DNA of 48,280 bases from Chitinophagaceae bacterium (GTDB taxonomy: Bacteria > Bacteroidota > Bacteroidia > Chitinophagales > Chitinophagaceae), in assembly GCA_947456805.1 (NCBI GenBank), contig CANGTN010000013.1, positions 1 to 48,280 of the forward strand, given 5' to 3'. The notes beneath the pieces were generated by a model. The model worked only from the letters and a program-made list of their open reading frames with translations, was not told the origin of the DNA and did no database searches. The translations under genes and the position numbers were made by a program. This document shows positions 1-48,280 of this stretch, piece by piece (the stretch's first letter is position 1; the number at the start of each line of letters is the position of its first letter).

Positions 1-21
1 ATCCTTGCTTGCTTTTGCCAT
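1..21 (-). CDS. possible start of a gene running off the left edge
   Basis: On the minus strand an ATG at 21-19 opens a frame reading M-A-K-A-S-K before the window ends. It lies 95 bases downstream of the purA stop, on the same strand, so it could be the next gene in that direction. Seven codons are too few to name a product. The AT-rich stretch 22-116 between them contains homopolymer runs of A and T but no clear hairpin. Confidence 0.3.
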
Positions 22-116
22 AATTCTAATACCTTTTTTCAATTGTAAAATTTCAACAGAAAATTATACTAACCAAAAAAAAACGAACTTTTTTTTAAAA
101 CTTTTTTTTATTTTTT

Positions 117-1379
117 TTACAATGAAATTATTTGTTCTCGACCAGGTCCATTTGAAACAAACTTTACAGGAGCACCAATATATTGATTAATAAAATGTAT
201 GTAAGTAGTCATGTTGTTTGGTAAATTTTCTACAGATTTTATTTGTGTAGTATCGCAATGCCAACCATTAAATAGTTGATAATGAGGTTCTATTTTTAAA
301 CGGCTAATTCCAAAAGGAACTTGGTAAGATAATTTGCTGTCAATACCATAAGCAGTACAAACATTCAACTCAGAAAAACTATCTAAAACATCGGCTTTGG
401 TCATGATTACTTTGGTTACCCCATTAATCATACAAGTGTATTTCAATGCTACCAAATCAATCCAGCCACAACGTCTTGGTCTTCCAGTTGTTGCACCAAA
501 TTCACTTCCAATTTTTCTCAACTCCTCGCCTACTTCATTTTCTAACTCTGTAGGAAAAGGTCCGCTACCAACTCTTGTGCAGTAGGCTTTTGTTACTCCC
601 ATTACTTCATTGATTTGTTTTGGGCTTACCCCCAATCCAGTGCAAACACCCGCAGATATTGTGTTTGAAGAGGTTACAAAAGGGAATGTGCCAAAATCTA
701 TATCCAACATACTTCCTTGAGCACCTTCCGCCAGTACTTTTTTGCCTGCAGCCAATTGTTCATTAATAAAATATTCTCCATTAACAATATTCAGTGTTTT
801 TAGAAATTCAACTGCTTCAAAAAATTCTTCTTCCCAAGCAGAAATGTCTTCATTGAAATGAAAATTATCTAATAATTTCTGATGCTTTAATCTTAGCTTA
901 ATGTATTGTGTAGTAAAACTTTTATCTAACAAATCTCCTACTCTTATTGCATTACGGCCAGTTTTATCCATATATGCAGGACCAATTCCTTTTAGCGTAC
1001 TGCCAATTTTACTATCCCCTTTTTGCATTTCACTTGCCTTATCCAAAGCTCTGTGTGTGGGAACAATAATGTTTGTTTTTTCTGAAATAAATAAGTTCTT
1101 CTTTACATCAATCCCAAAACTTGCTACGATATCACATTCTCGTTTTAAAGTAACAGGATCTAGCACAACACCATTTCCAATTAAGTTGATACAATGTTGA
1201 TGAAATATTCCAGATGGAATTTGGTGCAATACCACTTTTTTGCCATCTACGTACAAAGTATGTCCTGCATTTGGTCCACCCTGAAAACGGGCAATTACGT
1301 CATAATTTGGCGCAAAAAAATCAACTATTTTTCCCTTGCCTTCATCACCCCATTGTAAACCTAATATTACATCAACCAT
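117..1379 (-). CDS. purA: adenylosuccinate synthetase
   Basis: PurA joins IMP and aspartate using GTP to give adenylosuccinate, the first committed step from IMP to AMP, in the cytosol. The 420-residue protein has the family length. It starts with the P-loop-like GLQWGDEGKGK motif, whose Asp and Lys are catalytic, followed by GPNAGHT (about residues 36-42), which carries the catalytic His. It also has the GATTGRPRRCGW segment near the IMP/GTP site. The ATG at 1379 places the GDEGKGK motif close to the N-terminus as in homologues. A perfect TAnnTTTG box lies 17 bases upstream. Its neighbours share the strand but are separated by 286 bases, so it is probably transcribed alone or with the gene beyond the left edge. 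Confidence 0.97.
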   Translation of the reverse strand: MVDVILGLQWGDEGKGKIVDFFAPNYDVIARFQGGPNAGHTLYVDGKKVVLHQIPSGIFHQHCINLIGNGVVLDPVTLKRECDIVASFGIDVKKNLFISEKTNIIVPTHRALDKASEMQKGDSKIGSTLKGIGPAYMDKTGRNAIRVGDLLDKSFTTQYIKLRLKHQKLLDNFHFNEDISAWEEEFFEAVEFLKTLNIVNGEYFINEQLAAGKKVLAEGAQGSMLDIDFGTFPFVTSSNTISAGVCTGLGVSPKQINEVMGVTKAYCTRVGSGPFPTELENEVGEELRKIGSEFGATTGRPRRCGWIDLVALKYTCMINGVTKVIMTKADVLDSFSELNVCTAYGIDSKLSYQVPFGISRLKIEPHYQLFNGWHCDTTQIKSVENLPNNMTTYIHFINQYIGAPVKFVSNGPGREQIISL

Positions 1380-1396
1380 AAAATATTTTTATGGAG

Positions 1397-1404
1397 CAAA
1401 TGTA
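1397..1404 (-). promoter_or_regulatory. candidate purA promoter, -7 box
   Basis: On the minus strand the sequence TACATTTG matches the Bacteroidota -7 consensus TAnnTTTG exactly and sits 17 bases upstream of the purA ATG. No good TTTG is present at the expected -33 spacing, so the call rests on one box. Further upstream, 1460-1472 is a short palindrome (CACAT-TTT-ATGTG) that could be an operator, with no other support. Confidence 0.4.
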
Positions 1405-1616
1405 AGTATTGGGTAGTTTTAAAGTAGTATGATTTTAAAAATTATTCGGATAAATTTTACACATTTTATGTGCATTACATTAATAATGAGGTGATAGCAA
1501 TTTTTGAGAATCATTCATTTGAGAATTTATTTGCCGAAAGAAACTAAATTATTATTTTTTTAAAAACTCAACTTCCAAAATACATTCATTTAAGATTTAA
1601 CCCTTGTAAATAAAAA

Positions 1617-1634
1617 AAGCCCCTTTCGAGGCTT
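1617..1634 (-). terminator. intrinsic terminator after the DksA-like gene
   Basis: Read on the minus strand this is AAGCCTC-GAAA-GGGGCTT, a 7-bp stem with one G-U pair, closed by a GAAA tetraloop and followed by a run of T. It lies 31 bases past the stop of the DksA-like gene and probably ends the ileS operon. Confidence 0.85.
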
Positions 1635-1665
1635 AAAGCAAAATTAATATCTTGTTTGAATAATG

Positions 1666-2928
1666 TTAATCAACACTAGGTGCTTTAACCAAACCTAATT
1701 TAGCTTCCAAACTAAGTGTAGCATGAGGTACAGCCCTTAGTCTTGCTTTGTCAATTAATTTACCGGTAACTCGGCAAATTCCATAAGTTTTATTTTCTAT
1801 ACGCATTAATGCTTTTTCCAAATGATCGATATACGTAATTTGTCGTGAAGCCATTTGACTCAATTGCTCACGTTCCATACTTAAACTTCCATCTTCCATA
1901 GTCATGTAACGCCCATCTTCGCTATCTCCACCCATATCATCTTTACGGGTAATAGAACCTTGTAAAAATGATAATTCTTTTTTTGCAGCATCAATTTTTT
2001 TGTTAATCAGATCTCTAAATTCATTTAATTCAGCATCACTGTATTTTACCAATGGTTCACTTGGCTTTGTAACTTCAACTCGTTTTTCTAAGGGAGTGTA
2101 AACAGGGTTATATGGAATACTGGTTTTAACAGATGTCTTAGGTATTTTTACTTCTTTAATTGGCTCTTCTTTTTTACGCATCGGCAACTGTTTCATTGGT
2201 ATGATAGTAGTTGATTTTTCAACACCACTAGGCTTGGCAAAAAGTTTTGAAGCAGATTTTTTTGGAGTGGGTTTTGCCTGTTTTGTGGGCATCTTAGCTA
2301 TTACTTCTTGTTTCTTCTTTAATTTTCCCTCAGATTTTTTCATACTTTTTTGAATAGGCGCCTCCGAACTAACAACAACAGGTTTTATAGGTGTTACTTT
2401 TTTATTAACCGGTTTAGCAACCTCTTTTGCTTTTGGTTTTAATATTTCCTTTGCTTTTGGTTTACTCTCAACTTTTTTAACCGGCTTTGCAACTATTTTT
2501 TTTGTAATAGGTTTTGATGGTGCAACTTTTTTAACTGCAGGTTTTCCTGCTTTTACAACAGGTTTTACTACTTTTTTTGTTGTAGCTTTCACTGGTGCAG
2601 TTTTTTTTGCAGGCTGTGATTTCTTCACAGGTGCAACTTTTTTAACTGGCACAGCTTTTTTCGCTGCCGGCTTTGCTATTGGTTTTACTACTTTTTTAGT
2701 TGTAGCTTTCACTGGCACAGCTTTTTTTACTGCCGGTTTTGCTATTGGTTTTACTACTTTTTTAGTTGTAGCTTTCACTGGCACAGCTTTTTTTACTGCC
2801 GATTTTGCTATTGGTTTTACTACTTTTTTAGTTGTAGCTTTCACTGGCACAGCTTTTTTTACTGCTTTTGCCATTGGTTTTGCAACTGGTTTTGTAACTT
2901 TTTTAGTTACAGTTTTTTTTGTAGCCAT
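1666..2928 (-). CDS. lysine/alanine/proline-rich repeat protein with C-terminal TraR/DksA-like domain
   Basis: The protein has 420 residues in two parts. Residues about 1-290 are very basic and low in complexity, rich in K, A, P and V, resembling the tails of histone H1 or bacterial HU-like proteins. Residues about 297-420 match the Bacteroidota TraR/DksA-type domain: a helical hairpin (YSDAELNEFRDLINKKID) followed by the YGICRVTGKL...RLRAVPHATLS segment. Only the first of the four zinc-finger cysteines is kept, so a C4 zinc site is unlikely. By homology the C-terminal part could bind RNA polymerase, and the basic tail could bind nucleic acid; both are inferences. The gene begins 4 bases after the ileS stop, so the two are co-transcribed. 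Family members beside ileS are usually much shorter, so the long tail is unusual. Confidence 0.85.
   Translation of the reverse strand: MATKKTVTKKVTKPVAKPMAKAVKKAVPVKATTKKVVKPIAKSAVKKAVPVKATTKKVVKPIAKPAVKKAVPVKATTKKVVKPIAKPAAKKAVPVKKVAPVKKSQPAKKTAPVKATTKKVVKPVVKAGKPAVKKVAPSKPITKKIVAKPVKKVESKPKAKEILKPKAKEVAKPVNKKVTPIKPVVVSSEAPIQKSMKKSEGKLKKKQEVIAKMPTKQAKPTPKKSASKLFAKPSGVEKSTTIIPMKQLPMRKKEEPIKEVKIPKTSVKTSIPYNPVYTPLEKRVEVTKPSEPLVKYSDAELNEFRDLINKKIDAAKKELSFLQGSITRKDDMGGDSEDGRYMTMEDGSLSMEREQLSQMASRQITYIDHLEKALMRIENKTYGICRVTGKLIDKARLRAVPHATLSLEAKLGLVKAPSVD
2648..2870 (-). repeat. 66-bp in-frame tandem repeat in the DksA-like gene
   Basis: The motif GGCACAGCTTTTTT recurs at 2648, 2714, 2780 and 2846, an exact period of 66 bases (22 codons). 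The copies are nearly identical at DNA level. They encode a unit containing KKAVPVKATTKKVVKPIAK, at residues about 28-94. Near identity including third codon positions suggests recent expansion or ongoing homogenisation. Confidence 0.9.
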
Positions 2929-2932
2929 GAGC

Positions 2933-5900
2933 TTATCCGTTTTTTATTACAGCAATCTTCAGCAGTGAATCGTTAACTTCAATTTCAGAACTTTCAGAAG
3001 AAAGTTGTGAAACCCAAATTAATCTATCTGCCAAAATTTCGCCGCAAATATAGGTTATATGTTGATTAACAGCATATTTGATATTATCAGATACATTATT
3101 ATCAAGCAACTCCACGAATATACGGTCTGTTAAATTAAAATTGCTTTCTTTTCTAATATTCTGAATTCTGTTAATCAATTCTCTGGCGCTGCCTTCATTT
3201 TGTAGTTCGGGTGTAATAGTGATATCTAATGCAACAGTCAATGACCCTTTTGAGGCTACACTCCAACCCGGAATATCCTCTGCAGAAATCTCTACATCTG
3301 CAATTTCGAGGGTAAAATGAATGTTTTGTAGAGGCAAAACAATTGATCCAACTTGCTCTAATTCAGCTATTTGTGTCTGATTTAAAAGAGAAATTGCCCC
3401 AGCGGCTTCTTTCATGTTTGCACCAAGCTTTGCACCAAGTATTTTGAAATTTGCCTTAACTTTTTTCTTAATGACACCTTCAGTTTCAGTTATATATTCC
3501 AGCTCTTTTACATTCACTTCACTCTTTATTAAATTTTCAACTTTTTCAAGTTGTACCTTCATGTCGGGGTTTAAAACTGGAATCATTACCTTTTGCAATG
3601 GCTGACGAACCTTGATATTCACTTTTTTACGTAGTGATAAAACAAGCGAACAAATATCTTGTGCTAGTTGCATTCTTTCTTCCAATACCAAATCAATTGC
3701 GCTTTCGTTAGCTTTTGGGAAAGCTATATGATGAACAGATGCTGCTTTAAAACGATTGGTTACTAAATTCAAATTTTGAAAAACAGCATCACTAAAGAAT
3801 GGAGAAATTGGTGCAATTAGTCTTACAATGGATTCCAAACATTCATACAATGTTTGATAAGCAGCGATTTTGTCAGCCTCATACTCACCTTTCCAAAATC
3901 TTCTTCTGCATAATCTTACATACCAGTTACTTAAATGTTCGTCCACAAATTCTTCTACAAATCTGCCGGCATTGGTAGGTTCATAATCATCCATTGACTC
4001 AGTTACTTTCTGAATCAAAGTATTTAGGGATGAAAGTATCCAACGATCAATTTCAGGTCGATGTTCTACAGGAATATAATTTTCCTTAAATGCAAATCCA
4101 TCAACATTGCTGTACAAAGCAAAGAATTGATAAGTATTGTACAAAGTTCCAAAAAACTTACGTTGTACTTCCTGAATACCTGCCAGATCAAATTTCAAAT
4201 TATCCCATGGCGATGCGTTGGTAATCAAATACCATCTAGTTGCATCTGCTCCAAATTTATCAATTGTTTCAAAAGGATTGACAACATTACCCAAGCGTTT
4301 GCTCATTTTATTACCATTCTTATCCAATACCAATCCGTTTGAAACCACTGTTTTGTAAGCCCTGCCATCAACTTTATCTGTTGGCAAACCTGCTTTTTCC
4401 AATTCCTCAATAACACTTTCTTTGATTAAACTTCCAATTGCGTGTAAAGTATAAAACCAACCCCTTGTTTGATCTACACCTTCTGCAATAAAATCGGCCG
4501 GATAATTTTGAGCAAAAATTTCTTTGTTTTCAAAAGGGAAATGCCATTGTGCATAAGGCATTGCGCCACTGTCAAACCAAACGTCTACTAAATCGGGAAC
4601 ACGTTTCATCGGCTTACCTGTTGGAGAAGTAAGAATAATATTGTCCACTTGTGGTTTGTGTAAATCGGTAATTTCTTTTACCGGACTATCTGCATGAATC
4701 AATCTATTCAATTCTGAAATACTTCCTATGCAAATTTCTTCGCTTTCATCCGCTGATCGCCATATTGGCAAAGGCGTCCCCCAATATCTACTTCTGCTTA
4801 AATTCCAATCTACCATATTTTCCAACCAATTGCCAAAACGCCCTTCACCTGTTGATTTTGGTTTCCAGTTAATGGTTTTATTCAAATCAACCATCCTATC
4901 TTTTAATGCAGTCGTTTTAATAAACCATGCATCTAACGGATAGTATAAAATAGGTTTATCTGTTCTCCAGCAATGGGGATAATTGTGTTCGTATTTTTCT
5001 ACTTTAAATGCTCTGTTTTCTTTTTTTAATTTTACGCAGATATCAACATTCACATCAACATAATCTTTTTCGTCTTTATAGTTTTTTACATAGCGACCAC
5101 TGAATTCTCCCAAGCCATCTACAAACTTTCCTTCTCTGTCTACCATGGTTAAAATACCAATACCATATTTCTTTCCGACCTTAAAGTCATCTGCACCAAA
5201 TGCAGGTGCGGTATGCACAATACCAGTTCCATCTTCTGTTGTAACAAAATCACCGCAGATGACACGAAATGAATCACCGTTCGTTTCTTGATTGGCTTCA
5301 TAAGGAAGTAATTGTTCGTAACGACATTCTTCAATTTTTGCACCTTTAAATGTTGCAATTATTATCCAGGGAAGTTTTTTGCCTTCGGCTGAATAATTTT
5401 CAAAATCTCCATTCTCTTCTTCTGCCTTGAAATACTTGTGCAGCAAGGCTTTTGCAAGTACAACATTAATGGGCAAATGTGTATATGGATTAAATGTTTT
5501 TACCAAAACATATTCAATATTTGGTCCTACAGTAAGTCCCAAATTTGATGGCAATGTCCATGGTGTGGTTGTCCATGCCATAAAAAATACTTCCTCGTTA
5601 TTTGCAGCCTCCAATAAAAATTGAGATTTTTCATTTTTTACTGCTTTAAACATTGCAACAGCACTCGTATCTTTTACATCTTTATACGTACCCGGTTGGT
5701 TTAATTCATGAGAACTTAAACCAGTACCGGCAGCAGGAGAATAAGGTTGAATGCTCACACTTTCGTACAACAATTCTTTGGTATACAATTGTTTTAAAAT
5801 CCACCACAGACTTTCAATATAATTATTTTCGAAAGTGATATAAGGACTTTCCAAATCTACCCAATAACCCATTTTTTTAGTGATGCTGTCCCATTCGTTT

Positions 5901-6286
5901 TTATAACGCAAAACAGCTTCTCTGCATTTTTGATTATAGTCTTCTACAGAAATTTTTTTGCCAATATCTTCTTTAGTAATACCTAGTTCTTTCTCAACAC
6001 CCAATTCAACAGGTAATCCATGTGTATCCCAACCGCCCTTACGTTTTACCTGAAAACCCTGCATGGTTTTATACCGACAAACCAAATCTTTTAATGTTCT
6101 GGAAATAACGTGATGTATGCCCGGCATTCCATTGGCACTTGGCGGACCTTCGTAAAATACAAATGGAGTGGCACCTTCTTTCAAATCAATACTTTGTTGA
6201 AATGCATTGGTAGCTTCCCATTTTGCCAATATTTCTTTTTCTATTGACGGAAGATGAAGACCAGAAAATTCTTTATACTTATTCAT
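2933..6286 (-). CDS. ileS: isoleucyl-tRNA synthetase
   Basis: IleRS charges tRNA-Ile with isoleucine in the cytosol. The 1117 residues include the class I signature in its Bacteroidota form, GPPSANGMPGIHH (about residues 48-60), an inserted editing domain (with TTTPWTLPSN and GTGIVHTAPAFG), and the KMSKR form of KMSKS in DKNGNKMSKRLGN. A C-terminal anticodon-binding region follows. The length is longer than E. coli IleRS (about 940) and typical of the longer type seen in Bacteroidota. The ATG at 6286 is the first in frame. It is followed after 4 bases by the DksA-like gene, giving a two-gene operon that ends at the 1617-1634 terminator. Confidence 0.97.
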   Translation of the reverse strand: MNKYKEFSGLHLPSIEKEILAKWEATNAFQQSIDLKEGATPFVFYEGPPSANGMPGIHHVISRTLKDLVCRYKTMQGFQVKRKGGWDTHGLPVELGVEKELGITKEDIGKKISVEDYNQKCREAVLRYKNEWDSITKKMGYWVDLESPYITFENNYIESLWWILKQLYTKELLYESVSIQPYSPAAGTGLSSHELNQPGTYKDVKDTSAVAMFKAVKNEKSQFLLEAANNEEVFFMAWTTTPWTLPSNLGLTVGPNIEYVLVKTFNPYTHLPINVVLAKALLHKYFKAEEENGDFENYSAEGKKLPWIIIATFKGAKIEECRYEQLLPYEANQETNGDSFRVICGDFVTTEDGTGIVHTAPAFGADDFKVGKKYGIGILTMVDREGKFVDGLGEFSGRYVKNYKDEKDYVDVNVDICVKLKKENRAFKVEKYEHNYPHCWRTDKPILYYPLDAWFIKTTALKDRMVDLNKTINWKPKSTGEGRFGNWLENMVDWNLSRSRYWGTPLPIWRSADESEEICIGSISELNRLIHADSPVKEITDLHKPQVDNIILTSPTGKPMKRVPDLVDVWFDSGAMPYAQWHFPFENKEIFAQNYPADFIAEGVDQTRGWFYTLHAIGSLIKESVIEELEKAGLPTDKVDGRAYKTVVSNGLVLDKNGNKMSKRLGNVVNPFETIDKFGADATRWYLITNASPWDNLKFDLAGIQEVQRKFFGTLYNTYQFFALYSNVDGFAFKENYIPVEHRPEIDRWILSSLNTLIQKVTESMDDYEPTNAGRFVEEFVDEHLSNWYVRLCRRRFWKGEYEADKIAAYQTLYECLESIVRLIAPISPFFSDAVFQNLNLVTNRFKAASVHHIAFPKANESAIDLVLEERMQLAQDICSLVLSLRKKVNIKVRQPLQKVMIPVLNPDMKVQLEKVENLIKSEVNVKELEYITETEGVIKKKVKANFKILGAKLGANMKEAAGAISLLNQTQIAELEQVGSIVLPLQNIHFTLEIADVEISAEDIPGWSVASKGSLTVALDITITPELQNEGSARELINRIQNIRKESNFNLTDRIFVELLDNNVSDNIKYAVNQHITYICGEILADRLIWVSQLSSESSEIEVNDSLLKIAVIKNG

Positions 6287-6524
6287 ATTTTGTTATTTCA
6301 CAAAACGAGGCAATGAAATAGAATAACAGCCAGGTTTTTATAGGTGGGCGAAGTTAAGGATTAGAATAGAAAAAAAGCAATGGAAGGGTTTGGGAGGAAG
6401 TTTCAAATAAAGCTGCAACGATAGCAACGAAACAACGGTTGAAGAAGTTTAAAAGTTTAGAAAGTTTAATGAATTTAAGAGGCTACAAGGCGCAATGCTT
6501 TTTGCTGCCATGAAAAACCGAACC

Positions 6525-6540
6525 TTGAATAGTGCGACGC
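6525..6540 (+). repeat. partial copy of dispersed GTGCGACGC element
   Basis: TTGAATA is followed directly by GTGCGACGC. The same two blocks, separated by a conserved spacer with GGCGTACAAG, occur near 35800 and 39045, so this looks like a copy with an internal deletion. Confidence 0.45.
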
Positions 6541-6581
6541 CAGTAATGTTGCCATGAAAAACTACTGTCGGTAACATAAAA

Positions 6582-6608
6582 AAATGCCCTGCATACCGCA
6601 AGGCATTT
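6582..6608 (-). terminator. intrinsic terminator after the HmuY-like gene
   Basis: On the minus strand the arms ATGCCTTGC and GCAGGGCAT form a 9-bp stem (one G-U pair) with loop GGTAT, followed by a T-run. It lies 20 bases after the HmuY stop and ends the receptor/HmuY transcript. Confidence 0.8.
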
Positions 6609-6628
6609 GTAAAAAAATTCTCAACTAT

Positions 6629-7195
6629 TTAAAAGGTAGTTGTGCCATTGGCTTGATAAGCATATCTGAATTTGTATAACAATGTAGTTGGATACATTCC
6701 TACAAACGCTGCATAATCAACCGACAACAATTCCATTTTGGCATAATGTGCGCCATCGGCAGTTTTGAACAAAAATACCTTGCCTGCTTTTGGTGCAAAT
6801 GTTCTGGTTGCTCCATTATAATCATACCAACTTCCGTCTTTAATAGCTCGTTTTGTTGTAGTAGTGTCATACGCATATCCTGTGGTTGGTGCGGTTGGTG
6901 TTGCATCAAAAGTTCCGTTGTTTAAAATTACTCCTGCATTTCCTGGACCGCCTGCATAACTATTCACAATAAATGTAGTAAAACGAAGACCAAAATCCCA
7001 CTTGTTAGTAGCAGAATCAGTATTTGCAACAACTGTTGAATCACTGAAACGAAATAATGTAAATGCACTTGCTTGACTAAAAGGAACACTTATGGTTTTA
7101 GTGCCCGAAATAACGGTAATAGGTGTTTCACTATCTTTTGTGCAAGATGCAAAAGCTACGATGCCTACTAAACTGAATAAAATAAAACGCTTCAT
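6629..7195 (-). CDS. HmuY-family haem-binding lipoprotein
   Basis: This is a 188-residue exported lipoprotein. MKRFILFSLVGIVAFASC is a signal peptide with a lipobox ending in Cys18, so it should be anchored to a membrane, probably the outer one. The body matches the HmuY family, including the WDFGLRFTTFIVNS segment and the GPGNAGV loop that follows. HmuY proteins capture haem and pass it to a TonB-dependent receptor. The gene starts 16 bases after the receptor stop, supporting a receptor plus haemophore pair. The mature part has a single His (in GAHYAK) and two Met, so the two-His haem ligation of P. gingivalis HmuY cannot apply. The start at 7195 was chosen because the longer frame to 7291 overlaps the receptor gene and would bury the signal peptide. 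Confidence 0.85.
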   Translation of the reverse strand: MKRFILFSLVGIVAFASCTKDSETPITVISGTKTISVPFSQASAFTLFRFSDSTVVANTDSATNKWDFGLRFTTFIVNSYAGGPGNAGVILNNGTFDATPTAPTTGYAYDTTTTKRAIKDGSWYDYNGATRTFAPKAGKVFLFKTADGAHYAKMELLSVDYAAFVGMYPTTLLYKFRYAYQANGTTTF

Positions 7196-7211
7196 AAGAA
7201 TTGATTTTTTA

Positions 7212-9353
7212 TTATTGATTAAAACGATTGAATGAGAAATTAAGATTGATGAAAAATATTCTGCCTGCAATATTGGGCAACTGTGCAGCATTGGTATAAT
7301 CCATTAAATTTTCTACCCCAACTTGCAAGCTGATTTTTTGATTGATGTTTTTTGATGCGGCGATATTGGTCATCCAAAACCCGGGCACCAATTCACGTTC
7401 ATCATCGGCAATATTATTTCCGTTGATATCATTGAAACCAAATTTTCCACGATATACAAAACGAACAAATGCACTCCAGCCTTTGGCTTCATTTGTCCAT
7501 AAAATTTTTGCATTGATGGTGTGTTTTGAACGATTGTTGATACCGAAATAATCTGCTTTTTTTACAACCGAAGATTGATACGTAACAGGATCTCTTTTAT
7601 ACATATTTCCTGCTTCAATTCGGCTTAAAATATCTTTATCTTTTGCTTCTAAATATTGGTAACCTGCAGATATTGCAATGGATTTAAACAACTGGTATTT
7701 TACATCAACATCTGCACCTTGTGTAAAAATGCGATTGATGTTTTGGTAGCTGTAAATATTGCTGTTATTGGTTTTTTTGAATGGTAATAAATAAACGTCA
7801 ATCAAATTGCTGATGTCGTTTCTGAAGATGCCTGCTTCAATATTTATTTTTCCTTTGGTGAATTTTGTGCCAAAGTGTGTACCAAAAGATTTTTCGGGCA
7901 TTAAAGATTTTGAAGACAAATAGGAATTGATGTTAGCACCAGCTTGCAATGCTCCCTGTTGTTGCATATTTTGCAATTCATTTGCCAACACACTAGAACC
8001 AATTAATGAATAGCCAATTTGTGCATTGTAAAAACTAAGATACATGTGTCTGAAATCGGGAGCTTTAAAACCCCAACCTGCCGAAGCTGTAATTTTCCAA
8101 AAACGATTGGGCCTGAATGCTGCTGCTATTCGTGGACTTACATTCAAATCAAAATCGGTGCGCTTATCTAATCGAATACCTGCAACAAGGGTTAGTTTAT
8201 CCTGATAAAAACTCCATTCATTTTGTGTAAATGCATAAACAGTTGCTAACCTTTGTTTGCCTGCATATCTTGACGCCTCAATGGTTTCAAAATATGCACC
8301 CACGCCTGCAATATATTTGCTGGTTGAGTTGTGGCTGTGCTCAAATTGAATTTCAGGTTTTAGAATCGTTTGGTTGAAACTTGTTTCGTCAAAACGCACA
8401 TCCTGATTTTCCAAATTAACAAACGATTTGTTCGAATAATTATTAAAAAAAGTTCTGAAATAAATTCTGCTGTTTGCACTACGATTGTAACGCAATTGCG
8501 CAAAAATACTTCTGTCTTTTTCTTCAGTAAATCCTTTCACAACAGCGGGTTGAGATTGCCAGGTAATTTGGTAATCATTGTTTTGTTTCGAATCTACATT
8601 TCTTAAGGAAAGTAAGAATTGTGTTTTGGCAGAAAAATCATGCGTAATTTTTGCATGCATTGTCCAGTCTCTGTATGGGTCAATTGTTTTGCCATAAATA
8701 TTTTTATCCAAATCGTAACCACTGGTTGAATAGCGATTTACAAAAAACTGAATGCCTGTTTTATTGAAACGATTGGCATAAGAAACTGTTTGAGCATTGG
8801 TATTATTGGTAGCTGTATGCAGCTGTACATCTATATTTTGGGCTGTTGGTCTGGCTGTAATAATATTGATAACACCAGCCATTGCTTCGCTGCCGTATAA
8901 ACTTGATGAAGGACCTTTTACAATTTCGATTTGTTGAATATTGCCTGTTGCAATTCGTCCTAATTTTAATATGCCGGCATTTCTTCCTACCAATGGTTCA
9001 CCATCTAATAAAATGGCAGTATAAGCAGGATCTAATCCCAACATTTGAACACCCTGACCAAAAGGATTTGGATAACCTGCTAATGATGTAGCCAAATTAC
9101 TATTCACAATTACAATTCCAGTTTGCTCTTGCAATACATCTTGCAACTTTAATGAACCCGTTTGCTGAATTGATTTTTTATTAACGATGATTGCCGGAAC
9201 AGCAAGGTTGCTGAACTTTCTTTCGCTTCGGGTTGCTGTAATAAATACATCTTCCAATTTACCGGACATGGTATCCTGATTCACCACTTGTGCCAACAAA
9301 CTGTTGTAACAAATAATGAAACTGAAGAGTGTAAAAGAAATTTTTTGCAGCAT
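7212..9353 (-). CDS. TonB-dependent receptor, probable haem/iron type (HmuR-like)
   Basis: This is a 713-residue outer-membrane receptor. It has a signal peptide (MLQKISFTLFSFIICYNSLLAQ), a TonB-box-like stretch before the plug (GKLEDVFITATRSERKFSNLAVPAIIVNK, given here only as a landmark at about residues 31-59), plug motifs GPSSSLYGSEAMAGVINIITARP (about 152-174), and a C-terminal beta-barrel ending in an aromatic-rich strand (FFINLNFSFNRFNQ). Substrate import uses TonB-ExbBD energy. A HmuY-type gene follows after 16 bases and an AraC regulator lies upstream on the same strand, so haem or an iron chelate is the likely substrate. The substrate is an inference from the neighbours; the receptor fold is clear. 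Confidence 0.9.
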   Translation of the reverse strand: MLQKISFTLFSFIICYNSLLAQVVNQDTMSGKLEDVFITATRSERKFSNLAVPAIIVNKKSIQQTGSLKLQDVLQEQTGIVIVNSNLATSLAGYPNPFGQGVQMLGLDPAYTAILLDGEPLVGRNAGILKLGRIATGNIQQIEIVKGPSSSLYGSEAMAGVINIITARPTAQNIDVQLHTATNNTNAQTVSYANRFNKTGIQFFVNRYSTSGYDLDKNIYGKTIDPYRDWTMHAKITHDFSAKTQFLLSLRNVDSKQNNDYQITWQSQPAVVKGFTEEKDRSIFAQLRYNRSANSRIYFRTFFNNYSNKSFVNLENQDVRFDETSFNQTILKPEIQFEHSHNSTSKYIAGVGAYFETIEASRYAGKQRLATVYAFTQNEWSFYQDKLTLVAGIRLDKRTDFDLNVSPRIAAAFRPNRFWKITASAGWGFKAPDFRHMYLSFYNAQIGYSLIGSSVLANELQNMQQQGALQAGANINSYLSSKSLMPEKSFGTHFGTKFTKGKINIEAGIFRNDISNLIDVYLLPFKKTNNSNIYSYQNINRIFTQGADVDVKYQLFKSIAISAGYQYLEAKDKDILSRIEAGNMYKRDPVTYQSSVVKKADYFGINNRSKHTINAKILWTNEAKGWSAFVRFVYRGKFGFNDINGNNIADDERELVPGFWMTNIAASKNINQKISLQVGVENLMDYTNAAQLPNIAGRIFFINLNFSFNRFNQ

Positions 9354-9514
9354 GTTTTTTCTTGTGCTGCAAAAGTGATTGACTACACAGAAAAGATTGC
9401 CATGGAATTGTAAAATAATTGTCTGAAAAAGAGTATGACACTTTCATGACAATTGAAAAATTGTATCAAATTATTCTTAAAAACTAAAGTTGTAAACCAT
9501 GTAAATAAAATATA

Positions 9515-10435
9515 TTACTTCAACAAATCACAAGGTTTTAAACCCGTATGTTTTTTAAATGCTGCAGAGAAATGTGAGATAGAAGAATAACCTAATAAGG
9601 CAGATACATCTGTGACGCTTAAACCTTTTTCGTACAACAAATATTTGGCATGTTCCATTCTTTGTTGTTGGTAAAAATCAAAAATTGTAGTGCCAAAAAT
9701 TTCTTTAAACCCTTTCTTTAAATAGCATTCATTCATTGCTACTTTTCGGCTTAATTCTTTAATTGTAATTGGGTCGCCAATATGTTGCAACAAAATTTCT
9801 TTTGCTTTGTAAATGCCATTTCTACTGTATTCGTCTTCCAAAAATTTACAGCTAAACCCGGTTTCTTTTTCATCTACCAAACAATCCAAACTATACAACA
9901 ATAACTCATGCACTTTTGAATTGATAAAAATATTTTCTAAAGACCCCGAGTAACTATGATTCAATAACGCATCTAAAACATTTCGTTTTTTGTTACAAAC
10001 CGGAAATACTTTGGTAAAAGCATTGGGATGTTTGAATGCAAGCACTTCGTCTTTGCGGTTACTCACTTTTACATTGTGTGTAAACTGATGTAAAAAAGTT
10101 GCTGAAAAGTGAAAAGTAAAAACATCAACGGTGATTTGTTGCCCATTACAATTGGTGGGTTGCTTTTCGCAGAAGCTGCAACTTTTATCGTAACAATATT
10201 TGTTGCCTGTGGTACTATATCTCAATTCTAAATAATTCTCCTGAGGTTTGTTTTCACTATAGTGATAAATCATCATGCCTGCATCATCTGCTACCCATGG
10301 ATGTTGTGCAAAATAGCGGCGAATATGATAATTGATGGAGCCCGGTATTTCTTGTTTTTTTTCAATCAACAAATCCATACTCGGTTCTATACCACCCCGG
10401 TGTGCAACTTTTAATATGTCTAATACTTGCTGCAT
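9515..10435 (-). CDS. AraC-family transcriptional regulator with N-terminal cysteine cluster
   Basis: The protein has 306 residues. The C-terminal ~100 residues form the AraC double helix-turn-helix: ITIKELSRKVAMNECYLKKGFK is the first unit and LSVTDVSALLGYSSISHFSAAFKKHTG the second, the latter with the family signature. The N-terminal part is the PchR-like type found next to siderophore and haem receptors. It contains CYDKSCSFCEKQPTNC, with Cys81, Cys86, Cys89 and Cys96 (C-x4-C-x2-C-x6-C), which looks like a metal or redox site. It lies 161 bases upstream of the receptor on the same strand, which suggests it controls the receptor/HmuY genes. An inverted repeat upstream of its start may be its own operator. 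Confidence 0.9.
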   Translation of the reverse strand: MQQVLDILKVAHRGGIEPSMDLLIEKKQEIPGSINYHIRRYFAQHPWVADDAGMMIYHYSENKPQENYLELRYSTTGNKYCYDKSCSFCEKQPTNCNGQQITVDVFTFHFSATFLHQFTHNVKVSNRKDEVLAFKHPNAFTKVFPVCNKKRNVLDALLNHSYSGSLENIFINSKVHELLLYSLDCLVDEKETGFSCKFLEDEYSRNGIYKAKEILLQHIGDPITIKELSRKVAMNECYLKKGFKEIFGTTIFDFYQQQRMEHAKYLLYEKGLSVTDVSALLGYSSISHFSAAFKKHTGLKPCDLLK

Positions 10436-10451
10436 AATGATGTGTAAAATT

Positions 10452-10501
10452 AATGTACCTACATGTATTTTCCAACTTTTTGTTTTACGTTCAGGTACAT
10501 T
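10452..10501. promoter_or_regulatory. inverted repeat between the AraC gene and pdxA, candidate operator
   Basis: AATGTACCT (10452-10460) and AGGTACATT (10493-10501) are perfect inverted 9-mers whose centres are 41 bases apart, about four helical turns. They sit just upstream of the AraC start and before pdxA. This suits a dimeric regulator, but there is no independent evidence. Confidence 0.35.
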
Positions 10502-10567
10502 TACTTACCAATGAGTGTTATATAGTACAATGTAAGTCTTATCTTCACACCAATAAATTTTTTGAAA

Positions 10568-11641
10568 ATGCAAAATGAATTGCAAAAGCCAATCATTGGT
10601 TTTACCTGTGGAGATTTAAATGGTATTGGTATTGAGTTGATAATAAAATCATTGCATGATAATAGGATATTAGAATTCTGCACACCTGTAGTTTTTGCTA
10701 GCAACAAAGTCATTAACTTTTACAGAAAAAGTTTGCCCGATATTAACTTTGTTTTTACAAGTTGCAAAGATTTTAACAGGCTTAACAATAAGCAAGTGAA
10801 TGTTTTGAACTGCTGGGAAGAAGAAGTAGCAATTAATCCGGGTGAGTTAAATGAAACCGGCGGAAAGTATGCGTTGATTTCATTGCAACAAGGTGTCGAA
10901 GCATTGAAAAAAGGACAGATTCATGCATTGGTTACAGCCCCGATTCATAAAAAAAATATTCAGAGTAATAATTTTAAACATAGTGGTCATACGACTTATC
11001 TGAAAGAATTTTTTGGCGTAAATGATGTAGTGATGTTGTTGGTTGCAGAAAACATGAAAGTTGGATTGGTAACTGAACATGTGCCAATTGCAGAGGTTGC
11101 AAAACATATTACCAAAGAAAAAATCATCAGTAAATTAAATATCATCAAAAACAGTCTTCAAAAAGATTTTGGAATTGACAAACCAAGAATCGCTGTATTA
11201 GGCTTAAACCCACACTCAGGCGATGAAGGATTGATTGGTAATGAAGAAGAACAAATAATTAAACCTGCCATCAAAGAAGCCAAACAAAACATGATGGTTT
11301 TTGGTCCATATAGTGCAGATGCATTTTTTGCAAGAGGTCAGCACGAAAGATTTGATGTAGTTTTAGCCATGTACCACGACCAGGGATTAATACCATTCAA
11401 ATCAATGGCAATTGGTGAAGGGATCAATTACACTGCGGGTTTGCCGGTAGTAAGAACTAGTCCAGACCACGGAACTGCATTTGATATTGCAGCTAAAGGA
11501 AAAGCTGATGAGTCATCTTTTTTGTCGGCAATTTATTATGCAGTAGATATTATCCGTGTAAAAAATGGATATGCTGAAATGCGTCAAAACCCATTGAAGA
11601 AAATCAGTGCAAGAATGATTGCAAATGCAATTGATGAATAA
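10568..11641 (+). CDS. pdxA: 4-hydroxythreonine-4-phosphate dehydrogenase
   Basis: PdxA oxidises 4-phosphohydroxy-L-threonine with NAD+, in the DXP-dependent route to pyridoxal phosphate; the product then condenses through PdxJ. The 357-residue protein has the family pattern: GFTCGDLNGIGIEL at the N-terminus, a metal-binding His in HSGHTTYL, and the AMYHDQGLIPFK segment with a further metal ligand, then the SPDHGTAFDIA motif. The ATG at 10568 is preferred over the in-frame TTG at 10562, which adds only two residues. The gene is divergent from the AraC regulator and converges with nth. No other B6 genes are in the window. Confidence 0.96.
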   Translation: MQNELQKPIIGFTCGDLNGIGIELIIKSLHDNRILEFCTPVVFASNKVINFYRKSLPDINFVFTSCKDFNRLNNKQVNVLNCWEEEVAINPGELNETGGKYALISLQQGVEALKKGQIHALVTAPIHKKNIQSNNFKHSGHTTYLKEFFGVNDVVMLLVAENMKVGLVTEHVPIAEVAKHITKEKIISKLNIIKNSLQKDFGIDKPRIAVLGLNPHSGDEGLIGNEEEQIIKPAIKEAKQNMMVFGPYSADAFFARGQHERFDVVLAMYHDQGLIPFKSMAIGEGINYTAGLPVVRTSPDHGTAFDIAAKGKADESSFLSAIYYAVDIIRVKNGYAEMRQNPLKKISARMIANAIDE

Positions 11642-11663
11642 AATCTTTTGTTAGCTTGATAAC

Positions 11664-12305
11664 CTATTTCATTTTCTTAAACTCATTACAAAAAGCTTGA
11701 ATACCACAGCTTTCACATTTTGGTTTCCGTGCAATACAAGTATAACGTCCGTGTAATATCAGCCAATGATGTGCTTTGTGCACCAAGGATTCGGGTATGT
11801 TTTTAATGAGTTCTTTTTCAACTGCAAAAGGTGTTGTGGCAGATTGTTTTACCAATCCAATTCTTCTGCTTACCCTAAATACATGCGTATCCACAGCCAT
11901 GTTGGGTTGTTCATCAATAACACTTGTTATAACATTGGCTGTTTTTCTTCCAACACCCGGTAATTGCACTAGTTCAGCTACAGTCATCGGGACTTGACCA
12001 TCAAATTTATTTTGAAGCATGTTTGCCATGCCAATCAAATGTTTGGTTTTATTATTTGGGTAAGAGATACTTCTTATTAGCGGAAATAAGTCATCGAAAG
12101 TTGCTTTTGATAATGCTTCTGATGTTGGATATTTTTTAAAAATTGCAGGTGTGGTAAGGTTTACACGCACATCAGTACATTGTGCGGAAAGTATTACAGC
12201 AACCAATAATTGAAACGGGTTATCATATATCAACTCAGTTTCTGCATTGGGAATATTATTGGTAAAATAATCAATTACCAAATTGTATCTTTCTTTTTTT
12301 GTCAT
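11664..12305 (-). CDS. nth: endonuclease III, DNA glycosylase/AP lyase
   Basis: Nth removes oxidised pyrimidines and cleaves the strand at the abasic site in base-excision repair. The 213-residue protein has the helix-hairpin-helix LPGVGRKTANVI with catalytic Lys121 and catalytic Asp139 in AVDTHVFRV. The [4Fe-4S] cluster ligands Cys190, Cys197, Cys200 and Cys206 are in the standard C-x6-C-x2-C-x5-C spacing. All key residues are present and the length is typical. It converges with pdxA, leaving 22 bases between them. It starts 48 bases after the unknown 78-residue gene, with a terminator-like hairpin between them. Confidence 0.97.
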   Translation of the reverse strand: MTKKERYNLVIDYFTNNIPNAETELIYDNPFQLLVAVILSAQCTDVRVNLTTPAIFKKYPTSEALSKATFDDLFPLIRSISYPNNKTKHLIGMANMLQNKFDGQVPMTVAELVQLPGVGRKTANVITSVIDEQPNMAVDTHVFRVSRRIGLVKQSATTPFAVEKELIKNIPESLVHKAHHWLILHGRYTCIARKPKCESCGIQAFCNEFKKMK

Positions 12306-12338
12306 AATTTGTTAAAGAAGAAACAGGACTTATAGACC

Positions 12339-12364
12339 CTAAAAACTGATACATCAGTTTTTAG
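12339..12364 (-). terminator. terminator-like hairpin that contains the stop codon of the 78-residue gene
   Basis: CTAAAAACTGA and TCAGTTTTTAG are perfect 11-bp arms around a 4-base loop. On the minus strand the 5' arm includes the last codons and the TGA stop of the upstream gene, and the 3' arm is T-rich. It probably ends that transcript before nth. Confidence 0.6.
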
Positions 12365-12590
12365 AAAATGAATCATGTGCGGTTGCATATAAAATGATAG
12401 ACTCAATTGTTTTTTCACTAGGGGCAACCATTGATACATTTTTAAACTGATTAATTATACTTCTTTCAAGTTTTAAAACTTCATTTTTTAATTCCTGATT
12501 ATATTGAACATCTGATTTCAAAGGAGTATCATTAACTAATTCCAAATTCCCGAAATGATTGGGAAGCAAGCTTTTGGTTGGTTTTGGCAT
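12354..12590 (-). CDS. hypothetical 78-residue protein
   Basis: I do not recognise this protein. It has 78 residues, no membrane segment and no cysteine. The N-terminus is basic and proline-containing (MPKPTKSLLPNHFG), and the C-terminal half, from about residue 27, reads as two amphipathic helices. It lies 54 bases after the DivIC-like gene on the same strand, and its stop lies inside a hairpin, which supports a real compact transcription unit. The reading frame is short, so coding status is likely but not certain. Confidence 0.6.
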   Translation of the reverse strand: MPKPTKSLLPNHFGNLELVNDTPLKSDVQYNQELKNEVLKLERSIINQFKNVSMVAPSEKTIESIILYATAHDSFSKN

Positions 12591-12644
12591 ATAAAATGCA
12601 GTTATTGATTTTGATAAAAACGAAAAATTGTTGTTTTTATTGTG

Positions 12645-12950
12645 TTACTTGCTTTTTTCTTTTATAGAATCTTCAATTATAAATATATCCTCTCCATCTC
12701 GTTTTAGAAAATAACGTTGTCTTGCAAATTTTTCAATTGCTGCTGAGTTGTTTTGAAAGTCGGCTAACTCTTGCTTTGATTTTGCAATTTCATCAAGATA
12801 ATATCTCTTCTTCATTTGAAGTGTATTATATTCATTTTTACTTTCCAAAGTGTTAAAAAAATCTTTTTGATCAAAAAATGTCATCCATACCAAAAAGAAA
12901 GCAATCGCCAGCAAATATTTATTGGTGATGATAGATGTAATTTTTTTCAT
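12645..12950 (-). CDS. FtsB/DivIC-family septum formation initiator
   Basis: This is a 101-residue bitopic membrane protein. Residues about 9-27 form one transmembrane helix (YLLAIAFFLVWMTFF), followed by a coiled-coil rich in E, K, L and Q (about 35-75). The C-terminal FARQRYFLKRDGEDIFII resembles the conserved end of FtsB/DivIC proteins (AREKYFMKKDNE-type). This family links the cell-division proteins FtsL and FtsQ at the septum. It sits 148 bases after eno on the same strand; eno next to a DivIC gene is a common arrangement in bacteria. Confidence 0.85.
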   Translation of the reverse strand: MKKITSIITNKYLLAIAFFLVWMTFFDQKDFFNTLESKNEYNTLQMKKRYYLDEIAKSKQELADFQNNSAAIEKFARQRYFLKRDGEDIFIIEDSIKEKSK

Positions 12951-13047
12951 TTTCGATTTTCTTTATTGTAAAAATAATATTCCACTTACTTTAATACCAA
13001 CCAGAAATTATCAACAGCCCTTGAATAAAAAATATTTAAAAGAACAA

Positions 13048-13080
13048 ATTGAAACGGAATAGTTATGCATCCGTTTCAAT
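13048..13080 (-). terminator. intrinsic terminator after eno
   Basis: ATTGAAACGGA and TCCGTTTCAAT are perfect 11-bp arms with an 11-base loop, starting 18 bases past the eno stop. On the minus strand a T-rich tract follows. The hairpin separates eno from the DivIC-like gene. Confidence 0.8.
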
Positions 13081-13098
13081 CTGATTTATTGATTTATG

Positions 13099-14391
<1,293 letters not shown>

Positions 14392-14482
14392 TTAATTATG
14401 GTTTTTGAATTTATTTTTATGACTTAATTCCTACTTTTATTCCTACTAACAAATTTATCATTATACCATTTACACAACTCAT

Positions 14483-15208
14483 TTAGTTTTCGATATTTTG
14501 TACAGTTGTTGTAGTTAATTCTCTGAAAATATTTTCTAAATTACCTGAACTTCCTTTTAAATTTTTGATGGTATCATTTGCAACAATCACACCTTTATTT
14601 ATAATAATTACCCTGTCGCAAATGGCTTCTACTTCCTGTAAAATATGGCTGGAGAATAGAACCGTTTTGCCTTGTCCTTCGCTTTTAATGACATTTCTGA
14701 TTTCAATGATTTGATTGGGATCCAAACCACTCGTGGGTTCATCTAAAATAATTACTTCCGGCTTGTGAATTAAAGCAGCAGCAAGTCCTACACGTTGTTT
14801 GTATCCTTTGGAAAGTTGACCAACTTTTTTCTTTTCTTCTACTTTCAACCCTGTTAATTGCAATACATTTTCTACTGCCAATTTGTAATTACTTATTTGA
14901 TGCACACCGGCGATAAACTGTAAATATTCCTTCACATACATATCATAATACAATGCATTACTTTCGGGCAAATAACCAATTTTTCTTTTGGCTTCAACTG
15001 GATTTTTGTTTACATCTATACCGCATACAGTTGCATTGCCGCTATCGCTTTTTAAAAAGCCTGTGATGATTTTGATGGTAGTGCTTTTTCCTGCTCCATT
15101 AGGGCCCAAAAAACCAACAATTTCTCCTTTGTTAACATGAAAAGAAATATGATTTACTGCTTTTTGTTCGCCATAAATTTTCACTAAGCCTGAAACTTCA
15201 ATTGACAT
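14483..15208 (-). CDS. ABC transporter ATP-binding protein, GldA/ABC-2 type
   Basis: This is a 241-residue ATPase subunit with Walker A GPNGAGKST, the Q-loop region GYLPESNALY, the signature LSKGYKQRVG, Walker B VIILDEPTSGLDP, and the H-switch SSHILQEVE. The N-terminal sequence is close to GldA, the ATPase of the gliding-motility ABC complex. GldA proteins are usually about 300 residues, so the C-terminal extension is missing here. No permease gene is adjacent, so its partner must be encoded elsewhere. The ATG at 15208 is preferred over the in-frame TTG at 15211. I leave the symbol blank because the length does not fit gldA well. Confidence 0.88.
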   Translation of the reverse strand: MSIEVSGLVKIYGEQKAVNHISFHVNKGEIVGFLGPNGAGKSTTIKIITGFLKSDSGNATVCGIDVNKNPVEAKRKIGYLPESNALYYDMYVKEYLQFIAGVHQISNYKLAVENVLQLTGLKVEEKKKVGQLSKGYKQRVGLAAALIHKPEVIILDEPTSGLDPNQIIEIRNVIKSEGQGKTVLFSSHILQEVEAICDRVIIINKGVIVANDTIKNLKGSSGNLENIFRELTTTTVQNIEN

Positions 15209-15290
15209 CAAAACTAAATTTTGAGCAAAGATAAAGATTGCTAATCCAATTATGCTTTTAAACCAATTTTATAACCCGCTACTTGAAACA

Positions 15291-15521
15291 TTATGATTCT
15301 TTTGTGTCATATTCTCCTTTCAATGCATACCAACCAAACAAACCCAATCCAACTGCAATTGGTATAAAGACAGTTATAATAATAATCCAAGGCATAGGTT
15401 TATTAATATCTAAATTTCCATCAGGTTTAATGTGTGCGAATGCAGATTGTAACAACAACCCTATAGTTGCAATTGCCAAAAACATCCAAACAAAACCAAG
15501 ATTTTTTTTAATTGTATTCAT
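15291..15521 (-). CDS. small two-helix membrane protein beside the MFS gene
   Basis: A 76-residue protein with two predicted transmembrane helices (about residues 8-28 and 45-67), joined by a short loop with Asp and Lys (HIKPDGNLDINKPMP). The C-terminal tail is acidic. It starts 34 bases after the MFS stop on the same strand, so it is co-transcribed with the transporter. It resembles a family of small membrane proteins found next to such transporters in Bacteroidota (I believe DUF6814, from memory). It may be an accessory subunit; function is not known. Confidence 0.75.
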   Translation of the reverse strand: MNTIKKNLGFVWMFLAIATIGLLLQSAFAHIKPDGNLDINKPMPWIIIITVFIPIAVGLGLFGWYALKGEYDTKES

Positions 15522-15555
15522 AGCAAACTAATTTATTTATTTTAATTTAATTAAT

Positions 15556-17076
15556 CTATTCATTTACATCATCTACAACATTTTCATGTTTTCTATTGGT
15601 AAGATATAATGTACCAATTACCAAACAAACAGCAGCTATACAAATTGGATACCACAAGCCACTTAAGTAATTACTTCCAGGTGTAACCGTTATCAATGTT
15701 GCAATAAAAGGAACCAATCCTCCAAAAACACCGTTACCAATATGATATGGTAATGACATCGAAGTATACCTGATTTTTGTTGGAAACAATTCAACTAAGA
15801 ATGCCGCAATTGGGCCATAAACCATTGTTACAAAAAGTACGAGTATAAAAACCAAACTGATTAGTTTCAGACGATAAGAACTATCAAGTGTTACTAGTTT
15901 TTTTGTTTCTACTAATTTAATATTATCGGGTTTCAAAGTTTCTTGTGTGTACTTTTCTGTTTGTGCTAATTTAGTATGATCGCTATAAGTTGCAACTGTT
16001 GTTTTGAAAATGACAGAGTCTTTCGGATTATCTGCACTTAATATTTTTCGTATAGTAATTTCTGAAGTCAGTTCTTGTTTTTGTTTTATATCACTCATGT
16101 TATACATTGCAGTAAATATGGGGCGATAACAAAAAATGGCTAATAACATACCGAAAAGCATGATTATTTTTCTTCCAATTTTATCACTCAACCAACCAAA
16201 GAAAACAAAGAATGGTGTTGCGAGTAATAATGCAATGCCAATCCACGTATTTGTTTGAGTGGGTTCAAGATTACATGTTTTCAATAAGAATGTTTGTGCA
16301 TAAAACTGGCCAGTGTACCATACCACTCCTTGTCCCATTGTTGCACCAAACAAAGCAAGTAAAACCATTTTCATATTTTGCTTTTTGCCAAAACTTTCTT
16401 TCAACGGATTGGTACTTGTTTTGCCTTCGCTTTTCAATTTTGCGAATAAAGGACTTTCATTCATTTTCATTCGAATCACAATAGAAACCAATACCAACAA
16501 TATACTTAATAAAAAAGGTAAACGCCAACCCCAATCTCCATAAGCTTCTTTGCTTGAAGTATTTTGTATGGTTAAAATAACCAACAATGAAACAAATAAA
16601 CCAAGCGTTGCAGTGGTTTGAATCCAGCTTGTGTAATAGCCACGTTTATTAGCCGGCGCATGTTCTGCAACATAAGTTGCAGCTCCGCCATATTCTCCGC
16701 CCAAAGCCAAGCCTTGCAATAATCGGAGCAATAAAATAAGATAAGGTGCTGCATGAAAATTTTTATACTCCGGAATACATCCAATCAAAAAAGTACTACC
16801 TCCCATAATAACAAGGGTGAGTAAAAAGGTATGCTTTCTTCCAATCAAATCGCCCAACCTTCCAAACACAAGTGCTCCAAACGGGCGAACAATAAACCCA
16901 GCAGCAAATGTTGCCAATGTTGCTAAAAAAGCGGTGGTCGGATTTCCGGTTGGGAAAAACTTCTCAGAGATAATGGTAGCAAGGCTTCCGAAGATATAAA
17001 AATCATACCATTCAATTAAAGTGCCTACACTCGAGGCTGTGATTACTTTCCAGATTCCTTTGGTTGATAAAGACAT
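15556..17076 (-). CDS. MFS transporter, metabolite:H+ symporter type, with large periplasmic insert
   Basis: This 506-residue membrane protein has about 12 transmembrane helices. Two copies of the MFS cytoplasmic-loop motif are present, GRLGDLIGRKHT (helices 2-3) and GWLSDKIGRKII (helices 8-9), together with the RLLQGLALGGEYGGAATYVAEH segment typical of the metabolite:H+ symporter group (ShiA/ProP/KgtP-like). Residues about 326-403 form a charged soluble stretch after helix 9, on the periplasmic side by topology. Most family members lack such a segment. The gene is divergent from acs with 124 bases between, so acetate or another small organic acid is a reasonable substrate guess. That is inference only. 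Confidence 0.9.
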   Translation of the reverse strand: MSLSTKGIWKVITASSVGTLIEWYDFYIFGSLATIISEKFFPTGNPTTAFLATLATFAAGFIVRPFGALVFGRLGDLIGRKHTFLLTLVIMGGSTFLIGCIPEYKNFHAAPYLILLLRLLQGLALGGEYGGAATYVAEHAPANKRGYYTSWIQTTATLGLFVSLLVILTIQNTSSKEAYGDWGWRLPFLLSILLVLVSIVIRMKMNESPLFAKLKSEGKTSTNPLKESFGKKQNMKMVLLALFGATMGQGVVWYTGQFYAQTFLLKTCNLEPTQTNTWIGIALLLATPFFVFFGWLSDKIGRKIIMLFGMLLAIFCYRPIFTAMYNMSDIKQKQELTSEITIRKILSADNPKDSVIFKTTVATYSDHTKLAQTEKYTQETLKPDNIKLVETKKLVTLDSSYRLKLISLVFILVLFVTMVYGPIAAFLVELFPTKIRYTSMSLPYHIGNGVFGGLVPFIATLITVTPGSNYLSGLWYPICIAAVCLVIGTLYLTNRKHENVVDDVNE

Positions 17077-17200
17077 AATTGGTAGAATATTTTGGCAAAA
17101 AAAATTATAATTATTAGTGCCTTATGATTCGCCAAGATAAATATCATTTAATTAAAAAAAAAGATACCCTTAATTTTATTTCTCAAACAGAAAAATTGTT

Positions 17201-19123
17201 ATGTCACATCCCTATCAAATTACTTCTTTAGAACAATACAAAAAAGTATATCAGGAAAGCATTGAAAACCCGGAAACTTTCTGGTCATCTATTGCCGAAC
17301 ATTTTACGTGGCGCAGAAAATGGGATACTGTTTTAAACTGGAATTTTACTACTCCAAATATTCAATGGTTTTCAGGAGCCAAATTAAATATTACTGAAAA
17401 TTGTTTGGACAGACATTTAGAAAAAAATGGAGACACCCCGGCAATTATTTGGGAACCAAACAATCCGAATGAAAAGCCTAGAATGCTTACATACAAAAAG
17501 TTGTATGAACGTGTATGTCAATTTGCTCAAGTGCTTAAAAACAATGGTGTTCAAAAGGGTGACAGGGTTTGTATTTACATGGGCATGATTCCTGAATTGA
17601 CTATTGCTGTATTAGCATGTGCAAGAATTGGTGCAATACATTCTGTTGTGTTTGGAGGCTTTTCTGCTCAAAGTATTGCAGACAGATTGGAAGATGCAAA
17701 AGCAACTTTTATTATTACCTGTGATGGAGCTTTCAGAGGTGCAAAAGATATTCCATTAAAAAGTGTAATTGATGATGCTTTAATTGGTAATACAACAGTT
17801 GTTCGTGTAATTGTTTATACAAGAACAAGAACGCCAATAAGTATGATTAAGGACAGAGATGTTTGGTGGGAGGATGAAATGAAATATGTGGAAGAACATG
17901 GAATTTATTCAATTGATGCGGAAGAAATGAATGCGGAAGATCCTTTGTTTATTTTATACACATCAGGCAGTACGGGTAAGCCAAAAGGTGTGGTACATTC
18001 ATGTGCAGGTTACATGGTTTATACCAATTATACTTTTGTAAATGTTTTTCAATACAAACCCGGACAGATCCATTTTTGTACTGCAGATATTGGTTGGATT
18101 ACGGGTCACAGTTACATTGTATACGGACCTTTGAGTGCAGGTGCAACTTCATTAATGTTTGAAGGAATTCCTACTTATCCTGATGCAGGAAGATTCTGGG
18201 ATATTGTAGATAAACACAAGGTAAATATTTTATACACTGCCCCTACAGCAATCAGAAGTTTAATGAGCTTTGGCTTGGAACCCTTGCAGAATAAGGATTT
18301 ATCATCGTTAAAAATTTTAGGAACTGTTGGCGAACCCATAAACGAAGAAGCATGGCATTGGTACGATGAACATATTGGAAAAAAGAAATGTCCAATAGTT
18401 GATACCTGGTGGCAAACAGAAACAGGTGGTATTTTAATTTCTAATTTGGCAGGTATTACACCAAGCAAACCAAGCTGGGCAACACTTCCAATGCCAGGTG
18501 TGCAAATGACTTTGGTAGATGATAAAGGCAATGAAGTAAAAACATTGGAAGATGGCATGTACAAAGGAAATTTATGTATTTCTTTTCCATGGCCAAGTAT
18601 TTTAAGAACAACTTACGGCGATCATGAAAGATGCAGAACCAATTATTTTGCTACTTATCCAAATTTATACTTTACAGGAGATGGTGCATTGAAAGATGAA
18701 AACGGTTTTTTTAGAATTACCGGAAGAGTGGATGATGTTTTAAATGTAAGTGGGCATCGTATTGGAACTGCTGAAGTTGAAAATGCAATCAACATGCATG
18801 CAGGCGTTGTAGAAAGCGCTGTGGTTGGTTATCCGCATGATATAAAGGGACAAGGCATTTATGCATTTGTAATAGTAAGCCATACGCATGGCGATGAAGA
18901 CCTTACCAGAAAAGATATTTTACAAACCGTAACTAGGGTAATTGGGGCAATTGCAAAACCTGATAAAATTCAATTTGTAAGCGGCTTACCGAAAACAAGA
19001 AGCGGAAAAATTATGCGTAGAATTTTGAGAAAAATTGCTGAAGGTGAAACCGAAAATTTAGGAGATACAACTACGTTACTTGACCCAAGTGTAGTTGATG
19101 AAATTAAGAATGGGAAGCTCTAA
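17201..19123 (+). CDS. acs: acetyl-CoA synthetase (AMP-forming)
   Basis: Acs activates acetate to acetyl-CoA through acetyl-AMP in the cytosol. The 640-residue protein has the family length. It shows the adenylation motif YTSGSTGKPKGVVH, the WWQTETGG motif near the active site, FTGDGA, RVDDVLNVSGHR, and the C-terminal KTRSGKIMRRIL whose Lys603 is the residue acetylated in other Acs enzymes to switch them off. The start ATG is directly followed by a typical Acs N-terminus. Its divergent neighbour is an MFS transporter, suggesting shared control of uptake and activation. It converges with rnc. Confidence 0.98.
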   Translation: MSHPYQITSLEQYKKVYQESIENPETFWSSIAEHFTWRRKWDTVLNWNFTTPNIQWFSGAKLNITENCLDRHLEKNGDTPAIIWEPNNPNEKPRMLTYKKLYERVCQFAQVLKNNGVQKGDRVCIYMGMIPELTIAVLACARIGAIHSVVFGGFSAQSIADRLEDAKATFIITCDGAFRGAKDIPLKSVIDDALIGNTTVVRVIVYTRTRTPISMIKDRDVWWEDEMKYVEEHGIYSIDAEEMNAEDPLFILYTSGSTGKPKGVVHSCAGYMVYTNYTFVNVFQYKPGQIHFCTADIGWITGHSYIVYGPLSAGATSLMFEGIPTYPDAGRFWDIVDKHKVNILYTAPTAIRSLMSFGLEPLQNKDLSSLKILGTVGEPINEEAWHWYDEHIGKKKCPIVDTWWQTETGGILISNLAGITPSKPSWATLPMPGVQMTLVDDKGNEVKTLEDGMYKGNLCISFPWPSILRTTYGDHERCRTNYFATYPNLYFTGDGALKDENGFFRITGRVDDVLNVSGHRIGTAEVENAINMHAGVVESAVVGYPHDIKGQGIYAFVIVSHTHGDEDLTRKDILQTVTRVIGAIAKPDKIQFVSGLPKTRSGKIMRRILRKIAEGETENLGDTTTLLDPSVVDEIKNGKL

Positions 19124-19168
19124 GAAATTGTAATTTATTTATTCGGATTTTTCTAAACAACAGACAAG

Positions 19169-19876
19169 TTAAATTCCCAATTTCTCTAATGCTGCCTGAG
19201 CTGCAATTTGGCTTGCATCTTTTTTGGTAAATCCTTTGCCAACAGATAAAATTTCATCATTCAAAACGGTATTCATTGTGAAGTGTCGTCTGTTGCCTTC
19301 AATCTTTTCTTCTGCCAGTTCAAAGGTTAACTTGTGTCCATTTTTAGAAGCCCACCCTATTAATTTGTTTTTCAAATTAATGTCAATGCCTTCAAGGTCA
19401 TCTACAAACATGTGTGGAATTACAATTTGTTTCAAAACCCATTGCTGCGTTTTTTTATAACCCTTATCCAAATAAACTGCACCTACTATGGCTTCTAAAG
19501 TATTGCCAAAAATTTGACTGTTGCGCAAACTATTTTCAAATTTATTGTATAAGGTAATTTTATTCAAACCCATTTTAATGGCAATATCATTGAGTTGTTG
19601 TCGGTTTACCATTTTACTTCTCATCTCTGTTAAAAAGCCTTCACCTTTGTAGGGATATCTTTTAAATAAATAATCAGCAACAATAGCGCTTAAAATTGCA
19701 TCGCCTAAGTATTCCAATCGTTCATTATTTTGATCTGCAGATTCTTGTACACTTCTGTGACTCAAGGCAGCATTATAAAGCATGGCATTCCCTGGAACAA
19801 GCCCTAGTACATTCTCAACTTGCTGGTTGAATGTTGAAGTTTTTTTGGATTTAAATATTTTTTTAAATAATTGCAC
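19169..19876 (-). CDS. rnc: ribonuclease III
   Basis: RNase III cuts double-stranded RNA, including rRNA precursors. The 235-residue protein has the signature NERLEYLGDAILS with catalytic Glu and Asp, the second acidic site in NTLEAIVGAVYLDKG, and a C-terminal double-stranded RNA-binding domain (about residues 165-235, ending KKDASQIAAQAALEKLGI). Some N-terminal basic residues precede the catalytic domain. It is third in the acpP-fabF-rnc order that is widely conserved in bacteria, although a terminator lies between fabF and rnc here. Confidence 0.97.
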   Translation of the reverse strand: MQLFKKIFKSKKTSTFNQQVENVLGLVPGNAMLYNAALSHRSVQESADQNNERLEYLGDAILSAIVADYLFKRYPYKGEGFLTEMRSKMVNRQQLNDIAIKMGLNKITLYNKFENSLRNSQIFGNTLEAIVGAVYLDKGYKKTQQWVLKQIVIPHMFVDDLEGIDINLKNKLIGWASKNGHKLTFELAEEKIEGNRRHFTMNTVLNDEILSVGKGFTKKDASQIAAQAALEKLGI

Positions 19877-19917
19877 TAAATCGATTTAATTAAAATATCA
19901 CTTTGTGTAAATAAAAA

Positions 19918-19942
19918 AAGCAAGTTAAACTATAACTTACTT
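19918..19942 (-). terminator. intrinsic terminator after fabF
   Basis: On the minus strand AAGTAAGTTA pairs with TAACTTGCTT. One pair is G-U on this strand but a C-A mismatch on the other, so the hairpin favours the fabF direction. A T-run follows. Confidence 0.7.
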
Positions 19943-19967
19943 TTTTACTATAAAAATTAAAAATTTT

Positions 19968-21221
19968 CTACCCTTTGTATTTTTTCACAATTACACAAGC
20001 ATTGTGACCACCAAATCCAAAAGTGTTGCTTAATGCAGCATTCACTGTTCTGTATTGTGCTTTGTTGAATGTAAAATTCAACTTAGGATCCAATTCAGGG
20101 TCATCTGTAAAATGGTTAATCGTAGGAGGAATCACATCATTTACAACCGCCATAATACTTGCTATTGCTTCAATTGCACCTGCAGCACCAAGGCAATGCC
20201 CTGTCATACTTTTCGTTGCACTAATATTTAATTTATAAGCATGTTCTCCAAATACATGTGTTATTGCTTTTACCTCAGCTCCATCACCAATTGGGGTGCT
20301 TGTGCCATGTGTGTTAATATAATCAATTTCTTCTGGTTGCATATTGGCATCTTCCAATGCAGCAATCATCACATTTCTTGCACCAAGTCCTTCGGGATGT
20401 GGAGCTGTAATATGATGTGCATCGGCACTTGCGCCGCAGCCTACCAGTTCGCAATAAATTTTTGCACCACGAGCTTTGGCATGTTCCAATTCTTCAAGAA
20501 CCAATAAACCAGCTGCTTCTCCCATTACAAATCCATCTCTGTCTTTATCATAAGGTCGTGATGCAGTAGTGGGATCATCATTTCTTTCACTCATCGCTTT
20601 CATTGCATTAAAACCACCAACACCGGCCTCACTGATTACAGCTTCACTTCCGCCTGATAAAATAATATCTGCTTTACCCAATCGTAATAAATTAAATGCA
20701 TCCATGATTGCATTGGTACTGCTTGCACATGCACTTACAACAGCAAAGTTTGGTCCACGTAAATTATGTCGCATACTGATATGACCTGCTGCAATGTCCA
20801 ATATCATTTTAGGAATGAAGAATGGATTGAAACGTGGAGTACCATCGCCTTTGGCAAATTCTGTTACTTCATTTTGAAAAGTAATTAAGCCGCCGATACC
20901 ACTTCCGAATACAACGCCAATTCTATCAGGATTAATATTGTCTTTATTCAAACCGGCATCTGCCATTGCTTGATCACTTACCACCAATGCAAATTGGGTA
21001 AATCTATCAATTTTTCTTGCTTCTTTTTTATCGAGATAATCTGTTGGTTCAAAATTTTTTACTTCGCAGGCAAATTTTGTTCTGAATTTAGTAGCATCAA
21101 ATTGTGTAATAGGTGCTGCACCTGAAACACCCGCCAATAAATTTTCCCAATATTCATTTACATTATTACCCAAAGGTGTTAAGGCTCCTAAACCTGTAAC
21201 TACTACTCTTTTAAGTTCCAT
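19968..21221 (-). CDS. fabF: beta-ketoacyl-ACP synthase II
   Basis: FabF condenses malonyl-ACP with acyl-ACP to extend fatty acids. The 417-residue protein has catalytic Cys165 in VVSACASSTNAI, a catalytic His in THGTSTPIGDGAE, and the KSMTGHCLGAAGAIEA region that carries the Lys and second His. The thiolase-fold glycine-rich C-terminus (SNTFGFGGHNACVIVK) is intact. It lies 230 bases after acpP on the same strand, with a terminator between them, so the two probably have separate transcripts as well as some read-through. Confidence 0.98.
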   Translation of the reverse strand: MELKRVVVTGLGALTPLGNNVNEYWENLLAGVSGAAPITQFDATKFRTKFACEVKNFEPTDYLDKKEARKIDRFTQFALVVSDQAMADAGLNKDNINPDRIGVVFGSGIGGLITFQNEVTEFAKGDGTPRFNPFFIPKMILDIAAGHISMRHNLRGPNFAVVSACASSTNAIMDAFNLLRLGKADIILSGGSEAVISEAGVGGFNAMKAMSERNDDPTTASRPYDKDRDGFVMGEAAGLLVLEELEHAKARGAKIYCELVGCGASADAHHITAPHPEGLGARNVMIAALEDANMQPEEIDYINTHGTSTPIGDGAEVKAITHVFGEHAYKLNISATKSMTGHCLGAAGAIEAIASIMAVVNDVIPPTINHFTDDPELDPKLNFTFNKAQYRTVNAALSNTFGFGGHNACVIVKKYKG

Positions 21222-21376
21222 AGAACAAGCGTTTTAAATGAAGAGTACAATTTAATGAATTATCAATTAATTATTGTATTCTAAAATTCAATTTGTTGAA
21301 ATTTGATTACACAAACGAGTTGTATGTGTATTAGTACAAATATAATGTACACAATGATATAATCTATTAATAGATA

Positions 21377-21416
21377 AATCCGCCAACTTTTGGCAATTGC
21401 CTCAGTATGGCGGATT
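21377..21416 (-). terminator. hairpin terminator after acpP
   Basis: AATCCGCCA and TGGCGGATT form a perfect 9-bp stem 35 bases past the acpP stop. The loop contains a second palindrome, GGCAATTGCC. The tract that follows is only moderately T-rich. Confidence 0.65.
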
Positions 21417-21450
21417 AATTTTTTAATTATTCCAAACTTATGGAGTAGAA

Positions 21451-21687
21451 TTATTTAGCGTGCTCTTCTAAATAAGCAACAGCTTGACCAACAGTTGTGA
21501 TGGTCTCAGCTTGCTCATCAGGAATAGAAATATTGAATTCTTTTTCAAATTCCATAATAAGTTCAACAGTATCCAAAGAATCTGCACCTAAATCGTTGGT
21601 AAAAGATGCCTCTGTAGTTACTTCTGCTTCATCTACACCTAACTTATCAACGATGATTTTTTTTACTCTTGTTGCGATGTCTGACAT
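21451..21687 (-). CDS. acpP: acyl carrier protein
   Basis: ACP carries growing fatty-acid chains on a phosphopantetheine arm. The 78-residue acidic protein has the DSLD motif with Ser37 as the attachment site ([15 protein letters not shown]). The start at 21687 gives the usual ACP N-terminus ([12 protein letters not shown]). The longer frame to 21750 would add 21 atypical residues and run through a near-perfect promoter box. It is first in the acpP-fabF-rnc group. Confidence 0.97.
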
Positions 21688-21710
21688 TGTAAATTTTTTT
21701 GTTACGGAGG

Positions 21711-21718
21711 CAAAAATA
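21711..21718 (-). promoter_or_regulatory. candidate acpP promoter, -7 box
   Basis: TATTTTTG on the minus strand matches TAnnTTTG exactly, 23 bases upstream of the acpP ATG. A TTTG occurs further upstream but at 29 rather than 19 bases, so the -33 element is uncertain. Confidence 0.45.
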
Positions 21719-21806
21719 GAGTTTTTGGTTAAATAGTAATCAGTTGTCAAAAAAATGTTTAAATTTCATCGAAATTAGTTTTGGACACATTTTTTCCTTT
21801 ATTCTG

Positions 21807-22586
21807 TTATTGACCTTTAAATACAGGTTTTCTTTTTTCCAGAAATGCGGAAGTCCCTTCAACCATATCATTTGTACCGATGCATTTGCCAAATTGTTCT
21901 ATTTCAACTTCATAGCCATTTGTAGATTCATCCCATGCAGCATTTGCAGCTGAAATGCAAGCTGATACTGCAATCGGAGCCTTAGTGTTAATGGTATTTA
22001 ATATGCCGATTGCTTTGTTCATTAATTCTTCTTGGGGTACAACATAATTGACCAATCCATATTGTAATGCAGTAGCTGCATCAATCATTTGTCCGCTGAT
22101 TAATAGTTCTATTGCTCTGCCCTTTCCTATCAATTGCGTTAATCGCTGTGTTCCTCCATAACCCGGAATCAATCCTAAATTTACCTCGGGTTGTCCAAAT
22201 TTTGCATTTTCACTAGCGATTCTAAAATGACAAGCCATGGCCAACTCACATCCGCCACCCAATGCAAAGCCATTTATACAAGCAACAATTGGCTTTGTAC
22301 TTTGCTCAATTTTGAAAAAAATATTTTGTCCATTTCTTGCTAAGTTTTTTCCTTCTTCAATTGACAATCCATCAAACTCTGTAATATCTGCACCTGCAAC
22401 AAATGCCTTATTGCCACTTCCTGTTATGATAACCGATTTTATTTCCGGGTTCTCAGTAATTTCCTGCAATAGTTTTTCTAAGTCTTTGAATACATCTTTA
22501 TTTAAAGCATTTAATTTCTCCGGACGATTAATGGTTACAGTAAAAATTCCGTTTTCTAAATTCGTGAGCAAAGTTTGGTAAGACAT
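21807..22586 (-). CDS. enoyl-CoA hydratase/isomerase family protein
   Basis: This 259-residue crotonase-fold enzyme probably hydrates 2-enoyl-CoA in fatty-acid breakdown or a related pathway. It has the oxyanion-hole segment AFVAGADITEF, GGGCELAMACHFRIAS with one catalytic Glu position, and GQPEVNLGLIPGYGGTQRL with the second Glu. Both acidic residues of true hydratases are present, so hydratase activity is more likely than isomerase alone. The start at 22586 was chosen because the longer frame would run into tRNA-Arg at 22641-22712. No other beta-oxidation gene is adjacent. Confidence 0.93.
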   Translation of the reverse strand: MSYQTLLTNLENGIFTVTINRPEKLNALNKDVFKDLEKLLQEITENPEIKSVIITGSGNKAFVAGADITEFDGLSIEEGKNLARNGQNIFFKIEQSTKPIVACINGFALGGGCELAMACHFRIASENAKFGQPEVNLGLIPGYGGTQRLTQLIGKGRAIELLISGQMIDAATALQYGLVNYVVPQEELMNKAIGILNTINTKAPIAVSACISAANAAWDESTNGYEVEIEQFGKCIGTNDMVEGTSAFLEKRKPVFKGQ

Positions 22587-22640
22587 GGTAATATGATTTA
22601 TTTCAAATAATCGTATTTGTATATGTAGTAATTCAAAAAG

Positions 22641-22712
22641 TGGCTTTGCCAAGAATCGAACTTGGATCTGGAGCTTCGGAAACTCTTATACTATCCATTG
22701 TACTACAAAGCC
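22641..22712 (-). tRNA. tRNA-Arg (anticodon CCG)
   Basis: On the minus strand the 72 bases fold as a cloverleaf. The acceptor stem is GGCTTTG/CAAAGCC, the D-stem GTAC/GTAT, the T-arm CCAAG-TTCGATT-CTTGG, and A is the discriminator. The anticodon loop is TTCCGAA, giving anticodon CCG, which reads the arginine codon CGG. The anticodon stem has a weak A-C closing pair at its outer end and a G-U at the inner end. CCA is not encoded. A short T-run follows. Confidence 0.93.
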
Positions 22713-22732
22713 ATTTCACAAATGTAATTGAA

Positions 22733-23887
22733 CTATTTGAAAATTTGTTTTAAGGCTGCAGGTAAAAAAATTTTCATTGGTACACTGCTCATGATTTTCA
22801 AATCTTCTAGTAAATTACTTTCATTATCTAAAAAACGAAGTACTGTTTTGATCGCATTCTTTTTAAAAATATCTGCAAAAATTTCATCTCCATTCATTTT
22901 TTTATCATGTAATACTTGCAATAAAACGCTGTCAAAAAAACGAAATTTTTTATCGCTAAAACTTTGATTATAAAACGGATGATTTTTTGAAATTAGATTG
23001 GCTACAATTTTTTTTGTTCTTTTTTGTATAAACTGAAAAGCATAGCCACTGCTGCCTTTGGCTTGTCCGCCAGCAATTCCTAAATTAACTACTCTGCCTT
23101 CATGTAATGGAAATGGATGGTTGGTCATTGGTATAATTCCAAACTCCTCATGTTGAATGGTATAATTGCTAATTTTTAAATCTTCTTCTATATATTTTTT
23201 CAATGCATTTTCATACTCGATTGGCTGCAATAAATCTTTAGTAAACAAAGTATATTCAACCAAAGCAGTTGTGGTAGACGTTGGCATCGTGTACATGAAT
23301 GTAGTTCCCTCTTTTTGAGCTACAGTAAAATCCATCAAGGTTGCAACGGAAGGATTGAATTGTGCATTGGGTGTTTCAATTACCCACCCTTTAAAATGTT
23401 GCAACAGAAAATAGGTTTTGTTGCTACTTGTATTGATTGTACCAGGAAATAAAATACTGTTGAAAATATAATTTGCTTTGTAAGTGTTATTTTCAGTTTC
23501 AACTATTGCTAATTGGTTTTCAGTAGTTAACTTTTTTACTTTTTCATATTTGAATTCAACATTAGCAAATCCTTTTGCATACTGCATTACAGCGTTATAA
23601 AAATCAATTCCCTGAATCATTTTATAACGATAATTATTTAATGGAATTCTATTGGAAAAAAAATTTGATGCAAATGCTATTTCATCGTATGAATGATGAA
23701 CAATATCTTCAAACAAACCATTTTCTTTTTCCCAAAAACACCAGGTTCTGTCATTAATTATTTTTGGTTTTTCATCAATAACCAAAATTTTTTTTGAGGA
23801 CAAAGCAGGCTGTAGCAAAATTCTTTGCAGTAAGCTCAATCCTGCACATCCAGCTCCGGAAATAATATAATCGTAGTGGTTATTCAA
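22733..23887 (-). CDS. crtY: lycopene beta-cyclase (CrtY family)
   Basis: This 384-residue flavoprotein cyclises the ends of lycopene to make beta-carotene. It has the N-terminal FAD-binding motif YDYIISGAGCAGLSLLQRI, the family motif NDRTWCFWE (about residues 45-53), and the GIAGGQAKGSSGYAFQFIQ segment. The C-terminal half resembles CrtY/CrtL proteins. No other carotenoid genes (crtE, crtB, crtI) are in the window, so this would be a separate location. It is followed on the minus strand by tRNA-Arg and preceded by a hydroxyacid dehydrogenase only 3 bases upstream, so those two are co-transcribed. Confidence 0.87.
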   Translation of the reverse strand: MNNHYDYIISGAGCAGLSLLQRILLQPALSSKKILVIDEKPKIINDRTWCFWEKENGLFEDIVHHSYDEIAFASNFFSNRIPLNNYRYKMIQGIDFYNAVMQYAKGFANVEFKYEKVKKLTTENQLAIVETENNTYKANYIFNSILFPGTINTSSNKTYFLLQHFKGWVIETPNAQFNPSVATLMDFTVAQKEGTTFMYTMPTSTTTALVEYTLFTKDLLQPIEYENALKKYIEEDLKISNYTIQHEEFGIIPMTNHPFPLHEGRVVNLGIAGGQAKGSSGYAFQFIQKRTKKIVANLISKNHPFYNQSFSDKKFRFFDSVLLQVLHDKKMNGDEIFADIFKKNAIKTVLRFLDNESNLLEDLKIMSSVPMKIFLPAALKQIFK

Positions 23888-23890
23888 AAT

Positions 23891-24814
23891 TTATAAAGGT
23901 AATTTTTCTGACAAAATTTTACTCATTTTATAATGTGCATCTACAGTAACGCCTGCTGTATGCGGTGTGATGATTACATTTTGTTTGGCAAGCAATTGAT
24001 GTAATAATTTTTTTTCTGATTCTGTATAAGTATCAAGCTTTTCATTTTCCAAAACATCAAGTCCTGCAGCTTTTACTTTCTTGCTTTCGATTGCCTTTAA
24101 TAACGCAGCAGTATCTGTAACGCTTCCTCTGCAAGTATTTAAAAAATAAATAGAATTTTTAAAGGAATTGAAAAAGGCATCATCTGCCAAATGTTTTGTT
24201 TCTTGTGTCAAAGGAATATGCAAACTCACAATATCTGCCTGTTCAAAAATCATATCTAATGTTGATTCGTACACATGATTTTTTGAAAAGCCAGTTTTGT
24301 ATTTATCATAAGCCAAAACCTTTGTATCAAATACGGATAATAATTTCGCAAATGCACCTCCTGTATGTCCAAACCCAATGATACCAACGGTTTTGCCATT
24401 TAATTCTTCGCCTCTGCTTTCTTCTCTTGTCCAGTTAAATGCTTTTAAGGCAGCATGACTACTATTTATTTTATTCATTAAATTCAGTAATAATCCCAAT
24501 GCATGTTCTGCCACAGCATTGCAATTCCCTTCGGGACTGCTGATGCACTGAATGCCTTTGGCAGCAGCATATTCAACATCAATTTGTTCCATGCCACTTC
24601 CTAGTCTTCCAATCCATTGAAGGCTTGGCGCAGCATCAATTATTTCTTTATCTACTTGAACTCTTGTTGTAACTATTAGTCCTATAGCATCTTGTATTTC
24701 AGTTAATAATTCAGTTCTTGAAATAGATGGTTGATTTATAACAATACATCCTTTTGCCAACAAATATATTTGTAAGCAAGGATGAGAAACTCCGGAAATA
24801 ATTACTTTTTTCAA
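23891..24814 (-). CDS. D-2-hydroxyacid dehydrogenase, NAD-binding (SerA-like)
   Basis: A 307-residue enzyme of the D-isomer 2-hydroxyacid dehydrogenase family, acting in the cytosol with NAD(H). The nucleotide fold has VGIIGFGHTGGAFAK. The three catalytic positions are present: Arg in CRGSVTD, Glu in GLDVLENE, and His in TPHTAGVT. It lacks the C-terminal ACT domain of long phosphoglycerate dehydrogenases. Exact substrate (3-phosphoglycerate, glyoxylate or other) cannot be read from the sequence. The stop is 3 bases from the lycopene cyclase start, suggesting co-transcription. Confidence 0.88.
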   Translation of the reverse strand: MKKVIISGVSHPCLQIYLLAKGCIVINQPSISRTELLTEIQDAIGLIVTTRVQVDKEIIDAAPSLQWIGRLGSGMEQIDVEYAAAKGIQCISSPEGNCNAVAEHALGLLLNLMNKINSSHAALKAFNWTREESRGEELNGKTVGIIGFGHTGGAFAKLLSVFDTKVLAYDKYKTGFSKNHVYESTLDMIFEQADIVSLHIPLTQETKHLADDAFFNSFKNSIYFLNTCRGSVTDTAALLKAIESKKVKAAGLDVLENEKLDTYTESEKKLLHQLLAKQNVIITPHTAGVTVDAHYKMSKILSEKLPL

Positions 24815-24834
24815 ATTGATGTTTTACACTTCTT

Positions 24835-25608
24835 TTAATTTCCTTGCATTCTAAAAGTCAATGCTGCAAAGTTTTCAATGCTTAATTGTTCGGCACGCTT
24901 ATTAAAAATTTCATCTTGTAATACAATTGGGTCAAACAAACTTTTTACGGCATTACGTAACATTTTTCTTCGTTGATTAAATGCTGTTTTTACTAATTGA
25001 ATAAAAGCTTTGTCACTTTTTACTTGGTAAGTAGTATTTCTCAACTGCAACCTGATTACACCACTCATTACTTTCGGTGGCGGAGTAAAACTTTCAGGTG
25101 GTACATCAAATAAATATTCAACATCGTAAAACGTTTGAATTAAAATACTGATGATGCCATAGGCTTTACTGTTTGGTTTTGCTGCAACACGCTGTGCCAC
25201 TTCTTTTTGAAACATTCCTATAACAACCGGTACTTGTTCTTTCCAGTCTAAAATTTTAAACAGAATTTGTGATGAAATGTTGTAAGGAAAATTACCTGCT
25301 ACCATAAATTTTTCCTGAAATGGAGGAGTTATGTCTAAAAAATTTTCATTAAGAATTTTTTCTTTTATCGCCGGGTAATTTGTTTCTAAAAAAATGACTT
25401 TTTCTTCATCCAACTCAACTGCTTTAAAGTCAATATCATCTAATTGCAGCAAATATTTGGTAATTGCACCGCCGCCTGGTCCAACTTCCACTAATTTATT
25501 CAGATTGTGATAGTGTAAAGATTCATTTACAGCATCTATAATTTTGATACAAATAGATTCGTCTTTTAAAAAATGTTGTCCTAATGATTTTTTTAAGGTG
25601 TATTGCAT
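24835..25608 (-). CDS. rsmA: 16S rRNA dimethyladenosine transferase
   Basis: RsmA (KsgA) dimethylates two adjacent adenines near the 3' end of 16S rRNA during small-subunit assembly. The 257-residue protein has KKSLGQHFLKDESI at the N-terminus, the SAM-binding VEVGPGGGAIT, and the catalytic NFPYNIS motif. The start at 25608 (MQYTLKKSLGQHFL) was chosen because the longer frame to 25683 runs into the rpsP terminator hairpin. It is upstream of the hydroxyacid dehydrogenase by 20 bases, so the rsmA, dehydrogenase and crtY genes may form one operon. Confidence 0.97.
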   Translation of the reverse strand: MQYTLKKSLGQHFLKDESICIKIIDAVNESLHYHNLNKLVEVGPGGGAITKYLLQLDDIDFKAVELDEEKVIFLETNYPAIKEKILNENFLDITPPFQEKFMVAGNFPYNISSQILFKILDWKEQVPVVIGMFQKEVAQRVAAKPNSKAYGIISILIQTFYDVEYLFDVPPESFTPPPKVMSGVIRLQLRNTTYQVKSDKAFIQLVKTAFNQRRKMLRNAVKSLFDPIVLQDEIFNKRAEQLSIENFAALTFRMQGN

Positions 25609-25672
25609 TGCAACAAAAGTATGATTAATAATAGTTCTCAGGCAATTTGATACTTGGTGAATAGAAACAAAA

Positions 25673-25698
25673 AATCCTTGCACTAAAGTGCAAGGATT
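25673..25698 (-). terminator. strong intrinsic terminator after rpsP
   Basis: AATCCTTGCAC and GTGCAAGGATT form a perfect 11-bp stem with a 4-base loop. On the minus strand the stem is followed by a T-run. It lies 26 bases past the rpsP stop and ends before the rsmA start. Confidence 0.92.
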
Positions 25699-25724
25699 GA
25701 TAAAGTAAGTATTGTAAAATACAA

Positions 25725-26204
25725 TTAAGCTTCTGTAGTACCTTCTTCGCTAACAGTTTCAGGAGCTGCCTGAACTGCAGGAGCTTCTTCAACTTTACGT
25801 ACAACAGGAACATACTGACGACTTTGACGTTGTTTAGTTTTGTGGGTTTCAGTACGACGCTTATTATTAGCTTCGTGCTCTTCATGCCATGCTTGGAATT
25901 TCACCATTGCAGCAGCATCATCAAACAAACCTAATTTAACACCACGTAATAAGTGTTTTAAATACAATACTCCCTTGAAAGAGAGGATTCTGCGAACTGT
26001 ATCAGTGGGTTGAGCACCTTTGTGCAACCATTCTAAGGCTTTTTGACGGTCTAATTGAATTGTTGCAGGAACAGTTAGTGGGTTGTAAGTACCGATTTTA
26101 GCGATAAACTTACCATCTCTTGGTGCACGTGCATCAGCCACTACTACGAAATAGAAAGGGCGTTTTTTGCTACCGTGTCTTTGTAATCTCATTTTTACTG
26201 CCAT
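25725..26204 (-). CDS. rpsP: 30S ribosomal protein S16
   Basis: S16 is a small-subunit protein. Residues 1-85 carry the conserved fold with [42 protein letters not shown] at the N-terminus (residues 1-42 by position). The rest, to residue 159, is an extension rich in basic and then acidic residues (ending [11 protein letters not shown]). S16 of most bacteria is about 80-90 residues; longer tails are common in Bacteroidota. It has its own terminator, and a promoter-like sequence lies upstream. Confidence 0.97.
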
Positions 26205-26270
26205 GTTAAATAGACATTTATAGGCGTTAACAAATTGGGTTTCTTTCCCTATTAAGAATAATAAGGAGGG

Positions 26271-26302
26271 CGAAATTAATGTTATTTATTCTTTCTGCCA
26301 AG
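26271..26302 (-). promoter_or_regulatory. candidate rpsP promoter
   Basis: On the minus strand CTTG is followed after 20 bases by TAATTTCG, close to TTTG-N19-TAnnTTTG (one mismatch in each box). It lies about 67 bases upstream of the rpsP ATG. Confidence 0.35.
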
Positions 26303-26374
26303 TTTGAATACAAAATTTTACAAGATTTTTTCAAAAAATAATTATGAAAAGACAAATTGTTTTGTAAAGCTAGT

Positions 26375-27703
26375 TTATCGCTTCAGCCCCTTCATTCCTG
26401 GGAAACCACTCATTGGCATTTTATTCATCATGCCCATCATTTTTTTCATTTGGTCAAATTGTTTCATAAACGCATTCACCTCATTAATATCTTTCCCGCT
26501 ACCTTTTGCAATGCGTAATTTTCTTTTTTGATCTAATAAATCCGGATTTGCTCTTTCTGAGGGTGTCATACTTTGTATAATAGCTTCAATGCCTTTGAAT
26601 GCATCATCATTAATATCAACATCTTTTACTGCTTTTCCTACTCCTGGAATCATTCCCATTAAGTCTTTCAGATTTCCCATTTTTTTTATCTGACCTAACT
26701 GGTCTAAAAAATCCTGAAAATCAAATTGATTTTTACGAATCTTTTTCTCTAGTTTTTTTGCAGCTTCTTCATCAAATTGTTGTTGGGCTTTCTCTACCAA
26801 TGTAGCAATATCACCCATGCCCAATATACGTTGAGCCATACGATCCGGATAAAATACTTCTAAAGTATCCATCTTTTCGCCGCTGCTCATAAACTTTATT
26901 GGCTTTTCAACTGTGTATTTGATAGATAAAGCGGCACCACCTCTTGTATCACCATCTAATTTGGTTAATACAACCCCGGTAAAATCCAATCGATCGTTAA
27001 AAGCTTTTGCAGTATTTACTGCATCCTGCCCCGTCATGCTATCTACAACAAAAAGGATTTCTGTTGGGTTTATCGCTGCTTTTATATTGGCTACTTCAGC
27101 CATCATAATTTCATCAACAGCAAGTCTTCCGGCGGTATCTATAATTACTACATTTTTGTTTTTACTTTTCGCTTCTTTAATTGCATTCTCTACAATTAAA
27201 ACGGCATCTTTTGTGTCTGGTTCTTTGTAAATATCAACGCCAATTTGTTCAGCCAAAATAGTTAACTGATCTATTGCTGCAGGTCGGTAAATATCTGCTG
27301 CTACAACCAATGGGCTTTTGCCTTTTTGTGTTTTTAAATAGTTGGCTAATTTTCCTGTAAAAGTTGTTTTACCACTACCTTGTAAACCGGCAATTAATAT
27401 AATAGCAGGATTGCCTGTAATATGAAATTCTGCTGGGCTTCCACCCATTAATTCTGTTAACTCATCCTGAACAATTTTTACCATCAATTGTCCAGGGCTA
27501 ATTGCATTGATAACCTTCTCTCCGGTAGCTTTTTCTTTTACTTTGTCTGTAAATTCTTTTGCAATTTTAAAGTTTACATCGGCATCAATTAATGCACGTC
27601 GGATATCTTTAATGGTATTGGCAACATTCAGGTCATTAATTCTTGCTTCCCCCTTTAAATTTTTAAAGGCACTTTCTAAACGTTCGGATAAATTATTAAA
27701 CAT
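26375..27703 (-). CDS. ffh: signal recognition particle protein Ffh
   Basis: Ffh is the GTPase of the bacterial SRP, binding signal sequences and 4.5S RNA. The 442-residue protein has the N-domain, then G1 GLQGSGKTTFTGKLA (about residues 106-120), DTAGRLAVDE, and TKLDGDTRGGAAL, followed by a Met-rich M domain (GMMNKMPMSGFPGMKG). All GTPase motifs are intact. Upstream, on the minus strand, is a -7 box and then a terminator-like hairpin before the start codon; this is unusual for ffh. Confidence 0.97.
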   Translation of the reverse strand: MFNNLSERLESAFKNLKGEARINDLNVANTIKDIRRALIDADVNFKIAKEFTDKVKEKATGEKVINAISPGQLMVKIVQDELTELMGGSPAEFHITGNPAIILIAGLQGSGKTTFTGKLANYLKTQKGKSPLVVAADIYRPAAIDQLTILAEQIGVDIYKEPDTKDAVLIVENAIKEAKSKNKNVVIIDTAGRLAVDEIMMAEVANIKAAINPTEILFVVDSMTGQDAVNTAKAFNDRLDFTGVVLTKLDGDTRGGAALSIKYTVEKPIKFMSSGEKMDTLEVFYPDRMAQRILGMGDIATLVEKAQQQFDEEAAKKLEKKIRKNQFDFQDFLDQLGQIKKMGNLKDLMGMIPGVGKAVKDVDINDDAFKGIEAIIQSMTPSERANPDLLDQKRKLRIAKGSGKDINEVNAFMKQFDQMKKMMGMMNKMPMSGFPGMKGLKR

Positions 27704-27726
27704 CGTAACAGTTTTCTTGAATCAAT

Positions 27727-27753
27727 AAAAAAAGTGAACGACATAAGTTCACT
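27727..27753 (-). terminator. terminator-like hairpin in the ffh leader
   Basis: On the minus strand AGTGAAC-TTATGTC-GTTCACT is a perfect 7-bp stem followed at once by seven T. It ends 23 bases before the ffh ATG and lies downstream of a -7 box, with no other minus-strand gene upstream. It could be an attenuator or the end of a short leader RNA. Confidence 0.6.
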
Positions 27754-27765
27754 CTAAATTATTTG

Positions 27766-27773
27766 CAAATATA
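27766..27773 (-). promoter_or_regulatory. candidate ffh promoter, -7 box
   Basis: TATATTTG on the minus strand matches TAnnTTTG exactly. No clear TTTG is at 19 bases upstream. Transcription from here would include the leader hairpin. Confidence 0.4.
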
Positions 27774-27954
27774 ATGGCAGATCTGAAACTTATTGATAAC
27801 CGTAAATGCCTTCAAAGAACCAAACACAATTTTTAGAAATATTTTTAATTTTATTTATGAAACATAAAACACTTTTCAACAATCTGTTACATATTAAAAA
27901 GTGATTTTTATCATGATTTTTTTTGCGTTATCAACCAACGTTATTAAAAAAACA

Positions 27955-27985
27955 TTTGGTAGGTTTATATTAATTACTATTATTG
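27955..27985 (+). promoter_or_regulatory. Bacteroidota-type promoter for the START-like gene
   Basis: TTTG at 27955-27958, a spacer of exactly 19 bases, and TATTATTG at 27978-27985. This fits TTTG-N19-TAnnTTTG with one mismatch, 33 bases before the ATG. It is the best full promoter match in the window. Confidence 0.6.
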
Positions 27986-28018
27986 CATTGAATGAAAAAG
28001 GGATTTAAAGTTTATTAA

Positions 28019-28402
28019 ATGAGTAAGAAGCAAAAATTTACGTTGGAATTTAAAGTAAGATGTTCTCCAACTATATTATTTGAGTTTTTAAGTACGCCTT
28101 CTGGCTTGCAAGAATGGTTTGCTGATAAAGTAGATGTTTGGGAAGATATCTGGAGCTTCACCTGGAGTGGCGGTGTGCCCGAAAAAGCCACTGTTTTGGA
28201 AGAAGATGAAGATGAGTTTATTCGTTACCGTTGGTTAACTATGGACAAATCTGAATACTTTGAGTTTAGAATTGCTAAAACAGAAATTTCTAATCAAACA
28301 ATTCTAGTGATTACTGATTTTGCTGAAAAAAATGATATCAAAGATCAAATGCAACTTTGGGAATATCAGGTAAAAGAATTATTTCACAGATTAGGCAGTT
28401 AA
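28019..28402 (+). CDS. START-like (SRPBCC-fold) domain protein
   Basis: This is a 127-residue cytosolic protein with the pattern of the SRPBCC/START-like fold: an N-terminal strand (KFTLEFKVRCSP), a helix with a Trp-Phe pair (SGLQEWFADKVD), paired beta-strands (FTWSGGVPEKATVLEEDEDEFIRYRW), and a long C-terminal helix (MQLWEYQVKELFHRLG). Small Bacteroidota proteins of this type are annotated as START-like; they may bind a hydrophobic ligand. The true role is unknown. It has a well-matched promoter and a strong terminator, so it is a stand-alone transcription unit. Confidence 0.82.
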   Translation: MSKKQKFTLEFKVRCSPTILFEFLSTPSGLQEWFADKVDVWEDIWSFTWSGGVPEKATVLEEDEDEFIRYRWLTMDKSEYFEFRIAKTEISNQTILVITDFAEKNDIKDQMQLWEYQVKELFHRLGS

Positions 28403-28425
28403 TTCAATCTGTAATTTATAAAATT

Positions 28426-28454
28426 AAAATGCCCCGAATCTTTCGGGGCATTTT
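28426..28454. terminator. bidirectional intrinsic terminator
   Basis: AAAATGCCCCGAA and TTCGGGGCATTTT are perfect 13-bp arms with a 3-base loop. The A-run on one side and T-run on the other let it work in both directions, between the START-like gene and the convergent exported-protein gene. Confidence 0.93.
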
Positions 28455-28462
28455 GTTGTTAG

Positions 28463-31400
28463 TTATTGTGTGTTCTTTAGTTCTTTAAATAATTTTACAG
28501 GTATTGATTCTACTAATATTTGATAGGCTTTCCATGAGCTATTAAAGAATATGTTTGCCTTTTGTAACAATGATGCTGCCTGCATTTCAGCTTCTACAAC
28601 AAGTCTTTCTTCCTGAGCTCCAGGCAAACTATTTTTTCCTAAAATATTACTCCTTGCTTCCTGAAGTGTACCGCTTACTGTTACTTGTGGAATTTGTCCA
28701 TAGCCTTGTTTATCTTGTAATTTGCCATTCATAATTTCACGAATTGCTTTGATGCTGTCAGTCATCGCTTTACTTACTTTGCGCAAAGTATCAGCATCTT
28801 TCTTTTCCATGTAATTATAAGAAGACTCAATCTTTTTAATGATTTCATCAAACTCGGTTAATCTGTCAGTAAGGTCAGTTAATTTTAAAATTGTTTTATC
28901 CAATCGCTCTGCAAATTTTCTTTTCCCATCACGTATCTCTTTACTTATAGGAGCCATAGGATTGTCATTTACAACAACCATCATGCTATCTGTATTTTCT
29001 TTTGATAAGCTGATAACAACTTTGTAAGTACCGGGATCAACAGGTAAGCCACCAGGCTCAGTTGTATTACCGCTGCCACCTCTTCTTCCTCCACCTCTGC
29101 TTCCTGACTGACGAATTCCCTTACCTTCCATTCCCCAATAAAAACGGTGGAAACCACTGTCAGCCTTTACTTTCAGCATTCTTACCTGCTTATTTTCTTC
29201 ATTAAAAATTTTTACAACAGCCGTATCTGCTAATTTATTTTTTCCGGTATCAGCATTGGTTCTATTTATATAAAAACTAAGTGCAGCACCACTTTTTCTG
29301 TTTTCTCCTTCATAAGTTCCCCAGGTACTATACTCAATTCCGGAGGCATTTTTAAAGTTTACCTGATAAGCAGTTGGCGCATCAAAAGCAGTTAATTTAT
29401 TTTTAAATACTTGTCCTTTGTTAGCTGCTAATTTTCTTAACGGACGAATATCATCCAACACAAATAAAGCTCTTCCAAAACTTGCAATTGCTAAATCAGC
29501 TTCTCTTTCCTGTATTGCTAAATCATATGTAGAAACAGAAGGATAACCATTTTTAAATTGTTGAAAATTGATGCCATTGTCGAAACTAATCCAAAGGCCT
29601 TGCTCTGTTCCAACAAAAATTAAATTTGGTTGTTCAGGGTCTTGAATCATAGATAAAGCATACCCATTCACTTTCTTTTCATCAATCATTCTTGTCCACG
29701 TTTTACCATAATCTGTTGTTCTGAAAATGTAAGGTTTAAAATCTGCACGTCTGTAATCGTTACATACAACAAAGGCTTCTGCTGCATTATACTTGCTTGC
29801 TCTTATTTGTGGAATCCAGCATCCTAAAGGCATTCCGGGGATTTTGTTGCGAAAGTTTGTCCATGTTTTACCGCCATCTTTTGTTAACTGAACATTGCCA
29901 TCATCTGTTCCAACCCATATTACACCTTGCTCTTTTGTGGAAGGCTCAATGCATAAAATGGTACAATGATTTTCTGCGCCGGTAATATCAATACTTATTC
30001 CACCATTTTTAGACTGATCCATTTTACTGCTGTCTGCAGTGGTAAGGTCGGGTGAAATTTGTTCCCAGCTTGCACCGCTGTTGGTACTTTTATTTACAAA
30101 TTGGCTGCCATAATATATTGTGTTTTTATCAAATGGATCTTGCGCTATGGCTGCATTCCAGTTAAATCTTTGCCTTACAGTTGATGAAGGATGCGGCGGA
30201 CGAATATTCCAGCTTTCACCGGTTGCTATGTTGTATCTTCCCAGTGAACCTCCCTGACTCATGCTATACACCCAATTTTCATCTGCCGGATGCGGTAATA
30301 CATCAAACCCGTCACCGCCGCCAACGCTTTGCCAGTATGCATTTCGAAGCCCGCCATCTATCCAGGTATACGCCGGTCCATGCCAACTGCCATTGTCTTG
30401 CAAGCCGCCCATAACATGATATGGAAGTTGGTTATCTACATTAATATGATAGAATTGTCCTAAAGGAAGTTTCTCATCAAATACCCATGTTTTTCCTCTG
30501 TCTCTGCTGATACCAATTCCGCCATCATTACCATCAATAATAAAGGAAGGATCTAAGGGATTGATATAAAATGCATGATGATCCGGATGAATACCGCTGT
30601 AAGGAATAATTGTTTTGAAGTTTTTTCCGCCATCTTCACTCAAACCTATCATTTGATAAATGAGGTACACTCTGTTTTCATTTTTTGGGTCACATGCAAT
30701 GTCCTGAAAATAAAAAGGCCTATTGTTCACTACTTCCGGGGTTGAGTTTACTAGTTCCCATTTCATGCCACCATCATCACTTCTATATAAACCATTTTTA
30801 GTTGCTTCAACGAGTGCATAAATTCTGTTGGGCTCACTGCGGCTGATAGCAATACCTATTCTTCCATAATCATCACCTGGAAGACCTTCTTCTTTACTCA
30901 ATTTCTTAAAGTTTTTTCCACCATCATACGTTACGTATAAACCACTACCACTGCCACCACTTGTAAAGCTCCAGGGCGTTCTGTTGTGTTGCCACATGTT
31001 TACAAAAAGTTTGTTGGGATTGCTTGGATCCATGACCATATCACCCACGCCCGAAGAATCATTGGTATGTAAAATTAATTTCCAGTTTTCTCCGCCATCA
31101 ATGGTTTTATATACACCACGTTCTGCATGAACACCATACGGGTTGCCGATTACTCCTGCATAAATAATATCGGAATTGGTAGGATCTATGATAATACGAT
31201 GAATATTTCTTGTTTTTTGTAGTCCCATACATTTCCAGGTTTTTCCACCATCCATACTTTTATAAATACCCTCTCCAATATTTACTGAATTGCGTGGATT
31301 TCCTTCTCCTGTTCCTACCCAAACAATATTGGGATTGCTCTGTGTAATAGCTACTGAGCCAATGTTTAATATTGGTTGTTCATCAAAAACGGGCGTCCAG

Positions 31401-31627
31401 TTGGCACCTGCATTCTCTGTTTTCCAAACACCGCCACTTGCTGTTCCTAAATAAATAATATCAGGATTGGTATTAACAGCATCAATACTGGTAACCCTTC
31501 CACTCATGCCGGCAGGACCAATACTTCTGGGTTTAAAGTTTTTAAATTGTTTGTTGATATCTACTTGCTGACTAAAACCTGCAAATTGAAATACAATTAA
31601 AACAAAGAGTATAAAATTTTTTTTCAT
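28463..31627 (-). CDS. exported VPS10/sortilin-fold beta-propeller protein
   Basis: This 1054-residue exported protein begins with a signal peptide (MKKNFILFVLIVFQFAGFSQQ). The main part (about residues 30-720) is built of repeated propeller blades with the WxTxNxGxxW pattern, for example GGVWKTENAGANW, YKSMDGGKTW and YRSDDGGMKW, that is, Asp-box (BNR-like) motifs. This is the VPS10/sortilin-type fold used by many Bacteroidota proteins annotated as glycosyl hydrolases. No catalytic residues can be assigned, so enzyme activity is unproven. A Gly/Arg-rich linker (SGSRGGGRRGGSGN) leads to a C-terminal helical region. The start at 31627 is at the signal peptide; the longer frame adds 21 residues. 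Confidence 0.85.
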   Translation of the reverse strand: MKKNFILFVLIVFQFAGFSQQVDINKQFKNFKPRSIGPAGMSGRVTSIDAVNTNPDIIYLGTASGGVWKTENAGANWTPVFDEQPILNIGSVAITQSNPNIVWVGTGEGNPRNSVNIGEGIYKSMDGGKTWKCMGLQKTRNIHRIIIDPTNSDIIYAGVIGNPYGVHAERGVYKTIDGGENWKLILHTNDSSGVGDMVMDPSNPNKLFVNMWQHNRTPWSFTSGGSGSGLYVTYDGGKNFKKLSKEEGLPGDDYGRIGIAISRSEPNRIYALVEATKNGLYRSDDGGMKWELVNSTPEVVNNRPFYFQDIACDPKNENRVYLIYQMIGLSEDGGKNFKTIIPYSGIHPDHHAFYINPLDPSFIIDGNDGGIGISRDRGKTWVFDEKLPLGQFYHINVDNQLPYHVMGGLQDNGSWHGPAYTWIDGGLRNAYWQSVGGGDGFDVLPHPADENWVYSMSQGGSLGRYNIATGESWNIRPPHPSSTVRQRFNWNAAIAQDPFDKNTIYYGSQFVNKSTNSGASWEQISPDLTTADSSKMDQSKNGGISIDITGAENHCTILCIEPSTKEQGVIWVGTDDGNVQLTKDGGKTWTNFRNKIPGMPLGCWIPQIRASKYNAAEAFVVCNDYRRADFKPYIFRTTDYGKTWTRMIDEKKVNGYALSMIQDPEQPNLIFVGTEQGLWISFDNGINFQQFKNGYPSVSTYDLAIQEREADLAIASFGRALFVLDDIRPLRKLAANKGQVFKNKLTAFDAPTAYQVNFKNASGIEYSTWGTYEGENRKSGAALSFYINRTNADTGKNKLADTAVVKIFNEENKQVRMLKVKADSGFHRFYWGMEGKGIRQSGSRGGGRRGGSGNTTEPGGLPVDPGTYKVVISLSKENTDSMMVVVNDNPMAPISKEIRDGKRKFAERLDKTILKLTDLTDRLTEFDEIIKKIESSYNYMEKKDADTLRKVSKAMTDSIKAIREIMNGKLQDKQGYGQIPQVTVSGTLQEARSNILGKNSLPGAQEERLVVEAEMQAASLLQKANIFFNSSWKAYQILVESIPVKLFKELKNTQ

Positions 31628-31774
31628 GTATATGAAATTTAGAAATTGAAATATCTGCATAAAATTAACAATTGCCAAATACAAAATCAATTAATTCAAA
31701 ATTCATGTGCCTGATTAAAATAATTATCTCAACAAAAAATAAAATTGTATGAGGTAGAGTAGTAATTTAGCAAT

Positions 31775-32806
31775 ATGTCGAATCCGAATTTGAATAGTGA
31801 TGCCAATAATTTTAATGCTGTAGAAAAAGAATTTGAAAACACAATTCGTCCTGCAGCAATCAATGATTTTTCGGGGCAGCCTCAATTAATTGAAAATCTC
31901 TTGATATTTATAAAGGCAGCTAAAATTCGCGGCGAAGCGTTAGATCATATTTTATTCCATGGCCCTCCGGGCTTAGGCAAAACAACACTGAGCAGAATTG
32001 TAGCAAATGAATTGGGCGTAAACATCAAAGAAACATCAGGACCTGTAATTGAAAAGCCGGGTGACCTTGCAGGATTGTTAACCAACCTTGAACCTAATGA
32101 TGTTTTGTTTATTGATGAAATACACCGCTTGAGTACCGTAGTTGAAGAATATTTATATGCCGCTATGGAAGATTTCAGGATTGATATCATGATAGATAGC
32201 GGACCAAGTGCAAGAAGTGTACAAATCAATCTGAATCAATTTACATTAGTAGGAGCAACCACGAGAAGTGGTTTGTTAACTGCTCCATTGTTGTCTCGTT
32301 TTGGTATTAAAAGCAGATTGGAATATTACAATGCGGCTACTTTACAAAAAATTATTGAACGTAGTTCAGGTATTTTAAACACAAATATTACAAGTGATGC
32401 TGCCGGAGAAATTTCTCGCAGAAGCCGCGGTACGCCTCGTATTGCCAATGGTTTATTAAGAAGGGTAAGAGATTTTGCACAAGTACTAAATGATGGAGCA
32501 ATTGATTTAGGCATTACACAACATGCATTGAAAGCGTTGAATGTAGATGAATATGGTTTAGATGAAATGGACAATCGAATTCTTCTTGCAATTATCGAAA
32601 AATTTAAAGGGGGACCTGTAGGTATCACAACTATTGCAACAGCTGTGGGTGAAGAACCCGGCACAATTGAAGAAGTATATGAACCTTTCTTAATTCAGGA
32701 AGGATTTATGCAACGTACACCAAGAGGAAGAGAGGTAACAGCAAAGGCTTACGAACATTTGGGTAAGAAACCTTTCTCCGGAAATCAGCCAAATTTATTT
32801 GTATAA
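31775..32806 (+). CDS. ruvB: Holliday junction branch migration ATPase RuvB
   Basis: RuvB is the hexameric motor that moves Holliday junctions with RuvA in recombinational repair. The 343-residue protein has Walker A GPPGLGKT (residues 63-70), Walker [10 protein letters not shown], the sensor 1 segment [20 protein letters not shown], the arginine-finger region [10 protein letters not shown], and a C-terminal winged helix ending [17 protein letters not shown]. The length and motifs are typical. It converges with marC with only 9 bases between stop codons. Confidence 0.98.
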
Positions 32807-32819
32807 GTTAAAAACTTAT
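32803..32819. terminator. short hairpin over the ruvB and marC stop codons
   Basis: ATAAGTT-AAA-AACTTAT is a 7-bp stem that includes the TAA stops of both convergent genes. It is AT-only apart from one pair, so it is a weak terminator; it is listed because it is the only structure in the 9-base gap. Confidence 0.35.
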
Positions 32820-33397
32820 TTTCCAAATGAAGTAATATTGGTGCTGAATATTTTTACCGCAATTGCTAATAGTATTACACCAAAGAATTTTCTTACGGCA
32901 AGTAATCCGGCTTTGCCTAAAAGTTTTTCAATTAATTTAAGCGACTTTAATGTTCCATAAATAAAAATCAGGTTCACTAAAATACCTAATAATATTACTG
33001 TTTCATCGAAGTTTGCTTTCAAACTCATTACCGTTGTAAGTGTACCACTGCCAGCAATTATCGGAAATGCTATGGGGACAGCAGTTCCGGCTTTTGCATC
33101 TTTATCACCTTTGAAAATTTCATGACCCAACACCATTTCCAACCCTAATAGAAAGATTACAACCGATCCGCCAACCGCAAAACTTTTTACATCAATTCCC
33201 AATATTTTTAAAAAAGGTTTTCCCAAAAATAAAAATAAAATCATCAATCCACCTGAAATCATGGTTGCCTGAAGCGAACGAATACTTCCTCCCATTTTTT
33301 CTTTTAAAGAAATCAACAATGGAATAGAACCTACAATATCTATCACAGCAAAAAGTGTAAATGTCACCGTCAATAATTCTTCAATTGTAAAGCTCAT
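32816..33397 (-). CDS. MarC-family integral membrane protein
   Basis: This is a 193-residue membrane protein with about six transmembrane helices and the MarC/UPF0056 pattern: an N-terminal helix with FAVIDIVGSIPLLISL, a helix with GKPFLKILGIDVKSFAVGGSVVIFLLGLEM, and VPIAFPIIAGSGTLTTVMSL. The function of this family is not established; an early link to multiple antibiotic resistance was not upheld. It is likely transcribed alone, starting downstream of the receptor gene terminator. Confidence 0.9.
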   Translation of the reverse strand: MSFTIEELLTVTFTLFAVIDIVGSIPLLISLKEKMGGSIRSLQATMISGGLMILFLFLGKPFLKILGIDVKSFAVGGSVVIFLLGLEMVLGHEIFKGDKDAKAGTAVPIAFPIIAGSGTLTTVMSLKANFDETVILLGILVNLIFIYGTLKSLKLIEKLLGKAGLLAVRKFFGVILLAIAVKIFSTNITSFGK

Positions 33398-33421
33398 TGT
33401 ATAAGTTTAGTACAAAAATAA

Positions 33422-33447
33422 AACATCCCACCTTGCAGCAGGATGTT
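33422..33447 (-). terminator. terminator after the BtuB-like receptor gene
   Basis: AACATCC and GGATGTT form a 7-bp stem with a 12-base loop. On the minus strand a T-rich tract follows. It lies 82 bases past the receptor stop, between it and marC. Confidence 0.6.
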
Positions 33448-33528
33448 TTTTTATAAAACAATGTATTTGTGTGTTCTTATCATATTGAACTTATTGGAAT
33501 GTGAATTTTTTTCAACAAGCTACAAGCA

Positions 33529-35472
33529 TTACCAGTTAAATCTTACACCCGCCTGAAGCATTGTAGGAATTGCATTATAGCCCCTGATGTCAAAGAATTT
33601 TTTATTCGTAATATTTTGTGCATCAGCAAAAAATTTGAAATATTTTTTCATTTCGTACTCTACATATGCATTCATTAAAAAATAGCCATCCAATTCTATA
33701 TCAGCTTTCTTATAACCCCCCACATCATTCCGATTGCTTACATATTTACCACTCACACTTACATAAAATGACGGAGAAAACTGATAACTCACATTGATGT
33801 TGACATTGTGTTTGGGTCTGCGTAATAAATATGTATAAGTTGTGTCTTTAAAGTTTATCCTGCTTTGTGTGTTTTCTTCACTTGTTAAGAAAGTATAATT
33901 ACCGGTGATGGATAAGTTGCTGGTTGGTTGCACACTCACTTCGTATTCAACTCCTGTCACAATTTGTTGTATAAAATTGAAGTATTTGAAACTAATATTG
34001 TTGTAATCAATCCCATCTTTAATAATGCGATTAAACAAGACGATTCGGTTACTAACTTTCTTTAATTGTTGTTGTACTCCCACCTCATAATTCACACTTT
34101 TTTCAGCCAATAAATTTGGGTTTCCTGTGCTACCACCTGCATACAACTGGTACAATGAAGGTGCTTTGAATCCACTTGCAATACTTCCAAAAATTCTGTA
34201 ATTATTGTTGATGTTGTAAGATGGATTAAATGTGTAAGTATAATTACTTCCGTAGCGAGAATGTGTATTCAATCTTCCACCCAATTCAATATTCAACTTT
34301 TTATTGTTGCTGTTGAATAGAAGGGAACTGTACAAAGAGGTTTGGCTCATGGAAGTGTCTTTAAAAGAACTGCTGTAAGGTCCGAAAGAACTGATAGAAT
34401 AATAATCATTACTCATATTGCCATGTCTAAAATCACCTCCTTGTATTAACGTAAAATTGTTGCCTATTTTAATACTTGCAAATATTTCTGCAAACTGTGT
34501 ACGACCGCTGAATTCATTCCGTTCATATTTATTAAAACCACCAACAAACCCACTGTCATTTAGATATTTTCTTACAAGTTGTGTATACTGGTAATTCGCT
34601 GTAACTGTTGCTGCGGCTGATTTATACACCATTCCAAATCCGGTACTGAATTGTTTATTGTTAATGGTATAATCTTTTTCATCCGTAAAAATACCTACAT
34701 CAATATCCGCTTTGTATTGACTGTTCAATACAAATGTTTTCACCATTAGTTCATTGTTTACCTGGTATTGTACTGAGGCTTGTACTACATCACCATTGTA
34801 TCCGTCATTATCAAAATCTTTTTTGCCAGTACTATCGTATGCACTTGAAAATCCTTTGGTCATCAGCTTCGAAAACCTTGTGGTGTAAGTTAATTTATCC
34901 AACTTGCCAAATACTTGCATATTCGTTTTAAAAGTGCCTAAATTTCCACCGGTGATTGTAGCTTTTACATTCACTGGATTTGTGATGTCTTTTTTTAGTG
35001 TAATAATGTTAATTACACCCGCAATTGCATCACTGCCATACAATGTACTTTGTGCGCCCCTGCAAACTTCTATGCGTTCTACTTCATTAATAGAAAACAT
35101 GTTCAAATCAAAATCAGTTGTGATTGTACTTGGATCATTCATTGGAATTCCATCCAGCAAAATCAATGTCCTGCCTGCATTAGAGCCTCTCATAAAAACT
35201 GTTTGCACTGCTCCCATTGCATTGTAAGCCCCATTAATGGTAATGCCTGCTTGTTCGTTCAAAACCTGTGCAACAGATTTGCCCGAACTTTTTTCAATTA
35301 CTTCTTTACCAATCACGGTAATTACTTTTCCGGTTGAACTTTGTTTTTGCGCTACTTTAGTGGCAGTAGTAACCATTACATCTTCCAGTGCCTTGCCGGA
35401 TAATGTGTCTTTTTGTGCAAAACTGTGTAATGCTGCACCAAGTGCAATAAGCGTAAAAATTTTTTTGCCCAT
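33529..35472 (-). CDS. btuB: TonB-dependent vitamin B12 receptor (BtuB-like)
   Basis: This 647-residue outer-membrane receptor has a signal peptide (MGKKIFTLIALGAALHSFAQ), a TonB-box-like stretch near LEDVMVTTATK, a plug with GRTLILLDGIPMNDP and VCRGAQSTLYGSDAIAGVINII, and a beta-barrel ending in FNW. It is the BtuB-sized type. The cobalamin riboswitch in its leader indicates that the substrate is a corrinoid, independent of protein similarity. The start at 35472 follows the signal peptide; the longer frame reads through the riboswitch. No other corrinoid genes (btuF, btuCD, cob) are in the window. Confidence 0.92.
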   Translation of the reverse strand: MGKKIFTLIALGAALHSFAQKDTLSGKALEDVMVTTATKVAQKQSSTGKVITVIGKEVIEKSSGKSVAQVLNEQAGITINGAYNAMGAVQTVFMRGSNAGRTLILLDGIPMNDPSTITTDFDLNMFSINEVERIEVCRGAQSTLYGSDAIAGVINIITLKKDITNPVNVKATITGGNLGTFKTNMQVFGKLDKLTYTTRFSKLMTKGFSSAYDSTGKKDFDNDGYNGDVVQASVQYQVNNELMVKTFVLNSQYKADIDVGIFTDEKDYTINNKQFSTGFGMVYKSAAATVTANYQYTQLVRKYLNDSGFVGGFNKYERNEFSGRTQFAEIFASIKIGNNFTLIQGGDFRHGNMSNDYYSISSFGPYSSSFKDTSMSQTSLYSSLLFNSNNKKLNIELGGRLNTHSRYGSNYTYTFNPSYNINNNYRIFGSIASGFKAPSLYQLYAGGSTGNPNLLAEKSVNYEVGVQQQLKKVSNRIVLFNRIIKDGIDYNNISFKYFNFIQQIVTGVEYEVSVQPTSNLSITGNYTFLTSEENTQSRINFKDTTYTYLLRRPKHNVNINVSYQFSPSFYVSVSGKYVSNRNDVGGYKKADIELDGYFLMNAYVEYEMKKYFKFFADAQNITNKKFFDIRGYNAIPTMLQAGVRFNW

Positions 35473-35566
35473 TGTTGTAAAATTTAAATGTGAACAATGA
35501 GCTTTCAGGAAATAAAAAAACGGGGACATATAAATTACTTTCCTTGCAGAAAGCTTTCTACATTCC

Positions 35567-35750
35567 ATGCCTTTCGCCCGAAAGCCGTGAATGAATACTT
35601 GGAACTGGCAGGTCTTCTGGCTTGTTGTACTTCCGGATTCCTTCCCATTTTGCAACAGTGGTTTTTTTCCGAATTGTTGTGTTTTATTAAAACACAAAAT
35701 CAACATACAGCTACGGGGATAGCTCCTGATTTTAACAGGATTCCCTTTTA
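35567..35750 (-). promoter_or_regulatory. cobalamin riboswitch upstream of btuB
   Basis: Read on the minus strand the conserved parts occur in order: AAAGGGAATC (35740-35749), the P5 hairpin AGCTA-TCCCCG-TAGCT (35709-35724), CCACTG and TGGGAAGG, and the B12 box AGCCAGAAGACCTGCC (about 35607-35622). Downstream, CTTTC-GGGC-GAAAG (35571-35584) has a loop whose CGGG complements CCCG of the P5 loop. That matches the L5-L13 kissing interaction of class I cobalamin riboswitches. It should lower btuB expression when B12 is present. The expression platform lies within the ~95 bases before the ATG. Confidence 0.96.
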
Positions 35751-35799
35751 ATTCTCATGAATTTTTTTTGATACAATCGTTTGTAGTGCTATGTAACTT

Positions 35800-35824
35800 T
35801 TGTTGCGTCGCACACTTGTACGCC
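35800..35824 (-). repeat. dispersed GTGCGACGC element
   Basis: Read on the minus strand this contains GGCGTACAAG followed by a T and then GTGCGACGCAACAA. The same blocks occur near 39060 on the plus strand. It lies in the permease upstream region, which supports the shorter permease start. Confidence 0.65.
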
Positions 35825-35959
35825 TTGTACTTTATTCAACATGTAGAAACCAAATCCGTTGCAAACATCCAATTTGTATTTTTAACTGTCAAAATAAGTT
35901 TTCACCTAATTGTCCACGTTGTTGTTTGTTTTGTTATTTTCAACCACATAATTTGCAAT

Positions 35960-37300
35960 ATGGCATCTAAACAAAAGCTCGGTATTTTTTCACTTACTAT
36001 GATTGTAGTAAGTCTTGTAATTGGTATGGGAATATTTAAAACACCAGCCGGCATTGCAGCCAAAGCAGGTACAACCACTATCTTTTATGCAGCATGGTTA
36101 ATTGGAGGTTTTATTGCACTGTGCGGTGCATTAACCTACGCCGAAATTGGTGTGCGTTTACCCGCAGTTGGTGGCTATTATAAAATATTTGCACACTGTT
36201 ATCATCCATCTGTTGGGTTTACAGTAAATGTATTAATACTTATCAGTAATGCAGCTTCATTGGCTGTTGTAGCATTGATTGGAGCCGATTATGCAAGCGA
36301 TTTATTGTTTGGCAAACCTTCAGGAATGTTGTTCAATGTTTTAGTGGCTATTGTGCCCATTGCAATATTTTATCTGGTGAATTTATTGGGATTAAAAACA
36401 AGCAGCCGAACACAAAATGTGCTCACCGTTATCAAAATATCTTTGGTTGTTTTATTAATTACTGCATTGTTTAAAGGAATTGTTGTAGAGCCGCATGGCT
36501 ACAATGTTAAAGATCCCGTTTATGTGTACAACGGCAGCAATGCTACACTGTTATTGATGTTCAGCTTGGTAGCAGTATCATTTACTTATGGAGGCTATCA
36601 ACAAACCATCAACTTTGGCGGAGAAATTAAGAACAGTAAAACCATGCAACAAGGTATTGTATTTGGTATTGCAATCGTTATTTTTTTATACCTCGCAATT
36701 AGTTATACGTATGTGCATGTGATTGGTTTTGATAAAATGAAAAATGCAACAGCAATCGGTGCATTGCTTTGTGAAGCTTGGTTTGGAAAAGCTGGTGGCA
36801 AAGTATTTGATGCCTGTATGTTTTTGAGTGTTATGGCTTATGTAAACGTAATTCTCATGAGCAATCCAAGGGTAATGTTTGCCATGAGTGAAGACAAAGT
36901 TTTACCCAAAATATTTTCCTATAAACATCCCAAAACGGAAGTACTTGTACCAAGCCTTACATTATTTGCAATCATTACCATGACGATTGTTTTTTTTGGT
37001 AAAGAAGTAGACGATGTATTAAGTTTCAGCATTTTCTTAGATTGTATAGGCATGAGTACTTCTGCAGCAACTTTATTTATTCTTAGAAAAAGAAAACAAG
37101 GCAATGAAAATGTAACAGGAGCCGTTCAAAAAATTATACCGTTGTTGTGTGCATTGTTTGTGGCAGCTTATGGCTTTGTTGCAGCAGCTGTGGTAATGGA
37201 TAAGCCAAAATCAGCATTAACTGGAGTTATTTTATTACTCGTTTTTATTGCAGTTTATTTTGTTTTTTATCATAAGAAAGCTGAGCAAAGCAGGTTGTAA
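35960..37300 (+). CDS. APC-superfamily amino acid permease
   Basis: This 446-residue membrane protein has about 12 transmembrane helices. The first helix carries the APC signature (VVSLVIGMGIFKTPAGIAAKAG), and ALTYAEIGVRLPAVGGYYKIF is the second conserved segment. Neutral amino-acid or polyamine transport is typical; the substrate is not readable here. The start at 35960 (MASKQKLGIFSLTMIVVS) is preferred over the open frame from 35768, which runs through the dispersed repeat at 35800-35824 and adds an atypical 64-residue segment. It is divergent from btuB. Confidence 0.9.
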   Translation: MASKQKLGIFSLTMIVVSLVIGMGIFKTPAGIAAKAGTTTIFYAAWLIGGFIALCGALTYAEIGVRLPAVGGYYKIFAHCYHPSVGFTVNVLILISNAASLAVVALIGADYASDLLFGKPSGMLFNVLVAIVPIAIFYLVNLLGLKTSSRTQNVLTVIKISLVVLLITALFKGIVVEPHGYNVKDPVYVYNGSNATLLLMFSLVAVSFTYGGYQQTINFGGEIKNSKTMQQGIVFGIAIVIFLYLAISYTYVHVIGFDKMKNATAIGALLCEAWFGKAGGKVFDACMFLSVMAYVNVILMSNPRVMFAMSEDKVLPKIFSYKHPKTEVLVPSLTLFAIITMTIVFFGKEVDDVLSFSIFLDCIGMSTSAATLFILRKRKQGNENVTGAVQKIIPLLCALFVAAYGFVAAAVVMDKPKSALTGVILLLVFIAVYFVFYHKKAEQSRL

Positions 37301-37393
37301 TTGTATAGTTTGTAGTTTAATAGAATAGAGTTCAAGAAATTCAATAGGTTGAAAATGTTGGTTTCTAATCTCTTATCTATCATCTTTCTTTTC

Positions 37394-37416
37394 CGTCATT
37401 GCGAGAAAAGAAGCAA
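37394..37416 (+). repeat. degenerate REP-like GTCATTGCGAG element
   Basis: CGTCATTGCGAG at 37394-37405 is followed by AAAAGAAGCAAT. This resembles the widespread bacterial intergenic repeat CGTCATTGCGAG-n-GAAGCAATC. The match is imperfect. It lies in the 273-base gap after the permease, which has no gene. Confidence 0.5.
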
Positions 37417-37558
37417 TATTTTTTTCACGCAACGAAACAATGTGAGTAGAGAACGCAGCTATACACTTTACTTCTTGGAGCTTTTTAGGCATAAGTTTCA
37501 TTAACACCAACTATCAAAAACTATGATTAACGGTAAATGAGAATCGTACGCTTTCCTT

Positions 37559-37566
37559 TATTTTTG
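37559..37566 (+). promoter_or_regulatory. candidate TolC-gene promoter, -7 box
   Basis: TATTTTTG matches TAnnTTTG exactly but is only 7 bases before the ATG, so the transcript would be almost leaderless. The -33 element is poor (AATG). This may be chance. Confidence 0.3.
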
Positions 37567-37573
37567 TATCCGT

Positions 37574-39028
37574 ATGAGAAATTTTTATATTTTTTTAATG
37601 TGTTTCAGTTCCATCATTGTTGAGGCTCAAACTACCGGTCCTAAATGGGATTTGCGCAGATGTGCAGATTACGCCATGAAGAATAACATCAGCGTAAAAC
37701 AAGCTGAAGTGCAAGCAAGAATCTCTGCATTGCAATACCAAGCCAATAAATTAGCCGTTTATCCTACCGCAAATTTTGGCACCAGCCTCGGCATGCAATT
37801 TGGACGATCGGTAGATCCTACCACCAATCAGTTTACGACTACACAATTATTGTTTAACAATTTTAATGTAAGTTCTGGTATCACTCTTTACAATTGGGGC
37901 AGATTAAAAAATAACATAGTATCATCGGAATTGTCTGCAAAAGCTGCTGCCACTGATATTGAGCGTGCTGCAAATGATATTGGTTTGAATGTGGCTACTT
38001 TTTATCTAGCGGTACTTAGCTCAAAGCAACAACTGGAGATTACACAAGCGCAAATTTCATCCACTGCTGCACAATTATCTAATACCAGAAAGCGGGTAGA
38101 TGCCGGTGCTTTGCCCGAATTGAATGCTGCAGAACTCGAAGCAAGATTAGCAACAGACAGCAGCAATTATTTCAGTGCGTTGAGCAACTTTCAACAAAAT
38201 GTTTTGAACCTGAAAGCCTTGCTGAATTTGGATATGGCCGAACCTTTTGAAGTAGAAACTCCTACTCTCGATAAAATTCCTTTGGATAAAATTGCTGATT
38301 TAGAACCGGCTGCTTTATACAAATTGGCACTTACCAATCAGCCTTTACAAAAAGTTAATGATTTCAGATATAAGAGTGCAGAATATGCAATCAAAGCAGC
38401 AAAAGCAGGTTTGTACCCTACTATTTCATTGGGAGGCGGGCTTGGTAGCAATTTTGCTTCTTCTACTAAAAAAATTACCGGGTTTTCATTGGGTGCACCA
38501 CAGGCCACCGGACAATTTGTAACAGTTGGAACTACTAATTACACTGTATTTGAGCCTACGCTACAACTTCAACAAGGTAAAAAAAATATGAGTGAATTGT
38601 GGGACGGATATGGCGTACAAATGGATAATAACTTCCGACAAAATGTGGGCTTTCAGATTAATGTTCCCATTTTTAATAATGGTAATGCAAGGTTGAATTA
38701 CGAGAACAGCAAATTGCAACTGAAACAGGCAGAAGTTGCTAAAACACAAGCAGACCAAAGGTTACAACAAGATATTTATTTGGCATACAACAATGCAGTT
38801 ACTGCATTACAACGCATGAATGCCAGTGAGAAAAGTGTACAGACTGCTGAAAAATCTTTTAACTACGCACAAAAAAGATACGATGTTGGATTGATTAATA
38901 CACTTGATTTAATCACCAATCAAAATAATTTATTGCAAGCAAAACTTACTTATTTAAACAGCCAGTTTGAATATGTATTTAGAATGAAATTACTGGAGTT
39001 TTATAAAGGTCAGGGGTTGAAAATGTAA
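37574..39028 (+). CDS. TolC-family outer-membrane efflux protein
   Basis: This 484-residue exported protein starts with a signal peptide (MRNFYIFLMCFSSIIVEAQ). It has the two-fold repeated TolC layout, with long coiled-coil helices such as AAKAAATDIERAANDIGLNVATFYLA and LKQAEVAKTQADQRLQQDIYLAYNNAVTALQ, which should form the periplasmic tunnel, and beta-strands (GTSLGMQFGRSVDPTTNQF) for the outer-membrane part. It forms trimeric exit ducts in tripartite export. A membrane-fusion protein follows after 105 bases. No inner-membrane pump gene is adjacent. Confidence 0.93.
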   Translation: MRNFYIFLMCFSSIIVEAQTTGPKWDLRRCADYAMKNNISVKQAEVQARISALQYQANKLAVYPTANFGTSLGMQFGRSVDPTTNQFTTTQLLFNNFNVSSGITLYNWGRLKNNIVSSELSAKAAATDIERAANDIGLNVATFYLAVLSSKQQLEITQAQISSTAAQLSNTRKRVDAGALPELNAAELEARLATDSSNYFSALSNFQQNVLNLKALLNLDMAEPFEVETPTLDKIPLDKIADLEPAALYKLALTNQPLQKVNDFRYKSAEYAIKAAKAGLYPTISLGGGLGSNFASSTKKITGFSLGAPQATGQFVTVGTTNYTVFEPTLQLQQGKKNMSELWDGYGVQMDNNFRQNVGFQINVPIFNNGNARLNYENSKLQLKQAEVAKTQADQRLQQDIYLAYNNAVTALQRMNASEKSVQTAEKSFNYAQKRYDVGLINTLDLITNQNNLLQAKLTYLNSQFEYVFRMKLLEFYKGQGLKM

Positions 39029-39044
39029 GTTTATTCTTTAACTG

Positions 39045-39085
39045 CTGAATAGCGATAAAGGCGTACAAGAGTGCGACGCAACAAG
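39045..39085 (+). repeat. dispersed GTGCGACGC element
   Basis: TGAATA, then GGCGTACAAG, then GTGCGACGCAACAA, in the 105-base gap between the TolC and fusion-protein genes. The order and spacing match the minus-strand copy at 35800-35824. Confidence 0.65.
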
Positions 39086-39133
39086 TGTTTCAACAATGTA
39101 CAACAGTTGGCAACAAAAATTTAAAATTGAATT

Positions 39134-40495
39134 ATGAATAAGAAATTGATTTGGATTATTGGCATTTTAGTAATGGTAGTAATAACAATGATTGTTTTGA
39201 AAAAAACAGGTGTTATTGGAAAAGAAGAGGGTATAAAAGTCACTGCTGAAAAAGCGGAGAAACGTACCATTACTGAAACGGTAACTGCTAGTGGTAAAAT
39301 TTCTCCGGAGATTGAAGTGAAAGTGAGTCCGGATATCAGTGGTGAAGTTGTGGAGCTTTATGTAGCTGAAGGCGATAGCGTAAAACGTGGACAAATAGTA
39401 GCAAAAATTTATGCTGATATTTATGCAAGTCAACGTGACCAAGCTGCTGCAGGCGTAGCTCAAAGTCAGGCTGCAGAAGCCAACGCAAAAGCACAAATCG
39501 TTGCATTGGAAGCGAACTTGCAACAAGCGACTGCAACCTATGACAGACAAAAAAAATTGTTTGATGAAAAAGTAATTTCAAAAGCAGAGTTTGAACAAGC
39601 AGAGCAAACATACAAATCATCACAAGCAAATTATAGTGCAGCAAAGGAAGGTATCAAAGGAAATTTGGCAGCAATTCAAAGTGCTAAAGCAAATTTATCT
39701 AGAGCAGATAAAGATGTAAGCCGTGCAACGATTACAGCCCCAATGAGTGGTGTGGTAAATATATTGAACGTAAAAAAAGGTGAACGTGTTGCTGGTAATA
39801 GTTTTAATGTAGGAACCGAAATGATGCGTATTGCAGATTTGGGAAGCATTGTAGCACAAGTAGATGTTGGTGAAAATGATATTCCGAAAGTAAAATATGG
39901 AGATACTGCCATTGTAACTGTAGATGCATATGGCAGCAGAAAATTTAAAGGAATTGTTTTTAAAATTGCCAATCCAAGTGGTTCCTCTTTATCAGGCGTG
40001 ACTTCATCTACGGAAGTAACCAATTACAAAGTGCATGTTCGGTTATTACAAAACTCATACAGTGATTTAATGGGAAGCGGCAAACCTTTTCCATTTAGAC
40101 CCAATATGAGTGCCACAGCAGATATTCAAACACGAACTGAAGTAAATGTATTGTCAGTTCCTTTGGCTGCCGTAACTACAAGAGAAATAAATAAAGAAAA
40201 TACAGCTACTAAAAAACCTACTGCCAACGCAGCAATACCAAATGATACAAAATCAATTACTACAAATGATGATTTAGAAGAAGTAGTATTTGTACTTGAC
40301 AGCAGTAAGGTGAAAAAACTAAAAGTAAAAACGGCTATTCAGGATTTGAATTATATTCAAATAATTGAGGGATTAAAAGGTAATGAAGAAGTAATTACTG
40401 GACCTTATAATTTACTCAGCAAGACTTTGAAAGAAGGCGATAAAGTGAAAGTAGTTTCAAAAGATATGTTGTACGAAGAGAAGAAAAAAGATTAG
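39134..40495 (+). CDS. HlyD-type membrane-fusion protein, efflux adaptor
   Basis: A 453-residue adaptor anchored by one N-terminal helix (LIWIIGILVMVVITMIVL). It shows the lipoyl-like half-motifs (SPDISGEVVELYVAEGDSVKRGQIVAKI and SRATITAPMSGVVNILNVKKGERV), a coiled-coil hairpin rich in A, Q and K (about residues 90-185), and a C-terminal beta-barrel and MacA-like domain. The adaptor links an inner-membrane pump (ABC MacB or RND) to TolC. In Bacteroidota such genes usually lead an operon with ABC-permease and ATPase genes; here the strand switches to an M13 peptidase instead. Confidence 0.92.
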   Translation: MNKKLIWIIGILVMVVITMIVLKKTGVIGKEEGIKVTAEKAEKRTITETVTASGKISPEIEVKVSPDISGEVVELYVAEGDSVKRGQIVAKIYADIYASQRDQAAAGVAQSQAAEANAKAQIVALEANLQQATATYDRQKKLFDEKVISKAEFEQAEQTYKSSQANYSAAKEGIKGNLAAIQSAKANLSRADKDVSRATITAPMSGVVNILNVKKGERVAGNSFNVGTEMMRIADLGSIVAQVDVGENDIPKVKYGDTAIVTVDAYGSRKFKGIVFKIANPSGSSLSGVTSSTEVTNYKVHVRLLQNSYSDLMGSGKPFPFRPNMSATADIQTRTEVNVLSVPLAAVTTREINKENTATKKPTANAAIPNDTKSITTNDDLEEVVFVLDSSKVKKLKVKTAIQDLNYIQIIEGLKGNEEVITGPYNLLSKTLKEGDKVKVVSKDMLYEEKKKD

Positions 40496-40502
40496 AAATA
40501 GT

Positions 40503-40538
40503 TGAGAGTCCATGGTTCGTAAAAACCATGGACTCTCA
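40503..40538. terminator. bidirectional hairpin between the adaptor and peptidase genes
   Basis: TGAGAGTCCATGGTT and AACCATGGACTCTCA are perfect 15-bp arms with a 6-base loop. No long T-run follows on either side, so termination may be imperfect, but the stem is the strongest in this part of the window. Confidence 0.75.
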
Positions 40539-40544
40539 CACAAA

Positions 40545-42569
40545 TTACCAAATACGTACCCTAGCGCTATCAGCTACAAACATTTTAGTTCCTGCTTTGA
40601 TATTGAAAGTGGAATAAAATTCATCTACATCCATGAAAGGTCCATTCACCCTGTATTTTGCAGGAGAATGTACATCTGTCAACAATCTGTTTTTCAATTG
40701 TTCTTCTCTGGTATGACCTAACCAACCCAATGCATAACCTAAGAAATATCGTTGCATTGGAGTATAGCCGGCAATAGATTTATTCTCTTTGTATTGTGCT
40801 GTTTTCTTGAACGCTTCAATGCCTAATAAAATTCCTCCAAGGTCTGCAATATTTTCGCCCAATGTAGCTTTTCCATTGATGTGGTAACCTTTCACAGGTT
40901 CAAAAGCATTGAACTGTTGTACCATCACATCTGCTTTTTTATTAAATGAAGCTTCGTCATTTTTTGTCCACCAACTTACCAAATTTCCTTTCTCGTCAAA
41001 TTGTCTGCCTTCATCATCAAAGCCATGTGTAATCTCATGTCCAATAGTGCTTGCACCGCCATAACCATATACTACAGCATCGTCAACTTCTTCATCTCTA
41101 TAGCCAGGAATAGTAAAAATCCCGGCAGGCAAAACAATTTCATTGTTACTCGGATTATAATATGCATTGTAAGTTTGTGGAGTCATATCCCACTCATCCC
41201 TATCAACGGGTTTGCCCAATTTATTATATTGGTATTGATGCCACCATACATTCGCATTGATATAATTTTTTACGAAACTTTCATTGCCAATTTCCATTGC
41301 AGAAAAATCTTTCCATTTGTCGGGATAACCTACTTTGCTTTTCATAGTTGCTAACTTCCGATAAGCTTTTGTTTTGGTGCTGTCAGACATCCAGGAAAGT
41401 TTTGAGATTCTGTCTTTCAATGATTCTTTAATGGCATCAACCATTAAAGTGTATCTCTTTTTTGCAGTTTCGTTGAAAAATTCTTTTACATATAATTGCC
41501 CCAGCATTTCACCCATTAAATTTTCTTCCATTTGTATAACCCGCTTCCAGCGTGGCTTACGCACTTTTGCACCACTGAAAAGTTTGTTGAATTCAAATGC
41601 TTCTTTGCCAATTGCATCGGGTAACATACCTGAAAAATCATTCATCACATTGAAAGTTAGATAATATTTCCAGTCTTCCAATGGGGTAGAAGTTAATAAA
41701 CCATTTAATGCTTTGTAAAATTCGGGCTGACCAACAATAACAGAATCTTTAGAAGTAACACCGATAGCAGGTAAATAGTTAGCCCAATTGATATTATTTG
41801 TGAGTTTACTTAATTCACTCACAGCCATTTTATTATAATTTTTATATGGGTCTCTAAGGTCTTCAATTTTACGAGATGCAGTTGCAAGTTTTATTTCTAA
41901 TTGTAAAATATTTTGTGCTGCTATGGTTGCTTTTTTAGCTTCAATGCCAGATAGAGTAAGCATTTTGCTCATGTACTGCAGATATTTATTTCTGATGTTG
42001 ATTGTGGTAGAATCATTTTTAAAATAATATTCTCTTTCGGGTAAACCCAATCCGCCTTGGTTTAATTGATAAGCCATAACAGCACTGTTTTTGGCATCTT
42101 GACCAACATAATCTGAGAACATAGAATTGCTTCCGGATCTTTTTAAAAACGCTACTGTTTCTATTAATGCATTTAAGTTTTGAATGTTGTTTACTTTATC
42201 TAATATGGGTTGAATTGGAGCTAATCCATCTTTCTCAATTTTTGCTGAATCCATTGCTGTCTTCCAGAAGTCGCCAATCATTTGATTGCTACTGCCTTTT
42301 TTATCTTTTATAGAAGCAGCTTGTTCGCTAATTATCCTTAATCTTTTCAAATTTTCTTCCATCACTAAATTACCAATTCCCCATGAAGATTGTTCTTCGG
42401 GTATTGGATTTTTCTTTATCCATCCGCCGTTGGCGAAATCAAAAAAGTCTGTTGCGGGATCTACTGCAGTGTCAATATTTACAGCTACTACATCGGGTTT
42501 GTTAGAAGATGTGTTTTTACAAGCAAACAATAGGGATGAAATAATTAGGAGAAAAAGTAATTTTTGCAT
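40545..42569 (-). CDS. M13-family (neprilysin/PepO-like) zinc metallopeptidase, lipoprotein
   Basis: This 674-residue exported peptidase has a lipoprotein signal (MQKLLFLLIISSLLFAC) with lipobox Cys17. The zinc site is HEITH at about residues 511-515, with the third ligand in ENIADLGG (Glu at about 572). The NAYYNPSNNEIVLPAGI substrate-binding segment and the C-terminal VRIW are also present. M13 peptidases cut oligopeptides, and the lipid anchor places this one in the envelope. The start at 42569 follows from the lipobox; the longer frame adds 14 residues. Confidence 0.95.
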   Translation of the reverse strand: MQKLLFLLIISSLLFACKNTSSNKPDVVAVNIDTAVDPATDFFDFANGGWIKKNPIPEEQSSWGIGNLVMEENLKRLRIISEQAASIKDKKGSSNQMIGDFWKTAMDSAKIEKDGLAPIQPILDKVNNIQNLNALIETVAFLKRSGSNSMFSDYVGQDAKNSAVMAYQLNQGGLGLPEREYYFKNDSTTINIRNKYLQYMSKMLTLSGIEAKKATIAAQNILQLEIKLATASRKIEDLRDPYKNYNKMAVSELSKLTNNINWANYLPAIGVTSKDSVIVGQPEFYKALNGLLTSTPLEDWKYYLTFNVMNDFSGMLPDAIGKEAFEFNKLFSGAKVRKPRWKRVIQMEENLMGEMLGQLYVKEFFNETAKKRYTLMVDAIKESLKDRISKLSWMSDSTKTKAYRKLATMKSKVGYPDKWKDFSAMEIGNESFVKNYINANVWWHQYQYNKLGKPVDRDEWDMTPQTYNAYYNPSNNEIVLPAGIFTIPGYRDEEVDDAVVYGYGGASTIGHEITHGFDDEGRQFDEKGNLVSWWTKNDEASFNKKADVMVQQFNAFEPVKGYHINGKATLGENIADLGGILLGIEAFKKTAQYKENKSIAGYTPMQRYFLGYALGWLGHTREEQLKNRLLTDVHSPAKYRVNGPFMDVDEFYSTFNIKAGTKMFVADSARVRIW

Positions 42570-42664
42570 ATTGATAATTTGAATAAAAGTAATAAAAGTT
42601 TTGAATAACATTTGAAGTATAACTTTAGCAAATAAAAATTTCGCTAACTTAAAAATATCTGTTG

Positions 42665-43600
42665 ATGAAACAAGTGCCTGTTTTATTATTGTTTGGCTTT
42701 ATGAATATGATTGTATGTATCAATAATTCTAATGCACAAATTCCTGTTGCCAAAACAGGAACAATTGAAAGAATTGAAAACTTCGCATCGGCATTTGTAA
42801 CAACCCGAAACATAGATGTATGGCTGCCTGAGAGCTTTAACTATCACAAAAAATATGCAGTGTTATATATGCACGATGGACAGATGTTGTATGACAGTGT
42901 TATTACATGGAATAAACAATCTTGGAATTTAGATGATGTGCTTGATAAATTATTAAAGCAGCAATTAATCAGAGACGTAATTGTGGTAGGTATTTGGAAT
43001 GGAGGTGCAAAAAGGCATCAGGATTATTTTCCTCAAAAACCTTTTGAGGCTTTAACAGCAATTGAACAAGATACTGTAACAGCACAGTTGCAAAGATTAG
43101 GAAGAGTAAAAGAAAAATTTATTCCAGTGTCTGACAATTATTTAAAATTTATTGTAAAAGAATTAAAGCCACTGATAGATAAAAAATATCCAACTTATAC
43201 CAATCAAAAAAACACTTTTATTGCGGGCAGTAGTATGGGCGGATTGATTTCAATGTATGCTATGTGTGAATATCCACAAGTATTTGGAGGTGCTGCGTGC
43301 ATTAGTACACATTGGCCTGGGACTTTTACTTTAGCGTCAAATCCAATGCCGGATGCTTTTTTACAATATCTTAGTTCTAATTTACCATCATCAAAAAATC
43401 ATAAAATTTATTTTGATTGTGGCGATCAAACATTAGATTCGATGTATCCTTCTATTCAAAAGAAAGTTGATGCATTGATGCAATCAAAAGGCTTCAACAA
43501 AAAGCATTGGCTTACAAAATTTTTCCCTGGCGAAAATCATAGCGAACAAGCATGGAACAAAAGGTTGAATATTCCAATGGAATTTTTATTGAAAAAATAA
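42665..43600 (+). CDS. secreted alpha/beta-hydrolase esterase (esterase D/PF00756-like)
   Basis: A 311-residue exported esterase. The signal peptide is MKQVPVLLLFGFMNMIVCINNSNAQ. The nucleophile elbow is GSSMGGLISMYAM with Ser as the likely nucleophile, MHDGQMLYD is the family's N-terminal motif, and ENHSEQAW carries a likely catalytic His. Family members act on carbohydrate or siderophore esters; the substrate here is unknown. The ATG at 42665 is used rather than the preceding in-frame TTG. It is divergent from the M13 peptidase gene with 95 bases between. Confidence 0.9.
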   Translation: MKQVPVLLLFGFMNMIVCINNSNAQIPVAKTGTIERIENFASAFVTTRNIDVWLPESFNYHKKYAVLYMHDGQMLYDSVITWNKQSWNLDDVLDKLLKQQLIRDVIVVGIWNGGAKRHQDYFPQKPFEALTAIEQDTVTAQLQRLGRVKEKFIPVSDNYLKFIVKELKPLIDKKYPTYTNQKNTFIAGSSMGGLISMYAMCEYPQVFGGAACISTHWPGTFTLASNPMPDAFLQYLSSNLPSSKNHKIYFDCGDQTLDSMYPSIQKKVDALMQSKGFNKKHWLTKFFPGENHSEQAWNKRLNIPMEFLLKK

Positions 43601-43748
43601 TTGCATTCATTTTCCATTTTTAAATATAGAAACAAATAATCTTGAAATAATTTTCAAACGTTTAAACAACTCTGCAAGCCTAAACTTCATAAAGAAATAC
43701 TACTTCTTTGCTTTTTTGTATGTTTGCCTACTAACTAATTTTTGTGCT

Positions 43749-44759
43749 ATGCAATTTGGAATGATAGGAAGCGGAAGCTGGGCAACAGCTTTGGCAAAAA
43801 TTTTAACTGACAATGGTAATACCATTCACTGGTGGATGCGCAATGCAGATAATATTACCTACATGCAAAAACGCAGGCACAATGCTCCTTATTTAAGCGG
43901 GGCTTATTTTAATCAACAACAATTGAATCTAAATGACAACCTTTCTGAGGTTGTTGAAAATAGTGAGGTATTGGTAATTGCTGTTCCTTCTGCATTTATT
44001 GAAAATGCACTAACTCAATTAGATAAAAATGCATTTAAAGGAAAAAAAATAATTTCAGCGATTAAAGGTATTTTACCAACGGATAATTTTTTATTGAATG
44101 ATTATCTCGTCAAAAATTTTGGTGTTACTTTAACTGATTATTTCACTGTGTTAGGTCCTTGTCATGCAGAGGAAGTTGCTGCTGAAAAATTATCTTATTT
44201 AACATTTTCCGGTATAGATGAAAAAACTACAAAGTCTTTATCTGCTTTCTTTTCAACAGAATATATTAATACTATTGTAAATCATGATATTATTGGTGTA
44301 CAATATGCAGCAGTGTTAAAAAATATTTATGCACTTGGAGCAGGTATTGCACATGGGTTGGATTACGGCGATAATTTTCAGAGTGTTTACATAGCCAATG
44401 CTGCAAGTGAAATGGCAACATTTTTAAAGCGATTGGTTTGGAGTAAAGAAACAGAAGAGGAGCAACGAACAATCAACTACAATGCAAGTGTGTATTTGGG
44501 CGATTTGTTGGTAACCTGTTATTCTTTATACAGTCGCAATAGAACATTCGGAAATATGATTGGTAAAGGATATAGCGTAAAGTCTGCACAGTTAGAACTT
44601 AATATGGTAGCTGAAGGTTATAATGCCAGCAAATGTGTGTACAAAACCAATATGTCTGTACAAGCTGAAATACCTATTGTTACTACAATTTATCAAATTT
44701 TATGGGAGCAATTACCGGCTGATGAAGGTTTTAAAATTATTGAAGGGTTGTTGGTTTAG
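43749..44759 (+). CDS. gpsA: glycerol-3-phosphate dehydrogenase [NAD(P)+]
   Basis: GpsA reduces dihydroxyacetone phosphate to sn-glycerol-3-phosphate for phospholipid synthesis. The 336-residue protein has the NAD(P) motif GMIGSGSWATALAKIL, GPCHAEEVA, and a catalytic Lys in YAAVLKNIYALGAGIAHGL, and the C-terminal TNMSVQAEIPIVTTIYQIL. The start at 43749 is preferred because homologues begin with the nucleotide-binding strand (MQFGMIGSGSWA); the longer frame would add 11 residues. It converges with hemW. Confidence 0.97.
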   Translation: MQFGMIGSGSWATALAKILTDNGNTIHWWMRNADNITYMQKRRHNAPYLSGAYFNQQQLNLNDNLSEVVENSEVLVIAVPSAFIENALTQLDKNAFKGKKIISAIKGILPTDNFLLNDYLVKNFGVTLTDYFTVLGPCHAEEVAAEKLSYLTFSGIDEKTTKSLSAFFSTEYINTIVNHDIIGVQYAAVLKNIYALGAGIAHGLDYGDNFQSVYIANAASEMATFLKRLVWSKETEEEQRTINYNASVYLGDLLVTCYSLYSRNRTFGNMIGKGYSVKSAQLELNMVAEGYNASKCVYKTNMSVQAEIPIVTTIYQILWEQLPADEGFKIIEGLLV

Positions 44760-44839
44760 AAGTCGGGAAATTAGGAATCTTGTGAGTATTGTGCCATATC
44801 CGCTAATGAACTACAAACTAAATAATTAAATAACTTTTT

Positions 44840-45967
44840 CTAAGAAGGTTCTACAAATAAATCTGCCGCAATTCCATCTGCCATAAATTTCCCTTTATTG
44901 GTGAGATGTAAAAAATGATTTGTTTGCACCAATAGATTTTCATTAATAAATTTTGAGGCTTGTTGCAATAATTTATTTGTTTGTAATTCGCCAAATTGAT
45001 GTTGCAGTTTTAATAAATCAATACCTTCCTTGGTACGCAAACTTGTCATTATATATTCATTTTGTTGTTGCGTTCGTGTAAGTAATTCAACTTCGAAGGG
45101 GGGAATGCCTTTTGAAATACTTTGCAGATACAAAGCATTATTTGAAACATTCCATTGTCGGCTATTGCCATTAAATGAATGTGCAGACGGCCCTAATCCG
45201 ATGTACGATTTTCCTTTCCAGTAACTGCTGTTGTGTTTGCTTCTGAAATTTGGTTTTGAAAAATTACTGATCTCATATTGCTCATAACCATTGCTTTCTA
45301 ACACTTCCAATAATAAATCAAAATGTCTTGCTTGCTGATCGGTGTCTACGTCACTTACTTGTTCTTTTTCAATCATTATTTGTAAAGCAGTTTTTGGTTC
45401 AATAGTAAGTGCATAACAGGAAAGATGCGGAATATTTAACGCAATTGCTTTTTCAATATTTTCAATCCATTGAGCATCAGTTAGAGTAGGTGTTCCATAA
45501 ATTAAATCAATACTGATGTTTTCAAAATATTTTGTTGCAAGTAATAAACTATCAATTGCCATTGTATTATCATGAGCTCTGTTCATCCACTGCAAATCTG
45601 TTGCAGCAAAGCTTTGTACACCAATACTTAAACGGTTGATGCCTATTTTTTTCCATTGTTGCAATTTTACTTCCGTAATGTCGTCGGGATTTGCTTCGAG
45701 GGTAATTTCTATTTGCTGGTCTATTTCAAAATACTTGTGTAATGCAAGATATATATTTTCTATTTGCAGGTCTGTCAATAAACTTGGCGTTCCTCCACCA
45801 AAATAAATGGTTTCAACTTTTTCACTGATGTAATCTTTTCGAATTGCTGCTTCGCTGATAATTGCTTCTACAATTAAAGGAATATTTTTTTGCTGAGTAC
45901 TGAAATGAAAATTACAATAGTTACAAGCTTGTTTGCAAAAAGGGATATGAATATAAATACCTGCCAT
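44840..45967 (-). CDS. hemW: radical SAM protein HemW
   Basis: HemW is a radical-SAM haem chaperone, earlier annotated as oxygen-independent coproporphyrinogen oxidase. The 375-residue protein has the [4Fe-4S] cluster motif CKQACNYC (Cys11, Cys15, Cys18), IYFGGGTPSLL, and RLSIGVQSF. True HemN requires an extra N-terminal stretch that is missing here, so HemW fits better. The gene is divergent from the Omp85-family gene, with 65 bases between ATGs. Confidence 0.94.
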   Translation of the reverse strand: MAGIYIHIPFCKQACNYCNFHFSTQQKNIPLIVEAIISEAAIRKDYISEKVETIYFGGGTPSLLTDLQIENIYLALHKYFEIDQQIEITLEANPDDITEVKLQQWKKIGINRLSIGVQSFAATDLQWMNRAHDNTMAIDSLLLATKYFENISIDLIYGTPTLTDAQWIENIEKAIALNIPHLSCYALTIEPKTALQIMIEKEQVSDVDTDQQARHFDLLLEVLESNGYEQYEISNFSKPNFRSKHNSSYWKGKSYIGLGPSAHSFNGNSRQWNVSNNALYLQSISKGIPPFEVELLTRTQQQNEYIMTSLRTKEGIDLLKLQHQFGELQTNKLLQQASKFINENLLVQTNHFLHLTNKGKFMADGIAADLFVEPS

Positions 45968-46032
45968 AATTGAATAAAACTACGAATGTTTACGTGTTTA
46001 TTTTGATAAGATGTTGTAATCTTGTTTATAGA

Positions 46033-47814
46033 ATGATGGTAAAAGTAATCCGATATATTTTTCTAAGCCTTGCAATATTTTTTATTGCTGAAAATACAAT
46101 TGCTCAATCGGTTATTTTAAAAGTCAAATGTGTAGATTCTACTTCAGAATGTATTTTACAAACTCAATCTTTAAAAAAGAATTTTTCTTCAATAACTGCT
46201 TGTTTATCTTATGTCAATCAATTGCCCGGAATGCTTCAATCAAAAGGATATTTGAGTGCGTCGGTTGACAGTATATGGCAAAATGATCTAGCAGTTTCAA
46301 TATCATTTTTTCTTGGTAAAAAATATAATTGGAAAAATTTATTTGTTGCTACTAAAGACCGGCAATTGCTGCATCAATTGGGAATTGACAGTAATAATTT
46401 TCAACAACAACCTTTCAATCCACAAATAGTATTTCAATTACAGGAAAAGTTGCTGGATTATTTTGAAAACAACGGATTTCCATTTGCTACCATACAATTT
46501 GACAGTGTGCAATTTGCTAACACTGATGTAACAGCAAACCTAAGTATCAAACGAGGAATTTTATATAAACTGGATAGCATCCGATTGGGCGGGGATGCTA
46601 AAATTAATAAAAGCTTTTTATACCAATATTTAACATTGTCGCCCGGAAGTGCTTTTAACACTGCAAAACATCAAATAATTGATCAAAAAGTTTCGGAGTT
46701 ACCCTACCTGCAACAACTACAACCGGCAACAATTTCTATGTTGGGTAATAGTTATTTAATTGATTTGTTTTTAGATAATAAGAAGAGCAATCAAGTTGAT
46801 GCGATTGTTGGGTTTTTACCTGCCAATCAACAATTAGGCGGTAAACTTTTATTTACCGTTGATGCAAAAATTAATTTACAAAATGCATTTGCATCCGGAG
46901 AAACTATTGGTTTGAACTGGCAACAAATTCAGCCACAGTCTCCCCGATTACATATAAATTATCAACAACCATATATCTTCAAATCTCCACTGGGATTGGA
47001 TTTCATGTTTGATTTGTATAAAAGGGATTCTTCATTTATTAATATTAATACAGCTCTTGGCCTACAATATGATTTGGGTGTAAAGCAAAAATTAAAAGTT
47101 TTGTTGCAATCCAACAGAACCAATCTTTTAGATGTTGATACCCTATCCGTAAAACTTACCAAACGATTACCAGACATTATTGATTTGAGTATTAATAATA
47201 TTGGAATTGAATATGAGTTGGCAAATACAAACTATAAATTCAACCCGCAAAAAGGTAACGAGTTAAAATTTTTATTGACTGCTGGAACAAAAAATATTCG
47301 TCAGAATAATGGTATTGTTCAAATCAAAGACCCAACATTTAATTATAAAAAACTCTATGATAGCATTTCTGAAAATACTTATCAACTCAGTATCAAATTA
47401 AATGCAGCCCAATATTTTAAAATACAAAAGCAATCTGTTTTAAAATTTGGCATACAAGCAGGGTTATTACAAAGCCCAACAATTTTCAGAAATGAAATGT
47501 TTCAAATTGGCGGCTATAGGTTGTTGCGAGGATTTGATGAGGAAAGCATTTTTACAAATGGCTATGCAGTTTCTACGCTAGAGTATCGGTATTTATTGGG
47601 GATGAATTCTTATTTCGCAGCGTTTACTGATTTTGGATATAGTGATAACAGGATCACAAAAATATCCAACAATTATATTGGCGGAGGTTTAGGATTTAGC
47701 GTAGAAACCAAGCAGGGTATTTTGAATATTAGTTTTGCTGCCGGAAAACGAAATGACTTGCCTCTTAATTTACGTCAATCCAAAATCCATTTAGGTTTTG
47801 TGAGTTTGTTTTAA
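46033..47814 (+). CDS. Omp85-family outer-membrane protein (BamA/TamA-like)
   Basis: This 593-residue protein has a signal peptide (MMVKVIRYIFLSLAIFFIAENTIAQ). About residues 30-220 resemble POTRA-like modules with alternating strands and helices, and the rest is a 16-strand-type barrel. IGGYRLLRGFDEESIF contains the RGF motif that marks the Omp85 barrel loop, and the sequence ends in Phe (VSLF), as outer-membrane barrels usually do. It could be a translocation or assembly factor. The frame opens at a TTG at 45970, but the ATG at 46033 begins a proper signal peptide and avoids hemW. Confidence 0.88.
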   Translation: MMVKVIRYIFLSLAIFFIAENTIAQSVILKVKCVDSTSECILQTQSLKKNFSSITACLSYVNQLPGMLQSKGYLSASVDSIWQNDLAVSISFFLGKKYNWKNLFVATKDRQLLHQLGIDSNNFQQQPFNPQIVFQLQEKLLDYFENNGFPFATIQFDSVQFANTDVTANLSIKRGILYKLDSIRLGGDAKINKSFLYQYLTLSPGSAFNTAKHQIIDQKVSELPYLQQLQPATISMLGNSYLIDLFLDNKKSNQVDAIVGFLPANQQLGGKLLFTVDAKINLQNAFASGETIGLNWQQIQPQSPRLHINYQQPYIFKSPLGLDFMFDLYKRDSSFININTALGLQYDLGVKQKLKVLLQSNRTNLLDVDTLSVKLTKRLPDIIDLSINNIGIEYELANTNYKFNPQKGNELKFLLTAGTKNIRQNNGIVQIKDPTFNYKKLYDSISENTYQLSIKLNAAQYFKIQKQSVLKFGIQAGLLQSPTIFRNEMFQIGGYRLLRGFDEESIFTNGYAVSTLEYRYLLGMNSYFAAFTDFGYSDNRITKISNNYIGGGLGFSVETKQGILNISFAAGKRNDLPLNLRQSKIHLGFVSLF

Positions 47815-47927
47815 CTCATCTTGTTCAACAACTAATAACAATAAATTCTATAAAAATATCATTGTTGTAGTTAATAGCAGATGGTAACTTGATGTTGGTT
47901 TTATTGGATATTGGATTTTAAAAAAAC

Positions 47928-47952
47928 GGGGCTGGATTTTTATCCCGGCCCC
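47928..47952. terminator. bidirectional intrinsic terminator
   Basis: GGGGCTGG and CCGGCCCC form an 8-bp stem with one G-U pair, and an A-run and T-run lie on either side. It separates the Omp85-family gene from the partial membrane-protein gene. Confidence 0.88.
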
Positions 47953-47965
47953 TTTATAACAATTT

Positions 47966-48280
47966 TTATTTGATGGTTTGATGAAAGTTCTTTTCATAGA
48001 GTTGAACCATAAAATAACTTAACAGGCAAAGAAGTATAACAATGATTATAATCAGCTGAATCCAATCTTGTTGTTGATAAGATTTTAAGCCTTTTTGTTT
48101 TTTCTTTTTACTTGTTTTTTTAAGTAATTCTCTATTAAGTTCTTGTGTAAGTTTTGTAATATTTTTTTTATCTTGAAATGCTTGTAACCCTTCTACAGCA
48201 TCATTTACAAAGGCAGAGTCTGCCATTTGCATTTCAATTTCATGCATTTCTTCAGGGGATAAATTTTCCTGTAAATATTG
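47966..48280 (-). CDS. partial membrane protein with anti-sigma/TonB-like N-terminal pattern
   Basis: On the minus strand this frame is open from 48280 to the stop at 47966, with no start needed in the window, so the gene begins to the right. The N-terminal part reads YLQENLSPEEMHEIEMQMAD, followed by DAVEGLQAFQ. This resembles the conserved start of Bacteroidota membrane proteins (anti-sigma-factor or TonB-type), with the pattern of a helix, E-x-H, then ALEG. After a lysine-rich linker (KKTSKKKKQKG) there is one C-terminal transmembrane helix (IQLIIIIVILLCLLSYFMV). Its function is not known. The protein length cannot be given. Confidence 0.75.
   Translation of the reverse strand, partial: QYLQENLSPEEMHEIEMQMADSAFVNDAVEGLQAFQDKKNITKLTQELNRELLKKTSKKKKQKGLKSYQQQDWIQLIIIIVILLCLLSYFMVQLYEKNFHQTIK

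Follow-up and report, generated by a model that had tools for sequence, protein, structure and literature searches.

A predicted AraC-type activator of haem supply in Chitinophagaceae with a conserved four-cysteine loop and a putative TKACA-N6-TGACA operator

Our analysis of a 48,280-bp stretch of Chitinophagaceae DNA, hereafter the window, points to an AraC-type activator that would raise haem supply in this family. In the mechanism we propose, the two helix-turn-helix (HTH) motifs of the regulator would bind the direct repeat TKACA-N6-TGACA and, positioned immediately before the promoter on one constant face of the helix, the protein would activate transcription of a receptor-HmuY operon (positions 7212-9353 and 6629-7195 of the window), of hemA in other lineages and, in many lineages, of its own gene. 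A four-cysteine loop between two strands of the sensing half would hold a metal centre, with Fe-S favoured, whose presence or state switches activity. The conservation of this loop, the operator motif, its phasing and the set of genes bearing it are established at the level of sequence, and we judge the explanation as a whole, a haem-supply activator with this operator and a metal-holding Cys4 loop, to be probable. The broader proposal of a family-wide master activator of haem uptake and synthesis, one whose Cys4 Fe-S loop reports the iron-sulphur or redox state of the cell, is put forward tentatively and is on balance doubtful. The principal genes and the loop are located as follows.

9515-10435, minus strand: araC gene, encoding an AraC/XylS-family regulator of 306 aa; start ATG at 10435.
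10148-10195, minus strand: the Cys81-Cys96 loop, CYDKSCSFCEKQPTNC, between predicted strands 68-79 and 101-110.
7212-9353, minus strand: TonB-dependent receptor, a predicted target (Pfam Plug 3.1e-17, barrel 1.4e-36).
6629-7195, minus strand: HmuY-like lipoprotein of 188 aa, 16 bp after the receptor.

An earlier note on this DNA, which gave no strand, had called the product of 9515-10435 an AraC regulator, and the minus-strand translation bears this out with Pfam matches to HTH_18 (5.3e-21, 75.1 bits) and HTH_AraC (3.8e-14, 52.8 bits) that both exceed their cut-offs. The C-terminal double HTH is likewise present in 23/23 rows of our orthologue set A1, and the layout of the protein is that of a beta-rich sensing half followed by a two-HTH DNA-binding half. 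By sequence, the sensing half has no relative in the PDB at a useful E-value and no convincing family in Pfam, where ExsA_N gave the best match (E 0.0052, in 4/23 rows). An AlphaFold (AF2) model built from 66 sequences places residues 80-100 between two beta strands of the sensing half, 68-79 and 101-110; the best of five models reached a mean pLDDT of 74.8 (the others 56.8-62.7) and a pTM of 0.55, with pLDDT below 50 at residues 83-98, so that the model is weak exactly in the cysteine loop. Foldseek matches at E ≤0.001 were titled AraC-type regulators or their DNA-binding domains (Rns, CsvR, ToxT, SoxS, AraC and others), apart from one titled albicidin resistance protein. Single DNA-binding domains from these hits superpose well on the model, whereas the entire chain fits Rns and ToxT poorly (TM ~0.3, rmsd >20).

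Homologues were collected from relatives (38/59 genomes at 1e-20, paralogues included), from the order (56/198 genomes) and from a public genome collection (the best 80 of 394 matches used). A phylum search gave matches in 38/296 at 1e-30, and the ten scores of at least 343 bits all fell within Chitinophagaceae, the best outsider scoring 144 bits. Within the family, the regulator was matched at 1e-60 in 228/294 genomes and 72/92 genera, three of the 228 (G560, G611, G748) having a divergent sensing half; 36 low-scoring family members were added deliberately to test the weakest ones. Removal of three rows (one fragment and two non-orthologues) and nine duplicates left 167 distinct orthologues for the cysteine count.

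The spacing C-x4-C-x2-C-x6-C that the earlier note had read in the sensing half for Cys81, Cys86, Cys89 and Cys96 is exact in the window protein, which has further cysteines at 147, 185, 196, 237 and 302. Free variation of these residues among close homologues, which that note had set as the refuting outcome, is not what we found: a conserved set of four loop cysteines occurs in 158/167 orthologues and a set of three in 2/167, the others having five (1), two (1, which belongs to a different family) or none (5). All four are kept in orthologues down to ~40% identity and in 59/67 members of a set with <80% mutual identity, and C81, C89 and C96 account for three of only five invariant columns before residue 195 in the 23-row set. 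Spacings of 4-2-7 (75), 6-2-7 (47) and 4-2-6 (18; that of the window) are the commonest, and one orthologue (L323) has four loop cysteines at irregular spacing. On this comparative evidence, the four-cysteine pattern is not a matter of chance. Elsewhere in the protein, Cys237 is found in 167, Cys302 in 165, Cys74 in 162 and Cys196 in 161 of the 167 orthologues. Ser74 (codon 10214-10216) occurs in the window protein alone, its nearest relative having cysteine there, and is either a recent change or an assembly error.

Loss of all four cysteines (5 rows) outnumbers single losses (2 rows). The five cluster-less rows require four changes on a quick tree of 69 rows from which the loop columns were excluded (25 of its 66 inner branches open, 17 starred): L040, L052 and L318 are each placed among four-cysteine rows, and L324/L325 form one long branch. 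This joint loss suggests that the four loop cysteines act as one unit. Other AraC-like proteins of the Chitinophagales (L169-L179, L184) carry different cysteine sets (CC near residue 91, CxxC or Cx4C before KFL/RFL, and NxCYLKKGF), and in L178 and L184 TonB receptor genes adjoin the AraC-like genes on the same strand.

From the pattern of conservation we infer that the loop binds a metal. Its most plausible content is an Fe-S centre, a preference that nevertheless falls short of an even chance; zinc is unlikely, haem or some other content rather more so, and thiol redox chemistry the least expected. The rival that survives best makes the four cysteines a structural or redox-labile zinc site, similar to that of Ada, and the true signal a small ligand or an electrophile. 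Loop spacing does vary between lineages, as zinc knuckles can, and a palindrome common to the araC promoter and a MarR-pirin-YceI-FMN reductase locus (described below) hints at electrophile or redox stress, but the whole loop has been lost while the protein was kept, which would be unusual for a purely structural site, and the predicted targets are haem genes. We regard the zinc site as unlikely. No Ada zinc domain was present among the Pfam matches of the window protein or the families listed for the 23 rows.

The evidence for a haem regulon comes from the probable operator, the direct repeat TKACA-N6-TGACA, first noticed upstream of araC genes. Allowing at most one mismatch, it occurs within 250 bp upstream of araC in 70/165 loci (shuffled mean 7.7, maximum 12 over 20 rounds), and as an exact site in 18 loci against 0.4 after shuffling; the spacer peaks at 6 only, other spacers giving 2-17 loci at one mismatch, and 95/165 araC genes have no site within this distance. 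A smaller excess is seen downstream of araC (15/165 against 5.95; exact, 7 against 0.15). Scanning 1,249,266 bp of araC loci gave 37 exact sites with the 6-bp spacer, compared with 4, 3, 2 and 6 at spacers 4, 5, 7 and 8. Of the 37, eighteen lie upstream of araC, nine upstream of receptor genes, five upstream of other genes, four inside genes and one elsewhere, the five at other genes comprising three at two hemA genes, one beside a ferritin-like gene identified by eye and one at an unknown gene. These operator sets, like those used for neighbourhoods, include a few non-orthologues or divergent members (e.g. L031, L325). At L279 an exact operator (2985-3000) lies between a ferritin-like gene, also named by eye, and a gene resembling the DUF6686 protein of L339.

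Receptor genes adjacent to araC carry the site in 17/27 cases (8 exact), against 3/38 control receptors (2 exact; 40 were taken, of which 2 were unusable), with a Fisher p of 3.8e-6 that is overstated, as are our other p-values, because the loci are related by descent; the remaining 10/27 adjacent receptor genes have no site. An exact site is present at 8/8 distinct hemA genes reached (2 plus 6/6), a set that is not a random sample, since the loci were selected for hem genes near araC; the row L339, a truncated duplicate of L393 in which no site falls within range, was not counted. In L391, hemA is accompanied by a divergent ferrochelatase gene and by hemC-, hemD- and hemE-like genes downstream (Pfam). 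The gene divergent from hemA is ferrochelatase-like by eye in L388, L392, L393 and L395 and is not so in L394, where a further exact site precedes a radical-SAM, hemN-like gene. Since genes of uptake and of synthesis are both predicted targets, their joint activation fits a response to haem need better than one to plain iron starvation.

Both sites of a conserved operator pair are present in the window's receptor promoter, upstream of the start codon at 9353.

9436-9451, plus strand: distal, inverted operator TGACACTTTCATGACA, the only exact site in the 48,280-bp window.
9398-9413, minus strand: proximal operator TTACAATTCCATGGCA, with one mismatch to TKACA-N6-TGACA, ending 20 bp before the putative -7 box.
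9370-9377, minus strand: putative -7 box CACTTTTG of the receptor promoter, which matches only the relaxed nAnnTTTG and not TAnnTTTG.

The distal site is also the only intergenic exact site in 1,166,999 bp of the window's genome, where other spacers give 0-3 intergenic sites. Counting all exact sites in this genome, there is no excess (7 at spacer 6 against 2-11 at other spacers), and one-mismatch sites are at background level; an isolated exact site is not rare by itself, and it is the place and pairing of the window site that count. The window's own araC promoter has no operator site, and no hemA, hemB or ferrochelatase gene was found in 1.167 of the 2.397 Mb of its genome. A one-mismatch site in the same genome (L402, 10824-10839) lies 57 bp before a gene that by eye is cytochrome c-like.

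The -7 consensus of Bacteroidota is TAnnTTTG, and the distance from the end of the site to this box is mostly 20, 30-31 or 41-42 bp, steps of a helical turn that keep the site on one face of the DNA. In receptor promoters it is 20 bp in 14 of the 15 listed, the window included, these promoters having been chosen for possessing a site and scored with the relaxed nAnnTTTG. In hemA promoters it is 30-31 bp to a TAnnTTTG box in 8/8, although in one of them (L388) the exact site stands at 42 bp and the site at 31 bp has one mismatch. The araC promoters gave 45 site-box pairs from 42/166 loci, at 41-42 bp (22), 20-22 bp (9), 30-32 bp (7), 53 bp (3) and other distances (4), the phased set for this final count having been picked after the first distances were known. 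Because the steps are those of one helical turn, a bound protein would face the polymerase in the same way each time, which is the pattern of an activator, and the regulator would accordingly be expected to activate rather than repress. The receptor promoters of the window, L053, L056, L310, L311, L312, L331, L335 and L341 have an additional site, in inverted orientation, 38-39 bp upstream of the proximal one; those of L307 and L342 carry a pair of sites that point the same way, those of L054, L055 and L059 the proximal site alone, and those of L330, L332, L333, L334, L336 and L343 are without a proximal site.

That TKACA-N6-TGACA belongs to another regulator, with araC merely one of its targets, would be a surprise, though not a great one. 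In favour of this reading, the tie between the site and the AraC protein is a comparative one only, and 2/38 control receptors also carry it exactly. Against this, it stands at araC itself and at the neighbouring genes; an exact site is found in none of 15 stretches that contain AraC-like paralogues or divergent members, distant Chitinophagales ones included; and AraC proteins typically use direct repeats of 11-bp period at fixed phasing. In one of these 15 stretches, L326, a site with one mismatch precedes the regulator by 229 bp. We infer that the AraC regulator itself binds the predicted operator. The cysteine-less orthologues L040 and L318/L327 retain the operator at their own genes, so the loop is not needed for operator retention and seems to tune, rather than make, DNA binding. 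An 18.5-kb stretch (L390) around the cysteine-less L318 gene contains neither an exact site nor hemA.

A different element is found in the promoter of araC.

10453-10464, minus strand: palindrome ATGTAGGTACAT in the araC promoter, which resembles the operator of a MarR-pirin locus.

Many araC promoters conserve the motif ATGTNNNTACAT beside the -7 box, and in 8/10 genomes of the genus the form ATGTNNNTACATTAANTTT has a single occurrence, which is at araC; one of the two genomes without it (G003) has no araC match. We had considered the palindrome to be araC's own operator and dropped this idea, as a near match to it borders a MarR-family gene and an operon encoding pirins, YceI and an FMN reductase. 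Among 27 genomes inspected by eye, ATGTNNNTACAT is present at 15 araC promoters, and at both araC and the MarR gene in 13; it is missing or broken at the remaining araC promoters (e.g. L102, L014, L040). The bare palindrome shows no excess in the window's own genome (7 against a control of 10). The palindrome in the araC promoter also resembles that of secreted YceI genes in the genus (loci L214-L225). It is likely, judging from these shared sites, that a MarR-type repressor controls araC, and the palindrome-bearing MarR, pirin, YceI and FMN reductase genes are probably a redox or electrophile regulon.

The MarR-type site at the araC promoter, together with the cysteine-rich sensing half, is what speaks for direct oxidant sensing, in which the cysteines would form disulphides or react with oxidants without a metal, as in RclR and OxyR, where cysteines sense oxidants directly. 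Two-cysteine switches usually need no four cysteines, however, and four cysteines in a short loop, lost jointly, look more like a ligand set, so we think this quite improbable.

The gene neighbourhood also supports a link between the regulator and haem uptake. The earlier note had named its neighbours as a TonB-dependent receptor and a HmuY lipoprotein. The receptor stands (barrel 1.4e-36), its best NCBIfam match being TIGR01785 TonB-hemin at 3.6e-38, below cut-off; the lipoprotein scores 20.2 and 20.8 bits against HmuY (PF14064 20.8), below the curated cut-off of 27, and the proteins at the same position in L331, L341 and L342 score above it. The divergent upstream neighbour of araC is a pdxA-like gene. 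Among 79 loci of close relatives, seven have the receptor of the window's cluster and four the HmuY cluster, an amidohydrolase gene lying in between. In the 97%-identical relative L053, this gene (L053 5951-7579) separates araC and the receptor; it is missing from the window (9354-9514), where the receptor promoter with both operator sites is retained despite its absence.

The wider count covered 166 distinct araC loci, of which 164 had at least 400 bp downstream, with lineages defined at 75% identity; 20 long regions, partly selected for their neighbours, were used for araC genes that the set already contained, being the longest stretch for each. In 27/164 loci and 12/51 lineages, one of the first three downstream genes on the same strand as araC encodes a TonB receptor; a receptor is the first downstream gene in 16/164 loci (11 lineages) and not in 148/164, counts that are lower bounds, as many loci have only 1.5 kb of flank. 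The other first downstream genes are an amidohydrolase (37), a convergent hemL (12), a cytochrome c-like gene (2), unannotated genes (96) or none (1). Plug-domain genes number 24-133 per genome across 22 genomes, three of them with at least 133. The order araC-receptor-HmuY is found in L331, L341 and L342, continues with genes for a FecCD permease and ABC genes in L330 and L343, and becomes araC-receptor-receptor-HmuY in L335; PepSY_TM proteins are encoded near araC in L328, L329 and L334. The close relatives had given us the idea that the receptor adjacency is accidental, which was dropped, the receptor recurring in 12/51 lineages of the wider family. That the regulator instead serves the amidohydrolase or other genes is very improbable, for although an amidohydrolase is the first downstream gene in 37/164 loci against 16 for the receptor, and separates araC from the receptor in the nearest relative, the operator pair precedes the receptor start in both L053 and the window and the receptor-HmuY pair is seen again in distant lineages. 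Support for a role in haem uptake comes from the recurrent araC-receptor gene order and from the shared operator, the latter also found at hemA.

Haem-supply control in Bacteroidota is poorly understood, and the predicted regulator, operator and targets make it testable in cultured species; the regulator could be how Chitinophagaceae match haem supply to need. If the loop is indeed an Fe-S or haem sensor, it would be a way of sensing that is new to a very large family of regulators. We know of no AraC protein with a Cys4 Fe-S loop within its sensing domain, and our literature search, in which subscription journals were mostly outside scope, recognised no paper on this regulator.

Compared with known systems, the regulator shares with AraC/XylS proteins such as Rns, ToxT and AraC a two-HTH half and a beta-rich sensing half. 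Its predicted direct-repeat operator adjoins the promoter, as theirs do near the -35/-33 region of target genes, and the Cys4 loop that separates two of its strands sets it apart from them. The PchR/YbtA type of AraC protein, which governs iron uptake, senses a ferric siderophore; as in those systems, an AraC protein adjoins a TonB receptor gene that it apparently controls, whereas hemA as a predicted target and the Cys4 loop set the window-type regulator apart. SoxR, IscR, RirA and WhiB are Fe-S regulators of iron or redox genes with short-spaced cysteine ligand sets; the window regulator has such a set, with a putative Fe-S centre, in contrast to their other DNA-binding folds and different cysteine spacing. 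Ada is an AraC-family protein that uses a four-cysteine zinc site as a chemical sensor, but the window regulator is without the Ada zinc domain, its spacing and regulon differ, and the Ada structure 1wpk was matched by Foldseek at an E-value of only 0.32. Of the HmuR-HmuY haem uptake operon, the window has a clear receptor followed by a lipoprotein with a sub-cut-off HmuY score. CdhR of Porphyromonas gingivalis is a reported regulator of hmuYR whose mechanism is described as unclear and for which iron binding is reported as not shown (PMC10434189); it resembles the window regulator in its hmuYR-type target, here predicted, and in belonging to the same phylum. Set beside these systems, the AraC fold and the style of operator are known, and the inserted, lineage-specific Cys4 loop and the predicted haem regulon are what is new.
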